Shown in pieces: positions 1 through 64,000 of a stretch of 64,000 bases of DNA (its first letter is position 1; every line of letters starts with the position of its first letter). Source of the stretch: Gemmatimonadota bacterium (GTDB lineage Bacteria > Gemmatimonadota > Gemmatimonadetes > Longimicrobiales > Gaopeijiaceae); assembly GCA_016873995.1 (NCBI GenBank), contig VGVR01000018.1, positions 1 through 64,000 on the forward strand. Direction: 5' to 3'. Both the position numbers and the translations under genes were made by a program. The notes under the pieces were generated by a model, which was given only the letters and a program-made list of their open reading frames with translations, was not told where the DNA came from and ran no database searches.

Positions 1-1
1 T

Positions 2-1948
2 AGGGACGTGGAAGTCAGGGTTGCGGCGGCGGCGGTGCCGAGCCTCGATGCCGGGGCGAGCCCGGGTGCGACAGCGGCGGCAGCGCCGACGAGCGTCGCC
101 AAGGCCATGCAACTCCTCGACGACGCCAGCGCACTGGCAGCGGCGGTCGAACGGATCCGGGCCGTCGGAAGCGTCGCCCTTTGGGCAGAGGCCTCCACCC
201 CGGACCCGCTGCGAGGCGAGCTCGTGGGACTCGGGCTGGCGCTCGTCGACGGCGACGCGTGGTACCTCCCGTTCGGGCACGCGCAGCCGTTCGAGCTGTC
301 GTTCGAGGGCGATGAGCCCGGCGAGGTGCGCAATCTACCCGCTCTCACCCACAAGGTATGCAGGTCGCTCAAGGACGTATTGGAGAGCGAGCAGGTGGCG
401 AAGGTCGGCCACGATTTGAAGCGTACGGCTTTGGTGCTCTCCCGCGCGGGCGTCACGCTACGAGGGTACGCATTCGACACGATGGTGGCGAGCTACGTCC
501 TCGAGCCCGGACAGCGAGCACACGACTTCGTCTCGCTGGCGCTCGAGCTGCTCGCCCACAAGCCGTCCACGTACGCGGAGGTGGTGGGCACCGGACAGCG
601 CGCGGTCTCGTTCGCCGAGGTGCCGGTGGAGCGCGCGCGCGACTACGTGGGTGAGGCAGCACGGCTCTCGCTTCGCGTCGTCGAGCGACTCGAGGCGCAG
701 GTCGCAGAGGGCCCGCTCCGGCGACTGTTCGACCAGCTCGAGATGCCGCTGATCCCCGTCCTCGTGCGCATGGAGCTCGCCGGGATCGCGATCGACGAAG
801 ACTTCTTCAAGGGGATGCGCTCTCGCATCAAACGAGAGCTCGACCAGGTGCAGGGGGAGATCTTCAAACTGGCAGGCGGCGACTTCAACCTGAATTCGAC
901 GCCGCAGCTCAGGCAGGTGCTCTTCGAGAAGCTCGGGCTGCCGATCCTGAAGCGGACCAAGACGGGTCCGTCCACGGATGCGGAAGTGCTTGAGGAGCTC
1001 GCGGAGCTCGGGCACGACGTGCCGCGACTCATGATCGAGTATCGCGAGCTCGAGAAGCTGCGCTCGACCTATGTCGACGCGCTGCCACTGCTGGTGAATG
1101 CGCGCACGGGGCGCATCCACACCAGCTTCAATCAGGCGGTCGCGGCCACGGGGAGACTCTCGTCGAGCGACCCCAACCTCCAAAACATCCCCATCCGCAC
1201 GGATCTCGGCAGGGAGATCCGGAAGGGATTCGTAGCCGCGCCGGGGAGGGTCTTTCTCTCCGCCGACTACTCGCAGATCGAGCTGCGCGTGCTGGCGCAC
1301 TTCTCTGGGGATCAGGCGTTCGTGACCGCGTTCACGCAGGGGATCGACGTCCACAAGCAGACTGCGGCGGTCGTCTTCGGCGTGCCCGTCGAGCAGGTGA
1401 CGCCCGCCATGCGCGGGCAGGCCAAGACCGTCAACTTCGCGACGCTCTACGGGCAGGGGCCGTTCGGCCTGGCACGCCAGCTCGGCATCTCGCGCGACGA
1501 GGCGCGGGAGTTCATCGATACGTACTTCGAGCGCTTCCAGGGCGTGCGGAAGTTCCTCGACGCACAGGTGGAGATGGCCAAACGCGAGGGGTACGTCGAG
1601 ACGCTGATGGGGCGCAGGCGGCGCGTGCCCGAGTTGCAGTCGAAGAACTGGAACATCCGCCAGTTCGGCGAGCGCGTTGCGCAGAACACGCCGATTCAGG
1701 GGACGGCCGCCGACCTCATGAAGAAGGCGATGATCGACGTGCAGGCCGCGCTCGACGAAGCCGGCGCGGGGGCATCGATCCTCCTCCAAGTGCACGACGA
1801 GCTCCTGCTCGAGGTGGCCAAGGAGGAGGTCGAGGCCGTGCGCGCGCTCGTGATCGAGAAGATGGAGCGCGCGATCGAGCTGAGGGTCCCGCTCGTGGCG
1901 GACTCTGGCACCGGGGCCAACTGGTACGAGTGCAAGTCGGGCGCGTAG
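2..1948 (+). CDS. polA: DNA polymerase I, 5' part missing at the window edge
   Basis: This is a family A DNA polymerase that fills gaps and removes primers in replication and repair. The reading frame is open to the left edge, so the gene starts outside the window. The visible 648 residues hold a 3'-5' exonuclease-like domain (about nt 130-720) and the polymerase domain. The N-terminal 5'-3' exonuclease (about 290 residues) would lie to the left. Polymerase motif A (SADYSQIELR, near nt 1258), motif B (RGQAKTVNFATLYG, near nt 1411) and motif C (QVHDE, near nt 1788) are intact. In the exonuclease domain, aligned by eye to E. coli Klenow, D355 is W, D424 is T and D501 is A; only the E357 equivalent remains. 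Proofreading is therefore probably lost, as in Taq polymerase. Identification is secure. Confidence 0.96.
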   Translation, partial: RDVEVRVAAAAVPSLDAGASPGATAAAAPTSVAKAMQLLDDASALAAAVERIRAVGSVALWAEASTPDPLRGELVGLGLALVDGDAWYLPFGHAQPFELSFEGDEPGEVRNLPALTHKVCRSLKDVLESEQVAKVGHDLKRTALVLSRAGVTLRGYAFDTMVASYVLEPGQRAHDFVSLALELLAHKPSTYAEVVGTGQRAVSFAEVPVERARDYVGEAARLSLRVVERLEAQVAEGPLRRLFDQLEMPLIPVLVRMELAGIAIDEDFFKGMRSRIKRELDQVQGEIFKLAGGDFNLNSTPQLRQVLFEKLGLPILKRTKTGPSTDAEVLEELAELGHDVPRLMIEYRELEKLRSTYVDALPLLVNARTGRIHTSFNQAVAATGRLSSSDPNLQNIPIRTDLGREIRKGFVAAPGRVFLSADYSQIELRVLAHFSGDQAFVTAFTQGIDVHKQTAAVVFGVPVEQVTPAMRGQAKTVNFATLYGQGPFGLARQLGISRDEAREFIDTYFERFQGVRKFLDAQVEMAKREGYVETLMGRRRRVPELQSKNWNIRQFGERVAQNTPIQGTAADLMKKAMIDVQAALDEAGAGASILLQVHDELLLEVAKEEVEAVRALVIEKMERAIELRVPLVADSGTGANWYECKSGA

Positions 1949-2105
1949 GGTAGCGCGCCCGCCGCTTCACGTAGGCCGATCCTGCCATCGGAGCGCCCCA
2001 CCGGACGGCTCATCCTTCCGCGATTACGCAGGCTTCAGAGGTCTGCGGGGCCGCTGTGGCACGAAGAGCTCAAAGGGCCATTTCCCCCATCTCGCAGTGT
2101 GAGGT

Positions 2106-2188
2106 GCCCCTGTGGTGGAACGGCAGACACACCCGATTGCGAGTCGGGCGAGCTTCGGCTCGTGAGGGTTCGAGTCCCTCCGGGGGTA
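2106..2188 (+). tRNA. Class II tRNA, leucine-type body with anticodon GCG
   Basis: The cloverleaf was folded by hand. The acceptor stem is 2106-2112 with 2181-2187, with a G-U first pair. The D stem is GTG/CAC, with the sequence TGGTGGAAC-GG-CAGACAC, very like E. coli leuU. The anticodon stem is CCCGA/TCGGG, with loop TTGCGAG at 2137-2143. The long variable arm has a TTCG loop (2149-2162), the T arm is GAGGG-TTCGAGT-CCCTC, and the discriminator is A2188. A long variable arm and A73 fit tRNA-Leu, but canonical counting gives anticodon GCG (2139-2141), which would read the arginine codon CGC; leuU has GAG. CCA follows two bases later (2191-2193), and two more pairs could form (2104-2105 with 2188-2189), so the mature 3' end is uncertain. 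It is clearly a tRNA gene or relic; its amino acid identity is not settled. Confidence 0.8.
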
Positions 2189-2243
2189 CACCACTTGCAC
2201 GCGCGTCGTTGACCACCTCGAGCGACCCGTGTACGTTGGACCA

Positions 2244-2258
2244 CGACTCGCAATCGGG
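2244..2258 (-). repeat. 15-nt inverted copy of the tRNA anticodon arm
   Basis: The sequence CGACTCGCAATCGGG is the perfect reverse complement of 2132-2146, which covers the anticodon stem 5' strand, the loop and part of the 3' strand of the upstream tRNA. It lies about 55 nt after the tRNA 3' end and before the terminator, so it would be in the tRNA trailer. It is flanked by CCACG and CGTGG, which could pair with each other. It may pair with the anticodon arm in the precursor, or be the scar of a rearrangement at the tRNA. Confidence 0.75.
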
Positions 2259-2276
2259 CGTGGTTTCCGCCACGCC

Positions 2277-2310
2277 GAAGGGCCCGGGGACATTTGTCCT
2301 CGGGCCCTTC
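2277..2310. terminator. Strong 16-bp hairpin terminator
   Basis: The arms are 2277-2292 (GAAGGGCCCGGGGACA) and 2295-2310, complementary along 16 bp with one G-U pair and a tiny loop. The hairpin lies between the tRNA transcript (+) and the convergent gene ending at 2334 (-), so it can end transcription from both sides. There is no clean T-run on the + side. Confidence 0.75.
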
Positions 2311-2333
2311 AGATTGTCGGGGCGGCGAGGACT

Positions 2334-4355
2334 CTAGAGCCAGTCGCGGAACTGACGCGCCACCGAGAAGAGCGCCTCCCACCCACCGCCCCGCACTCCG
2401 TGCGCCAGGTCGAGGCGCGCGGCGTCCCAGCCGAACGACAGGCCCGCGCCCACCGAGCCGCGCAGGCCGTCCGAGTCTTGTACGACCCAGTCCGCGGGCA
2501 GGCTGCGACTACCGAGGTAGGTGGCTCCGACGGAGCCGATCAGACGAGCGCCCACGTAGGGTCTGTATACGGGCCAGGTGCTCTCGGCGCGCAGGAGCCA
2601 GTGGCGGTCGCCCGTGAACGCCCGGTAGTCGTGGCCGGGAAGCGTCCAGCGCCCTCCGAGCATCGTCAGCGACTGCGCGGGTGCGTCGGATGTCACGGCG
2701 CCGCCCGCGAGGCTCACCTCCCCGCGCCAGCGTCGCGCCGGGTTGCCGATCGGCCAGAGCGCCTCGCCCGAGACGCTCGCGAACGTGCGGCTTTCGAGTC
2801 GCCCGACCTCGCCGACCAGGTCGGCGCTCCCTCCGCCTGGCAGCCCCAACGGCGCCCGAACCGATAGCGCGCCCAGCCATCCCTCGTCGACGCTGAGCAC
2901 CGGCCGGAACTCGGTATCCGCGGGGTCGTCGGAGACCACGTCACGCCCACTCGAGTGCCGCTCCGCGCGCACCGTCACGCCGAAGCCCGACGGGTCGGAC
3001 CCGCGCAGCGTCAGGCGACCGCCGCGCGCGAAATAGGGGTCGGTGTAGTCCTTCTGCCCAGATACCGCGGATATGGTGTTCTCGAGCGGCGATGCGCCAG
3101 GATACCGGCCGACGTCCTCCAGGCGGTTCCAATGGAGGTCGAGCACGGGCGTCACGCCGCCGCCGCCGCCGAGCTCCGCGGATACGAGCCCCGAAGGCTC
3201 TCGTGCACCGAACGCGTATCCGCCCGAAGTGCGCATCAACAGGGTCGGGGCCGGCCTGAACGAAACCCCGCCGCCCACGCGCAGCCCCTCGGCTCGGTTG
3301 TAGCGCGCGGCGTCGGAGACCGCCGAGAAGTAGAACCGGAGGTCCTCCAGGCCACTCATGACGTTCTGCTCGACGACCTGCCTCACCTCGCGCTCCACCT
3401 CCGCCAGCGACGGCGGTAGGTCCAAGCCCTGCTCCTCGATGTCGTCGAGGAGCCCGCGCTCGAACGTGAACGCGGCTCGCTGCGCCGGCGACACCTGGCT
3501 TACACGCGGACCGGCGAAGAGCGAGAGCGACAGGCTGACGTCGAAGTCGTATGCGCGGATATCGAACTGGGCACGAATGACGCTTCCCGCCATCACGTCG
3601 AGCAGCGGAGTTTCTCGGCGGATCTCGATTTCTTGCCGATAAGGGAGCCAGTAGCGCCCCATCCAGAGCGAGTTGTCGAGCGCGACGCGGATGTAGTCGA
3701 CGTAAGGGTCGACGTACGACGTAGGCGTGAACGAGAAGCTCATGCGCACGATGGCTGCCGTCGCGCGATCGAGGAAGATGGTGCCGACGAAGCCGGGCTG
3801 CTCGAAGTCCTTCGGCCGCACGCGCACCTGATAGACCCTAATTTCCTGCGTGCCGCCGGCATAGCTGAGAGTGAGCGAGTCGGCGAGCAGGAAGTCGTAG
3901 ACGGACTCGGAGGACGGGGCCACGGGATGGGGAACGTCCTCGACCTCGTCACCGTCGCCCATGCGCATGGCGTCACCGAAGTCGTCCTGCACGACGGTCA
4001 AGTGATCGAGGTGGTAGGCGATGTCGGTCGGCAGGAGCTGTTGGTCGCGCCGCCCCACGATCACCTGCTTGGTCGAGCGGGGCGCCTGCCAATAGACGTC
4101 GAGGGCGACTTGGTCGGCCTTCACGAGCGTGCGGGCACCGGAGTCCGGCCGATCGAAGAAGAAGTACACGTAGCCGCGCGCCTGAGCCTGATAGGAGCGG
4201 AACGCGGAGTCGACGACGGTGGAGGTGCGGAGCTGGCGCGCGCGACCGATCAACTCGAGTACGCGCGCGTCGTTCCAGGAGGGTTCGGCCTGCGCACCGA
4301 CGCCTGTCGGTAGCGCCAGGAGGAAGAGGGCCGCGGCGTTCATCGCCGACGGCAT
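2334..4355 (-). CDS. Exported protein with a likely outer-membrane beta-barrel C-terminus
   Basis: The 673-residue product starts with a signal peptide (MPSAMNAAALFLLALPTGVG, with probable cleavage after AQA). The first half (about residues 25-300) is rich in beta strands and resembles carrier or lipoprotein-sorting-type domains. The second half (about 350-673) alternates short polar and aromatic strands with Gly/Asp turns, as in outer-membrane barrels, and ends in VARQFRDWL; many barrel proteins end in an aromatic residue, whereas this one ends in Leu. The start at 4355 (or ATG 4343) is chosen because the signal peptide begins there; the longer frame upstream overlaps the sigma factor gene. 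It sits 34 nt downstream of the sigma-70 gene on the same strand and may be cotranscribed. The exact family (possibly DUF5686-like) is not recognised with confidence. Confidence 0.75.
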   Translation of the reverse strand: MPSAMNAAALFLLALPTGVGAQAEPSWNDARVLELIGRARQLRTSTVVDSAFRSYQAQARGYVYFFFDRPDSGARTLVKADQVALDVYWQAPRSTKQVIVGRRDQQLLPTDIAYHLDHLTVVQDDFGDAMRMGDGDEVEDVPHPVAPSSESVYDFLLADSLTLSYAGGTQEIRVYQVRVRPKDFEQPGFVGTIFLDRATAAIVRMSFSFTPTSYVDPYVDYIRVALDNSLWMGRYWLPYRQEIEIRRETPLLDVMAGSVIRAQFDIRAYDFDVSLSLSLFAGPRVSQVSPAQRAAFTFERGLLDDIEEQGLDLPPSLAEVEREVRQVVEQNVMSGLEDLRFYFSAVSDAARYNRAEGLRVGGGVSFRPAPTLLMRTSGGYAFGAREPSGLVSAELGGGGGVTPVLDLHWNRLEDVGRYPGASPLENTISAVSGQKDYTDPYFARGGRLTLRGSDPSGFGVTVRAERHSSGRDVVSDDPADTEFRPVLSVDEGWLGALSVRAPLGLPGGGSADLVGEVGRLESRTFASVSGEALWPIGNPARRWRGEVSLAGGAVTSDAPAQSLTMLGGRWTLPGHDYRAFTGDRHWLLRAESTWPVYRPYVGARLIGSVGATYLGSRSLPADWVVQDSDGLRGSVGAGLSFGWDAARLDLAHGVRGGGWEALFSVARQFRDWL

Positions 4356-4389
4356 GAGACGCGCCGTCAGGCAGCGCGTTGGCAACCCG

Positions 4390-5250
4390 CTAGTGCGCGT
4401 TCCAGAATCCGGAGAGGGATTCGCCGTGCGGGCTCTCACGGAGCTTCTCGAACGCGCGGTTTCGAATCTGGCGGATACGCTCACGCGTAACCCCGAGGAG
4501 CGACCCGATCTCCTCGAGCGTCCGCTCCTCGCCGTCGTCGAGTCCATAGTACAGATAGAGGATCTTCCTCTCGCGCTCCGTGAGGTACGACTCGAACATG
4601 GTCTCGAGGAAGTTGCGTCGGGCCACGGCCTCGACGTCCTCCTCGATGTTCGCTGCGGCTGCTCCTGCAAAACGCTCGCCGAAGCTGGCGCTGTCGCGGT
4701 CCCCGCGGTCGATGGGAGCGTCGAGGCTGAGCTCGGAGGCGGCCACGCGGCGCAGAGCCCGGATGGTCTCCACGGGCTCGGCCATCTCGTTCGCGATCTC
4801 CTGGTCCGTGGGGGACCGGCCCAGCGACTGGGTCAGCTGCGTGTCCGTGCGGGCGAGGCGGGCGAGGTTGGAGTTCTGATTGAGCGGGATCCGCACCGAC
4901 CTGGTCTGCTCGGCGAGCGCCTGCAGTACTGTCTGCCGAATCCACCACACGGCGTAGGAGATGAACTTCACGCCCTTGTCGGGATCGAACTTCTTCACCG
5001 CCTTGAGCAGGCCCTCGTTGCCGATACAGACCAGCTCGGCGAGCCCGAGGCCCCGACCCTGGTACTTCTTCACGTAGGAGATGACGAAGCGGAGGTTGGC
5101 CGTCACCAACCGCTCGGCGGCCTCCTTGTCACCCGTGCGCGCCCGTCGGGCGAGCTCTCGCTCCTCGTACGGATCTTGGATGAGGGGATACTTCTCGACG
5201 TCCTGCAAATACTGGTCGAAGGAGTCCAGTCCGCGAGAGGAAGAGAACAT
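4390..5250 (-). CDS. RpoD-like sigma-70 factor, short form (286 aa)
   Basis: This is a sigma-70 family initiation factor that directs RNA polymerase to promoters. It lacks region 1.1. It has region 1.2 (DSFDQYLQDVEKYPLI), region 2 (ANLRFVISYVKKYQGRG and KFISYAVWWIRQTVLQAL), region 3 (QNSNLARLARTDTQL) and region 4 (ERERKILYLYYGLDDGEE and GVTRERIRQIRNRAFEKL). Size and layout resemble the short primary sigma factors of Bacteroidota. A second gene of the same type lies at 29584-30489, so one is probably primary and the other a group 2 factor; sequence alone does not decide which. An acidic insert (NIEEDVEAVARRN) separates regions 3 and 4. Its promoter appears to be at 5384-5423. Confidence 0.93.
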   Translation of the reverse strand: MFSSSRGLDSFDQYLQDVEKYPLIQDPYEERELARRARTGDKEAAERLVTANLRFVISYVKKYQGRGLGLAELVCIGNEGLLKAVKKFDPDKGVKFISYAVWWIRQTVLQALAEQTRSVRIPLNQNSNLARLARTDTQLTQSLGRSPTDQEIANEMAEPVETIRALRRVAASELSLDAPIDRGDRDSASFGERFAGAAAANIEEDVEAVARRNFLETMFESYLTERERKILYLYYGLDDGEERTLEEIGSLLGVTRERIRQIRNRAFEKLRESPHGESLSGFWNAH

Positions 5251-5383
5251 TCGGGATTTCCGGTCCTCATCTGGGGGGCGACGAGGCCTGGCTCACAGAG
5301 ATACTTACCCCGGAAACCAGCACTACGCTTGGGTTTACCGCGGAGGCTGGAGAGCCAGTCCGAGATTCAAAAGGGTAACGGTC

Positions 5384-5423
5384 AAGCTATAAAGGCATGT
5401 TTCCACGGTCAAAGGTTTTTTTT
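5384..5423 (-). promoter_or_regulatory. Probable promoter of the sigma-70 gene with an A-tract
   Basis: Read on the minus strand, an eight-A tract (5416-5423) precedes TTGACC (5407-5412). A TATAGC hexamer (5386-5391, spacer 15) or TAGCTT (5384-5389, spacer 17) could be the -10. The A-tract resembles an UP element. TTGACCGT occurs twice, 27 bp apart (5405-5412 and 5378-5385), which could be a binding repeat. The leader to the start codon would be about 130 nt. Confidence 0.45.
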
Positions 5424-5498
5424 CGACTTGAAGGATCGGCGGTGGGCGGCCAGGGCCCCGGCCCCGGCGTCGGATGCGCACAGACCGGGTCGGCTCCG

Positions 5499-6476
5499 TC
5501 AGCCGAGCACGAACTCGGCGCGGAGGCTGGCCTCGCTCGGTCCGTTCACCCCGAAGAACACGCGGGCGGACGCTCCGCTCTTGGTGCGCAGGTCGATCCG
5601 ACGGAAGTACGCCGTCTCGATGACCGCCTCCGTCACGAGCGGTCCGAGGTCGACGGACGCGGGGGCCTTGCGCCCTCGGTAAACGAAGAGCGGAGACCCG
5701 CCACGCACCACCACCCATCCTGTGGCGAAGCGTGGGGCACCCGGAAGGCGGTGCGCGCCCGCCCGGCTCCCCCGAAGGGCCCCGCCGGGAGCGAGCGCGT
5801 CGCCTTCCAACGCGCGGCGAACCCATTCGGGCAACTCCTCCGGGCCGAGCCACCTCCGCTGCGTGAGCGTCTGCGACACGCGCGCCACCGCGAGCCGAAC
5901 CGCGAAGGCGAACGCACGCGCATGCGCGAGCCCCGCGGTCGTCGCGGCGACGAGCACGAGCAGCGCCGCGACGCCCAGCGCGTACCACGGGGCGTCGATG
6001 GAAAGCACTGCGAGGCCGAGGACCAACACGTCCTCCAGCAACGACACGAGGAGTACGTGGGGGGACGTCGCCGAGCCGAGCCAGCGTACGATCGCACCGC
6101 CGGATCTGACCGCATGGGCAAACGATGCGACCGCACCGGCGGCGCCTGCTCCCAGAATGACCAGCCAGAGAGGCTCGCCGTCGAGGAGCAGGAGCGCGAG
6201 CAGGGCGCCCGCGACCGGTCGGATGACCGCGTGAAACGCGTTCCAGACGAGTCGCGACGTCGCGTAGCGCTCGGCCGAGAACTCGAGCAGATAGAAGGTG
6301 CCCACCATGATGAGCACGCCGGGAGAGTCGAGATCGCCGAGCGCACCCGGGAGTGGTTGCGCCCACCAGGACGTGGTGGGTGCGGCGCCCAGAAAGAGCA
6401 GCGTGAGGGAGAGATCGATGCCCGCGGCCACCGCCAGCGGGAGGAGGACGATCAGCTCCGGAGGGAGCCCGTCCAT
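5499..6476 (-). CDS. DUF4126-type integral membrane protein
   Basis: The 325-residue protein has about six hydrophobic segments in its first 190 residues, beginning with LIVLLPLAVAAGIDLSLTL. It carries the pattern seen in DUF4126 proteins (PGVLIMVGTFYLLEF, then HAVIRPVAGALLALLLL). The C-terminal 130 residues are soluble and end in a beta-rich stretch (VIETAYFRRIDLRTK). The function of DUF4126 is unknown. It begins 4 nt after the fabF stop codon, so it is almost certainly cotranscribed and coupled with fabF. A link to membrane lipid synthesis is only suggested by that position. Confidence 0.75.
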   Translation of the reverse strand: MDGLPPELIVLLPLAVAAGIDLSLTLLFLGAAPTTSWWAQPLPGALGDLDSPGVLIMVGTFYLLEFSAERYATSRLVWNAFHAVIRPVAGALLALLLLDGEPLWLVILGAGAAGAVASFAHAVRSGGAIVRWLGSATSPHVLLVSLLEDVLVLGLAVLSIDAPWYALGVAALLVLVAATTAGLAHARAFAFAVRLAVARVSQTLTQRRWLGPEELPEWVRRALEGDALAPGGALRGSRAGAHRLPGAPRFATGWVVVRGGSPLFVYRGRKAPASVDLGPLVTEAVIETAYFRRIDLRTKSGASARVFFGVNGPSEASLRAEFVLG

Positions 6477-6480
6477 CGAG

Positions 6481-7737
6481 TCAGCCGATCTCGGACGCCG
6501 CGGTCATCACCACGACCGCGTTGATGCCGCCGAACCCGAATGAGTTGGACACGATGGCCTTCGGCTTCGCGTCCCGCCCGGCTCCGGTGACGTAATCGAG
6601 ATCGCACCCCTCGCCCGGGGTCTCGAGGTTCAGCGTGGGAGGAATCCAGCCGTCGCGCAGGGTCAGGCAGGAGATACCGATTTCGATGGCGCCGGAGGCA
6701 CCGAGGGCATGCCCGTGGTAGGACTTGGTGCCCGTCACCGGCACCTTGTCCGCGTGGGCTCCGAGCGCCATGCGGATCGCCTTGCTCTCCGTGGCATCGT
6801 TGAGCGGTGTGCTCGAAGCGTGCGCGTTCACGTGCCCGATGTCCGTCGAGCTCAGCTCTGCCGACGCGATGGCGGCCCGCATGCAGTCCGCCGCGCGCGA
6901 GCCATCCGGCCTCGGTGCGGCCATGTGGTAGGCGTCGTTGTTGATGCCGTAGCCGCGGAGCTCGGCGTAGATCTTGGCGCCACGGGCACGCGCGCTCTCG
7001 GCCGACTCGAGCACGAAGGCACACGAGCCCTCGCCCATCACGAAGCCGTCGCGGTCCTTGTCGAACGGGCGGCACGCCCTGGCGGGGTCGTCGTTGCGCT
7101 GACTCATGGCGCGCATGGTTGCGAACGCCCCGTAGCAGACGGGCGCGAGCGGTGCATCCACGCCTCCGGCAATGGCCACGTCGACGACGCCTTCGCGGAT
7201 GAGTCGCGCGGCCTCACCGACCGCGATCGTGCCCGCTGCACAACTCATCGCATTGGTGGTATTGGGGCCGGTGAACCCGTACTCGATGGCGACGAAGCAG
7301 CTCGCCGCACCCGCGAAGGTGGTGGTGGCGATGCGCGGATCGATGTGCTTGGCCCCGCCCGTGATGAAGTCACGCAGCTGAGTCTCGGCGTACGCGAGGC
7401 CGCCCATCGCCGAGCCCATCTGCACGGCGACGCGCGCGGGGTCGAGGCTCGTGGTGTCGAGCCCGGCGTCCTGTATCGCGAGCTTGGTGCCGCACAAGGA
7501 GAACTGCACGAAACGATCGATGCGGCGAGCCTGTTTCGCATCCATATAGACGGTGGGATCGAAGCCCGCGATCTCGGCGGCCATGTGGCTGCGGAACGGC
7601 GACGGGTCGAAGTGCGTGACTTCCGCCACCGGCGAGCGGCGCGCGCGCAGCCCGGCCAGGAGTCCGTCCGCGCCAGCGCCGCACGCGGTGACGGGTCCGA
7701 TCCCGGTGATGACGACACTGCGACGTTTGGCTGACAA
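6481..7737 (-). CDS. fabF: Beta-ketoacyl-ACP synthase II
   Basis: This enzyme condenses malonyl-ACP with acyl-ACP in cytosolic fatty-acid chain elongation. The 418-residue length is normal for the family. The thiolase-fold catalytic triad is visible: Cys166 in AMSCAAGTIAVG, the first His in NAHASSTPLND, and the second His in KSYHGHALGASGAIE. The C-terminal glycine motif is NSFGFGGINAVV. The start is TTG at 7737, giving the usual N-terminus RRSVVITGIGPVTACG. It is divergent from maeB and leads the DUF4126 gene. No other fab gene is adjacent. Confidence 0.94.
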   Translation of the reverse strand: MSAKRRSVVITGIGPVTACGAGADGLLAGLRARRSPVAEVTHFDPSPFRSHMAAEIAGFDPTVYMDAKQARRIDRFVQFSLCGTKLAIQDAGLDTTSLDPARVAVQMGSAMGGLAYAETQLRDFITGGAKHIDPRIATTTFAGAASCFVAIEYGFTGPNTTNAMSCAAGTIAVGEAARLIREGVVDVAIAGGVDAPLAPVCYGAFATMRAMSQRNDDPARACRPFDKDRDGFVMGEGSCAFVLESAESARARGAKIYAELRGYGINNDAYHMAAPRPDGSRAADCMRAAIASAELSSTDIGHVNAHASSTPLNDATESKAIRMALGAHADKVPVTGTKSYHGHALGASGAIEIGISCLTLRDGWIPPTLNLETPGEGCDLDYVTGAGRDAKPKAIVSNSFGFGGINAVVVMTAASEIG

Positions 7738-7882
7738 CGGCTCTGATCCTCGTCCGCGCCGTGGGCTGCGCGCGGAGATGTTGACGAACCCTGGCGAACG
7801 AACGGCCAGCGAAGCTTGGCGGACCGGTGTGCCGAAACGCTAGGATGGATTGCCCGCCCCGCGAATTCGGAGCAAAGGTCAC

Positions 7883-10138
7883 ATGGCTCATCGCCGCCAG
7901 GAAGCCCTCGATTACCACGCTCAGGGCCGACCGGGGAAGATCCAGGTCGTTCCCACGAAGTCCCTTGCGACTCAGCGGGAGCTCTCCCTGGCCTACACGC
8001 CGGGCGTGGCGGACCCCTGCCGTGAGATCCACCAGACGCCCGAGGACGTCTACAAGTACACGGCGCGCGGCAACCTGGTGGCGGTGGTCTCGAACGGCAC
8101 CGCGGTACTGGGGCTCGGCGACATCGGTCCGCTCGCGGCCAAGCCGGTCATGGAAGGAAAGGGCGTCCTCTTCAAGCGCTTCGCGGGGATCGACGTATTC
8201 GACATCGAGATCGACGCGAATGATCCCGAGGATGTGATCCGCTTCTGCGAGATGCTCGAGCCCACCGTCGGTGGCATCAACCTCGAGGACATTTCCGCGC
8301 CTGAGTGCTTCGTGATCGAGCGTCGCCTGCAGGAGTCGCTCGACATTCCTGTCTTCCACGACGACCAGCACGGGACGGCAATCATCGTCGGGGCCGCACT
8401 CGTCAACGGGCTCGACGTGGTCGGCAAGTCGATCGAGAAGGTGCGTGTGGTGTTCAGCGGCGCGGGCGCGTCGGCGCTCTCGACCGCCGCCCACATCCAG
8501 CGTCTGGGCGTGCCGAAGAAGAACATCCTGATCGTCGACTCGAAGGGCGTGCTCTATCGCGGTCGCAAGGAGGGCATGAACGAGTACAAGGAGCCCTTCG
8601 CCGTCGAGACCGCCAAGCGCACGCTCGCGGACGCGATGGAGGGCGCCGACGTCTTCATCGGCCTGTCGGCAAAGGGCGTCGTCGCGCCCGAGATGGTGAA
8701 GTCGATGGCGAAGCGCCCCCTCATCTTCGCGCTCGCCAACCCGGACCCGGAGATCCTTCCCGAAGAGGTCGCGGCCGTGCGCTCGGACGCGATCATGGCG
8801 ACGGGCCGATCGGACTACCCGAATCAGGTGAACAACGTGCTCGGCTTCCCGTTCATCTTTCGCGGCGCCCTCGATGTGCGCGCCACGGGGATCAACGCCG
8901 ACATGATGCTCGCGGCTACGCGCGCCCTGGCCGACCTGGCGCGCGAGGAGGTGCCGGACACCGTGCGGGGCGCGTACGCGGGCTCCGAGTTCAGCTTCGG
9001 TCCGGAGTACCTGATTCCGAAGCCGTTCGACCACCGTGTGCTGTACCACGTGGCACCCGCCGTCGCCAAGGCGGCGATGGAGTCGGGCGTCGCTCGCACG
9101 CAGTTGGACTTGGAGGAGTACGCGGACCGCCTACGAGGGAGCCTCGGGCCCGGTCGCGAGGTCATGCGCTGGATGACGAACCGCGCACGCAGGAAGCTCG
9201 CGCGCATCGTCTTCAGCGAGGGGCACAACGAGACCATCATCCGCGCCGCCGCGCACATGGTCGAGGAAAGCATCTGCAAGCCCGTCCTGGTTGCGCGCCC
9301 ATTACGGCTCGCCGAGTTGGCCGCCGAGCACGGCGTGGACCTCGAGGGCGTGGAGGTCATGTTCGCTCCGGACGCCGATGAGCTGCGGAGCTCTTTGGCC
9401 GCCGAGCTGTTCGCGAAGCGGGCGCGCAAGGGCCTCACGCTCGCCGAGGCCGGGTGGAACATGCTCAAGCCGATCTATTTCGCCGCCGGCCTGCTCGAGG
9501 CGGGCCACGCGGACGCCCTGGTGGCGGGCGTGGAGGCGAACTACGCGGAGATCCTACGCCCCTGCCTCGAGGTCGTGGGCGCAAACGCGGGCGGTCGTGT
9601 GTCGGGGCTCTACATGCTCGCGTTTCCCACACGCGAGCTGCATTTCTTTGCCGACACCACCGTGAACATCGAGCCCGACGCGCAGGCGCTCGCCGAGATC
9701 GCCGTGCAGACCGCCGGGTTCGTCCGCGAGTTGGGCATCAAGCCACGAGTCGCCATGGTGAGTTTCTCCAACTTCGGATCGTCCCGACACGAGGAGTCGG
9801 CACGCGTCGCCCAAGCGGTGGAGATCGCGCGTCGCATGGATCCGGAGCTCGAGATCGACGGGGAGATGCAGGCCGACACTGCAGTGAATCCGATCAAGCT
9901 GCAGGTCTATCCTTTCGCGCGTCTGCGGGGCCCGGCCAACGTGCTCGTCTTCTCGCGGCTCTCCGCTGCCAACGCAGCCTACAAGTTGCTGGACGAGCTC
10001 GGGGAGGCCGACGTGATCGGCCCGGTGCTGCTGGGCATGGCGAAACCGGTGCACGTGCTGCAGCGCGAAAGCTCTGTGCAGGACGTGCTCAATCTCACTA
10101 CTGTGGCTGCGGTGGACTGGCAGACACGGAACGACTGA
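7883..10138 (+). CDS. maeB: NADP-dependent malic enzyme with a C-terminal phosphotransacetylase-like domain
   Basis: This enzyme decarboxylates malate to pyruvate with NADP. The 751 residues comprise the malic domain ([13 protein letters not shown]), the NAD(P)-binding domain ([16 protein letters not shown], then [10 protein letters not shown] and [10 protein letters not shown]) and a phosphate acetyl/butyryltransferase-like domain from about residue 430. In this fused family the C-terminal domain is usually regulatory and binds acetyl-CoA. The ATG at 7883 is preferred over 7850 because the family begins near [12 protein letters not shown] and an AAAGG sequence lies just upstream. pckA follows after 13 nt, so the two form an operon linking malate, pyruvate, oxaloacetate and PEP. 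Confidence 0.95.
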
Positions 10139-10151
10139 GGCGGCGCACTCG

Positions 10152-11729
10152 ATGACATCGCACGGACTCGAGAAGTACGGGATCAAGCCCAGCGGCAAGG
10201 TCCATCGAAACTTGGCGCCCGCACACCTCTACGAGGCATCGTTCGCGCGTAAGCTCGGGACCCTCGCACACATGGGGGCACTCGCTACGCTCACCGGACC
10301 GCATACGGGCCGATCGCCGAAAGACCGCTACATCGTGCGCGACGACCTCACCGAGCGCACGGTCGACTGGGGCGCGGTGAACGTGGCGCTCACTCCTGCG
10401 CAGTTCGATGCGCTGAGAAGGGACGTCGTGGCGTACCTGTCGTCGCGGGATCTCTACGTGCAGGATGCGCGCGCCGGCGCCGACGAGACGCATGGCCTCG
10501 GCGTGCGCGTGGTGACCGAGAGTCCGTGGCACGCGCTCTTCGCGCACAACATGTTCTTGCGCGTGGGTCCGGAAGCGCTCGCGAGGTTCGCGCCGGACTT
10601 CACCGTGCTGCACGCACCCGGGCTCTCCGCCGATCCCGCCCGCCACGGCACGCGGTCCGAGGTCGCGATCGTCGTCAATTTCACGGCACGTGAGGTACTG
10701 ATCGCCGGCACGCAGTACGCAGGAGAGATCAAGAAGTCGATCTTCTCCGTGCTCAATCAGGTGCTTCCCGACCACGACGTCTTTCCGATGCACTGCTCCG
10801 CGAACGTGGGGCCGGATGGGGACGTGGCGCTCTTCTTCGGGCTCTCGGGCACTGGGAAGACGACGTTGTCAGCCGACACGAAGCGGGGTCTCATCGGCGA
10901 TGACGAGCACGGCTGGGGCGCCGAGGGTGTGTTCAACTTCGAGGGCGGATGCTACGCCAAGACCATCCGGCTCTCGCCGACGGGCGAGCCCGAGATCTAC
11001 CGGGCCACGCAGATGTTCGGCACGATCCTCGAGAACGTGGTGCTCGACGAGCGGACCCGCGAGATCGACTTCGACGACGCGTCGATCACGGAGAACACGC
11101 GGGCGTCGTACCCCATCCATTACATCTCCAACGCCGTGCTGTCGGGGCGAGGCGGGCATCCACGCCACGTCATCTTCCTGACGGCCGACGCGTTCGGAGT
11201 GCTGCCGCCTCTGGCGCGACTCACCCCCGGGCAGGCGATGTACCACTTCCTGTCCGGGTACACGGCGCGCGTCGCGGGCACGGAGCGCGGCGTGACCGAG
11301 CCCGCAGCGACGTTCAGCGCGTGCTTCGGCGCGCCGTTCCTGCCCAGGCACCCGGGGGTCTACGCCGCGATGCTCGGACGGCGGCTGCGCGAGCACGGCG
11401 CCCAGGTCTGGCTCGTGAACACGGGCTGGACAGGCGGCGCGTACGGTACGGGCACGCGACTCGATCTGGCCCACACCCGCGCGATGGTGCACGCCGCCCT
11501 CGACGGGCGGCTGAGCGGCACCAGGTTCACGGCCGACCCCGTGTTCGGGTTGGATGTGCCAGCCGAGGTGCCGGGCGTCCCGCCCGAGGTGCTCACCCCG
11601 CGTGCGACTTGGGCGGACGGCGCGGCCTATGACGCCGCCGCTGCCAAAGTTGCGAAGATGTTCAAGGACAACTTCGCGAAGTTCGAGGCCCAGGTGGCGC
11701 CTGAGGTGCGGGGGGCGGGGCCGAGATAG
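10152..11729 (+). CDS. pckA: ATP-dependent phosphoenolpyruvate carboxykinase
   Basis: It converts oxaloacetate and ATP to PEP, ADP and CO2, the first committed step of gluconeogenesis. The 525 residues match the usual length of the ATP-type enzyme. The P-loop (kinase-1a) is [13 protein letters not shown], the kinase-2/metal site is LIGDDEHGW, and [12 protein letters not shown] follows. The oxaloacetate-binding region near the N-terminus is [11 protein letters not shown]. The gene lies 13 nt after maeB and probably shares its transcript. The C-terminus ([10 protein letters not shown]) is typical. Confidence 0.96.
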
Positions 11730-11773
11730 GGGACGTAGCGAGACTGGGGCGGCCTACAGGACCGGGGAGCGGC

Positions 11774-12148
11774 CTACACCCAGAGGACCGGCACGCCGTA
11801 GGGCGCGAGCTTCCGGTCGTGGCTCACGAGCGTGAGTCCCTCGGCGAGCGCCTGCGCGATCAGCATGCGGTCGAAAGGGTCTCCGTGATGGGCGGCGAGC
11901 CCAGTCAGCGTCGTCGTGTGCGCGAACGTGATCGGGAGCTGCTCGAAGTCGCTCTCCCGCACGGCAGGCTCGACGGGTCCGGGGATCTCCAGTTTCCCGA
12001 GGGCGACCTTGATGGCGATCTCCCAGGCCGACGCTGCGCTCACATAGACGACGTCTGCATCGGCGATCGCACCGCGCGCTTCGGCCCCGATGCGCGTGCT
12101 CGCCTCCCGCCACCACAGGAAGACGTGGGTGTCCAGGAGGAGGCTCAC
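11774..12148 (-). CDS. PIN-domain toxin (VapC family)
   Basis: PIN toxins are Mg-dependent ribonucleases that cut tRNA or rRNA and are held inactive by their antitoxin. The 124-residue protein has the expected acidic residues: Asp6 in LLLDTHVFLWW, Glu43 in SAWEIAIK, Asp90/Asp93 in GDPFDRMLIAQA and Asp111 in SHDRKL. The start overlaps the antitoxin stop by 4 nt, the classic coupling of such pairs. The RNA target cannot be read from sequence. It appears intact. Confidence 0.9.
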   Translation of the reverse strand: MSLLLDTHVFLWWREASTRIGAEARGAIADADVVYVSAASAWEIAIKVALGKLEIPGPVEPAVRESDFEQLPITFAHTTTLTGLAAHHGDPFDRMLIAQALAEGLTLVSHDRKLAPYGVPVLWV

Positions 12149-12402
12149 TCCGAGTCGTCCTCGCCGAGGAAGCCGGCGAGCACCGAAGGCGGCAGCTCGT
12201 CATCGAAGTCGTCCGCGATCCGAATGCGGCCCTCCCATCCCCCAGGCCGACGAGCGCGCAGCGGCGCCTCGAGAGGTACGAGGCGCGCCTTCGCCTTCCC
12301 CGACTTCGCGATGACGATCTCGGCTCCTGCGGCCGCGTCGTCCACGAGTTTCGACAGGTGGGTCTTGGCCTCGTAGAGGTTGAAGATCTTGGGGCGGGTC
12401 AT
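12145..12402 (-). CDS. Phd/YefM-family antitoxin
   Basis: The 85-residue protein has the Phd/YefM DNA-binding N-terminus (IFNLYEAKTHLSKLVDDAAA, then EIVIAKSGKAKARLVPL). Its acidic C-terminal tail (ADDFDDELPPSVLAGFLGED) is the part that would wrap around the PIN toxin. It is first in a two-gene operon with the toxin and presumably represses the pair. A tandem 9-bp repeat 15 nt upstream of its start is the likely operator. Confidence 0.88.
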   Translation of the reverse strand: MTRPKIFNLYEAKTHLSKLVDDAAAGAEIVIAKSGKAKARLVPLEAPLRARRPGGWEGRIRIADDFDDELPPSVLAGFLGEDDSE

Positions 12403-12416
12403 GGACGCAGCGCGAG

Positions 12417-12439
12417 GTTGGTCAAGTTGGTCAAATATA
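12417..12439 (-). promoter_or_regulatory. Tandem-repeat operator of the toxin-antitoxin pair
   Basis: GTTGGTCAA occurs twice head to tail with no gap (12417-12425 and 12426-12434), beside an AT-rich box (AAATATA; TATATTT on the coding strand) that could be the -10. This fits autoregulation by the antitoxin, which binds short repeated sites in this family. The exact promoter is uncertain. Confidence 0.5.
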
Positions 12440-12482
12440 GGGGAAGGACGCGCCCTTGCACATGACTGGTTGGGACTCCCGG

Positions 12483-12688
12483 CTATTCGCTCCGCAGTGC
12501 TTCCGCCGGGTCGATGCGGTTCGCGCGCCAGCTACTGAGTAGCGCCGCGGCGCAGGCCGTGCCCAGTGTGCCCAAGATCGCACGCGCCGATCACCGAGCG
12601 AGACGATGGTGCTGAGCGTGAACAGCGGTGCCTTGAGTACCGAGCGGACTGTGCGACGAACGGCGGCGATCATGCCGGGCAAGGACAC
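12483..12688 (-). pseudogene. Remnant of an FtsX/MacB-type orphan permease
   Basis: The 5' part encodes MIAAVRRTVRSVLKAPLFTL, the usual first membrane-proximal segment of large duplicated permeases. After a frame change, the 3' part encodes ALLSSWRANRIDPAEALRSE and then a stop, the usual C-terminus of the same family. About 700 residues between the two ends are missing. An internal deletion with a frameshift has left only both termini. Not functional. Confidence 0.7.
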
Positions 12689-12751
12689 CTCACGCGCCCA
12701 GCAGTGCGTTCACGCGCGCTGAGAACTCCAGTGCCCACGAGCCTCACGGTC

Positions 12752-13873
12752 TCACACCTGCCGCCGGACCGCGACCGCGGTTCCCAGGGCCGTGATCACG
12801 GTCAGAGCCATCAGCGTGAGCATGAGATCCGCCCCCCCCACGCGCGGTCCCGCCATGTAGACACCCGTCCGGTCCTGTAGCCAGCCCGTGACCCATTCGC
12901 CCAAGTCCACGCCGAACGCAGCGGCGAAGGCGTCCGTGACGGGCGCGTCCGACGACCAGAAGCGCGCGAACGCGTCTGCTCCGAACTCCCGCTCGGCGTC
13001 GGCCAGGAGCGTATCGTCCAGGTACGCGAAGGGAGGCTGAGAAGGACCTTGGTCGATCACATAGGAGAGCGGTGTGGTCGCCACGACGTAGGCATCATCC
13101 GCATCGCTGGCGCCGATCTGGGCGGGATCGGTGACCGCCGTTTCACACTTCGCGGGGTCGCCGGCCATGCATCCCTGGCTCGCGAACGTGAAGCCGATCG
13201 GGCTCTGGCGCCGAGTCCCGAACATCAGGAGGGGCTCGTTCGCGGGATTTCCCATGATCTGCCTGTAGTCAGCTATCGGGGATCGCTGAGAGGCGAACCC
13301 CCATGCACCTGCCTCGAGCCACGCGGCGATTGCGGTACCGGGAGCGCCGTACCGCGCGTAGAATGCGCATGGACCGAGACCATGACGACTCAACACGCCC
13401 TGGAGATCCGGCTCATCCCGGTACGGTACGATCAGGAAGCAGTACGTGGCACCGTCGTGCGTGCCGGCGAACACCGCCGGTTCTCCAAACACGGCGCTCT
13501 CCTGTTCAGCACGACCCACCGGCTGCCAGAAAACACCCAGCCGCACCGAGGGGTCACGTGGCTCGAGCGTCTCGATCAAGTCGAGATAGCTACGCTCCCA
13601 CGCCGCGACGTTCTCCTCGGATGCGTCTTCCGACGCCGGAGCCCCGAATAGAAAGGCCCCGGGTTCGGCCTGGGCCGCTTGCTCGGAGAGCCACGCCGAC
13701 CATCGGGTCGCGTACAGCTCGCCGTAGGCCCGCCCAAGCTCCGAGCTCAGCTGCGCCCATCGCGCCTGTTCGGGCAGCGCTTCGCGCCTACGGATCTCGA
13801 GCGCGTCGGGTGGAAGCAGTGTCAGCGCTACCGCCGCAGCGGCACCCACCACGATGCCGAGCCAGAGTTTCAT
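12752..13873 (-). CDS. Exported membrane-anchored protein of unknown function (last gene of the YtrA-ABC operon)
   Basis: The 373-residue protein has an N-terminal hydrophobic anchor or signal (LWLGIVVGAAAAVALTLLPP), a large extracytoplasmic domain and a C-terminal membrane helix (LMLTLMALTVITALGTAVAV). Cysteines in the outer domain (YCFLIVPY, GPCAFY, QGCMAGDPAKCETA) could form disulphides. Just before the last helix is AFGVDLGEWVTGWLQDRTG, similar in position and style to the segment in the preceding gene. The ATG at 13873 overlaps that gene's stop codon, so the two are coupled. I do not recognise a family. The operon position suggests a partner of the ABC transporter outside the membrane. 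Confidence 0.75.
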   Translation of the reverse strand: MKLWLGIVVGAAAAVALTLLPPDALEIRRREALPEQARWAQLSSELGRAYGELYATRWSAWLSEQAAQAEPGAFLFGAPASEDASEENVAAWERSYLDLIETLEPRDPSVRLGVFWQPVGRAEQESAVFGEPAVFAGTHDGATYCFLIVPYRDEPDLQGVLSRHGLGPCAFYARYGAPGTAIAAWLEAGAWGFASQRSPIADYRQIMGNPANEPLLMFGTRRQSPIGFTFASQGCMAGDPAKCETAVTDPAQIGASDADDAYVVATTPLSYVIDQGPSQPPFAYLDDTLLADAEREFGADAFARFWSSDAPVTDAFAAAFGVDLGEWVTGWLQDRTGVYMAGPRVGGADLMLTLMALTVITALGTAVAVRRQV

Positions 13874-15021
13874 GCCGGTCTCCATCTCGTGCTCCGCATC
13901 GCCAGCGCGGCGAGTATGAGAATCCAAGCCACCACGACAGCGGCGTGCATGCCGATGCCCGCATACGCGACTGGCCGGCCTTGCTCCAGCGCCGCCCGCC
14001 AGCTCGAGACCAGCGCTTCGACGTCCTGTCCGGATGCGCGCGCGAGCGCCTCGGCTGGGGTGGCGGACGGGTTCTCCAGCGCGCGAGCCCAAGCGCCTTC
14101 GCCACCCAGTCGAACGGCGTGAAAGAGAAGGTGGACGTTGGCTTCGCGAGGGGTGCGGGCGATGCCCAGCCAGTCGATGGCCAAGAGCGTGCGGTCGCAG
14201 GCGCCGATGTCGTCCGCGTCCAGGCACGCGCGCACGGAGGCGTCGTTCGAATCGACGCGAGCCTCCCAAGGGGCGCTCGCCCGCACCACCAGCGAGCGGC
14301 GCATCCACGGGTCGAACCAGTCCGTCAACTCGTGCTCAGTCACATCGTGCTGGAAGCCGAGCCCAACCATGCATGCCCGAATCTCAGCGCCGATGCACGC
14401 GTGCCCCAGGTCCGAAGTCATGGTCGCCAGGCTGCGATAGACGTCCGGCGTGGTCATGATGCCGGCCGCCTCGACCCAGGCGCGCAATGGCGTCCCTTGG
14501 AGCAGATCCTCGCGCACCGCGTTCCAGATTGCGGTGCGGACAGCGAGCTTCAACCCGCCCCGCGTCGGCACCCATTGCCGGTGCACTTCGATCCGGTGGA
14601 CGGCGGGTCCGCCCTCACCCGGTACGACCGGATACATGTAGATGCCGGCTGGCTGCGTCGTCCACCACTCGAAGGTGAAGATGCTGCTGGTAAGAGCGGG
14701 GCTGCCGTCCAAGCCCGCGAAATCCTCTCGCCAGACCTCCTCGAACAACTCCGCGGCAAGCTCCGCCTGATCGGCGACCGTGAGAATGTCGAACGGCCCG
14801 ACGCGCACGCGCTCCGTGGGCACGCGCGTGCGCGCGGCTTCCTCCATCGCGACGCGTCCCACCGCATCCGTCGCCGCGCGTCCGGCCTCCCGCACTTCCA
14901 CCTGGAGTCGCTCGATCCGCTCCAGGATCTCCGTCTCGTTCGACTGCGCCGAGGCCGGCGTGCCGTCACCCAGCTGTGTGGCCGCCGCCACCACGCAGCA
15001 GCACCATGCGCGCTTAGACAT
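13870..15021 (-). CDS. Exported membrane-anchored protein of unknown function (fourth gene of the YtrA-ABC operon)
   Basis: The 383-residue protein has a signal peptide ending near ASAQS, an extracytoplasmic domain of about 320 residues and one C-terminal helix (AAVVVAWILILAALAM). Cys residues in the second half (GHACIGAEIRACM, VRACLDADDIGACD) probably pair. Near the end is ALARASGQDVEALVSSWRAA, matching in position the GVDLGEWVTGWL segment of the next gene, so the two may be distant paralogues. It overlaps the permease gene by 8 nt upstream and the next gene downstream. No catalytic motif is seen. It is probably an accessory or substrate protein of the transporter. Confidence 0.75.
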   Translation of the reverse strand: MSKRAWCCCVVAAATQLGDGTPASAQSNETEILERIERLQVEVREAGRAATDAVGRVAMEEAARTRVPTERVRVGPFDILTVADQAELAAELFEEVWREDFAGLDGSPALTSSIFTFEWWTTQPAGIYMYPVVPGEGGPAVHRIEVHRQWVPTRGGLKLAVRTAIWNAVREDLLQGTPLRAWVEAAGIMTTPDVYRSLATMTSDLGHACIGAEIRACMVGLGFQHDVTEHELTDWFDPWMRRSLVVRASAPWEARVDSNDASVRACLDADDIGACDRTLLAIDWLGIARTPREANVHLLFHAVRLGGEGAWARALENPSATPAEALARASGQDVEALVSSWRAALEQGRPVAYAGIGMHAAVVVAWILILAALAMRSTRWRPA

Positions 15022-15694
15022 CGATCAGCGCCCAGTTGCCGGTGAACACGGCGAACGGGCCTCCTGCGCGCATCACCCAGAGCAGCGCATTCGTCATCAC
15101 GTCCAGATCCATCGACGGCGCGACCATCGCGAGAACGCCCCTGACGAGCTCGCCACCGACGACCAGACCGACAACCGCGCTCACCACCCACATGGTCGTG
15201 CGGATCGTACCTGCACCGAGCGCGAAGAAGAGCGCGTAGGACACCAGCGTGGCGAGGAAGAACCGGAACGCCAGCAGGTTCGGATACGCCCGTAGTCCGT
15301 CGGGAAGCGCGATCGAGGCGGACGCAAGGTGTGCGCCGATCCAGAGTGCGGCCGACGGGACCAACACCAGCGCAGCACCCGCGCCCATCTTCATGGCCGC
15401 GTACTCCCAGCGGGCTACCGGTAGGCTCAACGCATGCACGTGGCCGTAGCGGTGGTCCCAATTCCAGGCCGTGAGCGCGATGACCGCGCCTATGCTAGCG
15501 GCGAGCAGCGGGAAGAGCGGCAACCACACTTCGTAGGCCGCTAGGATGCGATAGGCTTCGAGCCCCAGCTCGACGCCCGCACCCCAGCCGTAACCCTGAA
15601 CCACCAGGAGCGGCAGCCCGAATGCGGCCACCACGAACGGTATGAGCAGGAACTTCGCCTGCTTCCAATGGACGAACAGCATGGGGTGGTACAT
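15014..15694 (-). CDS. ABC transporter permease subunit
   Basis: The 226-residue protein has about six predicted membrane helices, for example FLLIPFVVAAFGLPLLVV, LFPLLAASIGAVIALTA and TTMWVVSAVVGLVVGGEL. Its style resembles ABC-2-type permeases. The first lines (MYHPMLFVHWKQAKFLL) give the cytosolic start. The ATG at 15694 shares one base with the stop codon of the ATPase gene (TGATG). It presumably forms the membrane channel with the ATPase at 15694-16605. The substrate is unknown. Confidence 0.8.
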   Translation of the reverse strand: MYHPMLFVHWKQAKFLLIPFVVAAFGLPLLVVQGYGWGAGVELGLEAYRILAAYEVWLPLFPLLAASIGAVIALTAWNWDHRYGHVHALSLPVARWEYAAMKMGAGAALVLVPSAALWIGAHLASASIALPDGLRAYPNLLAFRFFLATLVSYALFFALGAGTIRTTMWVVSAVVGLVVGGELVRGVLAMVAPSMDLDVMTNALLWVMRAGGPFAVFTGNWALIDV

Positions 15695-16605
15695 CACTGC
15701 CTCCCTCCGGACGGTGGTCTCGAGGACCGGAGCAGATCGACGAAGCTCTCCTCCAGGTCCAGGTCTATGACGTCGCGCAGCGTCGCGCCGACGGTCTCCA
15801 GGTAGTAGCGCATGGGCGCTTCCCAGCCGCGCACGATCCACGTCTCGCCCGAGCCCGCGCCGTTTTCACTCAGGCGCGACAAGACGGTGAAGGGCGAGCC
15901 GTTCAGCGTGGCGGGCGCGTCGGCAACACGCAGGCGTTTGATGCCGTTCTTGAACTGGTTCATGGGCATCTCGGCGACCACGCGCCCGCGGTCCATCATC
16001 CCCACCCAGTCGCAGATGCGCTCGAGCTCGTGCACCAGGTGGCTCGAGATGAACACGGTGGCGCTCGCTTCCGACACGTAGTCCAGGACGGCCGCGATGA
16101 CGTCGCGGCGCACGACGGGATCGAGGCCCTCGGTGGGCTCGTCGAGCACGAGCAGGTTGGGACGCTGGGCGAGCGCGAGCAGCGGGAGCAGCTTGCCGGT
16201 CTCGCCTTTCGACAGGCGCGCGATCTTCTGCTCGGCCTCGAGCTGCAGACGGCCCATCAGCTCCTTCGCCCATCCCCGATCCCACGAGCGGAAGAACGCC
16301 GAGTGGTAGCGCAGCTGCTCGGCGACCGTCAGCGCCGGGTACACGTGCGGCCGCTCCGGCACGTAGCCGACGCGGGCGAGGATCGACTTCATGTCCCGTG
16401 GGACGGACTTGCCGAGCATACGGATCTCGCCGCGCTCGGGCCTCATCATGCCCATGAAGAGGCGGATCGTCGTCGTCTTGCCCGAGCCGTTCGGCCCCAG
16501 GAAGCCGTAGATCGATCCGGTGGGCACGCGCAGCGACAGGTCCCGGAGTGCGAACGACTTGCCCGCGCTCCAGCTCACGTCCCTCAGCTCGATGGCGTTA
16601 TTCAC
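15694..16605 (-). CDS. ABC transporter ATP-binding subunit
   Basis: The 303-residue ATPase has Walker A GPNGSGKTTT, a Q-loop region (YVPERPHVYPAL), the signature-like LSKGETGKL, Walker B LLVLDEPTEGLDP and the switch histidine in FISSHLVHELE. The type is that of drug/bacitracin and antibiotic-response exporters (YtrB/BcrA class). The GTG start at 16605 overlaps the end of the regulator gene by 8 nt. The ABC signature is LSKGE rather than LSGGQ, which is seen in related exporters. The C-terminal 90 residues form an extra domain of unknown role. Confidence 0.9.
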   Translation of the reverse strand: MNNAIELRDVSWSAGKSFALRDLSLRVPTGSIYGFLGPNGSGKTTTIRLFMGMMRPERGEIRMLGKSVPRDMKSILARVGYVPERPHVYPALTVAEQLRYHSAFFRSWDRGWAKELMGRLQLEAEQKIARLSKGETGKLLPLLALAQRPNLLVLDEPTEGLDPVVRRDVIAAVLDYVSEASATVFISSHLVHELERICDWVGMMDRGRVVAEMPMNQFKNGIKRLRVADAPATLNGSPFTVLSRLSENGAGSGETWIVRGWEAPMRYYLETVGATLRDVIDLDLEESFVDLLRSSRPPSGGRQ

Positions 16606-16981
16606 GGATGTCGACTCCGGTTTCGACACTGAGTACCTGCAGGATCTCTTCGGCGGATATGCCGAGACGGGCCGCATCCTGGAGCAGTTTGCGCACGAGC
16701 TTCTCCGCCTGAGCCGTCCGTTCCTCGTCACGCATGAAGCGAGGCACGTCCTGCACGAACGTCCCCTGGCCGTGACGGATCTCGACGAACCCGTCCATGG
16801 CGAGGTCACGGTACGCCTGCACCACGGTGGCGGGATTCACGCGGAGATCCCTCGCGAGCGTGCGCACCGATGGGAGCGCATTCCCCGCCGAGAGCTCCCC
16901 GGCCGCGACCGCCACGCGCACCCGCGCAGCGATCTGCTCGTAGAGCGGGGTCGGGCTCCTGGGGTCGATGGACTCGAACAT
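16598..16981 (-). CDS. GntR-family transcription regulator, YtrA type
   Basis: The 127-residue regulator has a winged-helix DNA-binding domain (PLYEQIAARVRVAVAAGEL, then LPSVRTLARDLRVNPATVVQ and HGQGTFVQDV) and a short helical dimerisation tail, as in the YtrA subfamily. Such proteins repress their own operon, often ABC exporters induced by cell-wall or envelope stress. ATG 16981 is preferred; a GTG at 16987 is also possible. It is the first gene of the five-gene operon, with an inverted repeat just upstream. Confidence 0.9.
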   Translation of the reverse strand: MFESIDPRSPTPLYEQIAARVRVAVAAGELSAGNALPSVRTLARDLRVNPATVVQAYRDLAMDGFVEIRHGQGTFVQDVPRFMRDEERTAQAEKLVRKLLQDAARLGISAEEILQVLSVETGVDIRE

Positions 16982-16987
16982 GTGCAC

Positions 16988-17029
16988 CAGTGTGTCACTG
17001 TATGGGTTAACTGGTACAGTACGACAGTG
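16988..17029 (-). promoter_or_regulatory. Inverted-repeat operator upstream of the YtrA-ABC operon
   Basis: ACTGTA (16997-17002), N12, TACAGT (17015-17020) is a perfect dyad. An inner palindrome CAGTG-TGT-CACTG lies at 16988-17000 and ACAGTG follows at 17024-17029. From memory, the known B. subtilis YtrA site has the form AGTGTA-N13-TACACT, so this is very likely the regulator's own operator. Promoter hexamers are not clear. Confidence 0.65.
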
Positions 17030-17150
17030 GGGTCACCCGGCGCAAGGGCCCTGGACAGGCCCGTCGGTAGCCGAAGGTCATGTCAATACATCGGCCGGTG
17101 CCCAACTCGTGCTTGTGGCTCCTGGCCCCCACCGGTAACGTGGCCCGCAC

Positions 17151-18356
17151 ATGGAACCCGTGGCGTCAAACACCGCGCCCACGCGCGACGAAGAAAGCCA
17201 GTCGATCGAGGCCCTGACCGAGGCTCTCGGCACCGACTTCGAGATCAAGCAAAAGCTGGGGCGGGGCTCGATGGCGACCGTGTATCTGGCCCGGCAGAAG
17301 TCGCTCGACCGGCTCGTCGCGGTGAAACAGCTCCTGCCGGGCCGCGCCGACGACGACACCGCGAAGAAGCGATTCACGCGCGAGGCGAAGGCAGCGGCAA
17401 AGCTCGAGCACCCCAACGTGGTGCAGGTCTACACCTCCGGGTACCAAGCGGACGGGACCCCGTACCTGGTGATGCGCTTCGTGAAGGGTCGCACGATGGA
17501 GGAGCGCCTCGCCGCCGAGGGGAGGCTGCCGACAGATCTCGCGCGTAAGGTGCTTCAGGGTGTGGCCTCGGCGCTCGCGGCGGCCCACGCACAGGGCATC
17601 GTGCACCGCGACATCCGGCCCGCGAACATCCTCTGGGACGACAAGGCGCAGCAGGCCCTGATCGCCGACTTCGGCATCGCCGCCATCCTCGCCACCAGCG
17701 GCGAGGAGGTAACGAAGCTCACCAAGACGGGCCAGATGTTGGGTGACGTGCGCTACATGAGCCCCGAGCAGCTCATGGACAAGGAGCTGACAGAACTCGC
17801 CGACATGTATGCGTTCGGCATCCTCGGCTACGAGCTGCTCGCGGGCGAGGGCCCGTACAAGGCACGATCGAACGCGGACCTGATCGCCGCCCACCTGAAT
17901 GGCGAGCCGCGGGATCTGAGGCAGCTACGTCCGGAAATCGATCCCACGCTCGCCGACCTTCTGAAGCGCTGCCTCAACCGGGAGCCGAAGCATCGGCCGA
18001 GCGCCGAGCGAGTCGTCGCGACGCTTCAGGGGGGTGAGGGGAAGGGTGGCGAAGCCGGCGCAGGCGGTGTGCAGGGGCTCCTGAAACGACGCCTGCCGCA
18101 ATTCGTCTTCGGAGCGGGCGGTGCGGCGGCGGCGTTCCTCGCGTTCATGTCGATGCTCGTGCAGATGAACACGCTGAGCAACGTCTGGTGGGAGCTGAGC
18201 CTCCCGCTCGCTGGGTGTGCGTTCGCCGCCGCGATCGTCGTCGCGTGTTTCCACGGCGAACGGGGTACGCAGAAAGTGAGCCCGTTCGAGATCGGGATCC
18301 TGGGGGCTATCGGCGTGGTGTGGGTTTCGATCAGCGCCTGGATCCTGCTCGCGTGA
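17151..18356 (+). CDS. Membrane-anchored Ser/Thr protein kinase
   Basis: This is a Hanks-type kinase of 401 residues. The glycine loop is LGRGSMATVYLA, the ATP lysine is Lys59 in VAVKQ, the catalytic loop is HRDIRPANI (residues 152-160), and DFG is at 173-175, followed by YMSPEQ. The catalytic-loop lysine (HRDxKxxN) is Arg156 here. After the kinase domain, from about residue 310, come three hydrophobic segments (FVFGAGGAAAAFLAFMSM, LPLAGCAFAAAIVVACF, IGILGAIGVVWVSISAWI), so it is anchored in the membrane with no large sensor domain. Its TGA overlaps the GTG of the MATE gene, so the two are coupled. Substrates are unknown. Confidence 0.9.
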   Translation: MEPVASNTAPTRDEESQSIEALTEALGTDFEIKQKLGRGSMATVYLARQKSLDRLVAVKQLLPGRADDDTAKKRFTREAKAAAKLEHPNVVQVYTSGYQADGTPYLVMRFVKGRTMEERLAAEGRLPTDLARKVLQGVASALAAAHAQGIVHRDIRPANILWDDKAQQALIADFGIAAILATSGEEVTKLTKTGQMLGDVRYMSPEQLMDKELTELADMYAFGILGYELLAGEGPYKARSNADLIAAHLNGEPRDLRQLRPEIDPTLADLLKRCLNREPKHRPSAERVVATLQGGEGKGGEAGAGGVQGLLKRRLPQFVFGAGGAAAAFLAFMSMLVQMNTLSNVWWELSLPLAGCAFAAAIVVACFHGERGTQKVSPFEIGILGAIGVVWVSISAWILLA

Positions 18357-19768
18357 ACCCACCCCCCAAGCGCGGCAAGGCCTTCGACCGCTCCATCGTC
18401 GAGGGTCCCATCAAGGACGCGGTGTGGAAGCTCGCGTGGCCGACGATGCTCCAGAACATCATCGGTGGTCTACAGGGCTTGGTCGATCACGTCATGGTGG
18501 GCCATTACGTGGGCTACACGGGGAATGCCGGCATCGGCGTGGCCTGGCAGATCTTCCTCGTCGTCATCGTCTTCGTCAGCTCGATGTTCACGGGCATGGG
18601 CGTTCTGGTTGCTCGCTTCACCGGCGCGGACGAGCACGAGATGGTGAACCGCGTGGTGTACCAGGCGTTCCTGACTGCCGTCCTGATCACGCTGTTCATC
18701 CTGGCGCCGATCGGGTACCTCGCCTCGCCGGCTCTCCTAGGCCTGGTGAACGCGACGCCAGAGGTGCAGGCGGAGGCGCTGCCCTACCTGCGGATCATGT
18801 TCGTCTTCTCGAGCGGGATGCTCCTCTTCTTCATGCTCGGGGGAGCACTGCGCTCGTCGGGTGATGCCCGCACGCCGCTCCGGCTCGGCATCGTAATGAC
18901 GGTGTTGAACGTGATCCTGAACGTGATTCTGATCCGGGGACTGGGGCCGATCCCGGCGTTCGGCACGGCGGGCGCGGCGATGGGCACGGTCATCGCAGCC
19001 GGGCTCGTCGGTGGCTACGCGATGTGGAAGCTCTGCAGCGGCACCTGGGTGGTCGCGTTCCACCGCGGGATGGACTGGCGCCCCAACTGGGAGATCATCG
19101 GGCAGCTCTTCAAGTTCGGTCTGCCCACGGGGATCCAGGGGGTGGCGATGAACGTGGGAGGCGTCATCCTGCTCGCGTTCATCGGCTCGCTGGCGATGAG
19201 CGCGCAGGCGCAGGCGGCCTACGTGGTGAGCTACACGCAGCTCTTCTCGTTCATCACCTGGACTTCTGTCGGCATCATGGGCGCGACCGCGGCGGTCGCG
19301 GGGCAGAACCTGGGTGCGGGCAAGCCGGAGCGCACAGCGCAGGCGGTGCGGACGGCGGCAGGCTTCGGGCTCACGCTGGCCGCGTCAATCGGCGTGGCGT
19401 TCTTGCTCATCCCGACGCTCCTGCTGCGTATCTTCGGCATGACCGACCCTGCGGTGACGGAGTTGAGCGTGCAGCTGATGCGCTATTTGGCTGTTTCGGG
19501 CCTCTTCATCACCGTGGCGCTCGCCTACACGGGTGGACTCCAGGGTACGGGCGACACCAAGAGCCCGCTCTATATCTCCCTCGTGTCGCAGATCGTGATT
19601 CCCTGGGGGCTCTGTTGGGCGATCCAAACGGTCGCGACGCTGGACCCGGGGGACATCTGGCTCGCGATCGTGATCGGGCACCTGACGCGCGCCACGCTCA
19701 GCGTGAGCGTCTTCAAGCGCGAGCGCTGGCGCGAGATCCGGGTAGCCGTCGGAGCCGCACAAGCCTGA
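18353..19768 (+). CDS. MATE-family multidrug/metabolite exporter
   Basis: The 471-residue protein has about twelve membrane helices in two homologous halves, typical of Na+ or H+ coupled MATE antiporters. The segments AWPTMLQNIIGGLQGLVDHV and FGLPTGIQGVAMNVGGV mark the starts of the two halves. The GTG start at 18353 (VNPPPKRGKAFDRS) overlaps the kinase stop codon, so translation is coupled. Coupling to a kinase gene is unusual for this family and suggests phospho-control or a shared signal. Confidence 0.9.
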   Translation: MNPPPKRGKAFDRSIVEGPIKDAVWKLAWPTMLQNIIGGLQGLVDHVMVGHYVGYTGNAGIGVAWQIFLVVIVFVSSMFTGMGVLVARFTGADEHEMVNRVVYQAFLTAVLITLFILAPIGYLASPALLGLVNATPEVQAEALPYLRIMFVFSSGMLLFFMLGGALRSSGDARTPLRLGIVMTVLNVILNVILIRGLGPIPAFGTAGAAMGTVIAAGLVGGYAMWKLCSGTWVVAFHRGMDWRPNWEIIGQLFKFGLPTGIQGVAMNVGGVILLAFIGSLAMSAQAQAAYVVSYTQLFSFITWTSVGIMGATAAVAGQNLGAGKPERTAQAVRTAAGFGLTLAASIGVAFLLIPTLLLRIFGMTDPAVTELSVQLMRYLAVSGLFITVALAYTGGLQGTGDTKSPLYISLVSQIVIPWGLCWAIQTVATLDPGDIWLAIVIGHLTRATLSVSVFKRERWREIRVAVGAAQA

Positions 19769-19778
19769 GGAGGGCCCC

Positions 19779-20240
19779 TTGGCCAAGCGATTCTGGCTCA
19801 TGAAGTCCGAGCCCGAGGTGTACTCGATCGACGACCTGCAGCGGGACGGTTCCACCGCCTGGACCGGCGTGCGGAACTTCAAGGCCCGGAACAACATGTG
19901 CGCCATGTCGGTGGGCGACGAGGTGCTCTTCTATCACTCCAACGCGGACCCCTCCTGCGTGGCGGGGATCGCGCGGGTGGCGCGCACCGCATACCCTGAC
20001 CCGACTCAGTTCGACAAGAAGAGCGAGTACTACGACAGGAAGTCTGACCCCGACGATCCGACCTGGGAGCTGGTGGACGTGGCGTTCGTCGCCAAGGCGA
20101 AGACGCCTGTGAGCCTCGCCGACGTCAAGGCCGATGCGGAGCTCGGCGAGATGGAGCTGGTGCGCTACGGGCGGCTCTCCGTGCAGTCGGTGACGAAGGA
20201 GGAGTTCGATCGCGTGAAGCAAAAAGCAGGTCTGCGATGA
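19779..20240 (+). CDS. EVE-domain protein
   Basis: The 153-residue protein is a single EVE domain (PUA-like fold), a group that binds modified bases in RNA or DNA. The typical opening is FWLMKSEPEVYSIDDL, with WTGVRNFKARNNM and VGDEVLFYHSN following. The start is TTG at 19779, with GGAGGG 5 nt upstream. It overlaps the peptidase gene by 4 nt (ATGA). Its physiological role in bacteria is not established. Confidence 0.9.
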   Translation: MAKRFWLMKSEPEVYSIDDLQRDGSTAWTGVRNFKARNNMCAMSVGDEVLFYHSNADPSCVAGIARVARTAYPDPTQFDKKSEYYDRKSDPDDPTWELVDVAFVAKAKTPVSLADVKADAELGEMELVRYGRLSVQSVTKEEFDRVKQKAGLR

Positions 20241-21862
20241 GACCAAGAAGATTCGCGCCGAGGTTCGCGCTCGTGCTCGCGCCGCTCGTGCTGATGCTCC
20301 CCCTCCGCACCGCTCCCCTGGCCGGCCAGTCGTTGGCCACCAACGATGCCGTGCTGCACGCGATCTGGCGCGAGGGCATGGCCGGTTCCGGTCTGGAGGC
20401 GCTGGCGCAGGCGCTTCTCGATTCGATCGGGCCCAGGCTCACGGGGTCGCCCGGCATGGACCGCGCGCAGGCCTGGGCGGTGAGCATGTTGGAGGACTGG
20501 GGGGTCGACGCGCGCCTCGATCGCTACGGGACCTGGGAGGGGTGGGAGCGGGGGCCGAGCCACATCGATCTCGTGCAGCCGCGCGTGCGGTCGCTCGAGG
20601 GCCAGATCCTGGCATGGAGTCCCGGCACGAGCGGGCGATCGGTCGAGGCGAGGATCGTCTATCTGCCCGAGATCGACTCACGCGGCGACTGGGACGCTTT
20701 CCTCGAGAGCGTGCGGGGGCGTTGGGTGATGATGTCGTATCCGCAACCTACCTGCCGATCCAACGAGCAGTGGCGTGAGTTCCAACAGAACGGCTCGGGG
20801 CAGCGGATGGACGAAAACCGTCAGCTCGGCGCCAACCGCTGGGATCAGAGTCTCGCCGTGCTACTAGCGCTCCTGGGCGGCACTGCTCAGATCCACGCGG
20901 CGCTCGAGGGCGCCGGTGCAGCGGGCATCATCACCTCCGAGTGGCCGGGCCGCCCCGGTATCAGCCGCATCTTCGACGCGTACAACCGCGACACGCCGAC
21001 GTTCGAGCTGTCGTGCGAGGACTACTCGCTCGTCCACCGGCTCGCCGAGAACGTTCAGGAGCCTGTGGTCCGTCTCACGGCGGAGTCGACGAACCGTGGC
21101 GAGGTGCCGGTCTTCAACGTGATCGGTGAGATCCGCGGCGCCGAGCTACCCAATCAGTACGTCATGCTGTCTGCGCACTACGACTCGTGGGACGGCTCGT
21201 CCGGAGCCACGGACAACGGCGCGGGCTCGCTGGTGATGCTCGAGACCATGCGCGTGCTCAGCGTGGCATACCCTCACCCGAAGCGGACCATCCTGCTCGG
21301 GCTGTGGAGTGGAGAGGAGCAGGGCCTGAACGGCTCGCGGGCCTTCGTAGAGGATCACCCCGAGGTCGTGGACAGTCTCCAGGTCCTCTGGAATTCGGAC
21401 AATGGGACCGGACGCATCGCGAACATCTCGGCACTCGGATTGATGGACGCAGGTGGCTCGATCGCGAGATGGCTTTCGCGAGTGCCTCGCGAGGTCTCGC
21501 AGTATGTCGATCTCGAGCTTCCCGGCACCCCGGGCTCGGGCTCGGACTACGCATCGTTCCTCTGTCGCGGGGCGCCGAGCTTCAATCTCGGGACGACGTC
21601 GGAGACTAGCTGGGACTACACCGACCACACTTGGCACTCCAACCGCGACACCTACGACAAGCTGGTCTTCGACGACCTGCGCAACAACGTCGTGCTGACC
21701 GCATCGCTCGCGTACCTGGCCGCGAACGATGACGAGTTCACGAGTCGCGAGCGTCGCCAGATCATCAGCACCGGGCGGGGCGGTGGCTCCGGACGCTGGC
21801 CCACCTGCAGCCCTGCCCAGCGCGCCTCACCGAACGCACCGACGCCGAACGCACCGAGGTAG
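20237..21862 (+). CDS. Secreted M28-family metallopeptidase
   Basis: The 541-residue enzyme has an N-terminal signal peptide (LVLAPLVLMLPLRTAPLAG). The M28 core has zinc ligands in SAHYDSWDG, GATDNGAGS, the catalytic glutamate in WSGEEQGLNGS, an aspartate in LWNSDNG and a histidine in DYTDHTWHSNRDTYDK. A protease-associated-type insert precedes the core. It probably acts as an aminopeptidase or carboxypeptidase in the periplasm or outside the cell. The tail (SPNAPTPNAPR) is encoded by a short DNA repeat and is probably disordered. The aminotransferase gene starts 4 nt after it. Confidence 0.92.
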   Translation: MRPRRFAPRFALVLAPLVLMLPLRTAPLAGQSLATNDAVLHAIWREGMAGSGLEALAQALLDSIGPRLTGSPGMDRAQAWAVSMLEDWGVDARLDRYGTWEGWERGPSHIDLVQPRVRSLEGQILAWSPGTSGRSVEARIVYLPEIDSRGDWDAFLESVRGRWVMMSYPQPTCRSNEQWREFQQNGSGQRMDENRQLGANRWDQSLAVLLALLGGTAQIHAALEGAGAAGIITSEWPGRPGISRIFDAYNRDTPTFELSCEDYSLVHRLAENVQEPVVRLTAESTNRGEVPVFNVIGEIRGAELPNQYVMLSAHYDSWDGSSGATDNGAGSLVMLETMRVLSVAYPHPKRTILLGLWSGEEQGLNGSRAFVEDHPEVVDSLQVLWNSDNGTGRIANISALGLMDAGGSIARWLSRVPREVSQYVDLELPGTPGSGSDYASFLCRGAPSFNLGTTSETSWDYTDHTWHSNRDTYDKLVFDDLRNNVVLTASLAYLAANDDEFTSRERRQIISTGRGGGSGRWPTCSPAQRASPNAPTPNAPR

Positions 21863-21866
21863 GCCA

Positions 21867-23180
21867 ATGACCACGCAGATCAAAGGCGCGACCAGCGCCG
21901 ACATCGTCCAGGGCCATCGCGAGCACCTGCTCCCCGCGATGATCCACCTGTACCAGGAGCCGCTCGCGCTGGCGGAGGGGAGCGGTGTGCGTGTGTGGGA
22001 CGCCGACGGCCACGAGTATCTGGATCTCTTCGCGGGCATCCTCACGACGTCCGTGGGGCACTGTAACCCACGCGTGATCGCCGCCGTCACCGAGCAGATG
22101 CAGACGCTCGGGCACGTGTCGACGCTCTACGCGACGGAAGCACAGGTCGAGGCGGCGCGTAAGCTTGCCGAGATCGCGCCCGGTTCCCTGAAGCGCACGT
22201 TCTTCAGCAACTCGGGCACGGAGGCCATCGAGACGGCGGTCATGATGGCGTGCCTGGCCACCGGCAGGAGCGAGATCATCGGCCTGCGCGTCGCGTACCA
22301 CGGACGCTCGTTCCTTGGCGCCAGTGTAACCGCGCACTCCGGCTGGCGTCCGCTCGCGACCCCTGTCGCCGGCATCCATCACGCGAAGGCGCCGAACACC
22401 TACCGCTGCCCCTACAAGCAGCCCTGCGACGAGTCGTGCGTCGACGAGTTCGTCGCCGACCTCGAGGAAGTGATCCTCACCACCACCAACGGGAAGCCGG
22501 CCGCGTTCATCGCCGAGACGATCCAGGGCGTTGCGGGCTACGTGGTGCCGCCGCCCACGTACTTCAAGAAGGCGGCGGAGGTGATTCGGAAGTACGGCGG
22601 GCTACTCATCATCGACGAGGTACAGACGGGGTTCGGCCGGACCGGCGATCGCTGGTTCGCCATCGAGCACTACGGCGTGGAGCCGGACATCATGGTCATG
22701 GCGAAGGGGATCGCGAACGGCTTCCCCGTCGGCGCGACCATCACCACCGACGAGATCGCGCTCGCCTGGAAACCCAAGACCATCTCGACGTTCGGCGGCA
22801 ACCCAGTTGCCATGGCGGCGCTCTGCGCCACCCAGGACGTGCTGCGCGAGGAGCGCGCGCCCACGAACGCTGCGGCTCGTGGCGCCGAGCTGTGGGCTGG
22901 GCTCCTCGGGCTGCAGAAGCGTCACCCCTGGATCGGGGACGTGCGGGGCATGGGCCTCATGCAGGCCATGGAGATCGTGCGCGATCCCAAGACGAAGGAG
23001 CCCGACGCGAAGCGTACCTCGAAGCTCATGGAGGCCGCGCGCGAGGAGCGTTTGCTCATCGGCAGTGGCGGACTCTTCGGCAACGTGGTGCGCATCGGAC
23101 CCTCGCTCCTGATCACGGCGGACGAGATCGGTGAGGGGGTCGAGAAGCTCGGGCGGGCGTGTAGGCGGGCGGAGGGGTAA
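21867..23180 (+). CDS. Class III PLP-dependent aminotransferase
   Basis: The 437-residue enzyme is of the alanine-glyoxylate/ornithine/GABA aminotransferase class. The cofactor-binding parts are FSNSGTEAIETAVMMA, the aspartate in LLIIDEVQTGFGRTG and the Schiff-base lysine in VMAKGIANGFPVGA. A Cys-containing insert (TYRCPYKQPCDESCVDEF) is seen in AGXT2-like members. ATG 21867 is 4 nt after the peptidase stop. The preferred amino donor cannot be told from sequence; alanine-glyoxylate or 4-aminobutyrate are the main options. Confidence 0.9.
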   Translation: MTTQIKGATSADIVQGHREHLLPAMIHLYQEPLALAEGSGVRVWDADGHEYLDLFAGILTTSVGHCNPRVIAAVTEQMQTLGHVSTLYATEAQVEAARKLAEIAPGSLKRTFFSNSGTEAIETAVMMACLATGRSEIIGLRVAYHGRSFLGASVTAHSGWRPLATPVAGIHHAKAPNTYRCPYKQPCDESCVDEFVADLEEVILTTTNGKPAAFIAETIQGVAGYVVPPPTYFKKAAEVIRKYGGLLIIDEVQTGFGRTGDRWFAIEHYGVEPDIMVMAKGIANGFPVGATITTDEIALAWKPKTISTFGGNPVAMAALCATQDVLREERAPTNAAARGAELWAGLLGLQKRHPWIGDVRGMGLMQAMEIVRDPKTKEPDAKRTSKLMEAAREERLLIGSGGLFGNVVRIGPSLLITADEIGEGVEKLGRACRRAEG

Positions 23181-23223
23181 GCGGCGGGAGGCGGCGCCGG
23201 ACGGCCGGCGGGCACCCGAATAA

Positions 23224-23273
23224 TTCACGTCGCATCGTGAAAAACACGCTTGCTATTCACGATAGACCGTGAT
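23224..23273 (+). promoter_or_regulatory. Twin palindromic operators before the DUF4143 ATPase
   Basis: TTCACG-N6-CGTGAA at 23224-23241 is a perfect dyad. TTCACG-N6-CGTGAT at 23256-23273 is a near-perfect copy. Their centres are 32 bp apart, about three helical turns, so two dimers would bind on the same face. The second site fills the spacer of the promoter below, so binding would block RNA polymerase. A third dyad, GTCGCA-GCA-TGCGAC (23277-23291), spans the start codon. No regulator gene is adjacent. Confidence 0.7.
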
Positions 23274-23278
23274 ATAGT
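23250..23278 (+). promoter_or_regulatory. Sigma-70-type promoter, probably leaderless
   Basis: TTGCTA (23250-23255), a 17-bp spacer and TATAGT (23273-23278) form a good -35/-10 pair. The start codon of the ATPase gene is at 23285, about where transcription would begin, so the mRNA is likely leaderless. Confidence 0.65.
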
Positions 23279-23284
23279 CGCAGC

Positions 23285-24394
23285 ATGCGACGCTACCTCG
23301 AGGCCCAGGTCCGAGCGGACCTGGCTGATAAGATGGTCCTCCTCGGGGGTCCCAGGCAGGTAGGGAAGACTACGCTCGCGAAGGGCCTGCTCGCTGACTC
23401 GAGCGGGTACCTGAGCTGGGACATCCCCGCACATCGCGATCGCATCCTGCGCCGGGAGCTACCCGATGCAGAGCTCTGGGTGTTCGACGAGATCCACAAG
23501 TACCGTCGGTGGCGGAACTACCTCAAGGGCGTGTACGACGAGTTCGGCGCCACTCATCGCATCCTCGTCACGGGGAGCGCGCGCCTCGACCTTTACCGGT
23601 TCGGGGGCGACTCGCTCCAGGGACGCTATCACTTCCTACGCCTCCACCCACTCAGCTTCGCCGAGCTTCGTGCCCAGGGCACCGCCGATGTCGAGAGCCT
23701 GCTCACCCTCGGCGGCTTCCCAGAGCCCTTCCTCCGGGGATCGGCCACGGCGGCTCGCAGGTGGTCGGTGGAGTATAGAAGCCGGCTCATACGCGAGGAG
23801 GTGACATCACTCGAGTCCGTGCGGGACTTGGGAGCGATGGAGCAGCTCATGCTCGCGCTTCCGGATCGAGTGGGCAGTCCGCTGTCCCGGAATTCGCTAC
23901 GTGAAGACCTCCAGCTCAATCATGAGACCGTCACGCGCTGGCTCGACATTTTCGAGCGGCTCTACGCAATCTTCAGGGTGGCACCATTTGGGGCTCCTAG
24001 GCTGCGCGCGGTGAAGAAGGAGCAGAAGCACTATCACACCGACTGGAGTGTCGTGCCCGAGGAGGGCCCACGGTTCGAGAATCTCGTGGCCTCCCACCTA
24101 CTCAAGTGGGTGCATTTCCAGCTGGATTCGGTGGGACGTGAGCTGGAGTTGCGCTACTTCCGCGACGTGGACGGACGCGAGGTGGACTTCGTGGTGGTGG
24201 AGCGACGGAAGCCGGTCATGATGATCGAGGTCAAGCTCGCCGCGGAGAGTGCGACGCCATCGTTACGCTATCTGAAGCGGCGCTTCCCCGACTGTGACGC
24301 ATATCAGATTCATCTTCGGGGCGCACGCGAGAGCGTGACCGACGACCAGGTCCGCCTATGGAGCGCCGCGCGCTTCCTGTCGACCCTGGTCTAA
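23285..24394 (+). CDS. AAA (AAA_14) ATPase with DUF4143 domain
   Basis: The 369-residue protein has Walker A GGPRQVGKTTLAKGL (residues about 21-35), Walker B WVFDEIHKYRRW and sensor-like LVTGSARLDLYR. A winged-helix/DUF4143 C-terminal half includes DFVVVERRKPVMMIEVKLA, a PD-(D/E)xK-like strand pattern (D-x(n)-E-x-K). This widespread family is found singly, often next to mobile or toxin genes, and its function is unknown. It has its own promoter with twin operators and stands alone here. The DinB gene is convergent. Confidence 0.9.
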   Translation: MRRYLEAQVRADLADKMVLLGGPRQVGKTTLAKGLLADSSGYLSWDIPAHRDRILRRELPDAELWVFDEIHKYRRWRNYLKGVYDEFGATHRILVTGSARLDLYRFGGDSLQGRYHFLRLHPLSFAELRAQGTADVESLLTLGGFPEPFLRGSATAARRWSVEYRSRLIREEVTSLESVRDLGAMEQLMLALPDRVGSPLSRNSLREDLQLNHETVTRWLDIFERLYAIFRVAPFGAPRLRAVKKEQKHYHTDWSVVPEEGPRFENLVASHLLKWVHFQLDSVGRELELRYFRDVDGREVDFVVVERRKPVMMIEVKLAAESATPSLRYLKRRFPDCDAYQIHLRGARESVTDDQVRLWSAARFLSTLV

Positions 24395-24415
24395 TCGCTC
24401 GTGATGGCGATCAGC

Positions 24416-24919
24416 CTATAGCGCGATCGGGATCTGCTTCGTGTGGTGGCGGACGTGCAGCTCGTTGAAGCGCACGAAGTCTTCGACCGACACGACGCCG
24501 AAGGCGCCGCTGTTCACCGAACGACCGGAGGTCTCCAGGGCTCGGCACTCATGCTCGAGCTTGGCCAGCGCGCCGAGCAGACGGGCGCGCGCATCGGACG
24601 CCGACGTCGGACCGTGGTCTGGGGTCATGGCCGCGTTCGTCTTCGCCTTGGGGAAGTTGCCCGTGCGGACGATGCGGTTGAAGAAGATCCTGACCACCGG
24701 GCGGATGAAGAACGGCAGCGTCGGGATCTTCGAGGGCTTACCCGCGGCGACCTTGCCGTTCTCCTCGAGCGCCATCGCCACGTGCTCGACCACTTGGGCC
24801 GGCGACCACTTCCCGGGCGCTCGCGGCTCGTTCCAGGGGTGACGGGTGCGCTCGACGACGCCGATCATGTCGTCGACGGCGGCGCGATTGGCGGCGAGGG
24901 CGGCGGTCAGGTCGGGCAT
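24416..24919 (-). CDS. DinB-like four-helix-bundle protein
   Basis: The 167-residue protein has the DinB/YfiT pattern: a helix with WSPAQVVEHVAMA near residue 40 and a C-terminal NELHVRHHTKQIP. The three histidines (the one in VEH and the two outer ones of HVRHH) are the usual metal ligands. Members use a metal ion in thiol transfer (bacillithiol or mycothiol S-transferases), but many have no known reaction. ATG 24919 is chosen over a GTG at 24925. It is convergent with the DUF4143 gene. Confidence 0.8.
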   Translation of the reverse strand: MPDLTAALAANRAAVDDMIGVVERTRHPWNEPRAPGKWSPAQVVEHVAMALEENGKVAAGKPSKIPTLPFFIRPVVRIFFNRIVRTGNFPKAKTNAAMTPDHGPTSASDARARLLGALAKLEHECRALETSGRSVNSGAFGVVSVEDFVRFNELHVRHHTKQIPIAL

Positions 24920-24931
24920 GGTCACGAGTCC

Positions 24932-25240
24932 AGGGGGTGCAGTGTGGCCTACTTCGGTTCCTCCAAGCGCTCGACGACCGCCAGGACCGCCGCATCCACG
25001 AAGCCGAGGTCCGCGTCGCCGTACTGGTCACGGAGGTCGCGTACCCGACGGTAATCATCGGACTCGAGATCCGCGAGCTGATACGCACCACTGAGGATAT
25101 CGTCGAGAAGGGCGACCGTGGCGCGCTTCATCCGCCACCTCGATGAGGTCATGGCATCGCCGGTAGTCCCAATCGGTGGTGACGCACAGGCGTCGACGGG
25201 TGGTCTGACATAGCCACGAGCCGTAAGTCCTTGGCGCAGA
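24932..25240 (-). pseudogene. Decayed PIN-domain (VapC-like) gene
   Basis: One frame encodes ATVALLDDILSGAYQLADLE, then DYRRVRDLRDQYGDADLGF and DAAVLAVVERLEEPK, the second half of a PIN protein. A stop codon (TAG) stands where the family continues VATLD; in-frame ATL follows it. A stretch of another frame upstream (CVTTDWDYRRCHDLIEVAD) may be the N-terminal part after a frameshift. The catalytic N-terminal aspartate region is not intact. It is probably a dead toxin gene. Confidence 0.45.
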
Positions 25241-25315
25241 GTGCGCTTGCACCCTCGCGAGACTTGGTGAAGTATGGAAGCAGGCTTTGAACACTCCTAT
25301 CGACGGAGGCCTGCC

Positions 25316-25930
25316 GTGCTCGCTCGGCTCGAGAAGTCACGACTTCAACGGTTCGCTCTGGTCCTGGCAGTAGCCCTCGCGGCCTGCACGGAGCCCGGTG
25401 ATCGAGCCGGTCTGTTGGCTCCGGACGTCCAGATGGCGGTGGTGCCGGGCACCCCGGAGTTCGATCAGGAGATGGGGGCGGCCAGGGCCGCCCAGGCCGC
25501 GTTCAGTCAGGAGCTGATGCGGCGCCCGGGCGTCGTGGGAACCGCCATCGGAGTCAGCACGATCGGCAGGCCCGAGATGCTCGTCCTCGTGGAGGATGCC
25601 TCCGTCGCGGTGCCGGGGAGCCTCGGCGGCGTCGGCGTACGACCAGTGAAGATCGTCTCGAAGGATGTCGAAGCCTTCGTGTCGGACCTGAAGCGGCAGC
25701 CGGGAAAGGACATCTGGCTGTTCGGGGGCGGTGTGCTATTCCGCAGCATGCTGGAAGCAGGGCTCGTGGACCGCGTCGAGCTTGCGATCGTTCCCGTGCT
25801 CCTCGGATCCGGTATCCCGGTCCTTCCCGGCCTGACCGGTGTCGCCCGCCTGGAGCTCGATGACGTGCGCCGCTACGACAAGAGCGGGATTGTCGTTCTC
25901 GGCTATCGCGTGCTCGGCGCGGCGACCTGA
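25316..25930 (+). CDS. Chimeric lipoprotein: exported N-terminus joined to the C-terminal half of a reductase (RibD-C/DHFR-like) domain
   Basis: The GTG start at 25316 has GGAGG 6 nt upstream. The first 25 residues are a lipoprotein signal (FALVLAVALAACTEP; the Cys would carry lipid). Residues about 40-105 (QELMRRPGVVGTAIGVS, then GSLGGVGVRPV) look like the module that precedes trypsin-like peptidases in this phylum. From about residue 107 the protein becomes the second half of a RibD-C/dihydrofolate-reductase-like domain (DIWLFGGGVLFRSMLEAGLV, then RVELAIVPVLLGSGIPVLP and GIVVLGYRV). The NADPH-binding first half of that domain is missing. A deletion that fused two genes is the likely origin. 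It is probably not enzymatically active. Confidence 0.7.
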   Translation: MLARLEKSRLQRFALVLAVALAACTEPGDRAGLLAPDVQMAVVPGTPEFDQEMGAARAAQAAFSQELMRRPGVVGTAIGVSTIGRPEMLVLVEDASVAVPGSLGGVGVRPVKIVSKDVEAFVSDLKRQPGKDIWLFGGGVLFRSMLEAGLVDRVELAIVPVLLGSGIPVLPGLTGVARLELDDVRRYDKSGIVVLGYRVLGAAT

Positions 25931-27087
25931 CTCGGCACGGCGTCCGGACTCGGCGCGACGACCTGACTCGGCGCGACGTCCGGACTCGGCACCACGACCC
26001 CACGACGCGGCGCGTCCGGCCCACGCTCGGCGAGCCAGCGCTCGGGCGAAAGCGTGCGACGACGCTCCTTGGGCCTGAGTCGGAACCAGCGAGCCACGAG
26101 GAGGATCTCGGCCGCGTCTTGCGGCTCGAGCCCCGCGGGTCCGGTCTCCGTTTCGCCGTAGGTGGTCTCGATCGCACGCGCGACCCGGGCCCGCGCGCGC
26201 CGGCCCTTCGGATAGGACAGCTCGCGCCTGATGCGACCCTGACGAATGAGGTAGATGCGATCGTCACCGCCGAACCCCGGAACGCGATACACGAACGTCA
26301 GGTCCTCGAGGTTGCCGCGGAAAGCGACCAACTCGTCACGGAAGCCACGCAGCCTCTCCAGTCGATCCCGAAGGAGCGCAGCATACTCGAAGTCCATGCG
26401 CGCCGCGGCCTCGCCCATCTGCCTCTGGATGCCTGCGAGCGGCGCCTCGGCGCGCCCCTCGAGGAAGCCACGGACGAGGTCGACGGCCCGGCGGTACTCG
26501 ACGGCCAGAGGACGCCCGCAGCAGGGGGCGAGGCACGTCCTCAAGTCGGCACGGATGCAGCGGGGCGCGCGCCCGGCCTCGAACATCTCGAGCTGATCCT
26601 CGAAGAAGATCGGGGTCTGTGCGGGACAGTCGCGGATGCCAAGCACATGGGAGAGCTCGCGGACCGTTTCTGTCACTGCGTGGACGCGCGGAAACGGGCC
26701 GTAATAGGTCGCCCCATCTTCGACCACCCGGGTGACGGGCAGTACGCGCGGCGCCGGCTCCCGCGTCACCTTCACGAACGCATACATGCGGCGCCGCTTG
26801 TGCTCGACGTTGAAGCGCGGCTGCCACTGCTGGATCAACTTCATTTCGCGGATGAGCGCGAAGAACTCGTTGGGGATGTAGTCCCAGTCGATGCGCGCGG
26901 TCTCGTTGATGAGGTCCCAAGACTTGTCGCCGGCGGGCGCGCGGAAGTACGACAGCAGCCGGGTACGCAGGTGGACGGACTTCCCGACGTACAGCAGCTC
27001 GTCGCTCGGCCCGAGCATGCGGTAGACCCCCGGCCGGTTCGCCGCACCGGATTGCACGTGCTCCCGCAGGGCGGCTCGCACAGTCAT
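25903..27087 (-). CDS. GIY-YIG nuclease of the UvrC/Cho type
   Basis: The 394-residue protein has an N-terminal GIY-YIG nuclease domain (PGVYRMLG, then LLYVGKSVHLRTRL; residues 19-42), the Cys cluster CLAPCCGRP and a UvrB-interaction-like helix pair (IQRQMGEAAARMDFEYAALL). The RNase H-like 5' nuclease and HhH domains of full UvrC are missing, so it resembles Cho, which makes an extra 3' incision in nucleotide excision repair. ATG 27087 is chosen because an upstream ATG (27192) would leave only 21 nt to the divergent gene. The Pro/Ser-rich tail is encoded by tandem repeats. Its end overlaps the convergent chimeric gene by 28 nt. Confidence 0.85.
   Translation of the reverse strand: MTVRAALREHVQSGAANRPGVYRMLGPSDELLYVGKSVHLRTRLLSYFRAPAGDKSWDLINETARIDWDYIPNEFFALIREMKLIQQWQPRFNVEHKRRRMYAFVKVTREPAPRVLPVTRVVEDGATYYGPFPRVHAVTETVRELSHVLGIRDCPAQTPIFFEDQLEMFEAGRAPRCIRADLRTCLAPCCGRPLAVEYRRAVDLVRGFLEGRAEAPLAGIQRQMGEAAARMDFEYAALLRDRLERLRGFRDELVAFRGNLEDLTFVYRVPGFGGDDRIYLIRQGRIRRELSYPKGRRARARVARAIETTYGETETGPAGLEPQDAAEILLVARWFRLRPKERRRTLSPERWLAERGPDAPRRGVVVPSPDVAPSQVVAPSPDAVPSQVAAPSTR
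25926..25997. repeat. Four tandem 18-bp units at a convergent gene junction
   Basis: Two 36-bp units (25926-25961 and 25962-25997) each consist of two related 18-mers sharing the core GACTCGGC. On the minus strand the units encode 12-residue repeats (SPDVAPSQV-type) that form the C-terminal tail of the nuclease gene. The stop codon of the chimeric + gene lies inside the first unit. This is a coding tandem repeat, not a CRISPR array. Confidence 0.8.
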
Positions 27088-27123
27088 GAGGTCGGGGTGG
27101 GGCAGGGGGTGGCGCTTTCGCTT

Positions 27124-27139
27124 TATCTTCGGGAAGATA
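27124..27139. promoter_or_regulatory. Palindrome between divergent nuclease and HD genes
   Basis: TATCTTC-GG-GAAGATA is a 7-bp perfect dyad between the two divergent genes. It could be an operator shared by both or an RNA hairpin. It would fall inside the nuclease gene if that gene began at 27192. Confidence 0.4.
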
Positions 27140-27213
27140 GATGCATGCTCCTCGCCTCGCCAACGACCCGCGGCGCCATTCGCGGCGCCCATGGCGGAGC
27201 GTAACGTCAGGGC

Positions 27214-28509
27214 ATGACCATGGATCCGGAAAAGATCATTCGTGACCCGCTCTGGGAAACGATCCGGCTCGACACGACCGCCGTCCGCATCGTCGACACA
27301 CCGGAGTTCCAGAGACTCAGGTACATCCGGCAGCTGGGCTTCACCCACCTGGTCTATCCGGGTGCCTCGCACACCCGTTTCGACCACGCGCTCGGTGTCT
27401 ATCATCTCGCCACGACGGCGCTTCGCCATCTGCGCGAGCGGGGTGGCTCACCGCCCGAGGCGTGGGAGGGCGAGGAGCTCGTCCCCTATGCCGCGCTTCT
27501 GCACGACATCGGTCATTATCCGTTCTCGCACGCGCTCGAAGAGCTCGAGACGGAGCCCCCGCCAGCGCACCACGAGGACGTAGCGCACCGATTCTTCGCC
27601 TCCGCTGCGCTTCGCGACGCGCTTGCGCCGCTCGGCCTGGGTGCGCCCGAGCGCATTCACGAGTTGATCCGCGGCCGAAGCCCGATCCCGCTCCGAGGTC
27701 TCGTGAGCGGGAGCTTGGACCTCGACAAGATGGAGTACCTCAAGCGCGACGCGCGCTTCTGCGGCGTGCCCTATGGTGAGGTGGATGTCTCCCGACTGCT
27801 GCAGGGGCTCAAGCTCCTGCGAGATCCGGAGACCGGGAGCTGGGAGGTCGGCGTGCACGAGAAGGCGATCGCTGCCCTCGAGTCCCTCCTGTTCGCGAAG
27901 TATCAGATGTTCCGGAACGTGTACTGGCATCATGCAGTGCGGGCGGCCACCGCACTCTACAAGCGGCTGGTCGAGGAATCCGTGCGGGCTGGGCTCGTCG
28001 CTCCAGACGAGCTCGTCGGGCCCACTGACGAAGAGTTGCTCTACTTGATCAGCACACGAGCGCACGAGGACGACGGCGACGTAGCCGAACGCATCGCCAC
28101 GCGCTGGCTACCAGCGCTTCGCCAGCGGCGCCTGCCGAAACGCGCACTCGAGCTCACCGCGGCAGATCTCGCAGGGCGACAGGTCGAGGACTGGGCGGTA
28201 GGGGACTCGCCGTGGAAGCGTGCCCTCGAGGACGACTTGGCGTCAGAGCTCGGCCTCGAGCGGGGCGAGGTCGTGATCGACTTCCCAGCCAAGCCGCAGA
28301 TGTTCCAGCTCGACCTCTTGGTCGAGCGTCGGGGTGGCCTGGTACAGCGACTCGACATGGAGGGGTTGGAGGGGCTGCTCGACCTTCCCCGGGTGGCCCA
28401 AGAGCTCTACTCCACGGCGCGCGTACTGCGCGTGTTCACGTTCGAGCGGCGCGAGGTTGCGGCAGAGAGCGTGTTGGATCGCATCACGCGCCCCGCCGGG
28501 AGCGCTTGA
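27214..28509 (+). CDS. HD-domain phosphohydrolase (dGTPase-like)
   Basis: The 431-residue protein matches the SamHD1/dGTPase-like HD family. Metal ligands are His in HTRFDHALGVYH, the HD pair in LLHDIGHYPFSHALE and a later Asp (SLDLDKMEYLKRD). FQRLRYIRQLGFTHLVYPGA is the typical N-terminal motif. The family removes triphosphate from dNTPs, but many members have unknown substrates. The phosphatase gene downstream is convergent. Confidence 0.92.
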   Translation: MTMDPEKIIRDPLWETIRLDTTAVRIVDTPEFQRLRYIRQLGFTHLVYPGASHTRFDHALGVYHLATTALRHLRERGGSPPEAWEGEELVPYAALLHDIGHYPFSHALEELETEPPPAHHEDVAHRFFASAALRDALAPLGLGAPERIHELIRGRSPIPLRGLVSGSLDLDKMEYLKRDARFCGVPYGEVDVSRLLQGLKLLRDPETGSWEVGVHEKAIAALESLLFAKYQMFRNVYWHHAVRAATALYKRLVEESVRAGLVAPDELVGPTDEELLYLISTRAHEDDGDVAERIATRWLPALRQRRLPKRALELTAADLAGRQVEDWAVGDSPWKRALEDDLASELGLERGEVVIDFPAKPQMFQLDLLVERRGGLVQRLDMEGLEGLLDLPRVAQELYSTARVLRVFTFERREVAAESVLDRITRPAGSA

Positions 28510-28521
28510 GCCGTACGCGCG

Positions 28522-29283
28522 TCAGGCGCGCACTGGACCGATAGTTACCAGCACGGCAGTGATGTTGTCGTGGCCACCTGCATCGTTCGCTGCGTCGAGG
28601 AGCCTGCGCAGCGTGGCGTCACCGTTGGGGTGGTGCAGGTCTCCGAGCCCGGATGTCACGATGCCGACCAACGTCGCATCATCGACCATGCCGACGAGCC
28701 CATCCGTGCAGAGCAGATAGACGTCGCCGATTTGGACCGACCCTTCGGTAATGCGCGGCTTCGGTGCGTCCTCGAGTCCGAGACACTGTGTGAGCAGGTG
28801 AGCGAACGGATGTCGGCGCGCCTGCTCGACCGTCAGCTGCTTGGCGTCCACACACTCTTGTACCCACGTGTCGTCGCGGGTGAGGCGCGCCAGCTCTCCC
28901 GCGCGGAGCCGATATGCACGTGAGTCGCCCACGTTGCCCAGCACGAAGAGGTCGGAGGTTGGATCGACCGCGAACGCAGTAATCGTGGTCCCCATGCCGT
29001 CCAGGTGGGGCTCGAGCTCGGCACGCGCACGAATCTGTTCGTGGGCCCGAATCAACGAGCGGCGCATGGCCGAGCTCAAGCGGTCGGGTTGCGACTGTTC
29101 GGACTGAGGCGGAAGAGCGAGATCTTCCCGGAGGGTCGCGGTCGCGGTCTCCGCCGCGATTTGGCTCGCGACATCGCCCCCGGGGTGGCCCCCCATCCCG
29201 TCAGCCACGACCGCCACGCCCATGTCGGCCACCACCGAGAAACTGTCCTCATTGCGGGACCGCCTCCTGCCGACGCCGGTCAT
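28522..29283 (-). CDS. PP2C-type Ser/Thr protein phosphatase
   Basis: The 253-residue enzyme is a bacterial PP2C (PstP/Stp type). The metal-binding motifs are RNEDSF, VVADGMGGHPGGDVAS, GNVGDSRAYRLR, LCTDGL and GHDNITAVLV. There is no membrane segment, so it is cytosolic. It probably reverses the kinase at 17151-18356 or others like it; the genes are 10 kb apart. ATG 29283 gives the usual N-terminus; a GTG at 29310 is an alternative. Confidence 0.92.
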   Translation of the reverse strand: MTGVGRRRSRNEDSFSVVADMGVAVVADGMGGHPGGDVASQIAAETATATLREDLALPPQSEQSQPDRLSSAMRRSLIRAHEQIRARAELEPHLDGMGTTITAFAVDPTSDLFVLGNVGDSRAYRLRAGELARLTRDDTWVQECVDAKQLTVEQARRHPFAHLLTQCLGLEDAPKPRITEGSVQIGDVYLLCTDGLVGMVDDATLVGIVTSGLGDLHHPNGDATLRRLLDAANDAGGHDNITAVLVTIGPVRA

Positions 29284-29454
29284 CCCGAACACGGAGGGCA
29301 AATGGGGCACGATTTCGGGGTCCGTGGGGGGATCCTGGCCCGTGGATCACGGGTCTCGGGGACGGGGAAGCTAGGGAGTTGGCCGCCGCGCCAGCAACCG
29401 CAAATGACCCGGGAACATCATATCCGAGGGGGGAGTAGGAACGCCGCGGATCGA

Positions 29455-29485
29455 TTGACAGCGGGATCTAGCGCTTTCATGCTAA
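29455..29485 (+). promoter_or_regulatory. Possible promoter of the second sigma-70 gene
   Basis: A perfect TTGACA (29455-29460) is followed by TGCTAA (29480-29485, spacer 19) or ATGCTA (29479-29484, spacer 18). The start codon is 99 nt further on. The -35 is good and the -10 is weak, so the call is tentative. Confidence 0.45.
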
Positions 29486-29583
29486 ACGGCTTAGGATCCC
29501 GCCCCAACCAAGGCAGACCTGGCTTTTCGCCTCGCTCTCAGGCTTGTCGAGACAGGCGGGAATTCGAAGGAGAATATAGGACG

Positions 29584-30489
29584 ATGGCAGCCTCCACGAG
29601 CACCAAGCGCCGCAAGCGCCGGGGGAAGGGAAACCTCCTCTCGGGGTTCGACGCGAGCGTGGAAGAGCAGAGCGCGCTCGATCAGTACCTGCGTGACGTG
29701 AGTCGTCACGAGCTGATCACCCCGGACCGCGAGAAGGAGCTCGGCGCGCGCGCCCAGAAGGGCGACCTGGAGGCGATCCAGGAGCTCGCGCGCGCGAACC
29801 TGCGCTTCGTCATCAGCGTGGCGAAGAAGTACCAGAATCGCGGCGTGTCCCTCACGGACCTGATCCAGGAAGGGAACGTCGGGCTGGTTACGGCTGCGCG
29901 TAAGTTCGATCCCGAGCAGGGCGTGAAGTTCATCAGCTACGCGGTGTGGTGGATCCGTCAGGCGATCCTCGCGTCGCTGGCGAACCACGGCCGTGCGGTG
30001 CGCGTGCCGCTGAATCGCGCGAGCGACCTGGCGCGCATCTTCCGTGAGAAGGAGCGCCTCAAGCAGGAGAAGGGGCGCGAGCCGACCACGGACGAGCTTG
30101 CCGTCGCCACGTTCCTCACGCCTGAGCTGGTCGAGTCGCTGCAGACGCTGAACGCTGCCGAGATCCGGCTGGATGCGCCCATTGGCGACTCCGAGGACTC
30201 GCAGCTGGTCGAGCGCTTCATCACCGAGGAGGCCGCGGAGCCCGAGCTCGAGGTCGAGAGCCGACTCCTGACCGAGACGGTGACGGCGGCGCTCTCCACG
30301 CTCGAGGCGCGCGACGCCAAGGTGCTGCGGCTCTACTTCGGGCTCGAGGGCGAGCGCGAGCATACGCTGGAAGAGATCGGCAACATGCTCGGCGTGACGC
30401 GGGAGCGCATTCGGCAGCTGCGCGACCGCGCGCTCCGCCGCTTGCGCGAAGGCGACAAGGGCAACGCCCTGGAGTCGTTCGCCGCGTAA
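29584..30489 (+). CDS. RpoD-like sigma-70 factor, second copy (301 aa)
   Basis: This is a sigma-70 factor of the same short class as the one at 4390-5250. The N-terminus is basic (KRRKRRGKG). Region 1.2 (EQSALDQYLRDVSRHELI), region 2 (ANLRFVISVAKKYQNRG, KFISYAVWWIRQAILASL), region 3 (ASDLARIFREKERLKQEK) and region 4 (LRLYFGLEGEREHTLEEIG, VTRERIRQLRDRALRRL) are all present. AAGGAGA lies 10 nt before the ATG, and a promoter candidate is upstream. A strong terminator follows. Region 2.4 differs only modestly from the first copy (QAILASLANHG against QTVLQALAEQT), so promoter preferences may overlap. Confidence 0.92.
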   Translation: MAASTSTKRRKRRGKGNLLSGFDASVEEQSALDQYLRDVSRHELITPDREKELGARAQKGDLEAIQELARANLRFVISVAKKYQNRGVSLTDLIQEGNVGLVTAARKFDPEQGVKFISYAVWWIRQAILASLANHGRAVRVPLNRASDLARIFREKERLKQEKGREPTTDELAVATFLTPELVESLQTLNAAEIRLDAPIGDSEDSQLVERFITEEAAEPELEVESRLLTETVTAALSTLEARDAKVLRLYFGLEGEREHTLEEIGNMLGVTRERIRQLRDRALRRLREGDKGNALESFAA

Positions 30490-30512
30490 GCCCAGCGTGG
30501 TCCAACCGCTTG

Positions 30513-30552
30513 AAACTCGCCGCGCGCTCCAGCGCGCGGCGAGTTTTCTTTT
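30513..30552 (+). terminator. Rho-independent terminator after the sigma-70 gene
   Basis: A perfect 16-bp stem (30513-30528 with 30531-30546) with a two-base loop is followed by TCTTTT. It ends about 10 nt before the rsgA coding frame, so rsgA would need its own promoter or read-through. Confidence 0.85.
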
Positions 30553-30561
30553 CCGGGTGGC

Positions 30562-31461
30562 CTGCTGATCAGGTCGGGATCGGTCCACGAGACCGGCGGA
30601 GGCGTCTACGGTGTCCGGCTGGAAGGCGGCAGCTGCGTAGAGGCCACCCTGCGTGGGCGCCTCAAGCAGGTGCCGGGCGAGGTAGTCATCGGTGATCGTG
30701 TCACGGTTGCCGAAACCCGTGGCGCCTGGACGATCGAGTCCGTAGAGCCACGCGGGACCACGCTGGTGCGGCGCGGCCGCGGCGGCCGGGCGCCCAAGGT
30801 GCTCGCGGCCAACCTGGATCGCGTGTTCGTGGTGGTCTCGCTTGCGGAGCCGCCGGCCACGACTGAGCTCATCGATCGACTCCTCGTTCTGGTCGAAGCG
30901 AGCGGCATACACCCGATCCTGTTGACGAACAAGCTCGACCTGCCTGGAGCTCATGAAGTGGCTGCGGAACTGTCGAGCACGTATCAGGGCATCGGGTATT
31001 TGGTCTTGGGCGCGAGTGCTCGGAGTGGAGAGGGGCTCGAGCTCCTGCGTGACGAGCTCTGTCGCGGTACCTCCGCGCTCATCGGGCCTTCCGGCGTAGG
31101 CAAGTCGTCGCTGCTCAACGCGCTCGACCGCGGATTGGCGCTGCGCACCGGAGAGCTCTCGGTGAAGACGGGGACGGGAAAGCACACGACCTCCTCGTCG
31201 CGATTGATCGAGCTCGAGTGCGGGGGACGGGTTGCCGACACCCCGGGATTCGGGGACGTAGGCCTCTGGGGCGTCGCTGCCGAAGACCTCGCGAGCTGTT
31301 TCCCGGAGCTGGCGGCTTTGGATCCATGCCGCTTTCGAGGATGCGCACACCTCCAGGAGCCCGACTGCGCGGTGCGGGCCGCGGTAGAGGCCGGCAGGAT
31401 CCGCGAGTCGCGCTACCGCAGCTACCGCAAGCTACACGGGGAAGCGGCGGCGGCGCGCTAG
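30562..31461 (+). CDS. rsgA: Ribosome small-subunit GTPase RsgA
   Basis: This circularly permuted GTPase helps 30S subunit maturation. Motifs run in the permuted order: G4 TNKLDLPG, G5-like GASARSGEG, G1 GPSGVGKSS, G3 DTPGFGD. The C-terminal zinc site is seen as FRGCAHLQEPDCAV, and an OB-fold lies at the N-terminus (GGGVYGVRLEGG). No ATG, GTG or TTG in frame covers the OB-fold; the first usable GTG (30670) would cut into it. The CTG at 30562 (or 30565) is proposed as the start but is unusual. Identification of the family is firm. Confidence 0.88.
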   Translation: MLIRSGSVHETGGGVYGVRLEGGSCVEATLRGRLKQVPGEVVIGDRVTVAETRGAWTIESVEPRGTTLVRRGRGGRAPKVLAANLDRVFVVVSLAEPPATTELIDRLLVLVEASGIHPILLTNKLDLPGAHEVAAELSSTYQGIGYLVLGASARSGEGLELLRDELCRGTSALIGPSGVGKSSLLNALDRGLALRTGELSVKTGTGKHTTSSSRLIELECGGRVADTPGFGDVGLWGVAAEDLASCFPELAALDPCRFRGCAHLQEPDCAVRAAVEAGRIRESRYRSYRKLHGEAAAAR

Positions 31462-31467
31462 CTGACT

Positions 31468-32256
31468 TCAGGGACGCGGCTTTCGCAGCGGCGTGACGCG
31501 CGGTGCTCCCGTCGCTGCGTCGACCTGCACCGCGATCGGCCACCCATAAACCTCGCGCATGACGTCCTCGCGCAGCACCTGCGCGGGCGTGCCGGTCGCT
31601 GCGATTCGACCGCCTGCCAGCAGCACCATCCGGTCGGCGAACTGCGCCAGGGAGTCGAGCCCGTGCGTGATGAGCAGGACGGTGATCCCCGAGTCGGCCT
31701 TCGCACGGGCCAGTTCGAGGATCTCCATCTCGTGGCGGATGTCCAGGCTCGCGGTAGGCTCGTCGAGCACGAGTGCCTTGGGCTCGGAAGCAAGCGCACG
31801 GGCGATGCGCGCGCGCTGCAGCTCGCCTCCCGAGAGCGTTGCGACGTCTCGGTCGGCGAGGTCGCTCACATCGCAAGCTGCGAGCGCGCGCGCGACGGCC
31901 GCACGATCGGTTTCGCTCTCGGGAGCGAGTGGGCCCAAGTGCGAGTAGCGCCCCATCGAGACGAGCTCGCGGGCCGTGAGCGGAAACGCGATGGACTCGG
32001 ACTGCGGAACGGCGCCGACCACTTTGGCCAGCTCGCGCCGATCCCAAGCGTCGAGCGGCTGGTCACCGAGAGTGACGCGTCCGCTGGCCAGAGGCGACGT
32101 GCCGAGCAATGCACGCATGAGCGTCGACTTGCCGGAGCCGTTGGGTCCGATCACGGCGGTGAGGGAGCCGGACGGCACCTCGAGCGACAAACCGTCGAGT
32201 GCCGGCCGGTCGAGTGCGGCGTACCGTACCGTGATGCCCTCGGCGACGAGCCTCAT
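31468..32256 (-). CDS. ABC ATPase, BtuD/FecE type
   Basis: The 262-residue ATPase has Walker A IGPNGSGKSTLMRALLG, the signature LSGGELQRARIARAL, Walker B ALVLDEPTASLDI and the switch histidine in LLITHGLDSL. It energises the permease at 32253-33245 for uptake of a cobalamin or iron chelate. The ATG overlaps the permease stop codon (ATGA). It is the last gene of the four-gene operon; the substrate is not decided by sequence. Confidence 0.92.
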   Translation of the reverse strand: MRLVAEGITVRYAALDRPALDGLSLEVPSGSLTAVIGPNGSGKSTLMRALLGTSPLASGRVTLGDQPLDAWDRRELAKVVGAVPQSESIAFPLTARELVSMGRYSHLGPLAPESETDRAAVARALAACDVSDLADRDVATLSGGELQRARIARALASEPKALVLDEPTASLDIRHEMEILELARAKADSGITVLLITHGLDSLAQFADRMVLLAGGRIAATGTPAQVLREDVMREVYGWPIAVQVDAATGAPRVTPLRKPRP

Positions 32257-33245
32257 CGCGAGCCGATGCTCCGCCTGAGCTGCACCAGGAAGAGAGGTAC
32301 GCCCACGAACGCGGTGATGACGCCGACGGGGATCTCGGCCGGTGCGAGGGCGACGCGCGCAGCGAGGTCGGCGAGCACGAGGAACGCAGCGCCGCCGAGG
32401 AAGGCGAGAGGGAAGAGCGCGCGGTTGTCCGATCCTATGGTGAGACGCACGGCATGCGGCACCACGAGTCCCACGAATCCGATCACCCCGGCGACTGCGA
32501 CCGAAGCCGCGGTGATGAGGGCCGCCATGGCCAGAGCGAGCCGCTTCACGCCCTCGACGTCGGCACCGAGGTAGAGCGCGGTCTGTTCGCCGATCGCCAT
32601 CAGGTTGAGAGGGCGCGCGAGCGCCCACAGGATGCCGAACGCCGGAAGCGTGTATGCAGCGGACGTCACTACGTCGCCCCAGTCCGCCGCGGCGAAGCTG
32701 CCCATGATCCAGAGGACGGCGCTCTGCACGGTCCTCGCCGAGCTCACCGACAGGATGAAGGCAATGCAGGCGGTGAAAAAAGCGGCGACGACCACGCCGG
32801 CGACCAAGAGCACACGAACGTCCATGCCTCGGCCGGCGACCGTCGCGACCCGGAACACGAGGAGAATGGCACCGACCGCTCCTGCGAAGGCGGCGATGGG
32901 CACGGCCCACGGCGTGGCCGCGCCGAGTCCGAGGGCGAGGACCGCGACGGCGCCGACGGACGCGCCTCCCGAGATCCCCAAGATGTACGGCTCCGCGAGC
33001 GGGTTGCGCAGCAGGGCTTGCAGCGTCGCACCCGCGACCGCGAGCCCACCTCCGACGAACCCCGCCAACAAGACCCGTGGGAGTCGCAGCTGGAGAACGA
33101 TGTCACGGTGAACCGGGTCGCCGTTTCCGCGCAGGACGGCGGCCAACTCCCCGAGCGACACGGGAACCGCGCCGAAGAGGACGCCCATGACGACCGCAGC
33201 GGCGAGCACGAGCGCCAGGAGTCCTGCGAGCGGCCAGCGCCTCAC
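32253..33245 (-). CDS. FecCD/BtuC-type ABC permease
   Basis: The 330-residue membrane protein has about ten helices typical of BtuC/FecCD importers (LPRVLLAGFVGGGLAVAGAT, then NPLAEPYILGISGGASVGAV and GLVVPHAVRLTIGSDNRALF). The GTG start at 33245 overlaps the binding-protein stop codon (GTGA). It forms the channel with the ATPase downstream. Confidence 0.93.
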   Translation of the reverse strand: MRRWPLAGLLALVLAAAVVMGVLFGAVPVSLGELAAVLRGNGDPVHRDIVLQLRLPRVLLAGFVGGGLAVAGATLQALLRNPLAEPYILGISGGASVGAVAVLALGLGAATPWAVPIAAFAGAVGAILLVFRVATVAGRGMDVRVLLVAGVVVAAFFTACIAFILSVSSARTVQSAVLWIMGSFAAADWGDVVTSAAYTLPAFGILWALARPLNLMAIGEQTALYLGADVEGVKRLALAMAALITAASVAVAGVIGFVGLVVPHAVRLTIGSDNRALFPLAFLGGAAFLVLADLAARVALAPAEIPVGVITAFVGVPLFLVQLRRSIGSR

Positions 33246-34099
33246 TCGAGCTTCCGCCCGTGGATGCGCTCGGCGATGCGGTAGGCGGCCTCGACCACGC
33301 CTGGCCCGGGAATCTCGAAGTCGCTCTCCACCTGCTCGACACGCGCGCCGGGAGCGAGGCTCGCATCGAAGCCGGCTGCGTCCGACACGAGGACGACGTC
33401 GATGCGGCGGGTCCGGAATTCCTCTGGGCTCACCGCCGCGTAGAGCAACTCGACGTCCGAGAAGACGTTGTCCCCGCCCATCAACGTGACCAGATCATCG
33501 ATGAACGTGCCACGCCCCGCCACCCACGGCGGCGTGCCGCCGAGCACGTAGGCGACGCGAACGGGTGGGAGCGCGTGTGCCTTGTCGGCCGCGGCCGCGA
33601 GGCCGGTCCGGAGCTCAGCCGCGAGGGAGTCGGCGGCCTGTCGATCCCCGATGGCGTCGCCGAGCAGCTCGGCCGTGCGGAAGATGTCCTCGACCCGGTC
33701 CGGGCGGACGGCGAGGACCGGAACGCCGAGGTCGGTGAGTCGTGCCGGCGTATGCGTGTCCTGCTCGCCCGCGAATCGTACCACGAGGTCGGGCTGGAGC
33801 GCGACGATGGCCTCCAGACTGGGCTCGATGCCGCCGCCCACGGAGGGGAGCGCGGTCGACCAGGCGTGCGTGTCGTAGTCGGTGCGACCGACCAGGACGT
33901 CCGCACGGCCCATGGCTCGGAAGGTCTCGGTGGCCGATGGCACGAGGGAGACCACGCGCCTGGCAGGCCGCGGGAGCACCACTTCGCTCCCGGTCGCGTC
34001 GATCAAGTGGACCGCCTCGGCGGTGGGTGCGTCGGCGTTCGCGCACGCGAGGAACAGCAGCGTGGCGGCGGCCCATGCGCGCGCCGGCCGTCGGCGCAT
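33242..34099 (-). CDS. Periplasmic substrate-binding lipoprotein, BtuF/FecB type
   Basis: The 285-residue lipoprotein (lipobox LLFLACANA) has the helical-backbone two-lobe fold of BtuF/FhuD. VVSLVPSATETFRAMGRADV and the LQPDLVV strand are the usual marks, and WVAGRGTFIDDLVTLMGGDN is the C-lobe motif. It passes the substrate to the permease. It overlaps the upstream lipoprotein gene by one base. Confidence 0.9.
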   Translation of the reverse strand: MRRRPARAWAAATLLFLACANADAPTAEAVHLIDATGSEVVLPRPARRVVSLVPSATETFRAMGRADVLVGRTDYDTHAWSTALPSVGGGIEPSLEAIVALQPDLVVRFAGEQDTHTPARLTDLGVPVLAVRPDRVEDIFRTAELLGDAIGDRQAADSLAAELRTGLAAAADKAHALPPVRVAYVLGGTPPWVAGRGTFIDDLVTLMGGDNVFSDVELLYAAVSPEEFRTRRIDVVLVSDAAGFDASLAPGARVEQVESDFEIPGPGVVEAAYRIAERIHGRKLE

Positions 34100-35076
34100 C
34101 ACCGCGCGGGCGAAGCGCCCGTGCCGCAGGAGCTCTCGAACGTGCGAGCCCAGCCGTCCTCGCGCTGTTCGAGCGCCGCATACCAACGCCGGTCCGAGCC
34201 GAAGACGTCGAGCAGAATCTCCCCCTGGCCGTCTCCGTCCCAGTCGAGGTGGCTGAAGTAGCGCGGCGCGCTCTTGCCGCCCGAGTCGGCGGCGTGGTAC
34301 CACTCGAATGTCCCCCGATATTCGCCCTCGACTCGCTCGGCCAGCAAGAAGAGCGCGTAGGCTCCTGCCGACGGAGGTCCGAGCAGGAGTTGATCGCGCA
34401 CGAGGTACGTGGCGGCCACAGAGGGCTGCGCGGCGCCCAGGAGTCTGAAGACCTGGATGTCCTGTCGCGCCGTGAGCACTCCGCTCTCGGGCCACGGCGC
34501 ACCGACACGGGGGATCGCCGCCTGCGCCAGCGAGAGGGACGCCACGCGCTGATCGTACTCGTGCGTGAGCGGACGGAACTCAGCGTAGGGCACGGACCTG
34601 GCCAGGGTCGAGGGTAGGGCGAGGAGGCGCCCTGCCGCGTCGGCGTCCGGGACCATCTCGACGGTGCCTGCGAGCGTGGCGGTCGACGAGCAGAACTCGC
34701 TCGCGGTGCCGATGTTCTCGGCGGTCAGGCGACCGACACGTACTCCGTCCGCGAACAGGATCCACTCGGAGCCTTCGGTGACGCCCTCGCCGAGCGACGC
34801 GGCCGAAGCCGAGGCGAGGCCTTCGGGACGGATCTCCCCGACCACGACGAGTGTCGCACGTCCCCCCTCGCGTGTGCCGGCGAGCAGCAGTGGGTGCGCG
34901 GACTCGGTCGGAGCGCTGGGCTGGAGGGATTCGGCTGGGACTGAGTCGGTGGCGGTGCCGGAAGCCGAGGCTGCAGGAGGCTCCCACCGCACATGCACTC
35001 CACCCCAGGCCACGTTGTCGCAGCCCGAAGCCACGGTTAAGATGACCGCAATCGCTAGTAAGTGCCGTCGCATCAA
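34099..35076 (-). CDS. Lipoprotein of unknown function leading the BtuFCD-type operon
   Basis: The 325-residue protein has a lipoprotein signal (LLAIAVILTVASGCDN). The middle is unremarkable. Near the C-terminus, SHLDWDGDGQGEILLDVFGS matches FG-GAP/calcium-binding loops of beta-propeller proteins. It is the first gene of the uptake operon, so it may assist binding of the substrate. I do not recognise a family. It is divergent from the flavin reductase gene. Confidence 0.75.
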   Translation of the reverse strand: MMRRHLLAIAVILTVASGCDNVAWGGVHVRWEPPAASASGTATDSVPAESLQPSAPTESAHPLLLAGTREGGRATLVVVGEIRPEGLASASAASLGEGVTEGSEWILFADGVRVGRLTAENIGTASEFCSSTATLAGTVEMVPDADAAGRLLALPSTLARSVPYAEFRPLTHEYDQRVASLSLAQAAIPRVGAPWPESGVLTARQDIQVFRLLGAAQPSVAATYLVRDQLLLGPPSAGAYALFLLAERVEGEYRGTFEWYHAADSGGKSAPRYFSHLDWDGDGQGEILLDVFGSDRRWYAALEQREDGWARTFESSCGTGASPAR

Positions 35077-35207
35077 GCCGTTGGGTCGGTGCGTGGCCTC
35101 GGGGACGGGGCCGGGCTCGAAAAGCTAGCGCGGACCCTTCGGTGGGCAAGCCGAAGCCCCGCGGGCGTCGGGGGACGCTCCGGACGCCACTGCGAGCGGA
35201 GGACCGG

Positions 35208-35723
35208 GTGGGTCACCGAGAAGCCGAGGGGCAGCCTGCGACGGAGACCGCCAGCGGCGCGTCGCTTCGCGCGGTCATGGCCGCGTATCCGACCGGTGTC
35301 ACGATCGTGGCGACGCGCGATCCGGCGGGCGCGCCGCTCGGCCTCACCGTGAATACTTTCACGTCGGTGTCGCTCGACCCGCCACTGGTTCTGATCTGCA
35401 TCGGTCGCTCGAGCGCGTCCCACGATCGCATCATTGCCGCCGGGACGTTCGCGGTGAGCATGCTGTCCGAGGCCCAGGCGGAGCTGTCTCGCCGCTTCGC
35501 CCGTCAGCCTTCGGAGGGTCGCTTCGATGGGGTCGCATGGTGGCAGGCGCCCTCGGGGAATCCGGTGTTGGAAGGCGCCACTGCCTGGATCGACTGCTCG
35601 ATCGACCAAGTGATGGAGGCGGGAGATCACACGATCATCCTGGGACGCGCTCGCTCGTGCGGCGCCACGGATACTCCACCGCTGCTCTTCCATCGCGGTG
35701 CTCTCGCGTCTGTGAGGCCATGA
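35208..35723 (+). CDS. Flavin reductase-like (FMN-binding split barrel) protein
   Basis: The 171-residue protein has the flavin-reductase-like fold (MAAYPTGVTIVATRD, then GLTVNTFTSVSLDPPLVLIC and SMLSEAQAELSRRFA). The GTG start at 35208 has GGAGGA 4 nt upstream. The family reduces FMN or FAD with NAD(P)H for partner monooxygenases. No monooxygenase is adjacent. It overlaps the next gene by 4 nt (ATGA). Confidence 0.85.
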   Translation: MGHREAEGQPATETASGASLRAVMAAYPTGVTIVATRDPAGAPLGLTVNTFTSVSLDPPLVLICIGRSSASHDRIIAAGTFAVSMLSEAQAELSRRFARQPSEGRFDGVAWWQAPSGNPVLEGATAWIDCSIDQVMEAGDHTIILGRARSCGATDTPPLLFHRGALASVRP

Positions 35724-36358
35724 GCCCGACCCCGCCCCGTGGGGTGCGGGCGCCGGCCGCGATGGCGGGCGCTGCTGCCGCGATTGCCGGGGAGGTGGCC
35801 ATCGGCATCCTCCTCTATGCCAGTCCGGGGCTCATGCGGTCGCTCACGACGCTGCTCGCGGTGGAGGGGCTGTCGTTTGCGGCTGGATTGCACACCGCCC
35901 CGTCAGGCAGAGCCGACCTCGTCGATCGCTTGCGGCGTCGCTGGCTCTTCTGTCTCGGCGCGTTCCTGGTCGCGGCTGTCTACGGCACGTTGTGGAGCTT
36001 GTTCGAGAGTCTCGGGGAAGCGCGTATTGGACAGGGGCTGGGGCTGGCCCTGCTGGCGGGTATGCCACTCTTCGCGTGCGGCACCCTACTCGGTGGGATG
36101 AGTGCGATGGCCGAGAGCGACACATCGGGAGTCTTCCCCAAGCCTGGCGCTGCTGCTGCATTCGGAGCTGGCTTGGGCTTCGTGGCGACCGGGCTGCTGT
36201 TGCCGCGCGCGCCAATTCCAGCCTCGTTGCTGGTCGGCTGCCTGATGCTGCTTTCTGGGGGCGGCATGATCTACGGTTCCTTGGTTGACGAGCGGTCGGA
36301 GGGCGGCGGGGAGACCGCCGCCGCGGGCAGCGTGCATACCAATCCTCCGCCGCCGTGA
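35720..36358 (+). CDS. Membrane protein of unknown function
   Basis: The 212-residue protein has about six hydrophobic segments (GEVAIGILLYASPGL, LFCLGAFLVAAVYGTLW, LGLALLAGMPLFACGTLLG, FGAGLGFVATGLLL, LVGCLMLLSGGGMIYG). No family is recognised. The ATG overlaps the flavin reductase stop codon, and its TGA overlaps the GTG of the Mre11-Rad50-like fusion, so it links the two. It could place the fusion near the membrane, but this is only a guess from position. Confidence 0.75.
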   Translation: MSPTPPRGVRAPAAMAGAAAAIAGEVAIGILLYASPGLMRSLTTLLAVEGLSFAAGLHTAPSGRADLVDRLRRRWLFCLGAFLVAAVYGTLWSLFESLGEARIGQGLGLALLAGMPLFACGTLLGGMSAMAESDTSGVFPKPGAAAAFGAGLGFVATGLLLPRAPIPASLLVGCLMLLSGGGMIYGSLVDERSEGGGETAAAGSVHTNPPPP

Positions 36359-38856
36359 TCGTCGCGCACCTGTCGGACCTGCATCTCGGCTTCCGCGCAT
36401 ACGGACGGGTGGAGGCGGGCGCCGATGTGCGCGAGCGGGACGTGGCGGCGGCGTTCGAGCGTGCCACCCAAGAGATCGTTCGCATTCGGCCGGACGTGAT
36501 CGTCATTGCCGGCGATGTCTTCGACCGGCCTGACCCCCCCGCCGGAGCCGTGGTCGCACTCGCCCGCGGCCTCGAGGTGTTTCGAGCATCGCTCCCCGAG
36601 GCGCCCGTTCTCATGGTTGCGGGCCCGCGGGACACGCCGCGACGCGAAGGAGACCCCGGCGCACTGGCGGTGTTCGACAGCTTCCCGAACGTGCAGGCCG
36701 CGACCGGTCTCCCCCGTTCGATTCTCATCGAACGACTCGGGCTGCACGCGGCGCTGCTGCCCCACCGGGCGGTCTCGCTGCACGCGCCTGCAATGCCGGA
36801 GCCGGATCCGCGGATGCGCTGGAACTTGCTCGTCCTGCACGCGGACGAGTCGGCCAAAGGGCATCCGGGCGTGCACGTGAACCCGAGCGAGTGGAGCTAC
36901 GTGGCGCTCGGCGGCGAGCACCGTCGTCGCAAGGTGACGGCGCAGGCGCAGTATTCGGGGTCGCTCGAACGGGTTGCGCTCGACCCGTGGTCTGAGGCCG
37001 CCGACGAGAAAGGCTTCTTGGTCGTCGACCTCCGCTCGGGACGCGTCGCTTTCCACGCAGTGCCGGGCCGGCCCGTGGTCGCTCTGGCGCCCGTGAAGGT
37101 GGGTAGGGGAGAGCCCGAACGGGTCCGCCGACGGGTGCGCGAGGTGACCGCTGAGGTGCCCGGTGGCATCGGCGGCAAGATCGTGCGCCTACGCCTGGAG
37201 GGAGCGTCTCCGGGTGATCTGCTGGCTCTGCAGGGTGAGCCCCTCAAGGAGCTGCGCGCGAGGGCGCTCCACCTCGCAGTCGAGGTGGGTAAGGAGCTGA
37301 AGGTTCCAGCGGAGGCCTGGCTGCCCGTGGAGGTGCCGCGACTGCTTCGGGAGGCCGCCGCAGCCGAGCTCGAGCGCGAAGGCCTCCGGGACGCCGCAGC
37401 CGACGCGCTCCTCGAGCGGTGCATGCCAGACTCCGACGCTGATGTGCCCAGGCCGTTCGGAGGTGCGGAGACGCTCGACGGAGAAGTGTCGGGCTTGGGA
37501 CGTGTCAGCACGTCGATTCCCGTCGGCCTCACTGCCCTCGTGGGAGGCGGTGGCCGTGGCAGGCGGGCCGTCCTGGAGCTGCTCGCGGATGTGGTCGGGC
37601 GCGAAACAACCCCGGCACTGGCGGCCCTGTGGAGGGGTGCCGAGCCCGAGACCCTCGAGGGAGCGCTGCGCCACGCCGTGGATGCGGTTGCCGAGGGCCG
37701 TGGACTGGGCGTGCTTCGGGCGGCGCTCTCCTACCTGGGCTACTCCGAGTCGTCACCGGCGTCGACCCAGCCAACCCCGGTGCGGCCGGCACACCCGCGG
37801 TCGAGCGGAGCGATCCGGGAGGATCCGGAGCTGGTGGCGGCGGAGTTCCGCGCGGCGGAGCGGGAGCTGCGCGAGAGTCGAGCCGATATGGCCGAAGTCG
37901 ATGGGGATCTCGAAGTAGCGACCATGGACTGGCTGCGTGAGCGACAGGATGCGGAGACTACCCTGCAAGCCTATCGGGATCGTGCGCGGGAGTTGCGCGC
38001 CCGCATACGAGACATGGAGTCCACGGGTCCCGGAGCGCCCTGCCCGACCTGCGGGCGGGTGCTCGAGAGTCATTACGATGAGGTGCTGAGCGAGCTGCGC
38101 GACCAATGGGAGTCCGTGGTGCAGGACGGGAGTTGGTGGCGTAGCCGCTGGGAGCAGCTCGAGCTGAAGCCGGCGGCGCTCCAGGAGTTGGAAGGGCGGT
38201 CGCTTCGGCTGCACGCTGCGCTCGAAGCGGGATCCGAACGAGTCGAGTTGCTGCGCGCACGGCTGCAGGAGATCGATCGACCAGCGCTTGCCGTGCGCAC
38301 ACCGCAGTCGGACGCCGAGAGCGCCGTCATTGCCGTGCTCGAGCGCTTACGCGCCGCACGACTCGCGCGAGCTACTGACTTGGTGCTGCAGCGGGCGTCG
38401 CGCTTCGTGTGCCGGATCTCCGGGAGCCGTATCCTTGCCCTGTCATGGGACGGAGAGTCGGTGCGCCTGGAGGGAAGCGAAGGTGCCCTTCGTCCCATGT
38501 CGGAAGAGGACCTGGCTACCGCGAGAATCGCGATTCGCTTGAGCGGCGCGTCGCTCGTCGCCGCGGCGGGGCGCGTGCTCGGGTCGCTGGCGCTCGAGGA
38601 GCCGTTCGATCGACTGGACGAAGAGACGCAGACGCGCGCGTTGCTGCTGGTCCGCGAGCTCCTGGGGGAGATCCCCCGGGTCATCCTCTTCACCCGAGGC
38701 GACGTGACCGACGCGCGCCCCGAGCTCTTCGACTACGTTCTGGAGGTGCGGGAGGAGGAACTGGGGGCGGGGCCTCCGCTGAGGCCAGCACTCGCGGGAC
38801 CCGGTCGGGTGACGTTCGACGTACCGGTAGAACGGAAGTCGACGCGCGTGGGATGA
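36355..38856 (+). CDS. Single-chain Mre11-Rad50-like (SbcD-SbcC-like) fusion with degenerate catalytic motifs
   Basis: The 833-residue protein joins an Mre11/SbcD-type phosphoesterase (residues 1-240) to a short Rad50/SbcC-type ATPase (about 380-800) with a zinc hook. Mre11 motifs I (SDLHLG, 7-12) and II (AGDVFDRP, 52-59) are kept. Motif III GNHD is GPRD (90-93), and motif V GHxH is GGEH (186-189). In the ATPase part, Walker A GPNGAGKS/T appears as GGGGRGRRA (397-405), so the lysine is Arg403. The signature SGGE is SEED, Walker B Asp is Glu748 (LALEEPFDRLDE), and the H-loop His is Arg781. A hook CPTC (563-566) sits between two coiled-coil arms (about 490-680). It starts with GTG 36355, overlapping the membrane-protein stop codon. 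This was seen directly; activity is expected to be lost or altered. Confidence 0.85.
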   Translation: MIVAHLSDLHLGFRAYGRVEAGADVRERDVAAAFERATQEIVRIRPDVIVIAGDVFDRPDPPAGAVVALARGLEVFRASLPEAPVLMVAGPRDTPRREGDPGALAVFDSFPNVQAATGLPRSILIERLGLHAALLPHRAVSLHAPAMPEPDPRMRWNLLVLHADESAKGHPGVHVNPSEWSYVALGGEHRRRKVTAQAQYSGSLERVALDPWSEAADEKGFLVVDLRSGRVAFHAVPGRPVVALAPVKVGRGEPERVRRRVREVTAEVPGGIGGKIVRLRLEGASPGDLLALQGEPLKELRARALHLAVEVGKELKVPAEAWLPVEVPRLLREAAAAELEREGLRDAAADALLERCMPDSDADVPRPFGGAETLDGEVSGLGRVSTSIPVGLTALVGGGGRGRRAVLELLADVVGRETTPALAALWRGAEPETLEGALRHAVDAVAEGRGLGVLRAALSYLGYSESSPASTQPTPVRPAHPRSSGAIREDPELVAAEFRAAERELRESRADMAEVDGDLEVATMDWLRERQDAETTLQAYRDRARELRARIRDMESTGPGAPCPTCGRVLESHYDEVLSELRDQWESVVQDGSWWRSRWEQLELKPAALQELEGRSLRLHAALEAGSERVELLRARLQEIDRPALAVRTPQSDAESAVIAVLERLRAARLARATDLVLQRASRFVCRISGSRILALSWDGESVRLEGSEGALRPMSEEDLATARIAIRLSGASLVAAAGRVLGSLALEEPFDRLDEETQTRALLLVRELLGEIPRVILFTRGDVTDARPELFDYVLEVREEELGAGPPLRPALAGPGRVTFDVPVERKSTRVG

Positions 38857-38902
38857 CGTGTTCCCCACTGCGGCCGCGTCCCGGAACGCACCGGCGGTCC
38901 CG

Positions 38903-40078
38903 TCATGCTCCCCCGAAGCGCGCCTCCTCGCGGCGTGCCTCACCGACTGAGCGCCAACGGAATCTGTGCGCCCAGCGGTTGGGGCATCCCTCCACGACGT
39001 CCGCGATGAGCGGGCCCAGGACAGGCGCGAACTTGAACGCGTGCCCGCTCCCCCCGCCGGCGACCACGAGCCCCTCGCGCTCCGGGTCGTGCGCGATCAG
39101 GAAGTCTCCGTCGAACGTGTCGCAGTAGAGGCAGACGCGCCGATACACGACCGGTGCGGCGGCCAGCGCCGGAAGGGACTCGTGCAGGAAGGCGCGCACA
39201 TTGGCCAGATGCGCCTCGGGCACCTCGCGGTGCGTGTTTGGATCGACCGGGGCGCCACGCCCGTGGTGCCCGATCTTCACGTCGCCGTTTGCCGTCGCAG
39301 GGAAGCCGTACCAACCACTGTGGGCGATGTCGGCAAGCCAAGGTGGAAAGGCCGGGGGACGAAACGGTGCGGGGTCCGGCGCCCGCACGTGGACCACGGA
39401 CTGCGCGGTCGCCCACATGCGGTCGCCGAGCCACGGGAGGAGAGTCGGGGTCCACGCGCCGGCGCATACGAGCACGATGTCCGCGAGCAGGCGATTGCCG
39501 CGGGCTGTCACCACGCCCCGCGCGCGTGAGCCGTCGAGGGCGACCGAGCCGAAGGCCTCACGCCGGACTGACACGCCGGCGGCGCGCGCCAGCGCGAGCA
39601 AATGCTCGACGACCCAGCCGCTCTCGGCCCAGCCGGCGCGTCGGTTGAAGTAGCCATCGGCGTAGCCCTCGGCTCGCCAGGCGGGGTAGCGCTCCGCGAC
39701 CTGGGCAGGCCCGACACGCTGGGGCGCATAACCGCGCGCTCCGAGCACCCGTTGGCTCTCGTGCTCGAACCCGCCCGAGAGCATCGGCGCGCGGGAGAGA
39801 ACGAGCAGTCCATCCTGGTGGTACGGTGGGCGCGGCCAGTCGGCGTTCCAGCGGTCCCAGCCCTCGAGAGCGGACTCTGCGAGCTCGTGGTAGAAGACGT
39901 CCGAGCCGTAGTCCATGCGCACGAGCTTGCTGATGTCCGTCGACGAGGCTCCTTCGTACGGAAGCGGATGGGGGTCGAGCAGGGTGACGCGCCAGCCGCG
40001 CAAGCGCAGCTCCAGCGCGCTCGCCGCACCGAATACCCCACCACCGACGACGACGACGTGTCCGGGCGGAACCGTCAC
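38903..40078 (-). CDS. FAD-dependent oxidoreductase, monomeric sarcosine oxidase-like
   Basis: The 391-residue flavoprotein starts with the dinucleotide-binding fold VVVVGGGVFGAASALELRL. The segment CLYCDTFDGDFLIAHDPE matches the place of the covalent-FAD cysteine in monomeric sarcosine oxidase, and GGGSGHAFKFAPVLG is the C-terminal FAD motif. It oxidises an N-methyl or secondary amine and makes H2O2; sarcosine, N-methyl amino acids or pipecolate are options. GTG 40078 is 10 nt downstream of the DUF2723 gene, so the two are an operon. Confidence 0.88.
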   Translation of the reverse strand: MTVPPGHVVVVGGGVFGAASALELRLRGWRVTLLDPHPLPYEGASSTDISKLVRMDYGSDVFYHELAESALEGWDRWNADWPRPPYHQDGLLVLSRAPMLSGGFEHESQRVLGARGYAPQRVGPAQVAERYPAWRAEGYADGYFNRRAGWAESGWVVEHLLALARAAGVSVRREAFGSVALDGSRARGVVTARGNRLLADIVLVCAGAWTPTLLPWLGDRMWATAQSVVHVRAPDPAPFRPPAFPPWLADIAHSGWYGFPATANGDVKIGHHGRGAPVDPNTHREVPEAHLANVRAFLHESLPALAAAPVVYRRVCLYCDTFDGDFLIAHDPEREGLVVAGGGSGHAFKFAPVLGPLIADVVEGCPNRWAHRFRWRSVGEARREEARFGGA

Positions 40079-40088
40079 GCGAAGTGCG

Positions 40089-42410
40089 TCAGTCCGCGAG
40101 CACCGACCAGGCCTCGGCGCGCTCTTGATACCGATCGAGCGCAGTTTGGTCGCTGTTCTGTAGCGCGGCCTGGGCGAGGGCGATGTATCCCCATGCGTAA
40201 TAGCTGGGAATGCCGAGGGTCGACCGATCGGGCCAGAAGCCCCACTCGTCGGGGAGGCCGCCACGATGGATGAAGACCTGATCCATCAGCGCCTGGGTCC
40301 GCTGCACGTCCACCCAGTCGCCGGTGACTGGCGCGAATGGGGAGTCGCCCATCCGGACCAGCCCAGATCCCTCCGCGACCGAGAGTGGGCCGTTATTCAG
40401 CTTGAAGGCGAGCCCGTGCCGGACGAGGTAAGGCTGCAGGCCGAGCGACGCGGCCGCATTGCCGCTCGACGCGAAGTAGATGGGGCGCTCGGCGATCGCA
40501 TCGTTGATCAGGTTGAGCGCGAACTGCTGCCAAGGAGAGAGCACTTCGCCCGCACGGAATATCGCCGTGAGCCCGCCCATGGTGAGCTGCATGTCCTGCT
40601 CGATGGGCACGTACTGGCGCGCCACCTGCACGATCTGATCCTCACTCAACGAGATGATCGACCGGGTCGGCGCAACGATGGGTCGTCCCAGCGCCAGAGG
40701 GATCTTGTCGCCCGCCTGAGAAGCATCGGTCACATAGGCTGCGGGCGTGTTCTCCGACGTGTACGGCCTTTGACAGAGGATGAGCGTCGGGTCGCGGGCG
40801 GGGTCCTCGCCGGCCTCACAGGGTTTGGTGAGTCCCTTCAACTGCCGCACGTACCAATCCGTGTTCAGGTACGAGGTCACGATGACCGTCACGTCGCGCC
40901 GGATCCCCTCGACCTCCTGTAGATACCAGAGAGGGAAGGTGTCGTTGTCACCATTCGTGAAGAGCACCGCGTACGGCTCCGCACTCATGAGTAGATTGTA
41001 CGCCCAGTCACGCGCGGCGTAGTCGCGGGCTCGCGACGCGTAGCTCCAGTTGAGCACCAGCGGCAGCAACGCGAGCCCGAGTATCGGTGCGGCTCGCTTC
41101 AGGGTCGTCTTGAGCTCGCGCGCCGCCTCCTGCCAGAGCGTCACGATCCCCATGCCCGCCCAGAGTCCCCACACGGAGAAGCTGACCACGAAGAAGTAGT
41201 CGCGCTCACGCACCTCGTGCAGGCCGCGGTCGGCGGTCGGCGCCTCGAGCGAGTACCCGTAGCGGAAGTTCAGGTAGTAGACGAGCGCCAAAGAAAGCGT
41301 GACGAAGAGCGTGCAGATGTACGCGAAGCTCTTTCGGTCGCGCCGCGCGTGCTCGATCGCGCCCCAGACCCCGAGCCCCGTGAAGAGCATCGTGAACGGG
41401 ATGCGCAGGTTCGCGAAGACGGGATTGTCTCCGCCCAGGCTCCGCGACCACTGCCAGTCGAAGTACTGGAGGTAGTTCGCGATCTGCGACCCCAGCGGCG
41501 CCAAGCGCGGCATCAGGGGCGGCTTGTCGTACTGCGTGCGGTTGAGCGCCTCGGAGAGCGCGACGCAGCCGGCCTTTCCGTAGGTCACGACCGCGGCGAT
41601 CGCCGAGCCGATGTCGGGGCACGTGGGTGCCGCCTCGTTGATGATTGGGCCGAGCCCCGCACGAATGGGCAGGTAGAGGTGGATGGATACTCCGAGGACG
41701 GCTGCCACCACGCTGGCGACGTAGAGCTTCCAGTTGAGCAGGGTCCGCGGGTGGACCAGCAGCACGAAGAGCGCGATCGCGGGCGCGGCGAGGAACGCCA
41801 TGAGGTGGTTGCCCACGCTCAGAGCGAGGATGAACACCATGAGGACGAGCAGTTGGTCGTCCTTGCCCTTGCCCAGGTTCTCTTGCCAGCGCACCGCCAA
41901 CCAGGTGAGCAGCGCGATGGCGATCAGCGAGACCGTGTAGACCTTCTCGTTGACGTTGGACTGGTTCCACACCGTGAACGCGGTAGCGCTCACCAGCACC
42001 GCCACCGCAGCACCCACCAGCCGGAAGGTCCGCTCGGGTGAGAAGCAGCGCAGGATGTGATGGACGACGAGGAACCAGAGCGCGTGCGCGCTCGCGCTCA
42101 CGAACGCGCTGAAGAGGTTGATGCGCACCGCCACCGGAAGCCCGAGCGGCGAGAGCAGCACCGACCATGCCCGGGCGAGTACCACGAAGAGCGGGTTCCC
42201 CGGGGGGTGCGGGATCCCCATGATGTGTCCGGTCGCGATGTACTCGCTCGTATCCCAGAACGCCGTGGTCCGCCCGAGCGTGATCGCGTACAGGGCGAAG
42301 ACCAGCGCTCCCGCAACAGCAGCTTCCTTGTAGGGGGGTCGCAGCTCCCCCGAGCCCTCCGACGGAGCGTCCGCGGCGGGCAATGCCTGGTCGACTGCTG
42401 CTTGGGTCAT
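40089..42410 (-). CDS. DUF2723 integral membrane protein
   Basis: The 773-residue protein has about eleven membrane helices in its first 480 residues and a C-terminal soluble part. The FWDTSEYIATGHIMGIPHPP motif near residue 52 is the hallmark of DUF2723. The fold resembles PMT/GT-C glycosyltransferases, in which the acidic residues of the first loop are catalytic. Its sugar donor and acceptor are unknown; protein glycosylation is a reasonable inference. Confidence 0.88.
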   Translation of the reverse strand: MTQAAVDQALPAADAPSEGSGELRPPYKEAAVAGALVFALYAITLGRTTAFWDTSEYIATGHIMGIPHPPGNPLFVVLARAWSVLLSPLGLPVAVRINLFSAFVSASAHALWFLVVHHILRCFSPERTFRLVGAAVAVLVSATAFTVWNQSNVNEKVYTVSLIAIALLTWLAVRWQENLGKGKDDQLLVLMVFILALSVGNHLMAFLAAPAIALFVLLVHPRTLLNWKLYVASVVAAVLGVSIHLYLPIRAGLGPIINEAAPTCPDIGSAIAAVVTYGKAGCVALSEALNRTQYDKPPLMPRLAPLGSQIANYLQYFDWQWSRSLGGDNPVFANLRIPFTMLFTGLGVWGAIEHARRDRKSFAYICTLFVTLSLALVYYLNFRYGYSLEAPTADRGLHEVRERDYFFVVSFSVWGLWAGMGIVTLWQEAARELKTTLKRAAPILGLALLPLVLNWSYASRARDYAARDWAYNLLMSAEPYAVLFTNGDNDTFPLWYLQEVEGIRRDVTVIVTSYLNTDWYVRQLKGLTKPCEAGEDPARDPTLILCQRPYTSENTPAAYVTDASQAGDKIPLALGRPIVAPTRSIISLSEDQIVQVARQYVPIEQDMQLTMGGLTAIFRAGEVLSPWQQFALNLINDAIAERPIYFASSGNAAASLGLQPYLVRHGLAFKLNNGPLSVAEGSGLVRMGDSPFAPVTGDWVDVQRTQALMDQVFIHRGGLPDEWGFWPDRSTLGIPSYYAWGYIALAQAALQNSDQTALDRYQERAEAWSVLAD

Positions 42411-42480
42411 GGCTGGGGAAGCTGGGTGCCGCGGAGCGGGGGCGACAAGATAACCGAGAGCCGCGCTTACGCCGGGTGCC

Positions 42481-44487
42481 TCATAGGTCCATACCCAGGT
42501 GTAGGTTCCCCGAAGGGTCGACCCCCACGACCCATTCGGGGGGGACCCATGTCGTCCCGCTGTACTCCTGCACGATGACTGGGCCCGCGAGGCGATGCCC
42601 CGCCCGGAGATCTCGCCGGCGCACCCTATCGGCGCGCAGCGTCGTGCCGGCGTGCGTCACGTTCGCGGCTCGCATGGGGGACGGGCCCTCGGCCTCCGCC
42701 AGCGTCGCCTTCGGGAGCGCCGGCGCGGGGGCGCTGACGACGACTCGAGCGGTGACGGCCTCGACCGGAGTCTCCGAACGGGCATAGCCATACCGCGCCT
42801 GATGCACTTCGTGGAAGCGCCCCAGCCAGCCATCGGCGGGAACCGCCAACTCGAAGCTCTGCCCGACGTAGCGCGCGTCGATCCAACGCTCGGTTGCGAG
42901 GTCGCGGGCGTCGGCACCCCCGAGCACCATGGCGTCTCGGGCGGCGCGCTCCAGCTGATGGAGCACGTCGACGACCAAGGTGGCGGCGTCGGGGGTGTCG
43001 CTTCGCACGAGTATCGTGCGGGACACTTCACGGGTGACGGGTGATGCCAGCATACCGTACGCCGAGAGGAGGCCGGGGTCGGGCGGCAGGATGGCACTCC
43101 GGGCTCCGAGACGCGCGGTGAGCTCGGCCACGTGCAGGCCGCCGGCTCCGCCGAACGCGACCAGGACGAAGTCTACGGGATCGTATCCGCGCTCGACCGA
43201 GATGACGCGGAGCGCGCGCTCCATGGCCGCATCGGCCACCGCGATGACGCCTTCGGCGGCGTCCTCGAGCGAAGAGCCGAGGCCGCCAGCGATCCCGGTG
43301 AGCGGCGCGCGGACCGACTCGCGGTCGAGCTTGCGCTCGCCGTCGAGGAAGGCGTCCACCGGGAGGCGGCCGAGCCACACGTGTGCGTCGGTGACCGTGA
43401 CGTCCGTGCCGCCCCGGCCGTAACAGATAGGACCGGGGTCGGCGCCCGCGCTCTGGGGGCCTACGCGCAGCGAGCCACCCGGGTCCACCCTCGCGATGGA
43501 GCCACCTCCTGCACCGACGGTGTGGATGTCGAGCACGGGAATGGCCACCGGGACGCCGGAGATCTCGAACTCGCGCGTGCGCAGCGCCCGCCCCGGAAGC
43601 AGCGACACGTCGGTCGACGTGCCGCCCATGTCGAAGGAGATCGCGCGCTCGTACCCGGCCCTCCTCGCCCACGTGAGCGCGCCGACGAGGCCCCCCGCCG
43701 GCCCCGAGAGCACGGTGTGCACGGGCTCGCTGCGCGCCCGCTCGATGGGGAGCGCCCCGCCGTTCGAGCCCATGATGCGTACCCGCTCCGCGCCTGCATC
43801 CGCCGCGAGTCGTCCCAGGTAGCGATCCACGATGGGAGCCACGTAGGCGTTCACCACGGTCGTCGACGTCCTCTCGTACTCCCTGAACTCCGGCAGAATC
43901 GCGCTCGACACCGAGACCGGCACGCCGACCGACGATGCCACGCGAGCGACGGCCTCCTCGTGCGCAGGGTTCGCGTAGGCGTGCAGCAAGGCGACCGCGA
44001 TCGACTCGGGAGGGTGCGACCTTACACGGGCCGCGAGCTGCGCGAGCTCGCCTTCGTCCAGCGGCTCGATCTGTTCGCCCAGCGGGCCCAACCTACCAGC
44101 CACGCCCACGCGGTCGTCGCGTGCCACCAGCGGCGGCAGGCGGTGGCCGACAAGTGCGTAGAGCTGTGGGCGGTTCTGGCGGCCGATCTCGATGACGTCC
44201 TCGAAGCCGCGATTCGTGACGAGCACCACGCGCGCTCCGCGCCGCTCCAGAAGCGCGTTGGTCGCCACCGTCGAGCCGTGCACGAGCTCGAACCGTGTGC
44301 CGGGGGGAACGAGGCGGCGCAGGCCCTCGAGCACCGCGCGGGAGGGGTCGGCGGGGGTGGAGGGGACTTTGAGCGTCGTGATCACCCCGTCCTGTAGCAG
44401 CACGAGATCCGTGAAGGTGCCGCCGGTGTCCACGGCCACGAGCGGCGTTGACGGTCCCGAGGGGCCGGTGGACATTGGGGCGCTCAT
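42481..44487 (-). CDS. Hydantoinase/oxoprolinase subunit A homologue
   Basis: The 668-residue protein is of the HyuA/5-oxoprolinase family, ATP-dependent amidohydrolases. The ASKHA ATPase motifs are VAVDTGGTFTDLVLL near the N-terminus and ISFDMGGTSTDVSLL. LFAY-type segments and GPAGGLVGALTWARRAG are typical. The HyuB partner is not next to it, so it may act alone or with a distant gene. Several ATGs are possible; 44487 is used because later residues are typical. It is divergent from trpE. Confidence 0.85.
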   Translation of the reverse strand: MSAPMSTGPSGPSTPLVAVDTGGTFTDLVLLQDGVITTLKVPSTPADPSRAVLEGLRRLVPPGTRFELVHGSTVATNALLERRGARVVLVTNRGFEDVIEIGRQNRPQLYALVGHRLPPLVARDDRVGVAGRLGPLGEQIEPLDEGELAQLAARVRSHPPESIAVALLHAYANPAHEEAVARVASSVGVPVSVSSAILPEFREYERTSTTVVNAYVAPIVDRYLGRLAADAGAERVRIMGSNGGALPIERARSEPVHTVLSGPAGGLVGALTWARRAGYERAISFDMGGTSTDVSLLPGRALRTREFEISGVPVAIPVLDIHTVGAGGGSIARVDPGGSLRVGPQSAGADPGPICYGRGGTDVTVTDAHVWLGRLPVDAFLDGERKLDRESVRAPLTGIAGGLGSSLEDAAEGVIAVADAAMERALRVISVERGYDPVDFVLVAFGGAGGLHVAELTARLGARSAILPPDPGLLSAYGMLASPVTREVSRTILVRSDTPDAATLVVDVLHQLERAARDAMVLGGADARDLATERWIDARYVGQSFELAVPADGWLGRFHEVHQARYGYARSETPVEAVTARVVVSAPAPALPKATLAEAEGPSPMRAANVTHAGTTLRADRVRRRDLRAGHRLAGPVIVQEYSGTTWVPPEWVVGVDPSGNLHLGMDL

Positions 44488-44567
44488 ATCCTCGACTTCG
44501 GCGAATGCGGGGCCTCGGCCGCCTGCGGTCTCCAGCACGGCGTGACCCGCAGCGACGCCACCCGACC

Positions 44568-46070
44568 ATGCAGCTCTATCCCACCTTCGAGCGGTTCAAG
44601 GCCCTGGCTCGCGGTGCGGGCCTGGTCCCGGTGTGGCGCGAGTTCTTGTTCGACGTGGACACCGCGGTCACGGCGTACGCCAAGCTCGCGGAGCCGCCTT
44701 TCGGCTTCTTGCTCGAGTCCGTCTTGGGTGGGGAGCAGTGGGCTCGCTACTCGTTCTTGGGCACCCGGCCGAGGGGTGCGTGGAAGCTGGAGCGCGGCGT
44801 GGTGAGCTGGTGGTCTCCGGACGCCGGGTGGGCCCGGGTCGAGACCGACGATCCGCTCGCCGACCTGGACGCCAGACTCCGCGCCGCTATGCCCGCCGAG
44901 GTCGAGGGGCTGCCTCGGTTCTGGGGCGGGGCGGTAGGGTACTTCGCGTACGACGTCGTCCGCCAGATCGAGCACCTGCCGAACCCGCCGGAGGACGATC
45001 TCGGGCTGCCGGACGGGCTCTTCGTCTTCACCGACATCGTGCTGGCGATCGACAACCTGAAGGGGCGGGCCCGCGCGCTCGCCTCGGTGCCCGTCGATGG
45101 CGCCAAGTCCGACGCCGAGCTGCGCGCGCTCTACGACGACGCGGCGCGCCGCACAGCTGCCGTGGTGGAGCGGCTCGCAGAGCGGGACGGACCTCCCCCG
45201 CTCGCGCTCGGGGCGGAGCCCGACCGGGATCCGGCGTTCGTCAGCTCGATGACCAGGGCGGAGTACGAGGCCGCGGTCGAGAGGATCAAGGAGTACATCC
45301 GCGCGGGTGACGCCTTCCAGGTCGTGCTTAGCCAGCGGCTCCAGTTCGCCCTGCAGACGACGCCCTTCGCGCTCTACCGCGGCCTGCGCAGCTTGAACCC
45401 GTCACCGTATCTCTACTTCCTCGAGCTGGATGGCGTCACGCTCGTCGGCAGCTCGCCCGAGGTGCTCGTCCGAGTCGAGGACGGGGTCGTCACGGTGCGC
45501 CCCATCGCGGGGACTCGGCCGCGCGGTCGCACCCCCGAGCAGGAGCGCGAGTTGGCGGACGACCTGCGCGCGGACGAGAAGGAGCTGGCCGAACACAGGA
45601 TGTTGGTGGACCTCGGGCGCAACGACGTGGGTCGCGTGGCCGAGTACGGCACCGTGACCGTGCCGGACCTCATGGTCGTCGAGCGGTACTCGCACGTGAT
45701 GCACCTGGTCAGCCAGGTCGAGGGGCGGCTGAAGCCGGGGCTCGGCGCGATCGACGTCTTCCGTGCCTGTTTTCCGGCCGGCACCGTCTCTGGTGCGCCC
45801 AAGGTGCGCGCCATGGAGATCATCGACGAGTTGGAGCACACCCGCCGCGGTCCTTATGCGGGCGCTGTGGGCTACTTCGCGTATGGCGGCGTGAACATGG
45901 ACACCGCTATCACCATTCGCACCGTGGTGGCGACGCAAGGCTCCGCGTTCGTGCAGGCCGGCGCTGGCATCGTGGCTGATTCCGATCCCGCCCGTGAGTT
46001 CGAGGAGACGCTCAACAAGGCGCGCGCGCTGCTGAAGGCGTCCGCGATGGTCGCACCGCCAGCGGACTAG
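44568..46070 (+). CDS. trpE: Anthranilate synthase component I
   Basis: The 500-residue enzyme makes anthranilate from chorismate, the first step of tryptophan synthesis, with glutamine amidotransferase TrpG as partner. The chorismate-binding core has the motifs RAGDAFQVVLSQR, PYLYFLELDG, IAGTRPRGRT, ELAEHRMLVDLGRNDVGRV, CFPAGTVSGAPKVRAMEII and AGAGIVADSDP. The N-terminal half has the tryptophan-binding region (LLESVLGGEQWARYSFLG), which favours TrpE over PabB. No trpG is adjacent and no leader peptide was seen. Confidence 0.9.
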   Translation: MQLYPTFERFKALARGAGLVPVWREFLFDVDTAVTAYAKLAEPPFGFLLESVLGGEQWARYSFLGTRPRGAWKLERGVVSWWSPDAGWARVETDDPLADLDARLRAAMPAEVEGLPRFWGGAVGYFAYDVVRQIEHLPNPPEDDLGLPDGLFVFTDIVLAIDNLKGRARALASVPVDGAKSDAELRALYDDAARRTAAVVERLAERDGPPPLALGAEPDRDPAFVSSMTRAEYEAAVERIKEYIRAGDAFQVVLSQRLQFALQTTPFALYRGLRSLNPSPYLYFLELDGVTLVGSSPEVLVRVEDGVVTVRPIAGTRPRGRTPEQERELADDLRADEKELAEHRMLVDLGRNDVGRVAEYGTVTVPDLMVVERYSHVMHLVSQVEGRLKPGLGAIDVFRACFPAGTVSGAPKVRAMEIIDELEHTRRGPYAGAVGYFAYGGVNMDTAITIRTVVATQGSAFVQAGAGIVADSDPAREFEETLNKARALLKASAMVAPPAD

Positions 46071-46132
46071 CGGTTCGAGTCAGAAGTCCGTTGGAGAACG
46101 GTGGCCGAATTCCAGGGGACTATCGGTTCGAG
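46064..46132. repeat. 16-bp direct repeat and degenerate hairpin after trpE
   Basis: GGACTAGCGGTTCGAG (46064-46079) and GGACTATCGGTTCGAG (46117-46132) match at 15 of 16 positions. The first copy includes the trpE stop codon. GGTTCGAGTCAGAAGTCC (46072-46089) is identical to 48618-48635, the left arm of a perfect hairpin in another convergent gap. Here the right arm (from 46116) is degenerate. Probably a worn terminator repeat between convergent genes. Confidence 0.6.
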
Positions 46133-46166
46133 CTACTGGGTCCACCCGGCGAGCGTGTGCCGACGC

Positions 46167-47540
46167 TCAGCGCGGAAGCTTCTTGCCGAGGCCCGTGTAG
46201 AGCCTAGTGAGCGTCTCGATGCCCTTGTCGAAGTAGGCGAGCGACAACCACTCGTTGGGGGCGTGCAGGTTGCAGCCCGGGAGCGAGAACCCGACCAGCA
46301 GTGCCGTCGCGCCGAGCTGCTCTTCGAAGTCGACGACGACGGGGATCGACCCGCCTCCACCCATCAACACCGGCTTCTTGCCGAAGCTGGCTTCCAGCGC
46401 CTCCGAGGCCGCGTCGAACGCCGGCCCCTCGACTTTCGCCCTCCATGGGCGGCCGCCGTGCAGCTCGGCGATGGATACCGTCACGCCGGGTGGTGTCACC
46501 TTCGCCACGTGCGCCTCGAGCAGCTTGCGCACCTTCGCCGGCGTCTGGTCGGCGACCAGGCGGAAGCTCACCTTCGCCATGGCCCGGTTCGGCAGCACCG
46601 TCTTCGCGCCTTGGCCCGTGTAGCCGCACAGGATCCCGTTCACGTCGCACGTCGGTCGGATCCAGGTGCGCTCGAGGGTGCCGTAGCCAGCTTCGCCCGT
46701 GAGCGCCGGCACCCCGAGGTCTGCGCGGTAAGCGTTGTCGTCGTGCGGCAGCCCGTTGATCTGTGCCCTCGTGCCCTTGTCCCACTCGCGCACGTCGTCA
46801 TAGAAACCGGCGATGGCAACGCGTCCGTCGGGTGCGTGTAAGGACGCGATGATGCGCGCGAGGGTGTTACCGGGGTTGGCCACTGCGCCGCCGTACTCGC
46901 CGGAGTGCAGGTCGCCCTTGGCACCCTGCACGTGCAGCTCGAAGTAGGCGAGCCCCCGCAGGGAGAACCCGAGCGACGGAAGTCCCTCCGCGAACATCCC
47001 GGTATCGGAAATGACGACCACGTCACAGGCGAGCCGCTGATGATTGGCCGCCACGAAGGGAACGAGGTTGGGCGAGCCCACCTCCTCCTCGCCCTCCGCC
47101 AGCACCACGACGTTGATGGGAAGCGAGCCGCGCGTGGCCAGGTGCGCCTCGAGCGCCTTCACGTGCATGTACAGCTGGCCCTTGTCGTCCGCGGTGCCGC
47201 GACCATAGAGCCGCCCGTCACGAACCGTGGGCTCGAAGGGCGGAGAGTGCCACTCGTCGAGCGGTTCGGGAGGCTGCACGTCGTAGTGGCCGTACACCAG
47301 CACCGTCGGCGCACCTTTAGCGCCACGCCACTCGGCGAGCACGATGGGGTGCCCGGGGGTCTGGATCACCTCGCTGGTGAGGCCTGCCGCCGCGAGGCGG
47401 GCCGAGAGCCACTCTGCTGCCGTGCGCGTATCCCGGTCGTGCTCCGACTTCGCGCTGATCGATGGGATACGCAGGAAGTCGTACAGCTCGGAGCGGAAGC
47501 GATCTCCCTGGGAGACGACGAAGTCGAGGGGATCGCTCAA
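46167..47540 (-). CDS. M20-family dipeptidase
   Basis: The 457-residue enzyme is an M20 zinc peptidase of the CNDP/PepV-like group. Ligands are His in VYGHYDVQP, Asp in GRGTADDKGQ, the Glu pair in LAEGEEEVGS, Asp in VISDTGMFA and His in NLHAPNEW. A dimerisation lid domain lies in the middle (residues about 205-370). There is no signal peptide, so it acts in the cytosol on dipeptides. The start is TTG at 47540. It is convergent with trpE. Confidence 0.92.
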   Translation of the reverse strand: MSDPLDFVVSQGDRFRSELYDFLRIPSISAKSEHDRDTRTAAEWLSARLAAAGLTSEVIQTPGHPIVLAEWRGAKGAPTVLVYGHYDVQPPEPLDEWHSPPFEPTVRDGRLYGRGTADDKGQLYMHVKALEAHLATRGSLPINVVVLAEGEEEVGSPNLVPFVAANHQRLACDVVVISDTGMFAEGLPSLGFSLRGLAYFELHVQGAKGDLHSGEYGGAVANPGNTLARIIASLHAPDGRVAIAGFYDDVREWDKGTRAQINGLPHDDNAYRADLGVPALTGEAGYGTLERTWIRPTCDVNGILCGYTGQGAKTVLPNRAMAKVSFRLVADQTPAKVRKLLEAHVAKVTPPGVTVSIAELHGGRPWRAKVEGPAFDAASEALEASFGKKPVLMGGGGSIPVVVDFEEQLGATALLVGFSLPGCNLHAPNEWLSLAYFDKGIETLTRLYTGLGKKLPR

Positions 47541-47597
47541 GTGCGCCCTCGGAGCGTCACGCGCCCGGCTCTCTCTCTCGTCGGTGGCGGCGCGCGG

Positions 47598-47876
47598 CTA
47601 GATCAGCGCGCGGAGCCCCCAGCGGTATACGAACGTCATGGCAGCGGAGAAGAAAGCGGCGCCCGCCATCCCGCCGGGGCTGATCGCGAGGGGCTCGTAG
47701 AACTCGAAGATGCCCACGCCCAGCATGCCACCGATCACGGCGGCGAACGCTCCGAGCACCATGAGGATGACCGTGTGCCCGGGGGTCTCCTCGGGGCGGC
47801 TGATGAGCGCCTTCATGACCAGGCCGATGGCCCCGCCCATGACGATCCAGATGCCGATGCCAATCCAGTTCTGCAT
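47598..47876 (-). CDS. GlsB/YeaQ/YmgE-family small membrane protein
   Basis: The 92-residue protein has three hydrophobic helices rich in glycine (IGIGIWIVMGGAIGLVM, ILMVLGAFAAVIGGMLG and AGAAFFSAAMTFVYRWG), as in the stress-related GlsB/YmgE family. The role is unknown. ATG 47876 is used. It is divergent from the small hypothetical gene at 48085. Confidence 0.82.
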   Translation of the reverse strand: MQNWIGIGIWIVMGGAIGLVMKALISRPEETPGHTVILMVLGAFAAVIGGMLGVGIFEFYEPLAISPGGMAGAAFFSAAMTFVYRWGLRALI

Positions 47877-48084
47877 GCGTTTACGACCGAAGGCTGAGTG
47901 CGATCCCACAGGAGTCCGGGATGTCCGGAAAACGGCGGAATCTACCCGAAGCCGGAACGCGGAACCAGGCCGGACCCCCTTCCGCCGGCGCCTCAGAGAC
48001 GCTTCGTGGAGCCGCCGCGGTCGGGGCGCAGCGCGTGGGGTGCGGCGCGTTTGACGCCGGACGTCCGCGCGGTTCCATTGCGGC

Positions 48085-48579
48085 ATGGCGGACGAGATCA
48101 TCCCGATTTCTCGGTATCTCCAGCGAGACGTCGACGAGGATGTTCTCCCCCGGTCGATCGCTCTCTGGGGTGTGGACGGCGATCGGTCGCGCTTCGCACT
48201 CCCCCTTTGGCGGGTCGTCCACATGGCGGAGGCGGAACGTGGTGTGATCGCTTGGAGGAACACCACCGGCGATCGAGGTCCCCACGCCTTCGTCGTCGTC
48301 GATCTCGCGAGCGATCCGGCTCGGCTCGGGCTCACCGACTTCCCCCTGAATCGCTGCGAGCAGACCGAGCGCCCGACCCTGCACGATCTCGCTCCAGAAG
48401 GCCTCTTGGTCTACCTCGGGAACCGCGACGGGCGGACGTGGTGCCTCTTCACGGACGGCGGCGCGGCAACGAGAGCACCGCTGAGCCCCAAGAAGCGCGA
48501 AGACATCTTGTTCCTGGCCGGCGAGTGCGCGGGACTGCTCTTCTTGCGCGACTTCGCGGACGAGGTCGACGATCTGTAG
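48085..48579 (+). CDS. Small soluble protein of unknown function
   Basis: The 164-residue protein has no signal peptide or membrane segment. It contains three Cys (LNRCEQTE, RTWCLFTDG, AGECAGLLF) and ends in an acidic tail (ADEVDDL). The codon pattern and start (ATGGCGGACGAG) look like a real gene. I do not recognise a family. It is flanked by a divergent membrane-protein gene and a strong bidirectional terminator. Confidence 0.65.
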   Translation: MADEIIPISRYLQRDVDEDVLPRSIALWGVDGDRSRFALPLWRVVHMAEAERGVIAWRNTTGDRGPHAFVVVDLASDPARLGLTDFPLNRCEQTERPTLHDLAPEGLLVYLGNRDGRTWCLFTDGGAATRAPLSPKKREDILFLAGECAGLLFLRDFADEVDDL

Positions 48580-48612
48580 CCCACCGTCGTGCCGTGTCGA
48601 TGGTGCAGCGGC

Positions 48613-48671
48613 CTAGGGGTTCGAGTCAGAAGTCCATTGAATGCCAAGGGACTTCTGACTCGAGCCCCTAG
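48613..48671. terminator. 23-bp hairpin between convergent genes
   Basis: The arms 48613-48635 and 48649-48671 pair along 23 bp with one G-U, with a 13-nt loop. The right arm covers the stop codon of the PspA-like gene. It likely ends both convergent transcripts. Part of the left arm (48618-48635) occurs again at 46072-46089. Confidence 0.75.
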
Positions 48672-49336
48672 CGGCGTCCCATGCGACGCTTGAGCTCGGC
48701 GAGGGCCGCGTCCACGTCCAGCTCTTCGCGCGGCGGTGGCTCGTCCAGCGTCGGGTCGTAGCCCGGGCTCGTACCCACCTCGAGTGAGTCGATCTCCTCC
48801 TCCGCCTCAGCGCTCCTGCGCTCGCCCGTCATCTTCTCCGCCATCCTGTCCAACTCGCTGAAGAGATCGTCGGCCTCCGATATCGCCTGGCGGGCTCCGG
48901 TACGCCCGGTCGTGGCGCCGAGGGTGCTGCGCTTCTGCATGGCTTCGCCGAGCTGGGCGCTCATTTCTTGGAGCGACTTCTGTCGGAACGTCAGCTCCTC
49001 GCGTATCACCTGCGCTTTGCGGTCCAGCACCGTGTGATGGCCCTCGTGCTTCAGGGCGTGCTGCGCTGCGAGAGCCGCGGTCTCTTCGTCACCGATGTCG
49101 CGAGCCATTCGTTCGCGACGCCGGCACGTCTCACCGGCTTCCTTGTCGCGCGCCGCACTGGTGAGGGCCTTCTCGAGCTCCGCCTCGAGTCCGCGCACCT
49201 CAGCTGTCTCGTCGGCCAGCTCGCGCTTCATGCCACCGAGGAGGCGATCGACGGTCTCGGGGACCTGATCGCGCTTCAGCTCTTTGTTGAAGTTCTCGAC
49301 AGCTTCGCGAAACGCCGCGCGGAGATCTTCGAACAT
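48668..49336 (-). CDS. PspA/IM30-like coiled-coil protein
   Basis: The 222-residue protein is almost fully alpha-helical with long coiled coil (ELADETAEVRGLEAELEKAL, then RQKSLQEMSAQLGEAMQKR) and an acidic, Pro-rich tail. The N-terminus (MFEDLRAAFREAVENFNKEL) and layout fit PspA/IM30, which protect membranes under stress, though the similarity is moderate. It starts 35 nt after the ECF sigma gene and is probably its partner or target. Confidence 0.65.
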   Translation of the reverse strand: MFEDLRAAFREAVENFNKELKRDQVPETVDRLLGGMKRELADETAEVRGLEAELEKALTSAARDKEAGETCRRRERMARDIGDEETAALAAQHALKHEGHHTVLDRKAQVIREELTFRQKSLQEMSAQLGEAMQKRSTLGATTGRTGARQAISEADDLFSELDRMAEKMTGERRSAEAEEEIDSLEVGTSPGYDPTLDEPPPREELDVDAALAELKRRMGRR

Positions 49337-49371
49337 GCGACTCGAATCCCTGGGGGTGCCCGAGGGCGACC

Positions 49372-50001
49372 TCAGTTGAGGAAGGGCTCGATCCGTTGGG
49401 CGAACGAGTTCCGCGCCCGATGCAGGCGGCTCTTCACGGTGCCCAAGTTCACGCCCGTGATCTCGGCGATCTCCTCGTAGCTCTTGCCCTCGAGCTCTCG
49501 CAGGCGAAACACGAGCCGATGGTGCTCCGGGAGCTCTTCCACCGTGTTCTCGACGAGCCGGCGCAGGTAGCGCTTGCGGTACAGGTCGTCGGGTCGCATG
49601 GAGAGGTCCTCGAACTGGATCGGGCGGTGCTCGTCCTCCCAGTTCCCCGTCAGGCGCTGAAAGAGCACCAGCGGGCTGCGTGAACGGTTGCGTAACTCGT
49701 TCTTGGACAGGTTGCTTGCGATCGTGTAGATCCACGTCGAGAACTTCTTCGAGGTGTCGAACCGGTGCAGGTGGCGCGTCACTCGGATGAACGCCTCCTG
49801 AACCAAGTCCTGCGCCCGGTCGGCGTCGCCCGTCTTGCGCGTGATGAAGTGGATCAAGCGATCCCGATACCGTTCGTAGAGCTCCTGGAAAGCCCCCGGT
49901 CGTCCCGCGAGATGGGCCGTTACCAGCTGCTCGTCCGATAGCGTCTCGAGAGGCTTGGCGTCGAGGACCTGCCTGGCCTTCTCGGGGCTGAGCTTCACCA
50001 T
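49372..50001 (-). CDS. ECF-family sigma factor
   Basis: The 209-residue protein has sigma regions 2 and 4 only. Region 2: FQELYERYRDRLIHFITRKT, DLVQEAFIRVTRHLHRFD and KKFSTWIYTIASNLSKNELR. Region 4: ELPEHHRLVFRLRELEGKSY and GVNLGTVKSRLHRARNSFAQ. ATG 50001 has a purine-rich AGAGGCGGA upstream. No anti-sigma factor gene is adjacent; the PspA-like gene follows, so it may control envelope stress. Confidence 0.92.
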   Translation of the reverse strand: MVKLSPEKARQVLDAKPLETLSDEQLVTAHLAGRPGAFQELYERYRDRLIHFITRKTGDADRAQDLVQEAFIRVTRHLHRFDTSKKFSTWIYTIASNLSKNELRNRSRSPLVLFQRLTGNWEDEHRPIQFEDLSMRPDDLYRKRYLRRLVENTVEELPEHHRLVFRLRELEGKSYEEIAEITGVNLGTVKSRLHRARNSFAQRIEPFLN

Positions 50002-50314
50002 GATTCCGCCTCTTGGCACCCCGACCTCGGGTGTGCGCCTGTTCCCCACCCCGTAAGATGCCCGAACCCTTGAATTCGTTCAAGCTCGGGGGTCGCGCGG
50101 CTTAGTCGCGCCAGGTCGGCGGGGACACCGCCGGGAGGCAAAGAAAGAGCGGGGGAGCGCGAAGGGTCTCGTCGGCAAAAGTCCAGCCCCTCCAGGGTGG
50201 GCCAACGAGCTTTCCTTCACACTCGCCCCGCTCTGCGGCACCCGTAAGTGCCAACAGCTCCTATATAGGCTCGGGCAAGAGGGATGTCACTCTCAAATTG
50301 GTACGGTTCGAGAG
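50002..50314. other. Gap between divergent ECF sigma and V4R genes
   Basis: This stretch should hold the two divergent promoters. Visible are GGCGG-GGACA-CCGCC (near 50115), GGCAC-CCGTAA-GTGCC (near 50236) and CTATATAGG (near 50263, a possible -10 for the V4R gene). TTGAA-TTCG-TTCAA (near 50070) is another dyad. I see no riboswitch or small gene that I can support. Confidence 0.35.
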
Positions 50315-51091
50315 GTGTATCCGGTCGGTTACTCTCGGGGATGCGTTGCCCCCGCGCGGGACATCTTTGAGATTGCGCGCGCCTACCCTCCCAGCTCTTC
50401 CGAGACATTGAGCGATCCCAAGGCTGCTCCAGCTTCCCCAGGTGCGCGCCGCGTGCAGGCGGTGGTGGCGCTGCGCTTGCTCGAGGTGATGCGGGACCTC
50501 GACCACCCTCAGGAGATCCTCGAGGACGAAGACCTGACACAGACGATGCCCCGAAGACTGGGGCTGAGCGACGTGGTCGAGCGACAGATCAGGACGTATA
50601 GAGAGGACGTGCGCAAGCGCGTGCGGCTCTCGGACGACGAGATCATCGGCCTCTTCCGGCTCGTGATGCGGCGACCCGACGGAGAGCAGGTCTTCCACCA
50701 GGCCGGGCGGCTGCTGGCCAGCGGTGGTCGAGCCCTGGGATGGCGGCGCCTGCTCCCACGGCCGGCGCGCTTCGCGCTCGCGCGTATGCGCACCAGCCGG
50801 AGTCTCCGTCGGCTCTTCGGGCGGCCCATCGGCGGATTCGGTCGTGGTCCGTTCGTCATCGAGGGGAGGGCGTCCTTCTTCCTCGAGTGCGACCCCGGCG
50901 GTGACGCGTGTCACCTCCTGTCGGGGTTCTGCCAGGAGACCCTCGAGCACGCGATAGGCGGAGCTGCAACGGTCCGTCATACGATGTGCCAGTCGCGAGG
51001 AGATACGGTATGCCGGTGGGAGGCGGAGGTCGCCGAGCCGTACACCCGTGTGCCAAAGGCCGAAACTGAAAGCGTGGAGAGCCAGACATGA
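50315..51091 (+). CDS. V4R (4-vinyl reductase-like) domain protein
   Basis: The C-terminal 80 residues (FVIEGRASFFLECDPGGDAC, then GFCQETLEH and HTMCQSRGDTVCRWEAEV) match V4R domains, small-molecule sensors that often bind a metal or hydrophobic ligand. The paired Cys motifs are kept. The first 160 residues are helical and of unknown type. The start is uncertain (GTG 50315, or TTG 50408). It overlaps the peroxiredoxin gene by 4 nt. Confidence 0.7.
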   Translation: MYPVGYSRGCVAPARDIFEIARAYPPSSSETLSDPKAAPASPGARRVQAVVALRLLEVMRDLDHPQEILEDEDLTQTMPRRLGLSDVVERQIRTYREDVRKRVRLSDDEIIGLFRLVMRRPDGEQVFHQAGRLLASGGRALGWRRLLPRPARFALARMRTSRSLRRLFGRPIGGFGRGPFVIEGRASFFLECDPGGDACHLLSGFCQETLEHAIGGAATVRHTMCQSRGDTVCRWEAEVAEPYTRVPKAETESVESQT

Positions 51092-51624
51092 CCGAGAAGA
51101 AGCGGAAGACGCCTAGCAAGAAAGCTGCCAAGCCGAAGAAGTCCGTGCGCGCGCCCGCACAGATCGTAGAGAAGGGCTCACGCGCGCCGGACTTCACGCT
51201 GCCCTCGGATCAGGGCGGTGAGGTCAAGCTGTCCGCCCTGAGGGGCAAGCAGGTCGTGCTATACTTCTATCCGAAGGACGACACGCCGGGATGCACCGTT
51301 CAGGCGTGCGACTTCCGGGACGCGGAGCCGACCTTCGCGGGGCTGGATGCCGTCGTGCTCGGGGTCTCTGCGGACTCATTGGCCTCCCACGCCAAGTTCC
51401 GTGAGAAGTTCGGCTTGAACTTCCCCCTGCTCGCAGACGTCGACCACGCCGTGTCGCAAGCGTACGGCGTCTGGACGGAGAAGAGCATGTACGGCCGCAC
51501 GTTCATGGGCATCGAGCGGAGCACCTTCCTCATCGACGAGAAGGGGATCGTCCGCGAGGTGTGGCGCAAGGTGTCGCCGCAGGGGCATGCGGATATGCTC
51601 GCGGGGGTGCTGGCAGGGAGCTGA
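51088..51624 (+). CDS. bcp: Thiol peroxiredoxin, Bcp type
   Basis: The 178-residue enzyme reduces peroxides. The peroxidatic Cys is in KDDTPGCTVQACDFRD, with the resolving Cys five residues later, the alpha-class Bcp/PrxQ arrangement. The GVSADSLASHAKFREKFGL motif is usual. A Lys-rich tail of about 22 residues precedes the domain. The ATG overlaps the V4R gene stop (ATGA), so the two are coupled, suggesting that the V4R protein senses a related signal. Confidence 0.93.
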   Translation: MTEKKRKTPSKKAAKPKKSVRAPAQIVEKGSRAPDFTLPSDQGGEVKLSALRGKQVVLYFYPKDDTPGCTVQACDFRDAEPTFAGLDAVVLGVSADSLASHAKFREKFGLNFPLLADVDHAVSQAYGVWTEKSMYGRTFMGIERSTFLIDEKGIVREVWRKVSPQGHADMLAGVLAGS

Positions 51625-51670
51625 CTTGGCTGGCGGGGTCCTGTAGAGCGGGACCCGCACCCCCACCGCG

Positions 51671-52126
51671 TCAAAGCAACTTGTGCGCCTTGTACGCGCA
51701 CAGGTCCTGCACGACGGTGATGCCCTGCGCCCGCGCTGCGGTGGCCTCCGCATCCGCGCGGATCCCCTCCGAGAGCCAGATCGCAAGCCGCTCGGGCCGC
51801 TCGGCCGCGGCGCGCACGAACGCGCCTGCCTGCTCCGACGGGCGGAAGATCATGACCATGTCCACCGCACCCGGTACGTCGTCCAGGCGCGCATACGCCT
51901 GACGCCCGAGCACCCGATCGGCGTTCGGGTTCACGGGGACGATCTCGTAGCCGCGCCCGGCCAAATACGCGGGCACCGATCGGGCGGGCTTCTCGGGGGA
52001 CCGCGAGATGCCGATGACGGCGATGCGGCGGGCGCGCTCCAGCAGGTTGCGAAGGGCTTCTGCCGCCGGGTTGGCCGGGTCCGACGAAGCCGCGAGAAGG
52101 CGGCGAAGCTCGCTCTTGGGATCCAC
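51671..52126 (-). CDS. CoA-binding domain protein (YccU-like)
   Basis: The 151-residue protein has a Rossmann-type CoA-binding fold (RRIAVIGISRSPEKPARSVP, YEIVPVNPNADRVLG, VDMVMIFRPSEQ, LSEGIRADAE). Related proteins are found alone in many bacteria and have no known role. GTG 52126 is chosen for the family N-terminus. It is divergent from the sensor-kinase-like gene. Confidence 0.85.
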   Translation of the reverse strand: MDPKSELRRLLAASSDPANPAAEALRNLLERARRIAVIGISRSPEKPARSVPAYLAGRGYEIVPVNPNADRVLGRQAYARLDDVPGAVDMVMIFRPSEQAGAFVRAAAERPERLAIWLSEGIRADAEATAARAQGITVVQDLCAYKAHKLL

Positions 52127-52234
52127 GGCGCGACGATACCCGCCACGCAGGCGAGATGGCAATCGTGAGTTGCTCCCGGGGGAGGGCCGTGACAAGATTC
52201 GCCCTCCGTTCCACCGACCTACCGAAGGAGATGC

Positions 52235-53182
52235 ATGACGCCCGTTCTCGCCGCGGTCGCCGCGGCCATCGTCTTCGGCGCGCTCGGGCTTTGGATCGGA
52301 ACGGGTCGGGGCCGGCAGGCCGGCGCGGAGCAAGGCCGTCGCGAGGGGCTCGAGCAGGGGCTTCGGGAGGGAGTCGAACAGGGGCGCCGCGAGGGGCTGG
52401 AGCAGGGTCGCAAGGAGGGTCAGGAGAAGGCCCGCTCGGAGGCCGAGGCGCGGCTGCGCTCGCTCGTCGACGCGCTGCGGCGCGGCCGGACGCTCCCGGG
52501 AATCGCGTCGGGCACGCCGGAGGCCGAGCTACAGAAGGCGTTGCAGGAGGGTTGGGCGCCGCGGGAGACGGAGCGCGCGAGCGCGCTTCGCGAAGCGGTT
52601 GGGCGCGTGAGCGGCTTCCTCGAGAAGAGCGTGCGCGCGCCGCTGGCAGGCCTCGCGTCCGGCGCCACAGCCGATGAGCTCCGGGAGCGGATCGGCCGCG
52701 CACTCGGTGCCCTCGAGGATCTCGACTTCTTCATCAAGGAGATCCCCGCCGACCGGCAGGGCACCGACGTGGGTGCGTTGGCCCAACGCGTCTGCAAGGA
52801 GTTCGTGGCGGACCAGGGCATCGGCGTGCGCCTGTCGATGAGTGAGGCGGGCATTCGGGCGTCGGTGAACCCGGCCGCGATGCTCGATGCGCTCTACCTG
52901 GTGCTCCACAACGCGGCGCGGTTCGGCGGCGGCCAGACGGTGGATCTCACGGTCACTCGCGACGGGGGACGCGCGAAGCTCACGGTGCGGGATCGTGGGA
53001 AGGGCTTCAGCGAAGAAGCGTTCCGCCGCGCGTTCGACCCGTTCTACTCGACTTCGGATGCGGGCCTCGGCCTCGGTCTGCCGCATGCGCGGAAGGTCAT
53101 CGAGTCGATGGGCGGACGCATCGAGCTGCGCAACGTGCCCGACGGCGGCGCCGAGGTCGAGATCTCGTTCCCGACGGCGTAG
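52235..53182 (+). CDS. Histidine-less sensor-kinase-like membrane ATPase with octapeptide repeats
   Basis: The 315-residue protein has an N-terminal helix (LAAVAAAIVFGALGLWIG), then four EQGRREGL-type octapeptides (residues 32-63) that form a charged helix, and a C-terminal HATPase_c domain (LYLVLHNAARFGGG as N box, VRDRGKGF as G1 box, GLGLGLPHARKV as G2). The usual H-box reads FLEKSVRAPLAGL, with Lys where the phospho-His should be. No response regulator is adjacent. It may bind ATP without autophosphorylation. Confidence 0.8.
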   Translation: MTPVLAAVAAAIVFGALGLWIGTGRGRQAGAEQGRREGLEQGLREGVEQGRREGLEQGRKEGQEKARSEAEARLRSLVDALRRGRTLPGIASGTPEAELQKALQEGWAPRETERASALREAVGRVSGFLEKSVRAPLAGLASGATADELRERIGRALGALEDLDFFIKEIPADRQGTDVGALAQRVCKEFVADQGIGVRLSMSEAGIRASVNPAAMLDALYLVLHNAARFGGGQTVDLTVTRDGGRAKLTVRDRGKGFSEEAFRRAFDPFYSTSDAGLGLGLPHARKVIESMGGRIELRNVPDGGAEVEISFPTA

Positions 53183-53203
53183 CATCGCCGTTCCCGCACG
53201 GAG

Positions 53204-54121
53204 CTACGGCTCGGGCGCTCCGGGCCTCGTGGTCATCCCCACGCCGGCGACGCCGACCACGACGAAGGCGATTCCCAGCCAACCCAGGGGGGATAGCCCC
53301 TGGTCGAGGAGGGCGGTGGCGAGCAGTGCGGCGACGACCGGCTCTGCGGCCGTCACCACGGAGGCCGTGCTCGCCTGCACGCGGCCGAGCGCGTCGAAGA
53401 AAAGGAACTGCGCGCCCGCTATGGTCAGGGCTCCGAACACGGCGAGAAGGAGCCAAGCACGGCTGGTGGACGGAAGCACCATTGGGCCGGCCATGGCCGG
53501 CACGACCACTGCGAGGACGAGGCAGGCACCCGCGGTGCTGTAGACCACCGTGGGGACGGAGCCGAAGCGCGGCGTGGCGTAACGGCCGAACAGCGTGTAG
53601 GCCGCGTAGGACACGGCACCCGCAATGCCCCACCCGAGGCTGGAGGCCCCGAAGCGAGGCTCGACTGCGTCGGCGCCGAGGACGGTCAGCCATACTCCCG
53701 CGACGGTGACGCCGACGAGGGTCAGCCGCCGGGCGGTCGGCCACTCGCCGAGCAGCGGTCCGCCCACCGCAGCCACGAGCGCGGGTGCGAGGTAGAGGAG
53801 CGCGACCGTGGTAGGCACGCCGGCAGCGTCGATCGACGACTGGTACGCGATTTGGAACACGCCGACGAGCGAGCCTCCGCCGACTCCGATGACCACGAGC
53901 CCTCGGCCCGATACGCGCAGCAATCCGGGCCTGACGATCGAGAATCCCGCCACGAGAAGCGCGACGCCGATGAGCGGCCGCAGCAGCGCGACGCTTTCCG
54001 GCGGGACGCCCAGCACCAAGAGGCGCACGGCGAAGACCCCGGACGAGCCCCATAGGCAGGCCGCAGCGAGTGCTTCGACGGTGCCGATCAGGGAGCGGTC
54101 GCCCGGCGCGCGGCCGCTCAT
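53204..54121 (-). CDS. EamA/DMT-family transporter
   Basis: The 305-residue membrane protein has about ten helices in two EamA repeats (ALAAACLWGSSGVFAV and LGWGIAGAVSYAAYTLFGR), as in drug/metabolite exporters. The typical end is ALLDQGLSPLGWLGIAFVVV. ATG 54121 overlaps the DUF420 stop codon (ATGA). It is the last gene of the acyl-CoA dehydrogenase-ctaA chain. The substrate is unknown. Confidence 0.9.
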   Translation of the reverse strand: MSGRAPGDRSLIGTVEALAAACLWGSSGVFAVRLLVLGVPPESVALLRPLIGVALLVAGFSIVRPGLLRVSGRGLVVIGVGGGSLVGVFQIAYQSSIDAAGVPTTVALLYLAPALVAAVGGPLLGEWPTARRLTLVGVTVAGVWLTVLGADAVEPRFGASSLGWGIAGAVSYAAYTLFGRYATPRFGSVPTVVYSTAGACLVLAVVVPAMAGPMVLPSTSRAWLLLAVFGALTIAGAQFLFFDALGRVQASTASVVTAAEPVVAALLATALLDQGLSPLGWLGIAFVVVGVAGVGMTTRPGAPEP

Positions 54122-54555
54122 GTGTACCCGAAGATCTGGTAGAGCAGGAGGTAGACGAGCAGTCCCGTGACGGAGACGTACGCCCACACCGGGAAGACCA
54201 GGCGGGCCAGGCGCGCGTGCTCGTGGAAGCGTCGGTGGCGGACGAGGTACACCAGGCGCAGCACGAACGGCAACACGAAGACCGCGAGCACCATGTGCGA
54301 GAAGAGGACGCTCAAGTAGAGGGTGCGAGCCCACCCCTGCCCGGCGAACGTATGGGTGCCCGTGAGCGCCACGCGGGTGAGGTAGAAGACCAGGAAGAGC
54401 GCCGAGGCCGAGAGCGCGGTCACCATGGCCGTGCGGTGCGCGTGCAGCGCGCGCCGTCTGATCATGACGAAGCCGACGAACAGCGCGATCGCGCTGGTCG
54501 CGTTCAGGCTCGCGTTGACCGCGGCGAGCGTGTCGCCGAGCTCGGCCCAGTTCAA
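54118..54555 (-). CDS. DUF420 membrane protein
   Basis: The 145-residue protein has four membrane helices and conserved His residues (LHAHRTAMV, SHMVLAVFVLP, RRFHEHARLARLVFP). DUF420 proteins are found next to haem A and cytochrome oxidase genes and probably help oxidase assembly. It follows ctaA after 10 nt. Confidence 0.88.
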   Translation of the reverse strand: MNWAELGDTLAAVNASLNATSAIALFVGFVMIRRRALHAHRTAMVTALSASALFLVFYLTRVALTGTHTFAGQGWARTLYLSVLFSHMVLAVFVLPFVLRLVYLVRHRRFHEHARLARLVFPVWAYVSVTGLLVYLLLYQIFGYT

Positions 54556-54565
54556 CCGGAAACGC

Positions 54566-55489
54566 TCAGGCCACGCCTGCGGGCACGGCGGCGGGCGAGA
54601 CTCGCCGCGCGGGATGGATCGCCGTGGCGATGTGGACGAGCGCCGCCAGGAGGGACGCGGCGACCAGGGTGTGCAGCGACACCGGCGCGACCGCGAGCAC
54701 GGTGATCACGGAGGCCACGCCCAGGCCGACCTGGGTCAGGACGAGCGCCGCGGCCACGGTGGCCCACGTACGGATGCGAGGCGAAGTCTCGGTCCGGTGC
54801 GCGCGCACCCAGAGGGCGAGCACGACCGCGGTCGTCACGACTGCCAGCGCGCGGTGCAGGAAGTGCACGGTGATGGGCGCGTTGACGAGCGGCGGCACGA
54901 CGCGCCCGAGGCAGAGCGGGAAATCCATGCAGGCCACACCCGCGTCCATGTGACGCACGAGCGCACCCAGGACCGACTGCACGAAGACCATGGCTGCGGC
55001 GACGACGGCCCAGGTGCGGAGGCCCGTGCCCTCGCCGTCCGCGGTCCGTGGCGCGGGTGGCGCCTCGGCTGTCGCCGTCGCCATCACGGTGGCGAGTGCC
55101 AGGAACGAGAATGCCAGCGCCAGGTGCGTCGACGAGACCAGGTCGGGGAGTTGGTAGAGCACCGTGAGGCCGCCGAAGACCGACTGCACGAGCAGGAGGA
55201 CAACTCCGGCCACGGCGGCCTTGAAGACCCAGGGGCGGTCGGCCGACTCCTTACGCGCTAGCCAGGTGGCGAGCCCCCAGAGCAGGAGCAGGCCGCCCGC
55301 GACGAGCCGATGCAGGTGCTCCCAGAAGATGCCCCCGGTCATCTCGGGCACCATGGTGCCGTAGCAGGTGGGCCAGTCCGGGCAGGCGAGGCTCGACCCG
55401 GTTGCGTGCACGACGGAGCCGAGGAAGAGCAGGCCGAGCGTCCAGTAGACCGAGGCCCTGAACGCGCGCGGGTGCAGCACCGAGCTCAT
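54566..55489 (-). CDS. ctaA: Haem A synthase (COX15/CtaA)
   Basis: The 307-residue membrane enzyme oxidises haem O to haem A for cytochrome c oxidase. Eight helices in two halves each carry His residues (FWEHLHRLVAGG, SSTHLALAF and HFLHRALAVV, SLHTLVAASL). Cys pairs sit in the outer loops (ACPDWPTC and ACMDFPLC). ATG 55489 overlaps the acyl-CoA dehydrogenase stop codon. No oxidase subunit genes are in the window. Confidence 0.93.
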   Translation of the reverse strand: MSSVLHPRAFRASVYWTLGLLFLGSVVHATGSSLACPDWPTCYGTMVPEMTGGIFWEHLHRLVAGGLLLLWGLATWLARKESADRPWVFKAAVAGVVLLLVQSVFGGLTVLYQLPDLVSSTHLALAFSFLALATVMATATAEAPPAPRTADGEGTGLRTWAVVAAAMVFVQSVLGALVRHMDAGVACMDFPLCLGRVVPPLVNAPITVHFLHRALAVVTTAVVLALWVRAHRTETSPRIRTWATVAAALVLTQVGLGVASVITVLAVAPVSLHTLVAASLLAALVHIATAIHPARRVSPAAVPAGVA

Positions 55490-57399
55490 CCGGCGGCGAC
55501 CGGCTCGCGAGCACGCACCGCCGCCTCGGTCGGAACGGCACGGCTGCGGTACTCGTCGAGCGGCACGACGCCGCGTTCCAACCACCTGAGGTCGCCGTCC
55601 AGGAACCGGTTGGCGACGACGTGGGTCGCGCGGTCGTCGTTGGCGAGGAGCGCACGGAAGCGCTCCTTGATGCGACGGCGGGCGCGGCGGCAATGCAGGT
55701 CCGCCAGCTCGAGGGCGGTGGTGCCTTCGCCCCGGTTCGCGAGCATGCGTGCGCGCGCGATGGTGGCGCTCATCACGAACAGGTCCGCGCCGATGTCGAC
55801 CAGGCGGCCGAGCACGGCCTGGCGCTTCTCGAGCGCCGGACCGAAGCGGACCATGGCATGGAACGTGGCGCGTGCGAGCCGTCGTGAAGCGCGTTCCACG
55901 AAACGCACGTGCGTCGCCAGGCGACCGAACGACGCGTGCTTCGGCCAGAACCCCCATCCCAGGAATCGGGTGGGGTACCACCAAGCGTAGTGAAGGGCGG
56001 CGCGGACCAGCGCGCTGACCTTGGCCCCGGCCGGTGCCTTCGGATTGACGAGGTCGCCAGCCACGCGCAGGTGCATGTCCACGGCCTCGCGCGCGATGAA
56101 CAGGCGCATGATCTCGGACGAGCCTTCGAAGATCATGTTGATGCGCATGTCCCGCAGCCAACGCTCCACAGGATAAGCGGTCTCGCCACGAGCCTCGAGC
56201 GAGTCGTGCGTCTCGTAACCGCGCCCGCCGCGCACCTGCACCGCTTCGCTCACCAGGCTCCAGCCGGTCTCGCTGCCCCAGAGCTTGGCGATGGCGGCTT
56301 CGAGGCGGATGTCGAACCGTCCGCTGTCAGCCATCGAGGCTATGAGCTCGACCAGCGACTCCATGGCGAACGTGTCGGCCGCCATGCCGCCGAGCTTCTG
56401 CGCCACGGCGTCGTGCTTGCCGATGGCCCTGCCCCACTGGACACGGTGTGCCGACCAGTCGCGCAGCATGTCGAGGGAGAGCTTGCCCGCCGCGGCGCAG
56501 AACGCCGGGAGCGCCAGCCGCCCGGTGTTGAGCGTGATGAGCGCGAGCTTGAGACCTTTGCCCTCGTCCCAGAGGAGGTTCTCGCGCGGCACCCGCACGT
56601 TGGTGAAGCGGAGGATGCCGTTGGAGAGCCCGCGCAGCCCCATGAACGAGCAGCGGTGCGCGACCTCGACGCCAGGCCAGTCGGTCTCGACGATGAACGC
56701 GGTGATCGGCTTGCGCCTCGTTCCCTCGGGCGCCGGTGTGCGTGCCATCACCACGATGATCTCGGCCCGCGGGCCGTTCGTCGTCCAGAGCTTCTCCCCG
56801 TTCAGGATCCAATGCGAGCCATCGGGCGAGAGCACCGCCGTCGTCGACATGTTGGCGGGGTCCGAGCCTACGTCCTTCTCGGTGAGCGCGAACGCCGAGA
56901 GCGCGCCCTTCGCGAGCTTGGGCAGGTAGCGCTCCTTCTGCTCCTCGGTGCCGAACTTGAGGAGAGGGCCGGGCACGCCGATGCTCTGGTGCGCCGACAG
57001 GAACGCGCCCGTCGACGAGCAGCGCGAGCCGACGATCGCGAGCGCGCGCACGTAGGTGAGCTGCGAGAAGCCGAGGCCGCCGTACTCGACCGGAATCTTG
57101 ATGCCGAAGGCGCCGAGCGCCGCGAGTCCGTCGAGCACTTCCTGGGGCACCCACCCGTCGCGGTCCACGGCGTCGCCGTCGATGTGCTCGGCGGCGAACG
57201 CCTCGAGTCGCTTCAGGAACTCAGCGGCCCGTTTCTGCTCCTCCGGGTCCGGGGTCGGGTGGGGGAAGACCAGGCCGAAATGTGGACTTCCCTCGAAGAG
57301 CGAGCGCGCGAAGCTGCGCTGCTCCCAGTGCTCCTCGCGGGCGTGCTCGGCGACTTCACGCGCCTCTAGCTCCGTCGCGAGCTTCTTGTCGCTCGTCAT
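55486..57399 (-). CDS. Acyl-CoA dehydrogenase, very-long-chain type
   Basis: The 637-residue flavoenzyme catalyses the first step of beta-oxidation. The FAD and substrate motifs are ALTEKDVGSDPANMSTTA, ILNGEKLWTTNG, the FMGLRGLSNGILRF core, and QVRGGRGYE with the RDMRINMIFEGSSEIMRLFI helix. An extra C-terminal domain of about 180 residues is typical of VLCAD-type enzymes. It is followed by ctaA with an ATGA overlap, an odd combination of functions. Confidence 0.93.
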   Translation of the reverse strand: MTSDKKLATELEAREVAEHAREEHWEQRSFARSLFEGSPHFGLVFPHPTPDPEEQKRAAEFLKRLEAFAAEHIDGDAVDRDGWVPQEVLDGLAALGAFGIKIPVEYGGLGFSQLTYVRALAIVGSRCSSTGAFLSAHQSIGVPGPLLKFGTEEQKERYLPKLAKGALSAFALTEKDVGSDPANMSTTAVLSPDGSHWILNGEKLWTTNGPRAEIIVVMARTPAPEGTRRKPITAFIVETDWPGVEVAHRCSFMGLRGLSNGILRFTNVRVPRENLLWDEGKGLKLALITLNTGRLALPAFCAAAGKLSLDMLRDWSAHRVQWGRAIGKHDAVAQKLGGMAADTFAMESLVELIASMADSGRFDIRLEAAIAKLWGSETGWSLVSEAVQVRGGRGYETHDSLEARGETAYPVERWLRDMRINMIFEGSSEIMRLFIAREAVDMHLRVAGDLVNPKAPAGAKVSALVRAALHYAWWYPTRFLGWGFWPKHASFGRLATHVRFVERASRRLARATFHAMVRFGPALEKRQAVLGRLVDIGADLFVMSATIARARMLANRGEGTTALELADLHCRRARRRIKERFRALLANDDRATHVVANRFLDGDLRWLERGVVPLDEYRSRAVPTEAAVRAREPVAAG

Positions 57400-57500
57400 G
57401 TGGCCTCCGGGTGCAGGACGACCCGCGGCAGGGTGTCCCCAATCTAGCAGGTCCCCCGGGGGGCGGGTGGGGGACGTCTCGCCTGTCGGTCGCCGACCGC

Positions 57501-58685
57501 TCAGTCGGCCTGCAGGAACGCGTCGATCTCGGCGCCCCGCGCCTCTGCGTCTTTCTCGCCCATCTCGATCAAGGCCCGCAGGTAGTCCGGCTGGAAGAGG
57601 ATGAGGCTCAGGAAGTCCGGGCTTCGGGTCTCCTTGGTCCCCAGGCCGCGGGTCAAGAAGCGGAACGCGCGCGGAAGCTGAGCCTCGAACTTGCTCGCCA
57701 TCCTCCCCAAATCGGCGGAGGGACGCAGCGAGAGGAGCCGCACGGTGCTCAGGTCGCCACGCTGCTCCGCGGGCAGGTCGGCGATGAGCCGATTCAGTCG
57801 GTCCAGACGTACGGCATCGTGATCGAGCAAGTCGAGGAAGATCGAGTTGAGGAGCACGCCCATCACCTGCACCGGCGGCGGGTATCCGTACACCGTCTTC
57901 TCTTCCTCTTCCACGCGCGATGCGGCGTAGCGGGTGGAGATGGCGATGATGCGCCGTGCCCCGAGGTGAATGGCCGGCGACAAGGGGGCGACGAGGCGGA
58001 TGCCTCCGTCTCCGTACCACGCGCTGTCCACCTCGACGGCCGGGAAAAAGAGGGGAAGCGCCGCCGACGCCATGATGTGCTCGACGGTCAGCCGGGCCAG
58101 CTTGGGTCGCCTGCCGGGCCGCTCCCAGAGCTTCACGTCGCGCCCTTGGATCCAGGTGACCGAGCGGCCAGTCGAGTAGCTGGTGCCGCTGATGGCAACG
58201 GCCCGCAGCCTGCCCGCGTCGATGTTGAGCTGAACCCCGGTCAGCTCATTGTCCACGCAGTGCAAGACCTCCGAGAGGTAGGAACGGAGTGGCTGGGTAT
58301 CCACCAGCCCACGCGCGAGCTTCGGAGGTGCCATGCCGCCCGACGAGATCTGGCTGAGCCAACGCACGGCATTCATGGCGAGCGAGCGCGTGTCCGTCCG
58401 GAACACATCGGACATGGTGAGGTCACCCCACAGCTCGCTGAGCTCCTCGATCGCCTGGAAGAACGTGCCGTGGTGTGAGGCGAGGTGGGCCGCGTTGATC
58501 GCTCCCGCAGAGACCCCTGTGATGTAGGGGATACGCAGCTCGGGGAAGCGGCGCGCGAGCGCCCGTAGGAATCCTACCTGATAGGCTGCGCGGGCCCCGC
58601 CACCACTCATGACCATCCCGAGGTCCGAAGGCCCGGACGACCTGCTGGCCCCGGGCAGGATCTCGAGCGGCGCGAGCGGTTGCAC
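57501..58685 (-). CDS. Patatin-like phospholipase
   Basis: The 394-residue enzyme has the patatin Ser-Asp dyad: the oxyanion loop SGGGARAAYQVGFL, the serine in ITGVSAGAINAAH and the aspartate in YGDGGIRLVAP. It hydrolyses acyl esters of lipids. The GTG start shares one base with the stop of the upstream membrane-protein gene. It is the last gene of the cupredoxin operon. Confidence 0.9.
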   Translation of the reverse strand: MQPLAPLEILPGASRSSGPSDLGMVMSGGGARAAYQVGFLRALARRFPELRIPYITGVSAGAINAAHLASHHGTFFQAIEELSELWGDLTMSDVFRTDTRSLAMNAVRWLSQISSGGMAPPKLARGLVDTQPLRSYLSEVLHCVDNELTGVQLNIDAGRLRAVAISGTSYSTGRSVTWIQGRDVKLWERPGRRPKLARLTVEHIMASAALPLFFPAVEVDSAWYGDGGIRLVAPLSPAIHLGARRIIAISTRYAASRVEEEEKTVYGYPPPVQVMGVLLNSIFLDLLDHDAVRLDRLNRLIADLPAEQRGDLSTVRLLSLRPSADLGRMASKFEAQLPRAFRFLTRGLGTKETRSPDFLSLILFQPDYLRALIEMGEKDAEARGAEIDAFLQAD

Positions 58686-59068
58686 TAGCCGACGACGGGT
58701 TGGCCGATGGCGAGGATCCCGACCGAGATCACGGCCAGCACCACGAGTGTGCCCACGACGTGCGGCCCGTAGGTGCGCTGCTCGAGGGGGCGGCGACGCT
58801 GCACCACGGAGACGATGTGCGCGATCGCCAGCGCGAGGGCCATCATCGTGAGGTGGCCCACGAGCTGTGGGTAGAACGTGCTCGTGAAGAGATGCGCGAT
58901 GCCGAGCAGGACGGTCAGGTCGAGGCTCGCCGTGAACGCCGTCGCCAGTATGCGCATGCGCGTGTCATAGGGCCGTTTGCCGATGAGCCCGTAAGCCGCG
59001 TAGGCCACCACGACGATGCCGAGCAGCAGGACGAGGTGGCGGAGGCCGGAGTGGGCGTTGAGCAGCAT
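58685..59068 (-). CDS. Small membrane protein of unknown function
   Basis: The 127-residue protein has four helices (LRHLVLLLGIVVVAYAAYGL, ASLDLTVLLGIAHLFTS, HLTMMALALAIAHIVSVV, VVGTLVVLAVISVGILAIG). His residues in helices 1, 2, 3 (HSGLRH, IAHL, GHLTMMALALAIAH) could bind haem or copper. Its neighbours are a cupredoxin and a patatin. Family not recognised. Confidence 0.75.
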   Translation of the reverse strand: MLLNAHSGLRHLVLLLGIVVVAYAAYGLIGKRPYDTRMRILATAFTASLDLTVLLGIAHLFTSTFYPQLVGHLTMMALALAIAHIVSVVQRRRPLEQRTYGPHVVGTLVVLAVISVGILAIGQPVVG

Positions 59069-59092
59069 GGGGGAAGGGTTGGGGGTCGGGGA

Positions 59093-59725
59093 CTACGGTG
59101 TGACCTCGGTGCTCGGCCCGGTCACCTCCAGGGCCCGCTCGCTCCGCTGTGCCGGGTCGACGCTCCAAATCGAGAGCGTGTACGATCCGGGCGGTACATC
59201 TCCTATGCGGAACGCGCCGTTGTTCTGCGCGAAGGTCGCATAGGGCGCCGAGGTTACATAGATGAACGCGCGCATGCCGGGATGGAGCGCGCAGGTCACC
59301 TCATAGCCCCCCTCGCGATCGAACGCATGGTCGGTCGCACCGGCGGGGTCGGTGTCGTAGTCGAGCACGGTCGAGTCGTTATCGGAGAACATGACGTTCA
59401 CGTTGTGGGCGATGGTCTCGCTGTTGGTGAAGTGCACCGTCTCGCCGACGCGCACGAGGAGCGTGCCGGGCGTGAACGCGAGGCCGAGCTGATCCATGCG
59501 CGGGCTCTCGCGAGGCGGGAGCGTCACGGCGGCGCCGGTCGGGCGCAGCATCACGATCGAAGGGGCGGCGGCCACGGCAGCGGGGGCGGTGCCGAAGAAG
59601 CCCTGCGCGGGGGCGGCGGATTCAGGTGGAGACGCGTCCTGGGCGGGCTCGCCCCCACCGCAGGCCGCCAAGAAGGCGACTGCGACGAATAGCGGAGGCG
59701 CCGTCCGTGCCCGAGACGATGTCAT
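59093..59725 (-). CDS. Cupredoxin-type lipoprotein
   Basis: The 210-residue lipoprotein (signal VAVAFLAACGGG) has a plastocyanin-like domain with copper ligands His in TIAHNVNVMF and Cys-His-Met in VTCALHPGM. It would carry electrons or copper in the periplasm. A C-terminal beta domain (PPGSYTLSIWSV) resembles carboxypeptidase-regulatory folds. It is the first gene of the three-gene operon. Confidence 0.85.
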   Translation of the reverse strand: MTSSRARTAPPLFVAVAFLAACGGGEPAQDASPPESAAPAQGFFGTAPAAVAAAPSIVMLRPTGAAVTLPPRESPRMDQLGLAFTPGTLLVRVGETVHFTNSETIAHNVNVMFSDNDSTVLDYDTDPAGATDHAFDREGGYEVTCALHPGMRAFIYVTSAPYATFAQNNGAFRIGDVPPGSYTLSIWSVDPAQRSERALEVTGPSTEVTP

Positions 59726-59838
59726 GTGGGTATTCGCGAGAAGTTGATGGCGGAGCGCCGACTCCGGCCGCGCCGGCCCCGTATACGCCTGGCTTCGAGC
59801 CAGGGTCCGGCGGCCAGAGGTGAGGGCTCGGGTCGCCC

Positions 59839-60633
59839 TCACGCGGTCGCTTCCGTGGCAGCCGCTCCTTCCCCGAGCGCCTCGCGAACCACCCGCAGGA
59901 CCTCCTCGTCCATGTCCTCGGCGCCGAGCATCCAGCGGAGGTAATCCGGCGCCTCGCGGGCCACGTCCGCGAGGGTCTGGCCGCGATGCTTCCCGCGGCG
60001 GAAGACGCGAGCCTCGGCCGGGCCCGTGAACCAGCGGTCGACCTCGGTGCGGAAGGGGGCGTACTTCTCACAGTAGTCGTGCAGCCCGTCGAGATCCTTG
60101 GGTACCTGTGGATAGCGTGCGAGCTGCGCTCCAAGGACCGCGGCAGCGGTGCGGATGTCCCCGAGGGCGCTGTGCGCCTCCTCGTGCTCACGGCCCAAGT
60201 AGAACTGCGCCGCCGCCGACAGGTCCCGACGTTCCTCCCGATGGAAGATCGTCTGCATGTCGAGGACTCGCCGCCCCACGAGCGAAAACTCGACGGCACA
60301 GCGGCGAAACTCGTGGACCAGCATGTGCAGGTCGAAGCGCCGGATGTTGAAGCCGGCCAGATCGCATCCTTCGAAGACATCGACGAGACTCTTCGCGGTG
60401 CGGCAGAACGGTACCTGATCCGCCACGTCCGCGTCCGTGATCCCGTGGACGGCTGTGGCCTCCGCCGGAATGGGGATCCCGGGGTTGAACCTGCGCGTTC
60501 GCTCGAGGACGTCGCCCTGGGGCGTCACCTTGATGAAAGCGAGCTCGATGATGCGATCGTTCTTCAGGTCGAGGCCGGTGGTCTCGATGTCGAAGAAGAC
60601 GAGCGGGCGCTCTAGTGCGAACGGTAGTTGCAT
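59839..60633 (-). CDS. DnaQ-like 3'-5' exonuclease with ExoX-type C-terminus
   Basis: The 264-residue protein has Exo I (FFDIETTGLD), Exo II (GFNIRRFDLHML) and Exo III (HSALGDIRTAAAV) of DEDDh exonucleases. The last 65 residues (FRRGKHRGQTLADVA, then EAPDYLRWMLG) match the C-terminal domain of exodeoxyribonuclease X-like proteins. It could serve as repair exonuclease or replicative proofreader; the latter would fit the inactive exonuclease domain of polA. It is divergent from the oxidoreductase gene. Confidence 0.9.
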   Translation of the reverse strand: MQLPFALERPLVFFDIETTGLDLKNDRIIELAFIKVTPQGDVLERTRRFNPGIPIPAEATAVHGITDADVADQVPFCRTAKSLVDVFEGCDLAGFNIRRFDLHMLVHEFRRCAVEFSLVGRRVLDMQTIFHREERRDLSAAAQFYLGREHEEAHSALGDIRTAAAVLGAQLARYPQVPKDLDGLHDYCEKYAPFRTEVDRWFTGPAEARVFRRGKHRGQTLADVAREAPDYLRWMLGAEDMDEEVLRVVREALGEGAAATEATA

Positions 60634-60663
60634 GGGCGCTCGAACCTAGTTAGAAGCCACTCC

Positions 60664-61653
60664 ATGAGCGACATGATGAACGCGATTGTGATGCGGGGTC
60701 CCGGCGGTCCGGAGGTGCTCGAGCTTCGTGAGGTCGCGCGCCCCGCGCCCGGCCCGGGCGAGGTACGCGTGCGCGTGGCGTCGTCGGGGCTCAACCGCGC
60801 GGACCTGAGCCAACGCCTCGGGCGCTACCCGGCACCGCCCGGATCTCCGCAGGACATCTTGGGGCTCGAGCTGGCGGGCACCGTGGACGCCGTCGGCGCC
60901 GGCGTGCGGGGGCTTCGTGAGGGAGATCCGGTGATGGGCATCCTGGGCGGCGGCGGATACGCCGAGTACGCCGTATCGCCCGCCGAGACGCTGGTTCGCA
61001 CGCCCACCGGGATGCCGCTGAGCGTAGCAGGGGCGATTCCGGAGGTCTTCATGACCGCGTACGACGCCGCCTTCCTGCAGGAAGGGCTGACGGCCGGTGA
61101 GATACTGCTCGTGCACGCGGTGGGGAGCGGGGTCGGCACCGCGGCCGTGCAGCTCGCGCGCCGCGCGGGGGTGCACGTGATCGGCACTTCGCGCACCGCC
61201 GACAAGCTGGCCCGCGCCGGGGAGCTCGGCCTCGAGCACGGGGTGCTGGCGGACGAGCGCTGGCCGGAGCGGGTGCTCGAGCTGACGGGAGGGCGCGGCG
61301 TAGACGTGATTCTCGACCTGGTGGGCGGAGCCTACCTGGCCGGGAACCAGCGGGTCGTGGCCGAGCGTGGGCGCCACATCGTCGTGGGCGTGCCCGCCGG
61401 CGCCGAGGCACCCTTGAGCCTACGGGCGCTGATGGGACGGCGCGCGTCGATACGCGGCACGGTGCTGCGGGCGCGACCCGTGGCGGAGAAAGCTGTCGTG
61501 GCCCGCGCGTTCGAGCGCGACGTCCTGGCCGGCTTCGACGCTGGCGAGCTGGTGCCGGTGATCGATCGCGTGTATCCGGCGAGCGCGGTGGCAGAGGCGC
61601 ACCGACGCATGGAGTCCAACGAGAGCTTCGGGAAGATCCTGCTGGAGTGGTGA
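60664..61653 (+). CDS. Zinc-independent quinone oxidoreductase (MDR family)
   Basis: The 329-residue enzyme has the GroES-like N-terminus (PGPGEVRVRVASSGLNRADL) and the NADPH-binding loop (LVHAVGSGVGTAAVQLARRA). It lacks the zinc-binding Cys cluster of alcohol dehydrogenases and resembles PIG3/QOR reductases that act on quinones or enones. ATG 60664 is used. It is convergent with sucA (12 nt apart). Confidence 0.9.
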   Translation: MSDMMNAIVMRGPGGPEVLELREVARPAPGPGEVRVRVASSGLNRADLSQRLGRYPAPPGSPQDILGLELAGTVDAVGAGVRGLREGDPVMGILGGGGYAEYAVSPAETLVRTPTGMPLSVAGAIPEVFMTAYDAAFLQEGLTAGEILLVHAVGSGVGTAAVQLARRAGVHVIGTSRTADKLARAGELGLEHGVLADERWPERVLELTGGRGVDVILDLVGGAYLAGNQRVVAERGRHIVVGVPAGAEAPLSLRALMGRRASIRGTVLRARPVAEKAVVARAFERDVLAGFDAGELVPVIDRVYPASAVAEAHRRMESNESFGKILLEW

Positions 61654-61665
61654 GCGCGGACGAGG

Positions 61666-63999
61666 CTACTCGGCTCTCGTCTCTTCGCCGGCGAACCCGA
61701 GCGCCCGCAGAATCAGCTCTTCCTGCTGGCGCACGTGGTCCTTGTTCTTCCCTTCGGCGGGGCTCGCCCGCTCGGGCCGGGCCACGTAGGCGAGCGGAAC
61801 GCGCCGGGGCACCACCGCGCGCAGGCGCGGACCGATGTACGTCAGCGCCCCCATGTTGCGCGGCTCCTCCTGCGCCCAGATGACCTCGCGCAGATTCGGA
61901 TACGCTCCCACGAGCGCCACGATGTCATCCCCCGGGAACGGGTACAGCGACTCCACGCGTCCCAGGGCGGTGCTCGCCGCCTCCGAGCGACGCGCGTGCG
62001 TCTCCACGTCGAAGTAGAACTTGCCCGAGCACAGGACGAGTCGCGTGATACGCGCGGCGTCACTCGGCGTGGGATCCGGCAGCACCGCCCGGAATCGGCC
62101 CGAGGTGAGCTCCTCGACGGTGGAGGCAGCCAGCGGGTGCCGCAAAAGGCTCTTGGGCGTCATGACCACGAGCGGACGCTCGGGGCGCCGGAGTGCTTGT
62201 CCGCGGAGCAGGTGGAAGTACTGAGCCGGCGTGGTAGGGTAGGCGACGCGGATGTTGTCCTCGGCGCAGAGCTGGAGGAAGCGCTCCAGCCGGGCGCTCG
62301 AGTGCTCCGGTCCCTGCCCCTCGTAGCCGTGCGGCAGCAGGAGGATGAGGCGTGAGTACTGCGCCCACTTCATGCGGCCCGACGACAGGAACTGATCGAT
62401 GATCGGCTGCGCTACGTTCGCGAAGTCGCCGAACTGGGCCTCCCACATGACGACGTCGGTGTCGGCGCCCACGGAGTATCCATACTCGAAGCCGAGGATG
62501 GCGGTCTCCGACAGCGGTGAGTTGTAGACCTCGAGCCGCGCCTCGGCGATGCGAGTGATGGGCACGTACCGCTTTCCGGTGGAAGCGTCGTGCAGGACGA
62601 GGTGGCGGTGGCTGAAGGTGCCGCGTTGCGCGTCTTGGCCGCTGATGCGCACCGGAATGCCTTCCAGGAGCAGGCTGCCGATGGCGAGCGTCTCCGCGTG
62701 CCCCCAGTCCAACGTGCGTTCGGGCGTGAGCGCCGACGAGCGCCGCGAGAGTTGGCGCCAGAGCTTCGGGTGCGGCGTGAAGCCCTCGGGGAGCTGCACC
62801 GTGGCGTGGTTGATCTTGTCGAGCGCATCCAGGTTCACGCCCGTCGTCTCGGGCACGACGGGTGCCTCGCGCTCGTCGTCGGGAACGGGATCCCCGGAGG
62901 GCTCGTAGTCGCGCACGTCGTCCTGCACACGCTGCATGGTATGCGCTACCACGTCGCGCATGCTCTGCACTTCGTCCTGCGTCACCACGCCTTCGGCGAC
63001 GAGCCGCTGCGCGTAGATGGCGCCCACTGTCGGGTGCGTCGCGATGGCGTTGTACTTCACCGGTTGCGTGTACGCCGGCTCGTCGCCCTCGTTGTGCCCA
63101 TAGCGCCGGTAGCCGATGAGATCGATCACGAACTCGTCGCGGAAGCGCGCGCGGTACGCCGTGGCGAGCCGGACCGCCGCTAGACAAGCCTCGGGGTCGT
63201 CGGCGTTCACGTGCACGATCGGAATCGCGTACCCCTTGGCCAGGTCGCTCGAGTAGTACGTGGACCGGCCGTCCCGCGGATCGGTGGTGAAGCCGATCTG
63301 GTTGTTCACGATGAGGTGAATCGTGCCCCCGACGTGATATCCAGGCAGCCGCGCCATGTTGAGCGACTCGGCGACCACGCCTTCTGCAGCGAAGGCAGCG
63401 TCGCCGTGGATCACAACCGGGACCACCGCGTCGTAGTCGGGCTCCGAACCGTTCGCCACGCTGTCGAACTGACGAGAGCGAGCCCAGCCCGCTACGACCG
63501 GGTTCACGAACTCCAGATGGCTGGGGTTGGGCGCGAGCGTGATGCGCACCGTGCCCGCGCCGTCGATGTCGCGCGTGCCGCGGGCGCCGTGGTGGTACTT
63601 CACGTCTCCCGTGCCGCCGACGTGGAGCTGGCCGCCCCGGAGCGACGGGCCCTCGAACTCGGCCAAGAGCTCGCCGTACGACACGCCCACGGTGTGGGTG
63701 AGCACGTTCAGGCGGCCGCGGTGTGCCATGCCCAGCACCACCTCACGCGCGCCGCTCCGCGCGAGCTGCTCGATGACGAGGTCGAGCATGGGGACGAGCG
63801 CATCGGTTCCTTCGAGGGAGAATCGCTTCTGCCCGAGATACGCGCGGTGGAGGAACTGCTCGAGTCCCTCGGTTTCGCATAGCCTGCGGACGAGCTTCCT
63901 CCTGTCCTCCTGCGACAGCGTCGGGAAGTGTGCGCCGGTCTCGACCTGGTCCCAGAGCCAGTCGACCTTCACATGGTCGTCCAGGTGCTCGAACTCGTA
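61666..63999 (-). CDS. sucA: 2-oxoglutarate dehydrogenase E1, 5' part missing at the window edge
   Basis: This thiamine-diphosphate enzyme decarboxylates 2-oxoglutarate in the TCA cycle and passes the succinyl group to lipoyl-E2. About 778 residues are visible; the frame is open to the right edge and 100-200 N-terminal residues lie outside. The typical motifs are VVLGMAHRGRLNVLTHTVG, KYHHGARG, VIHGDAAFAAEGVVAESLNM, IVNNQIGFTTDPRD and GYRRYGHNEGDEPAYTQP. LLPHGYEGQGPEHSSARLER and WAQEEPRNMGALTYI mark the C-terminal half. No sucB follows in the window. Confidence 0.95.
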   Translation of the reverse strand, partial: YEFEHLDDHVKVDWLWDQVETGAHFPTLSQEDRRKLVRRLCETEGLEQFLHRAYLGQKRFSLEGTDALVPMLDLVIEQLARSGAREVVLGMAHRGRLNVLTHTVGVSYGELLAEFEGPSLRGGQLHVGGTGDVKYHHGARGTRDIDGAGTVRITLAPNPSHLEFVNPVVAGWARSRQFDSVANGSEPDYDAVVPVVIHGDAAFAAEGVVAESLNMARLPGYHVGGTIHLIVNNQIGFTTDPRDGRSTYYSSDLAKGYAIPIVHVNADDPEACLAAVRLATAYRARFRDEFVIDLIGYRRYGHNEGDEPAYTQPVKYNAIATHPTVGAIYAQRLVAEGVVTQDEVQSMRDVVAHTMQRVQDDVRDYEPSGDPVPDDEREAPVVPETTGVNLDALDKINHATVQLPEGFTPHPKLWRQLSRRSSALTPERTLDWGHAETLAIGSLLLEGIPVRISGQDAQRGTFSHRHLVLHDASTGKRYVPITRIAEARLEVYNSPLSETAILGFEYGYSVGADTDVVMWEAQFGDFANVAQPIIDQFLSSGRMKWAQYSRLILLLPHGYEGQGPEHSSARLERFLQLCAEDNIRVAYPTTPAQYFHLLRGQALRRPERPLVVMTPKSLLRHPLAASTVEELTSGRFRAVLPDPTPSDAARITRLVLCSGKFYFDVETHARRSEAASTALGRVESLYPFPGDDIVALVGAYPNLREVIWAQEEPRNMGALTYIGPRLRAVVPRRVPLAYVARPERASPAEGKNKDHVRQQEELILRALGFAGEETRAE

Positions 64000-64000
64000 G

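Follow-up and report, generated by a model that had tools for sequence, protein, structure and literature searches.

The Mre11-Rad50 (SbcD-SbcC) complex is close to universal, and studies normally treat its zinc hook, ATPase and nuclease as a single machine. In Pyrococcus Mre11, the first manganese ion is coordinated by Asp8, His10, Asp49 and His208, and the second by Asp49, Asn84, His173 and His206. His173, His206 and His208 are involved in the nuclease activity (PMC3175470), and the H84Q substitution at the catalytic histidine of E. coli SbcD gives a nuclease-deficient complex (PMC6265447). The hook of human and yeast Rad50 is a constitutive dimerisation module that can be exchanged with an SMC hinge (PMC6969161). 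Proteins that join Mre11 and Rad50 in one chain were reported in 2011 from Mimivirus (R555) and from Deferribacter and Clostridium plasmids (PMC3175470). Zinc-hook proteins also occur outside Rad50, for instance the archaea-specific, SMC-related coalescin and Sph (PMC9389158).

We analysed a 64,000-nucleotide stretch of DNA (the window) from a Gemmatimonadota genome. One gene in the window encodes an 833-residue protein with its SbcD-like and Rad50-like parts in a single open frame, which has a GTG start and no internal stop (Table 1). This start and the stop of the membrane-protein gene upstream share 4 bp (GTGA, 36355-36358), as is typical of translationally coupled genes, which these presumably are. 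Residues 3-93 match the Pfam family Metallophos (PF00149, E 2.9e-6). The NCBIfam SbcD/Mre11 models match the protein at about 1e-10, well below their curated cut-offs; for TIGR00619 it scores 40.1 bits and does not reach the 77.65 bits required. The coil matches the NCBIfam Rad50 models weakly (about 1e-3), and a family profile of the C-terminal part, built from 85 relatives, matches solved Rad50 with an E of 4e-10. An AlphaFold2 model of the whole protein, computed from an alignment of 55 orthologues, has a pLDDT of 87.7 and a pTM of 0.84, and with it Foldseek retrieves Mre11 structures (best E 2.1e-15). Modelled alone, the C-terminal part (pLDDT 89.5) retrieves SMC and Rad50 heads and superimposes on the Rad50 head 3qkt at 3.3-4.4 Å over about 170 columns. 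The profile matches, the predicted model and its structural matches make the identification as a single-chain Mre11-Rad50 homologue secure. A first-pass annotation of this DNA, made from the sequence alone, had proposed the same: an intact frame encoding one chain with an SbcD-like part, Rad50-like parts and a CPTC hook.

Table 1. Features of the locus, in window coordinates; residue numbers are those of the 833-residue protein.
Feature	Position	Strand	Remarks
Flavin reductase (PF01613)	35142..35723	+	also beside intact sbcDC in sister families
Upstream membrane protein	35716..36358	+	stop overlaps start of next gene; presumably coupled
Degenerate single-chain Mre11-Rad50 (SbcD-SbcC) homologue	36355..38856	+	833 aa, GTG start
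Mre11/SbcD-like phosphoesterase domain, residues 1-235	36355..37059	+	D8, H10, D54, H189 kept; N91P, H92R, H187G
Motif III GPRD, residues 90-93	36622..36633	+	GNHD in intact relatives; Arg92 in 84/87 family members
Motif V GGEH, residues 186-189	36910..36921	+	GHYH in intact relatives; second His kept in 83/87
Capping-like region and poorly conserved Mre11/Rad50 linker, residues 236-370	37060..37464	+	
Shortened Rad50 N-lobe, residues 371-460	37465..37734	+	P-loop position GGGGRGRRA, without Walker A Lys or Ser/Thr
Ascending coiled-coil arm, residues 491-560	37825..38034	+	W526, Q531 invariant in family
Zinc hook CPTC, residues 563-566	38041..38052	+	both Cys in 87/87
Descending arm, residues 571-641	38065..38277	+	QDGxWW (590-595), R598, Q601, L602, P606
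Rad50 C-lobe fold, residues 653-821	38311..38817	+	MSEED for SGGE, LEE for LDE, TR for TH
TMEM260-like (PF11028) membrane protein	40089-42410	-	773 aa; conserved downstream neighbour

The same annotation had described nearly all catalytic residues as replaced. The substitutions it listed are there: GPRD (90-93), GGEH (186-189), Arg403 for the Walker A lysine, Glu748 for the Walker B aspartate and Arg781 for the H-loop histidine. The loss stated for the signature Ser-Gly pair is only partly right, as both glycines are gone but the serine is kept. The active sites are indeed lost, but the overall statement went too far, since Asp8, His10, Asp54, Asp93, His162 and His189 are all present in the window's own protein. 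We counted these residues at 87 loci of family f1, the Longimicrobiales family to which the window's own genome belongs. GNH[DE] is intact at none of them; the motif III Asn and the catalytic His are likewise absent throughout, with Arg at the latter position in 84. The first His of GHxH is found at six loci. No locus has the Walker A Lys, the Walker B Asp or the H-loop His, and most lack the signature Gly pair. Loss of the catalytic His, Walker A Lys, Walker B Asp and H-loop His is thus common to all 87 loci, and such conserved substitutions had been named beforehand as support for a new role. They suggest that catalytic activity has been lost. Retention is equally consistent: Asp8 is found at 86 of the loci, His10 at 85, Asp54 at 84 and His189, the second His of GHxH, at 83. 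By alignment with Pyrococcus Mre11, these four are the presumed ligands of metal site 1, and the lost set would correspond to site 2 and the catalytic His. His162 is conserved in only 57% of f1. The hook pair Cys563/Cys566 is retained without exception, as are Trp526, Gln531, Gln590-Asp591-Gly592, Trp594-Trp595 and Pro606.

A comparison with intact relatives shows where constraint has remained. Positions at least 93% identical in those relatives were counted as retained when at least 90% of f1 has the same residue. By this measure the SbcD part retains 33 of 72 such positions and the SbcC part nine of 104, and eight of these nine lie in the hook and its arms (Trp526, Cys563, Cys566, Gly592, Arg598, Gln601, Leu602 and Pro606). 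The descending arm is the most constrained of all Rad50-derived stretches. The mean distance from the Walker A position to the hook is 172 residues in f1 versus 377 in intact relatives, which gives a coil of about half the length. The arms next to the hook (residues 500-625, window 37852-38229) contain W..RERQDAET..YRDRARE and VVQDGxWW..RxEQLxxKP and are unusually conserved for a coiled coil, which suggests a specific function near the hook; this conservation is also seen in intact Gemmatimonadota SbcC. The net charge of the domains gives no clear sign that DNA binding was gained or lost.

Dozens of genera, and most genomes, of f1 carry the degenerate form, and the named relatives are Gemmatimonadota, many of them labelled Longimicrobiales. 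Of the 154 genomes of the order, 121 give a match. About a fifth have none, so the gene is dispensable in some lineages. Among f1 genera without the degenerate protein, G012 (g9) and G015 (g12) have a canonical SbcD well above the cut-off, and the 2 Mb genome G018 (g15) has no SbcD-type match at all. Separate sbcD and sbcC genes, for which the first-pass annotation had recommended a search in related genomes, exist in the sister families and the rest of the class. An adjacent two-gene form (about 400 and 820 residues) was found in families f2 and f3 of the same order and in f4, f5, f6 and f9 of the class, and its motifs are intact in nearly all cases read (GNHD, GHYH, GPNGxGKS/T, CPTC, SGGE, LDE and TH). 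In a tree of the Mre11 part, one branch separates the 87 f1 sequences from all 31 others with a support of 100, the tree being built by a quick method with SH-aLRT support only. Several f1 neighbours also adjoin the intact two-gene form in f2 and f3 (L071, L075, L076, L078 and L079). Because these flanking genes are common to both, the degenerate protein is most simply a vertical orthologue of the class's own SbcDC. We do not favour a horizontal gain of a viral or plasmid-type fusion, given that the neighbourhood is conserved in sister genomes and the tree follows the family.

The f3 genome G054 has two sbcDC copies, L071 on contig 53 in the conserved neighbourhood and L266 on contig 23. In L071 the nuclease is degenerate (GDRD, GHHP) and the ATPase is intact; therefore nuclease loss can precede ATPase loss. 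Its GDRD motif contains the same His-to-Arg change as f1. L266 is largely intact and keeps GNHE, GQNGSGKS, SGGE and LDE. The pair is possibly a snapshot of nuclease loss after duplication. L071 lies on a long branch and may either represent a genuine step on the way to the f1 state or have degenerated in parallel.

The existence of intact homologues had been taken in advance to mean that the window's gene is a damaged copy. Such homologues exist in the sister families, but the degenerate state is family-wide and is under purifying selection. By the NG86 method, dN/dS over 15 pairs is 0.03-0.21 for the whole gene, 0.01-0.10 for the phosphoesterase domain, 0.02-0.28 for the hook segment and up to 0.33 for the Rad50 lobes. 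Several pairs are saturated at synonymous sites, which makes the smallest ratios rough. The phosphoesterase domain has the lowest ratio in most pairs, and third-position changes dominate in all of them. The protein is therefore maintained by purifying selection, as had been supposed from its long open frame, and the heads (the Rad50 lobes) are least constrained. With dN/dS well below 1 and motif loss across the family, we reject a recently damaged copy.

The single-chain fusion, which headed the first-pass annotation, is not the key novelty. One open chain is present at 56 of the 87 f1 loci, and at the other 31 the degenerate protein is encoded by a pair of neighbouring genes or truncated where a contig ends. 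On the Mre11-part tree the single-chain state requires eight changes, at least five of them on starred branches, indicating that the chains were joined or split several times and that fusion was not the defining event. The Mre11-Rad50 fusion in f1 is thus secondary and recurrent, and single-chain forms have been known since 2011 (PMC3175470).

In f1, the gene order is sigma factor, RsgA, ABC importer genes, flavin reductase, a membrane protein with an extra C-terminal domain, and the Mre11-Rad50 homologue, followed by an FAD oxidoreductase, a TMEM260-like protein, a hydantoinase-like and a TrpE-like protein; the last two labels come from reading the sequence. The upstream membrane protein has about 215 residues in the window's genome versus about 480, including the extra C-terminal domain, in many relatives (L044 and L046 were compared), so it has been shortened in the window's genus. 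By eye, the extra domain resembles spermidine-synthase-type methyltransferases; it has no Pfam match. The flavin reductase, earlier proposed as a coupled partner, is rather an old neighbour, since it adjoins the intact two-gene form in sister families too. No common theme was found among the surrounding genes (RsgA, an ABC importer with a periplasmic binding protein, flavin reductase, TMEM260-like and TrpE-like proteins). A functional link through the neighbours was rejected for this reason and because several of them also flank the intact form. A link to NHEJ was rejected as well, as Ku is patchy and the window's own genome gives no match to it.

The intact form in the sister families and the rest of the class, which in several sister genomes occupies the same chromosomal slot, together with family-wide losses in f1 and low dN/dS, indicates that a functional SbcDC was turned into a selected pseudoenzyme. 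A structural role is our best guess for what it does. We propose, at about even confidence, that the protein acts as a scaffold or tether that is dimerised by its zinc hook and works independently of ATP. The gene descends vertically from an ordinary sbcD-sbcC operon with intact catalytic sites. In the ancestor of f1 the complex appears to have lost its ATPase, its catalytic His and metal site 2, its coiled coil was shortened by about half, and the chains were repeatedly joined or split into one or two. Two chains could then pair through a Zn(Cys)4 hook, with ATP-driven engagement of the heads given up. The Mre11-like domains, probably still binding one metal ion, would serve as a folded binding platform, and the assembly may hold two DNA segments or partner proteins together without cutting DNA. 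The behaviour reported for the human and yeast hook (PMC6969161) fits, by analogy, a protein in which the hook is the best conserved of the segments derived from Rad50. Several points speak against a scaffold. With its arms so short, the hook would span only a small distance, and the net charge gives no sign of a surface that binds DNA strongly. The heads also evolve faster than the rest (dN/dS up to 0.33), and some lineages do without the gene. The main facts that it leaves unexplained are the retained site 1 and Arg92, which suggest that the phosphoesterase domain still has a chemical or ligand-specific task.

These facts would be accounted for by a re-purposed mono-metal phosphoesterase, in which a site made of Asp8, His10, Asp54, His189 and Arg92 hydrolyses or binds another phosphoester and the hook and Rad50 remnant are only a dimerisation handle. 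The site-1 ligands and Arg92 are present in 83-86 and 84 of the 87 loci, and the domain has the lowest dN/dS in most pairs. Asp57, Pro59 and Asp60 near the site, like Arg92, are strongly conserved in f1, versus equally conserved His, Val, Arg and His in intact relatives, a pattern that would be expected if the site region has a new role. To our knowledge, however, all Mre11-type enzymes require two metals and the catalytic His. His187 and Asn91 are lost here, His162 is weakly conserved, a few members (L063 and L067) lack some site-1 residues as well, and the neighbourhood points to no substrate. We consider this reading rather unlikely. Distinctly less probable is that the protein joins an active MR-type complex of the same cell as a regulatory subunit or decoy. 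No SbcD in the window's genome passes the curated cut-off, and contig 58 of this genome carries an intact metallophosphoesterase-ATPase pair (G000; L041, 2313-5012 and 4922-6304, minus strand) with GNHD, GHVH, GPNEAGKS and DE motifs on a short contig, which we read as YhaO/YhaN-like. This pair or, where present, canonical SbcCD could be the partner, and many relatives have a second SbcD/YhaO-type nuclease. However, YhaN-type proteins are not known to carry a matching zinc hook, the loci are genetically unlinked, and the pseudo-copy persists alongside differing second nucleases. In the two relatives read in detail, G026 and G030, it occurs together with an intact SbcD, so it is neither simply replaced by the canonical complex nor replacing it.

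Slow decay, in which a gene freed from its old function is heading to loss and is still open because little time has passed, would be in line with the fast-evolving ATPase lobes, the repeated splitting and fusing of the frame and the genera without the gene. We regard it as very unlikely, because the hook Cys pair and several other residues are found in all 87 copies from tens of genera, the whole-gene dN/dS is far below 1 and no copy has a clearly interrupted frame (in L049 the interruption falls on a stretch of unknown bases). The genome is a 3.37 Mb draft in 97 contigs, which could have raised the suspicion that assembly or sequencing joined two genes. This explanation is refuted: a separate assembly (G003) has a single-chain orthologue that is 81% identical, and the open chain recurs across f1, including on contigs of 1.2 and 2.9 Mb (L068 and L069), so it is neither a chance nor an assembly join.

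Beyond the scaffold proposal, we tentatively suggest, with rather less than even confidence, that a repair motor became, lineage-wide, a motor-less zinc-hook protein with a new conserved, Arg-containing single-metal site. It would then be a neofunctionalised pseudoenzyme with a molecular function that no known MR or SMC-like complex carries out. A bacterial family in which both enzymes were apparently removed and the hook and half of the metal site kept would be a natural separation-of-function experiment. It would make it possible to test what a hook and an Mre11 platform can do when neither ATP nor cutting is involved, and how cells cope once the ancestral SbcCD is gone. Such genes should not be annotated as SbcD nucleases.

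In the open-licence literature we found no description of a family-wide catalytically degenerate bacterial Mre11-Rad50. Mre11/Rad50 fusions and zinc hooks outside Rad50 were already known. The term undescribed system, used at first for this locus, is too strong for one protein that is a pseudoenzyme derivative of a known complex. The YhaO-YhaN-type pair also combines a metallophosphoesterase with an SMC-like ATPase, and one occurs in the same genome, but it consists of two genes at a separate locus with intact catalytic motifs, which the f1 protein lacks. Coalescin and Sph share a zinc-hook coiled coil outside Rad50 proper and a suspected structural role on chromosomes, but their Walker A and B motifs are retained, no Mre11 domain is described for them and they are exclusively archaeal (PMC9389158). 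The known fusion proteins likewise place Mre11 N-terminal to Rad50 in one chain. R555, however, has Walker A/B and nearly all nuclease motifs, and these fusions are sporadic and thought to be laterally spread (PMC3175470), whereas the f1 fusion is chromosomal and vertical, in a catalytically degenerate lineage. The closest system is SbcCD/Mre11-Rad50 itself. The f1 protein, as a vertical orthologue of the class's own sbcD-sbcC, has the SbcD-then-SbcC order, the Mre11 fold, the Rad50 lobes and a coiled coil with a CPTC hook. It differs in lacking the catalytic His, metal site 2 and the Walker A, signature, Walker B and H-loop residues, in a coil of about half the length and in often being one chain.
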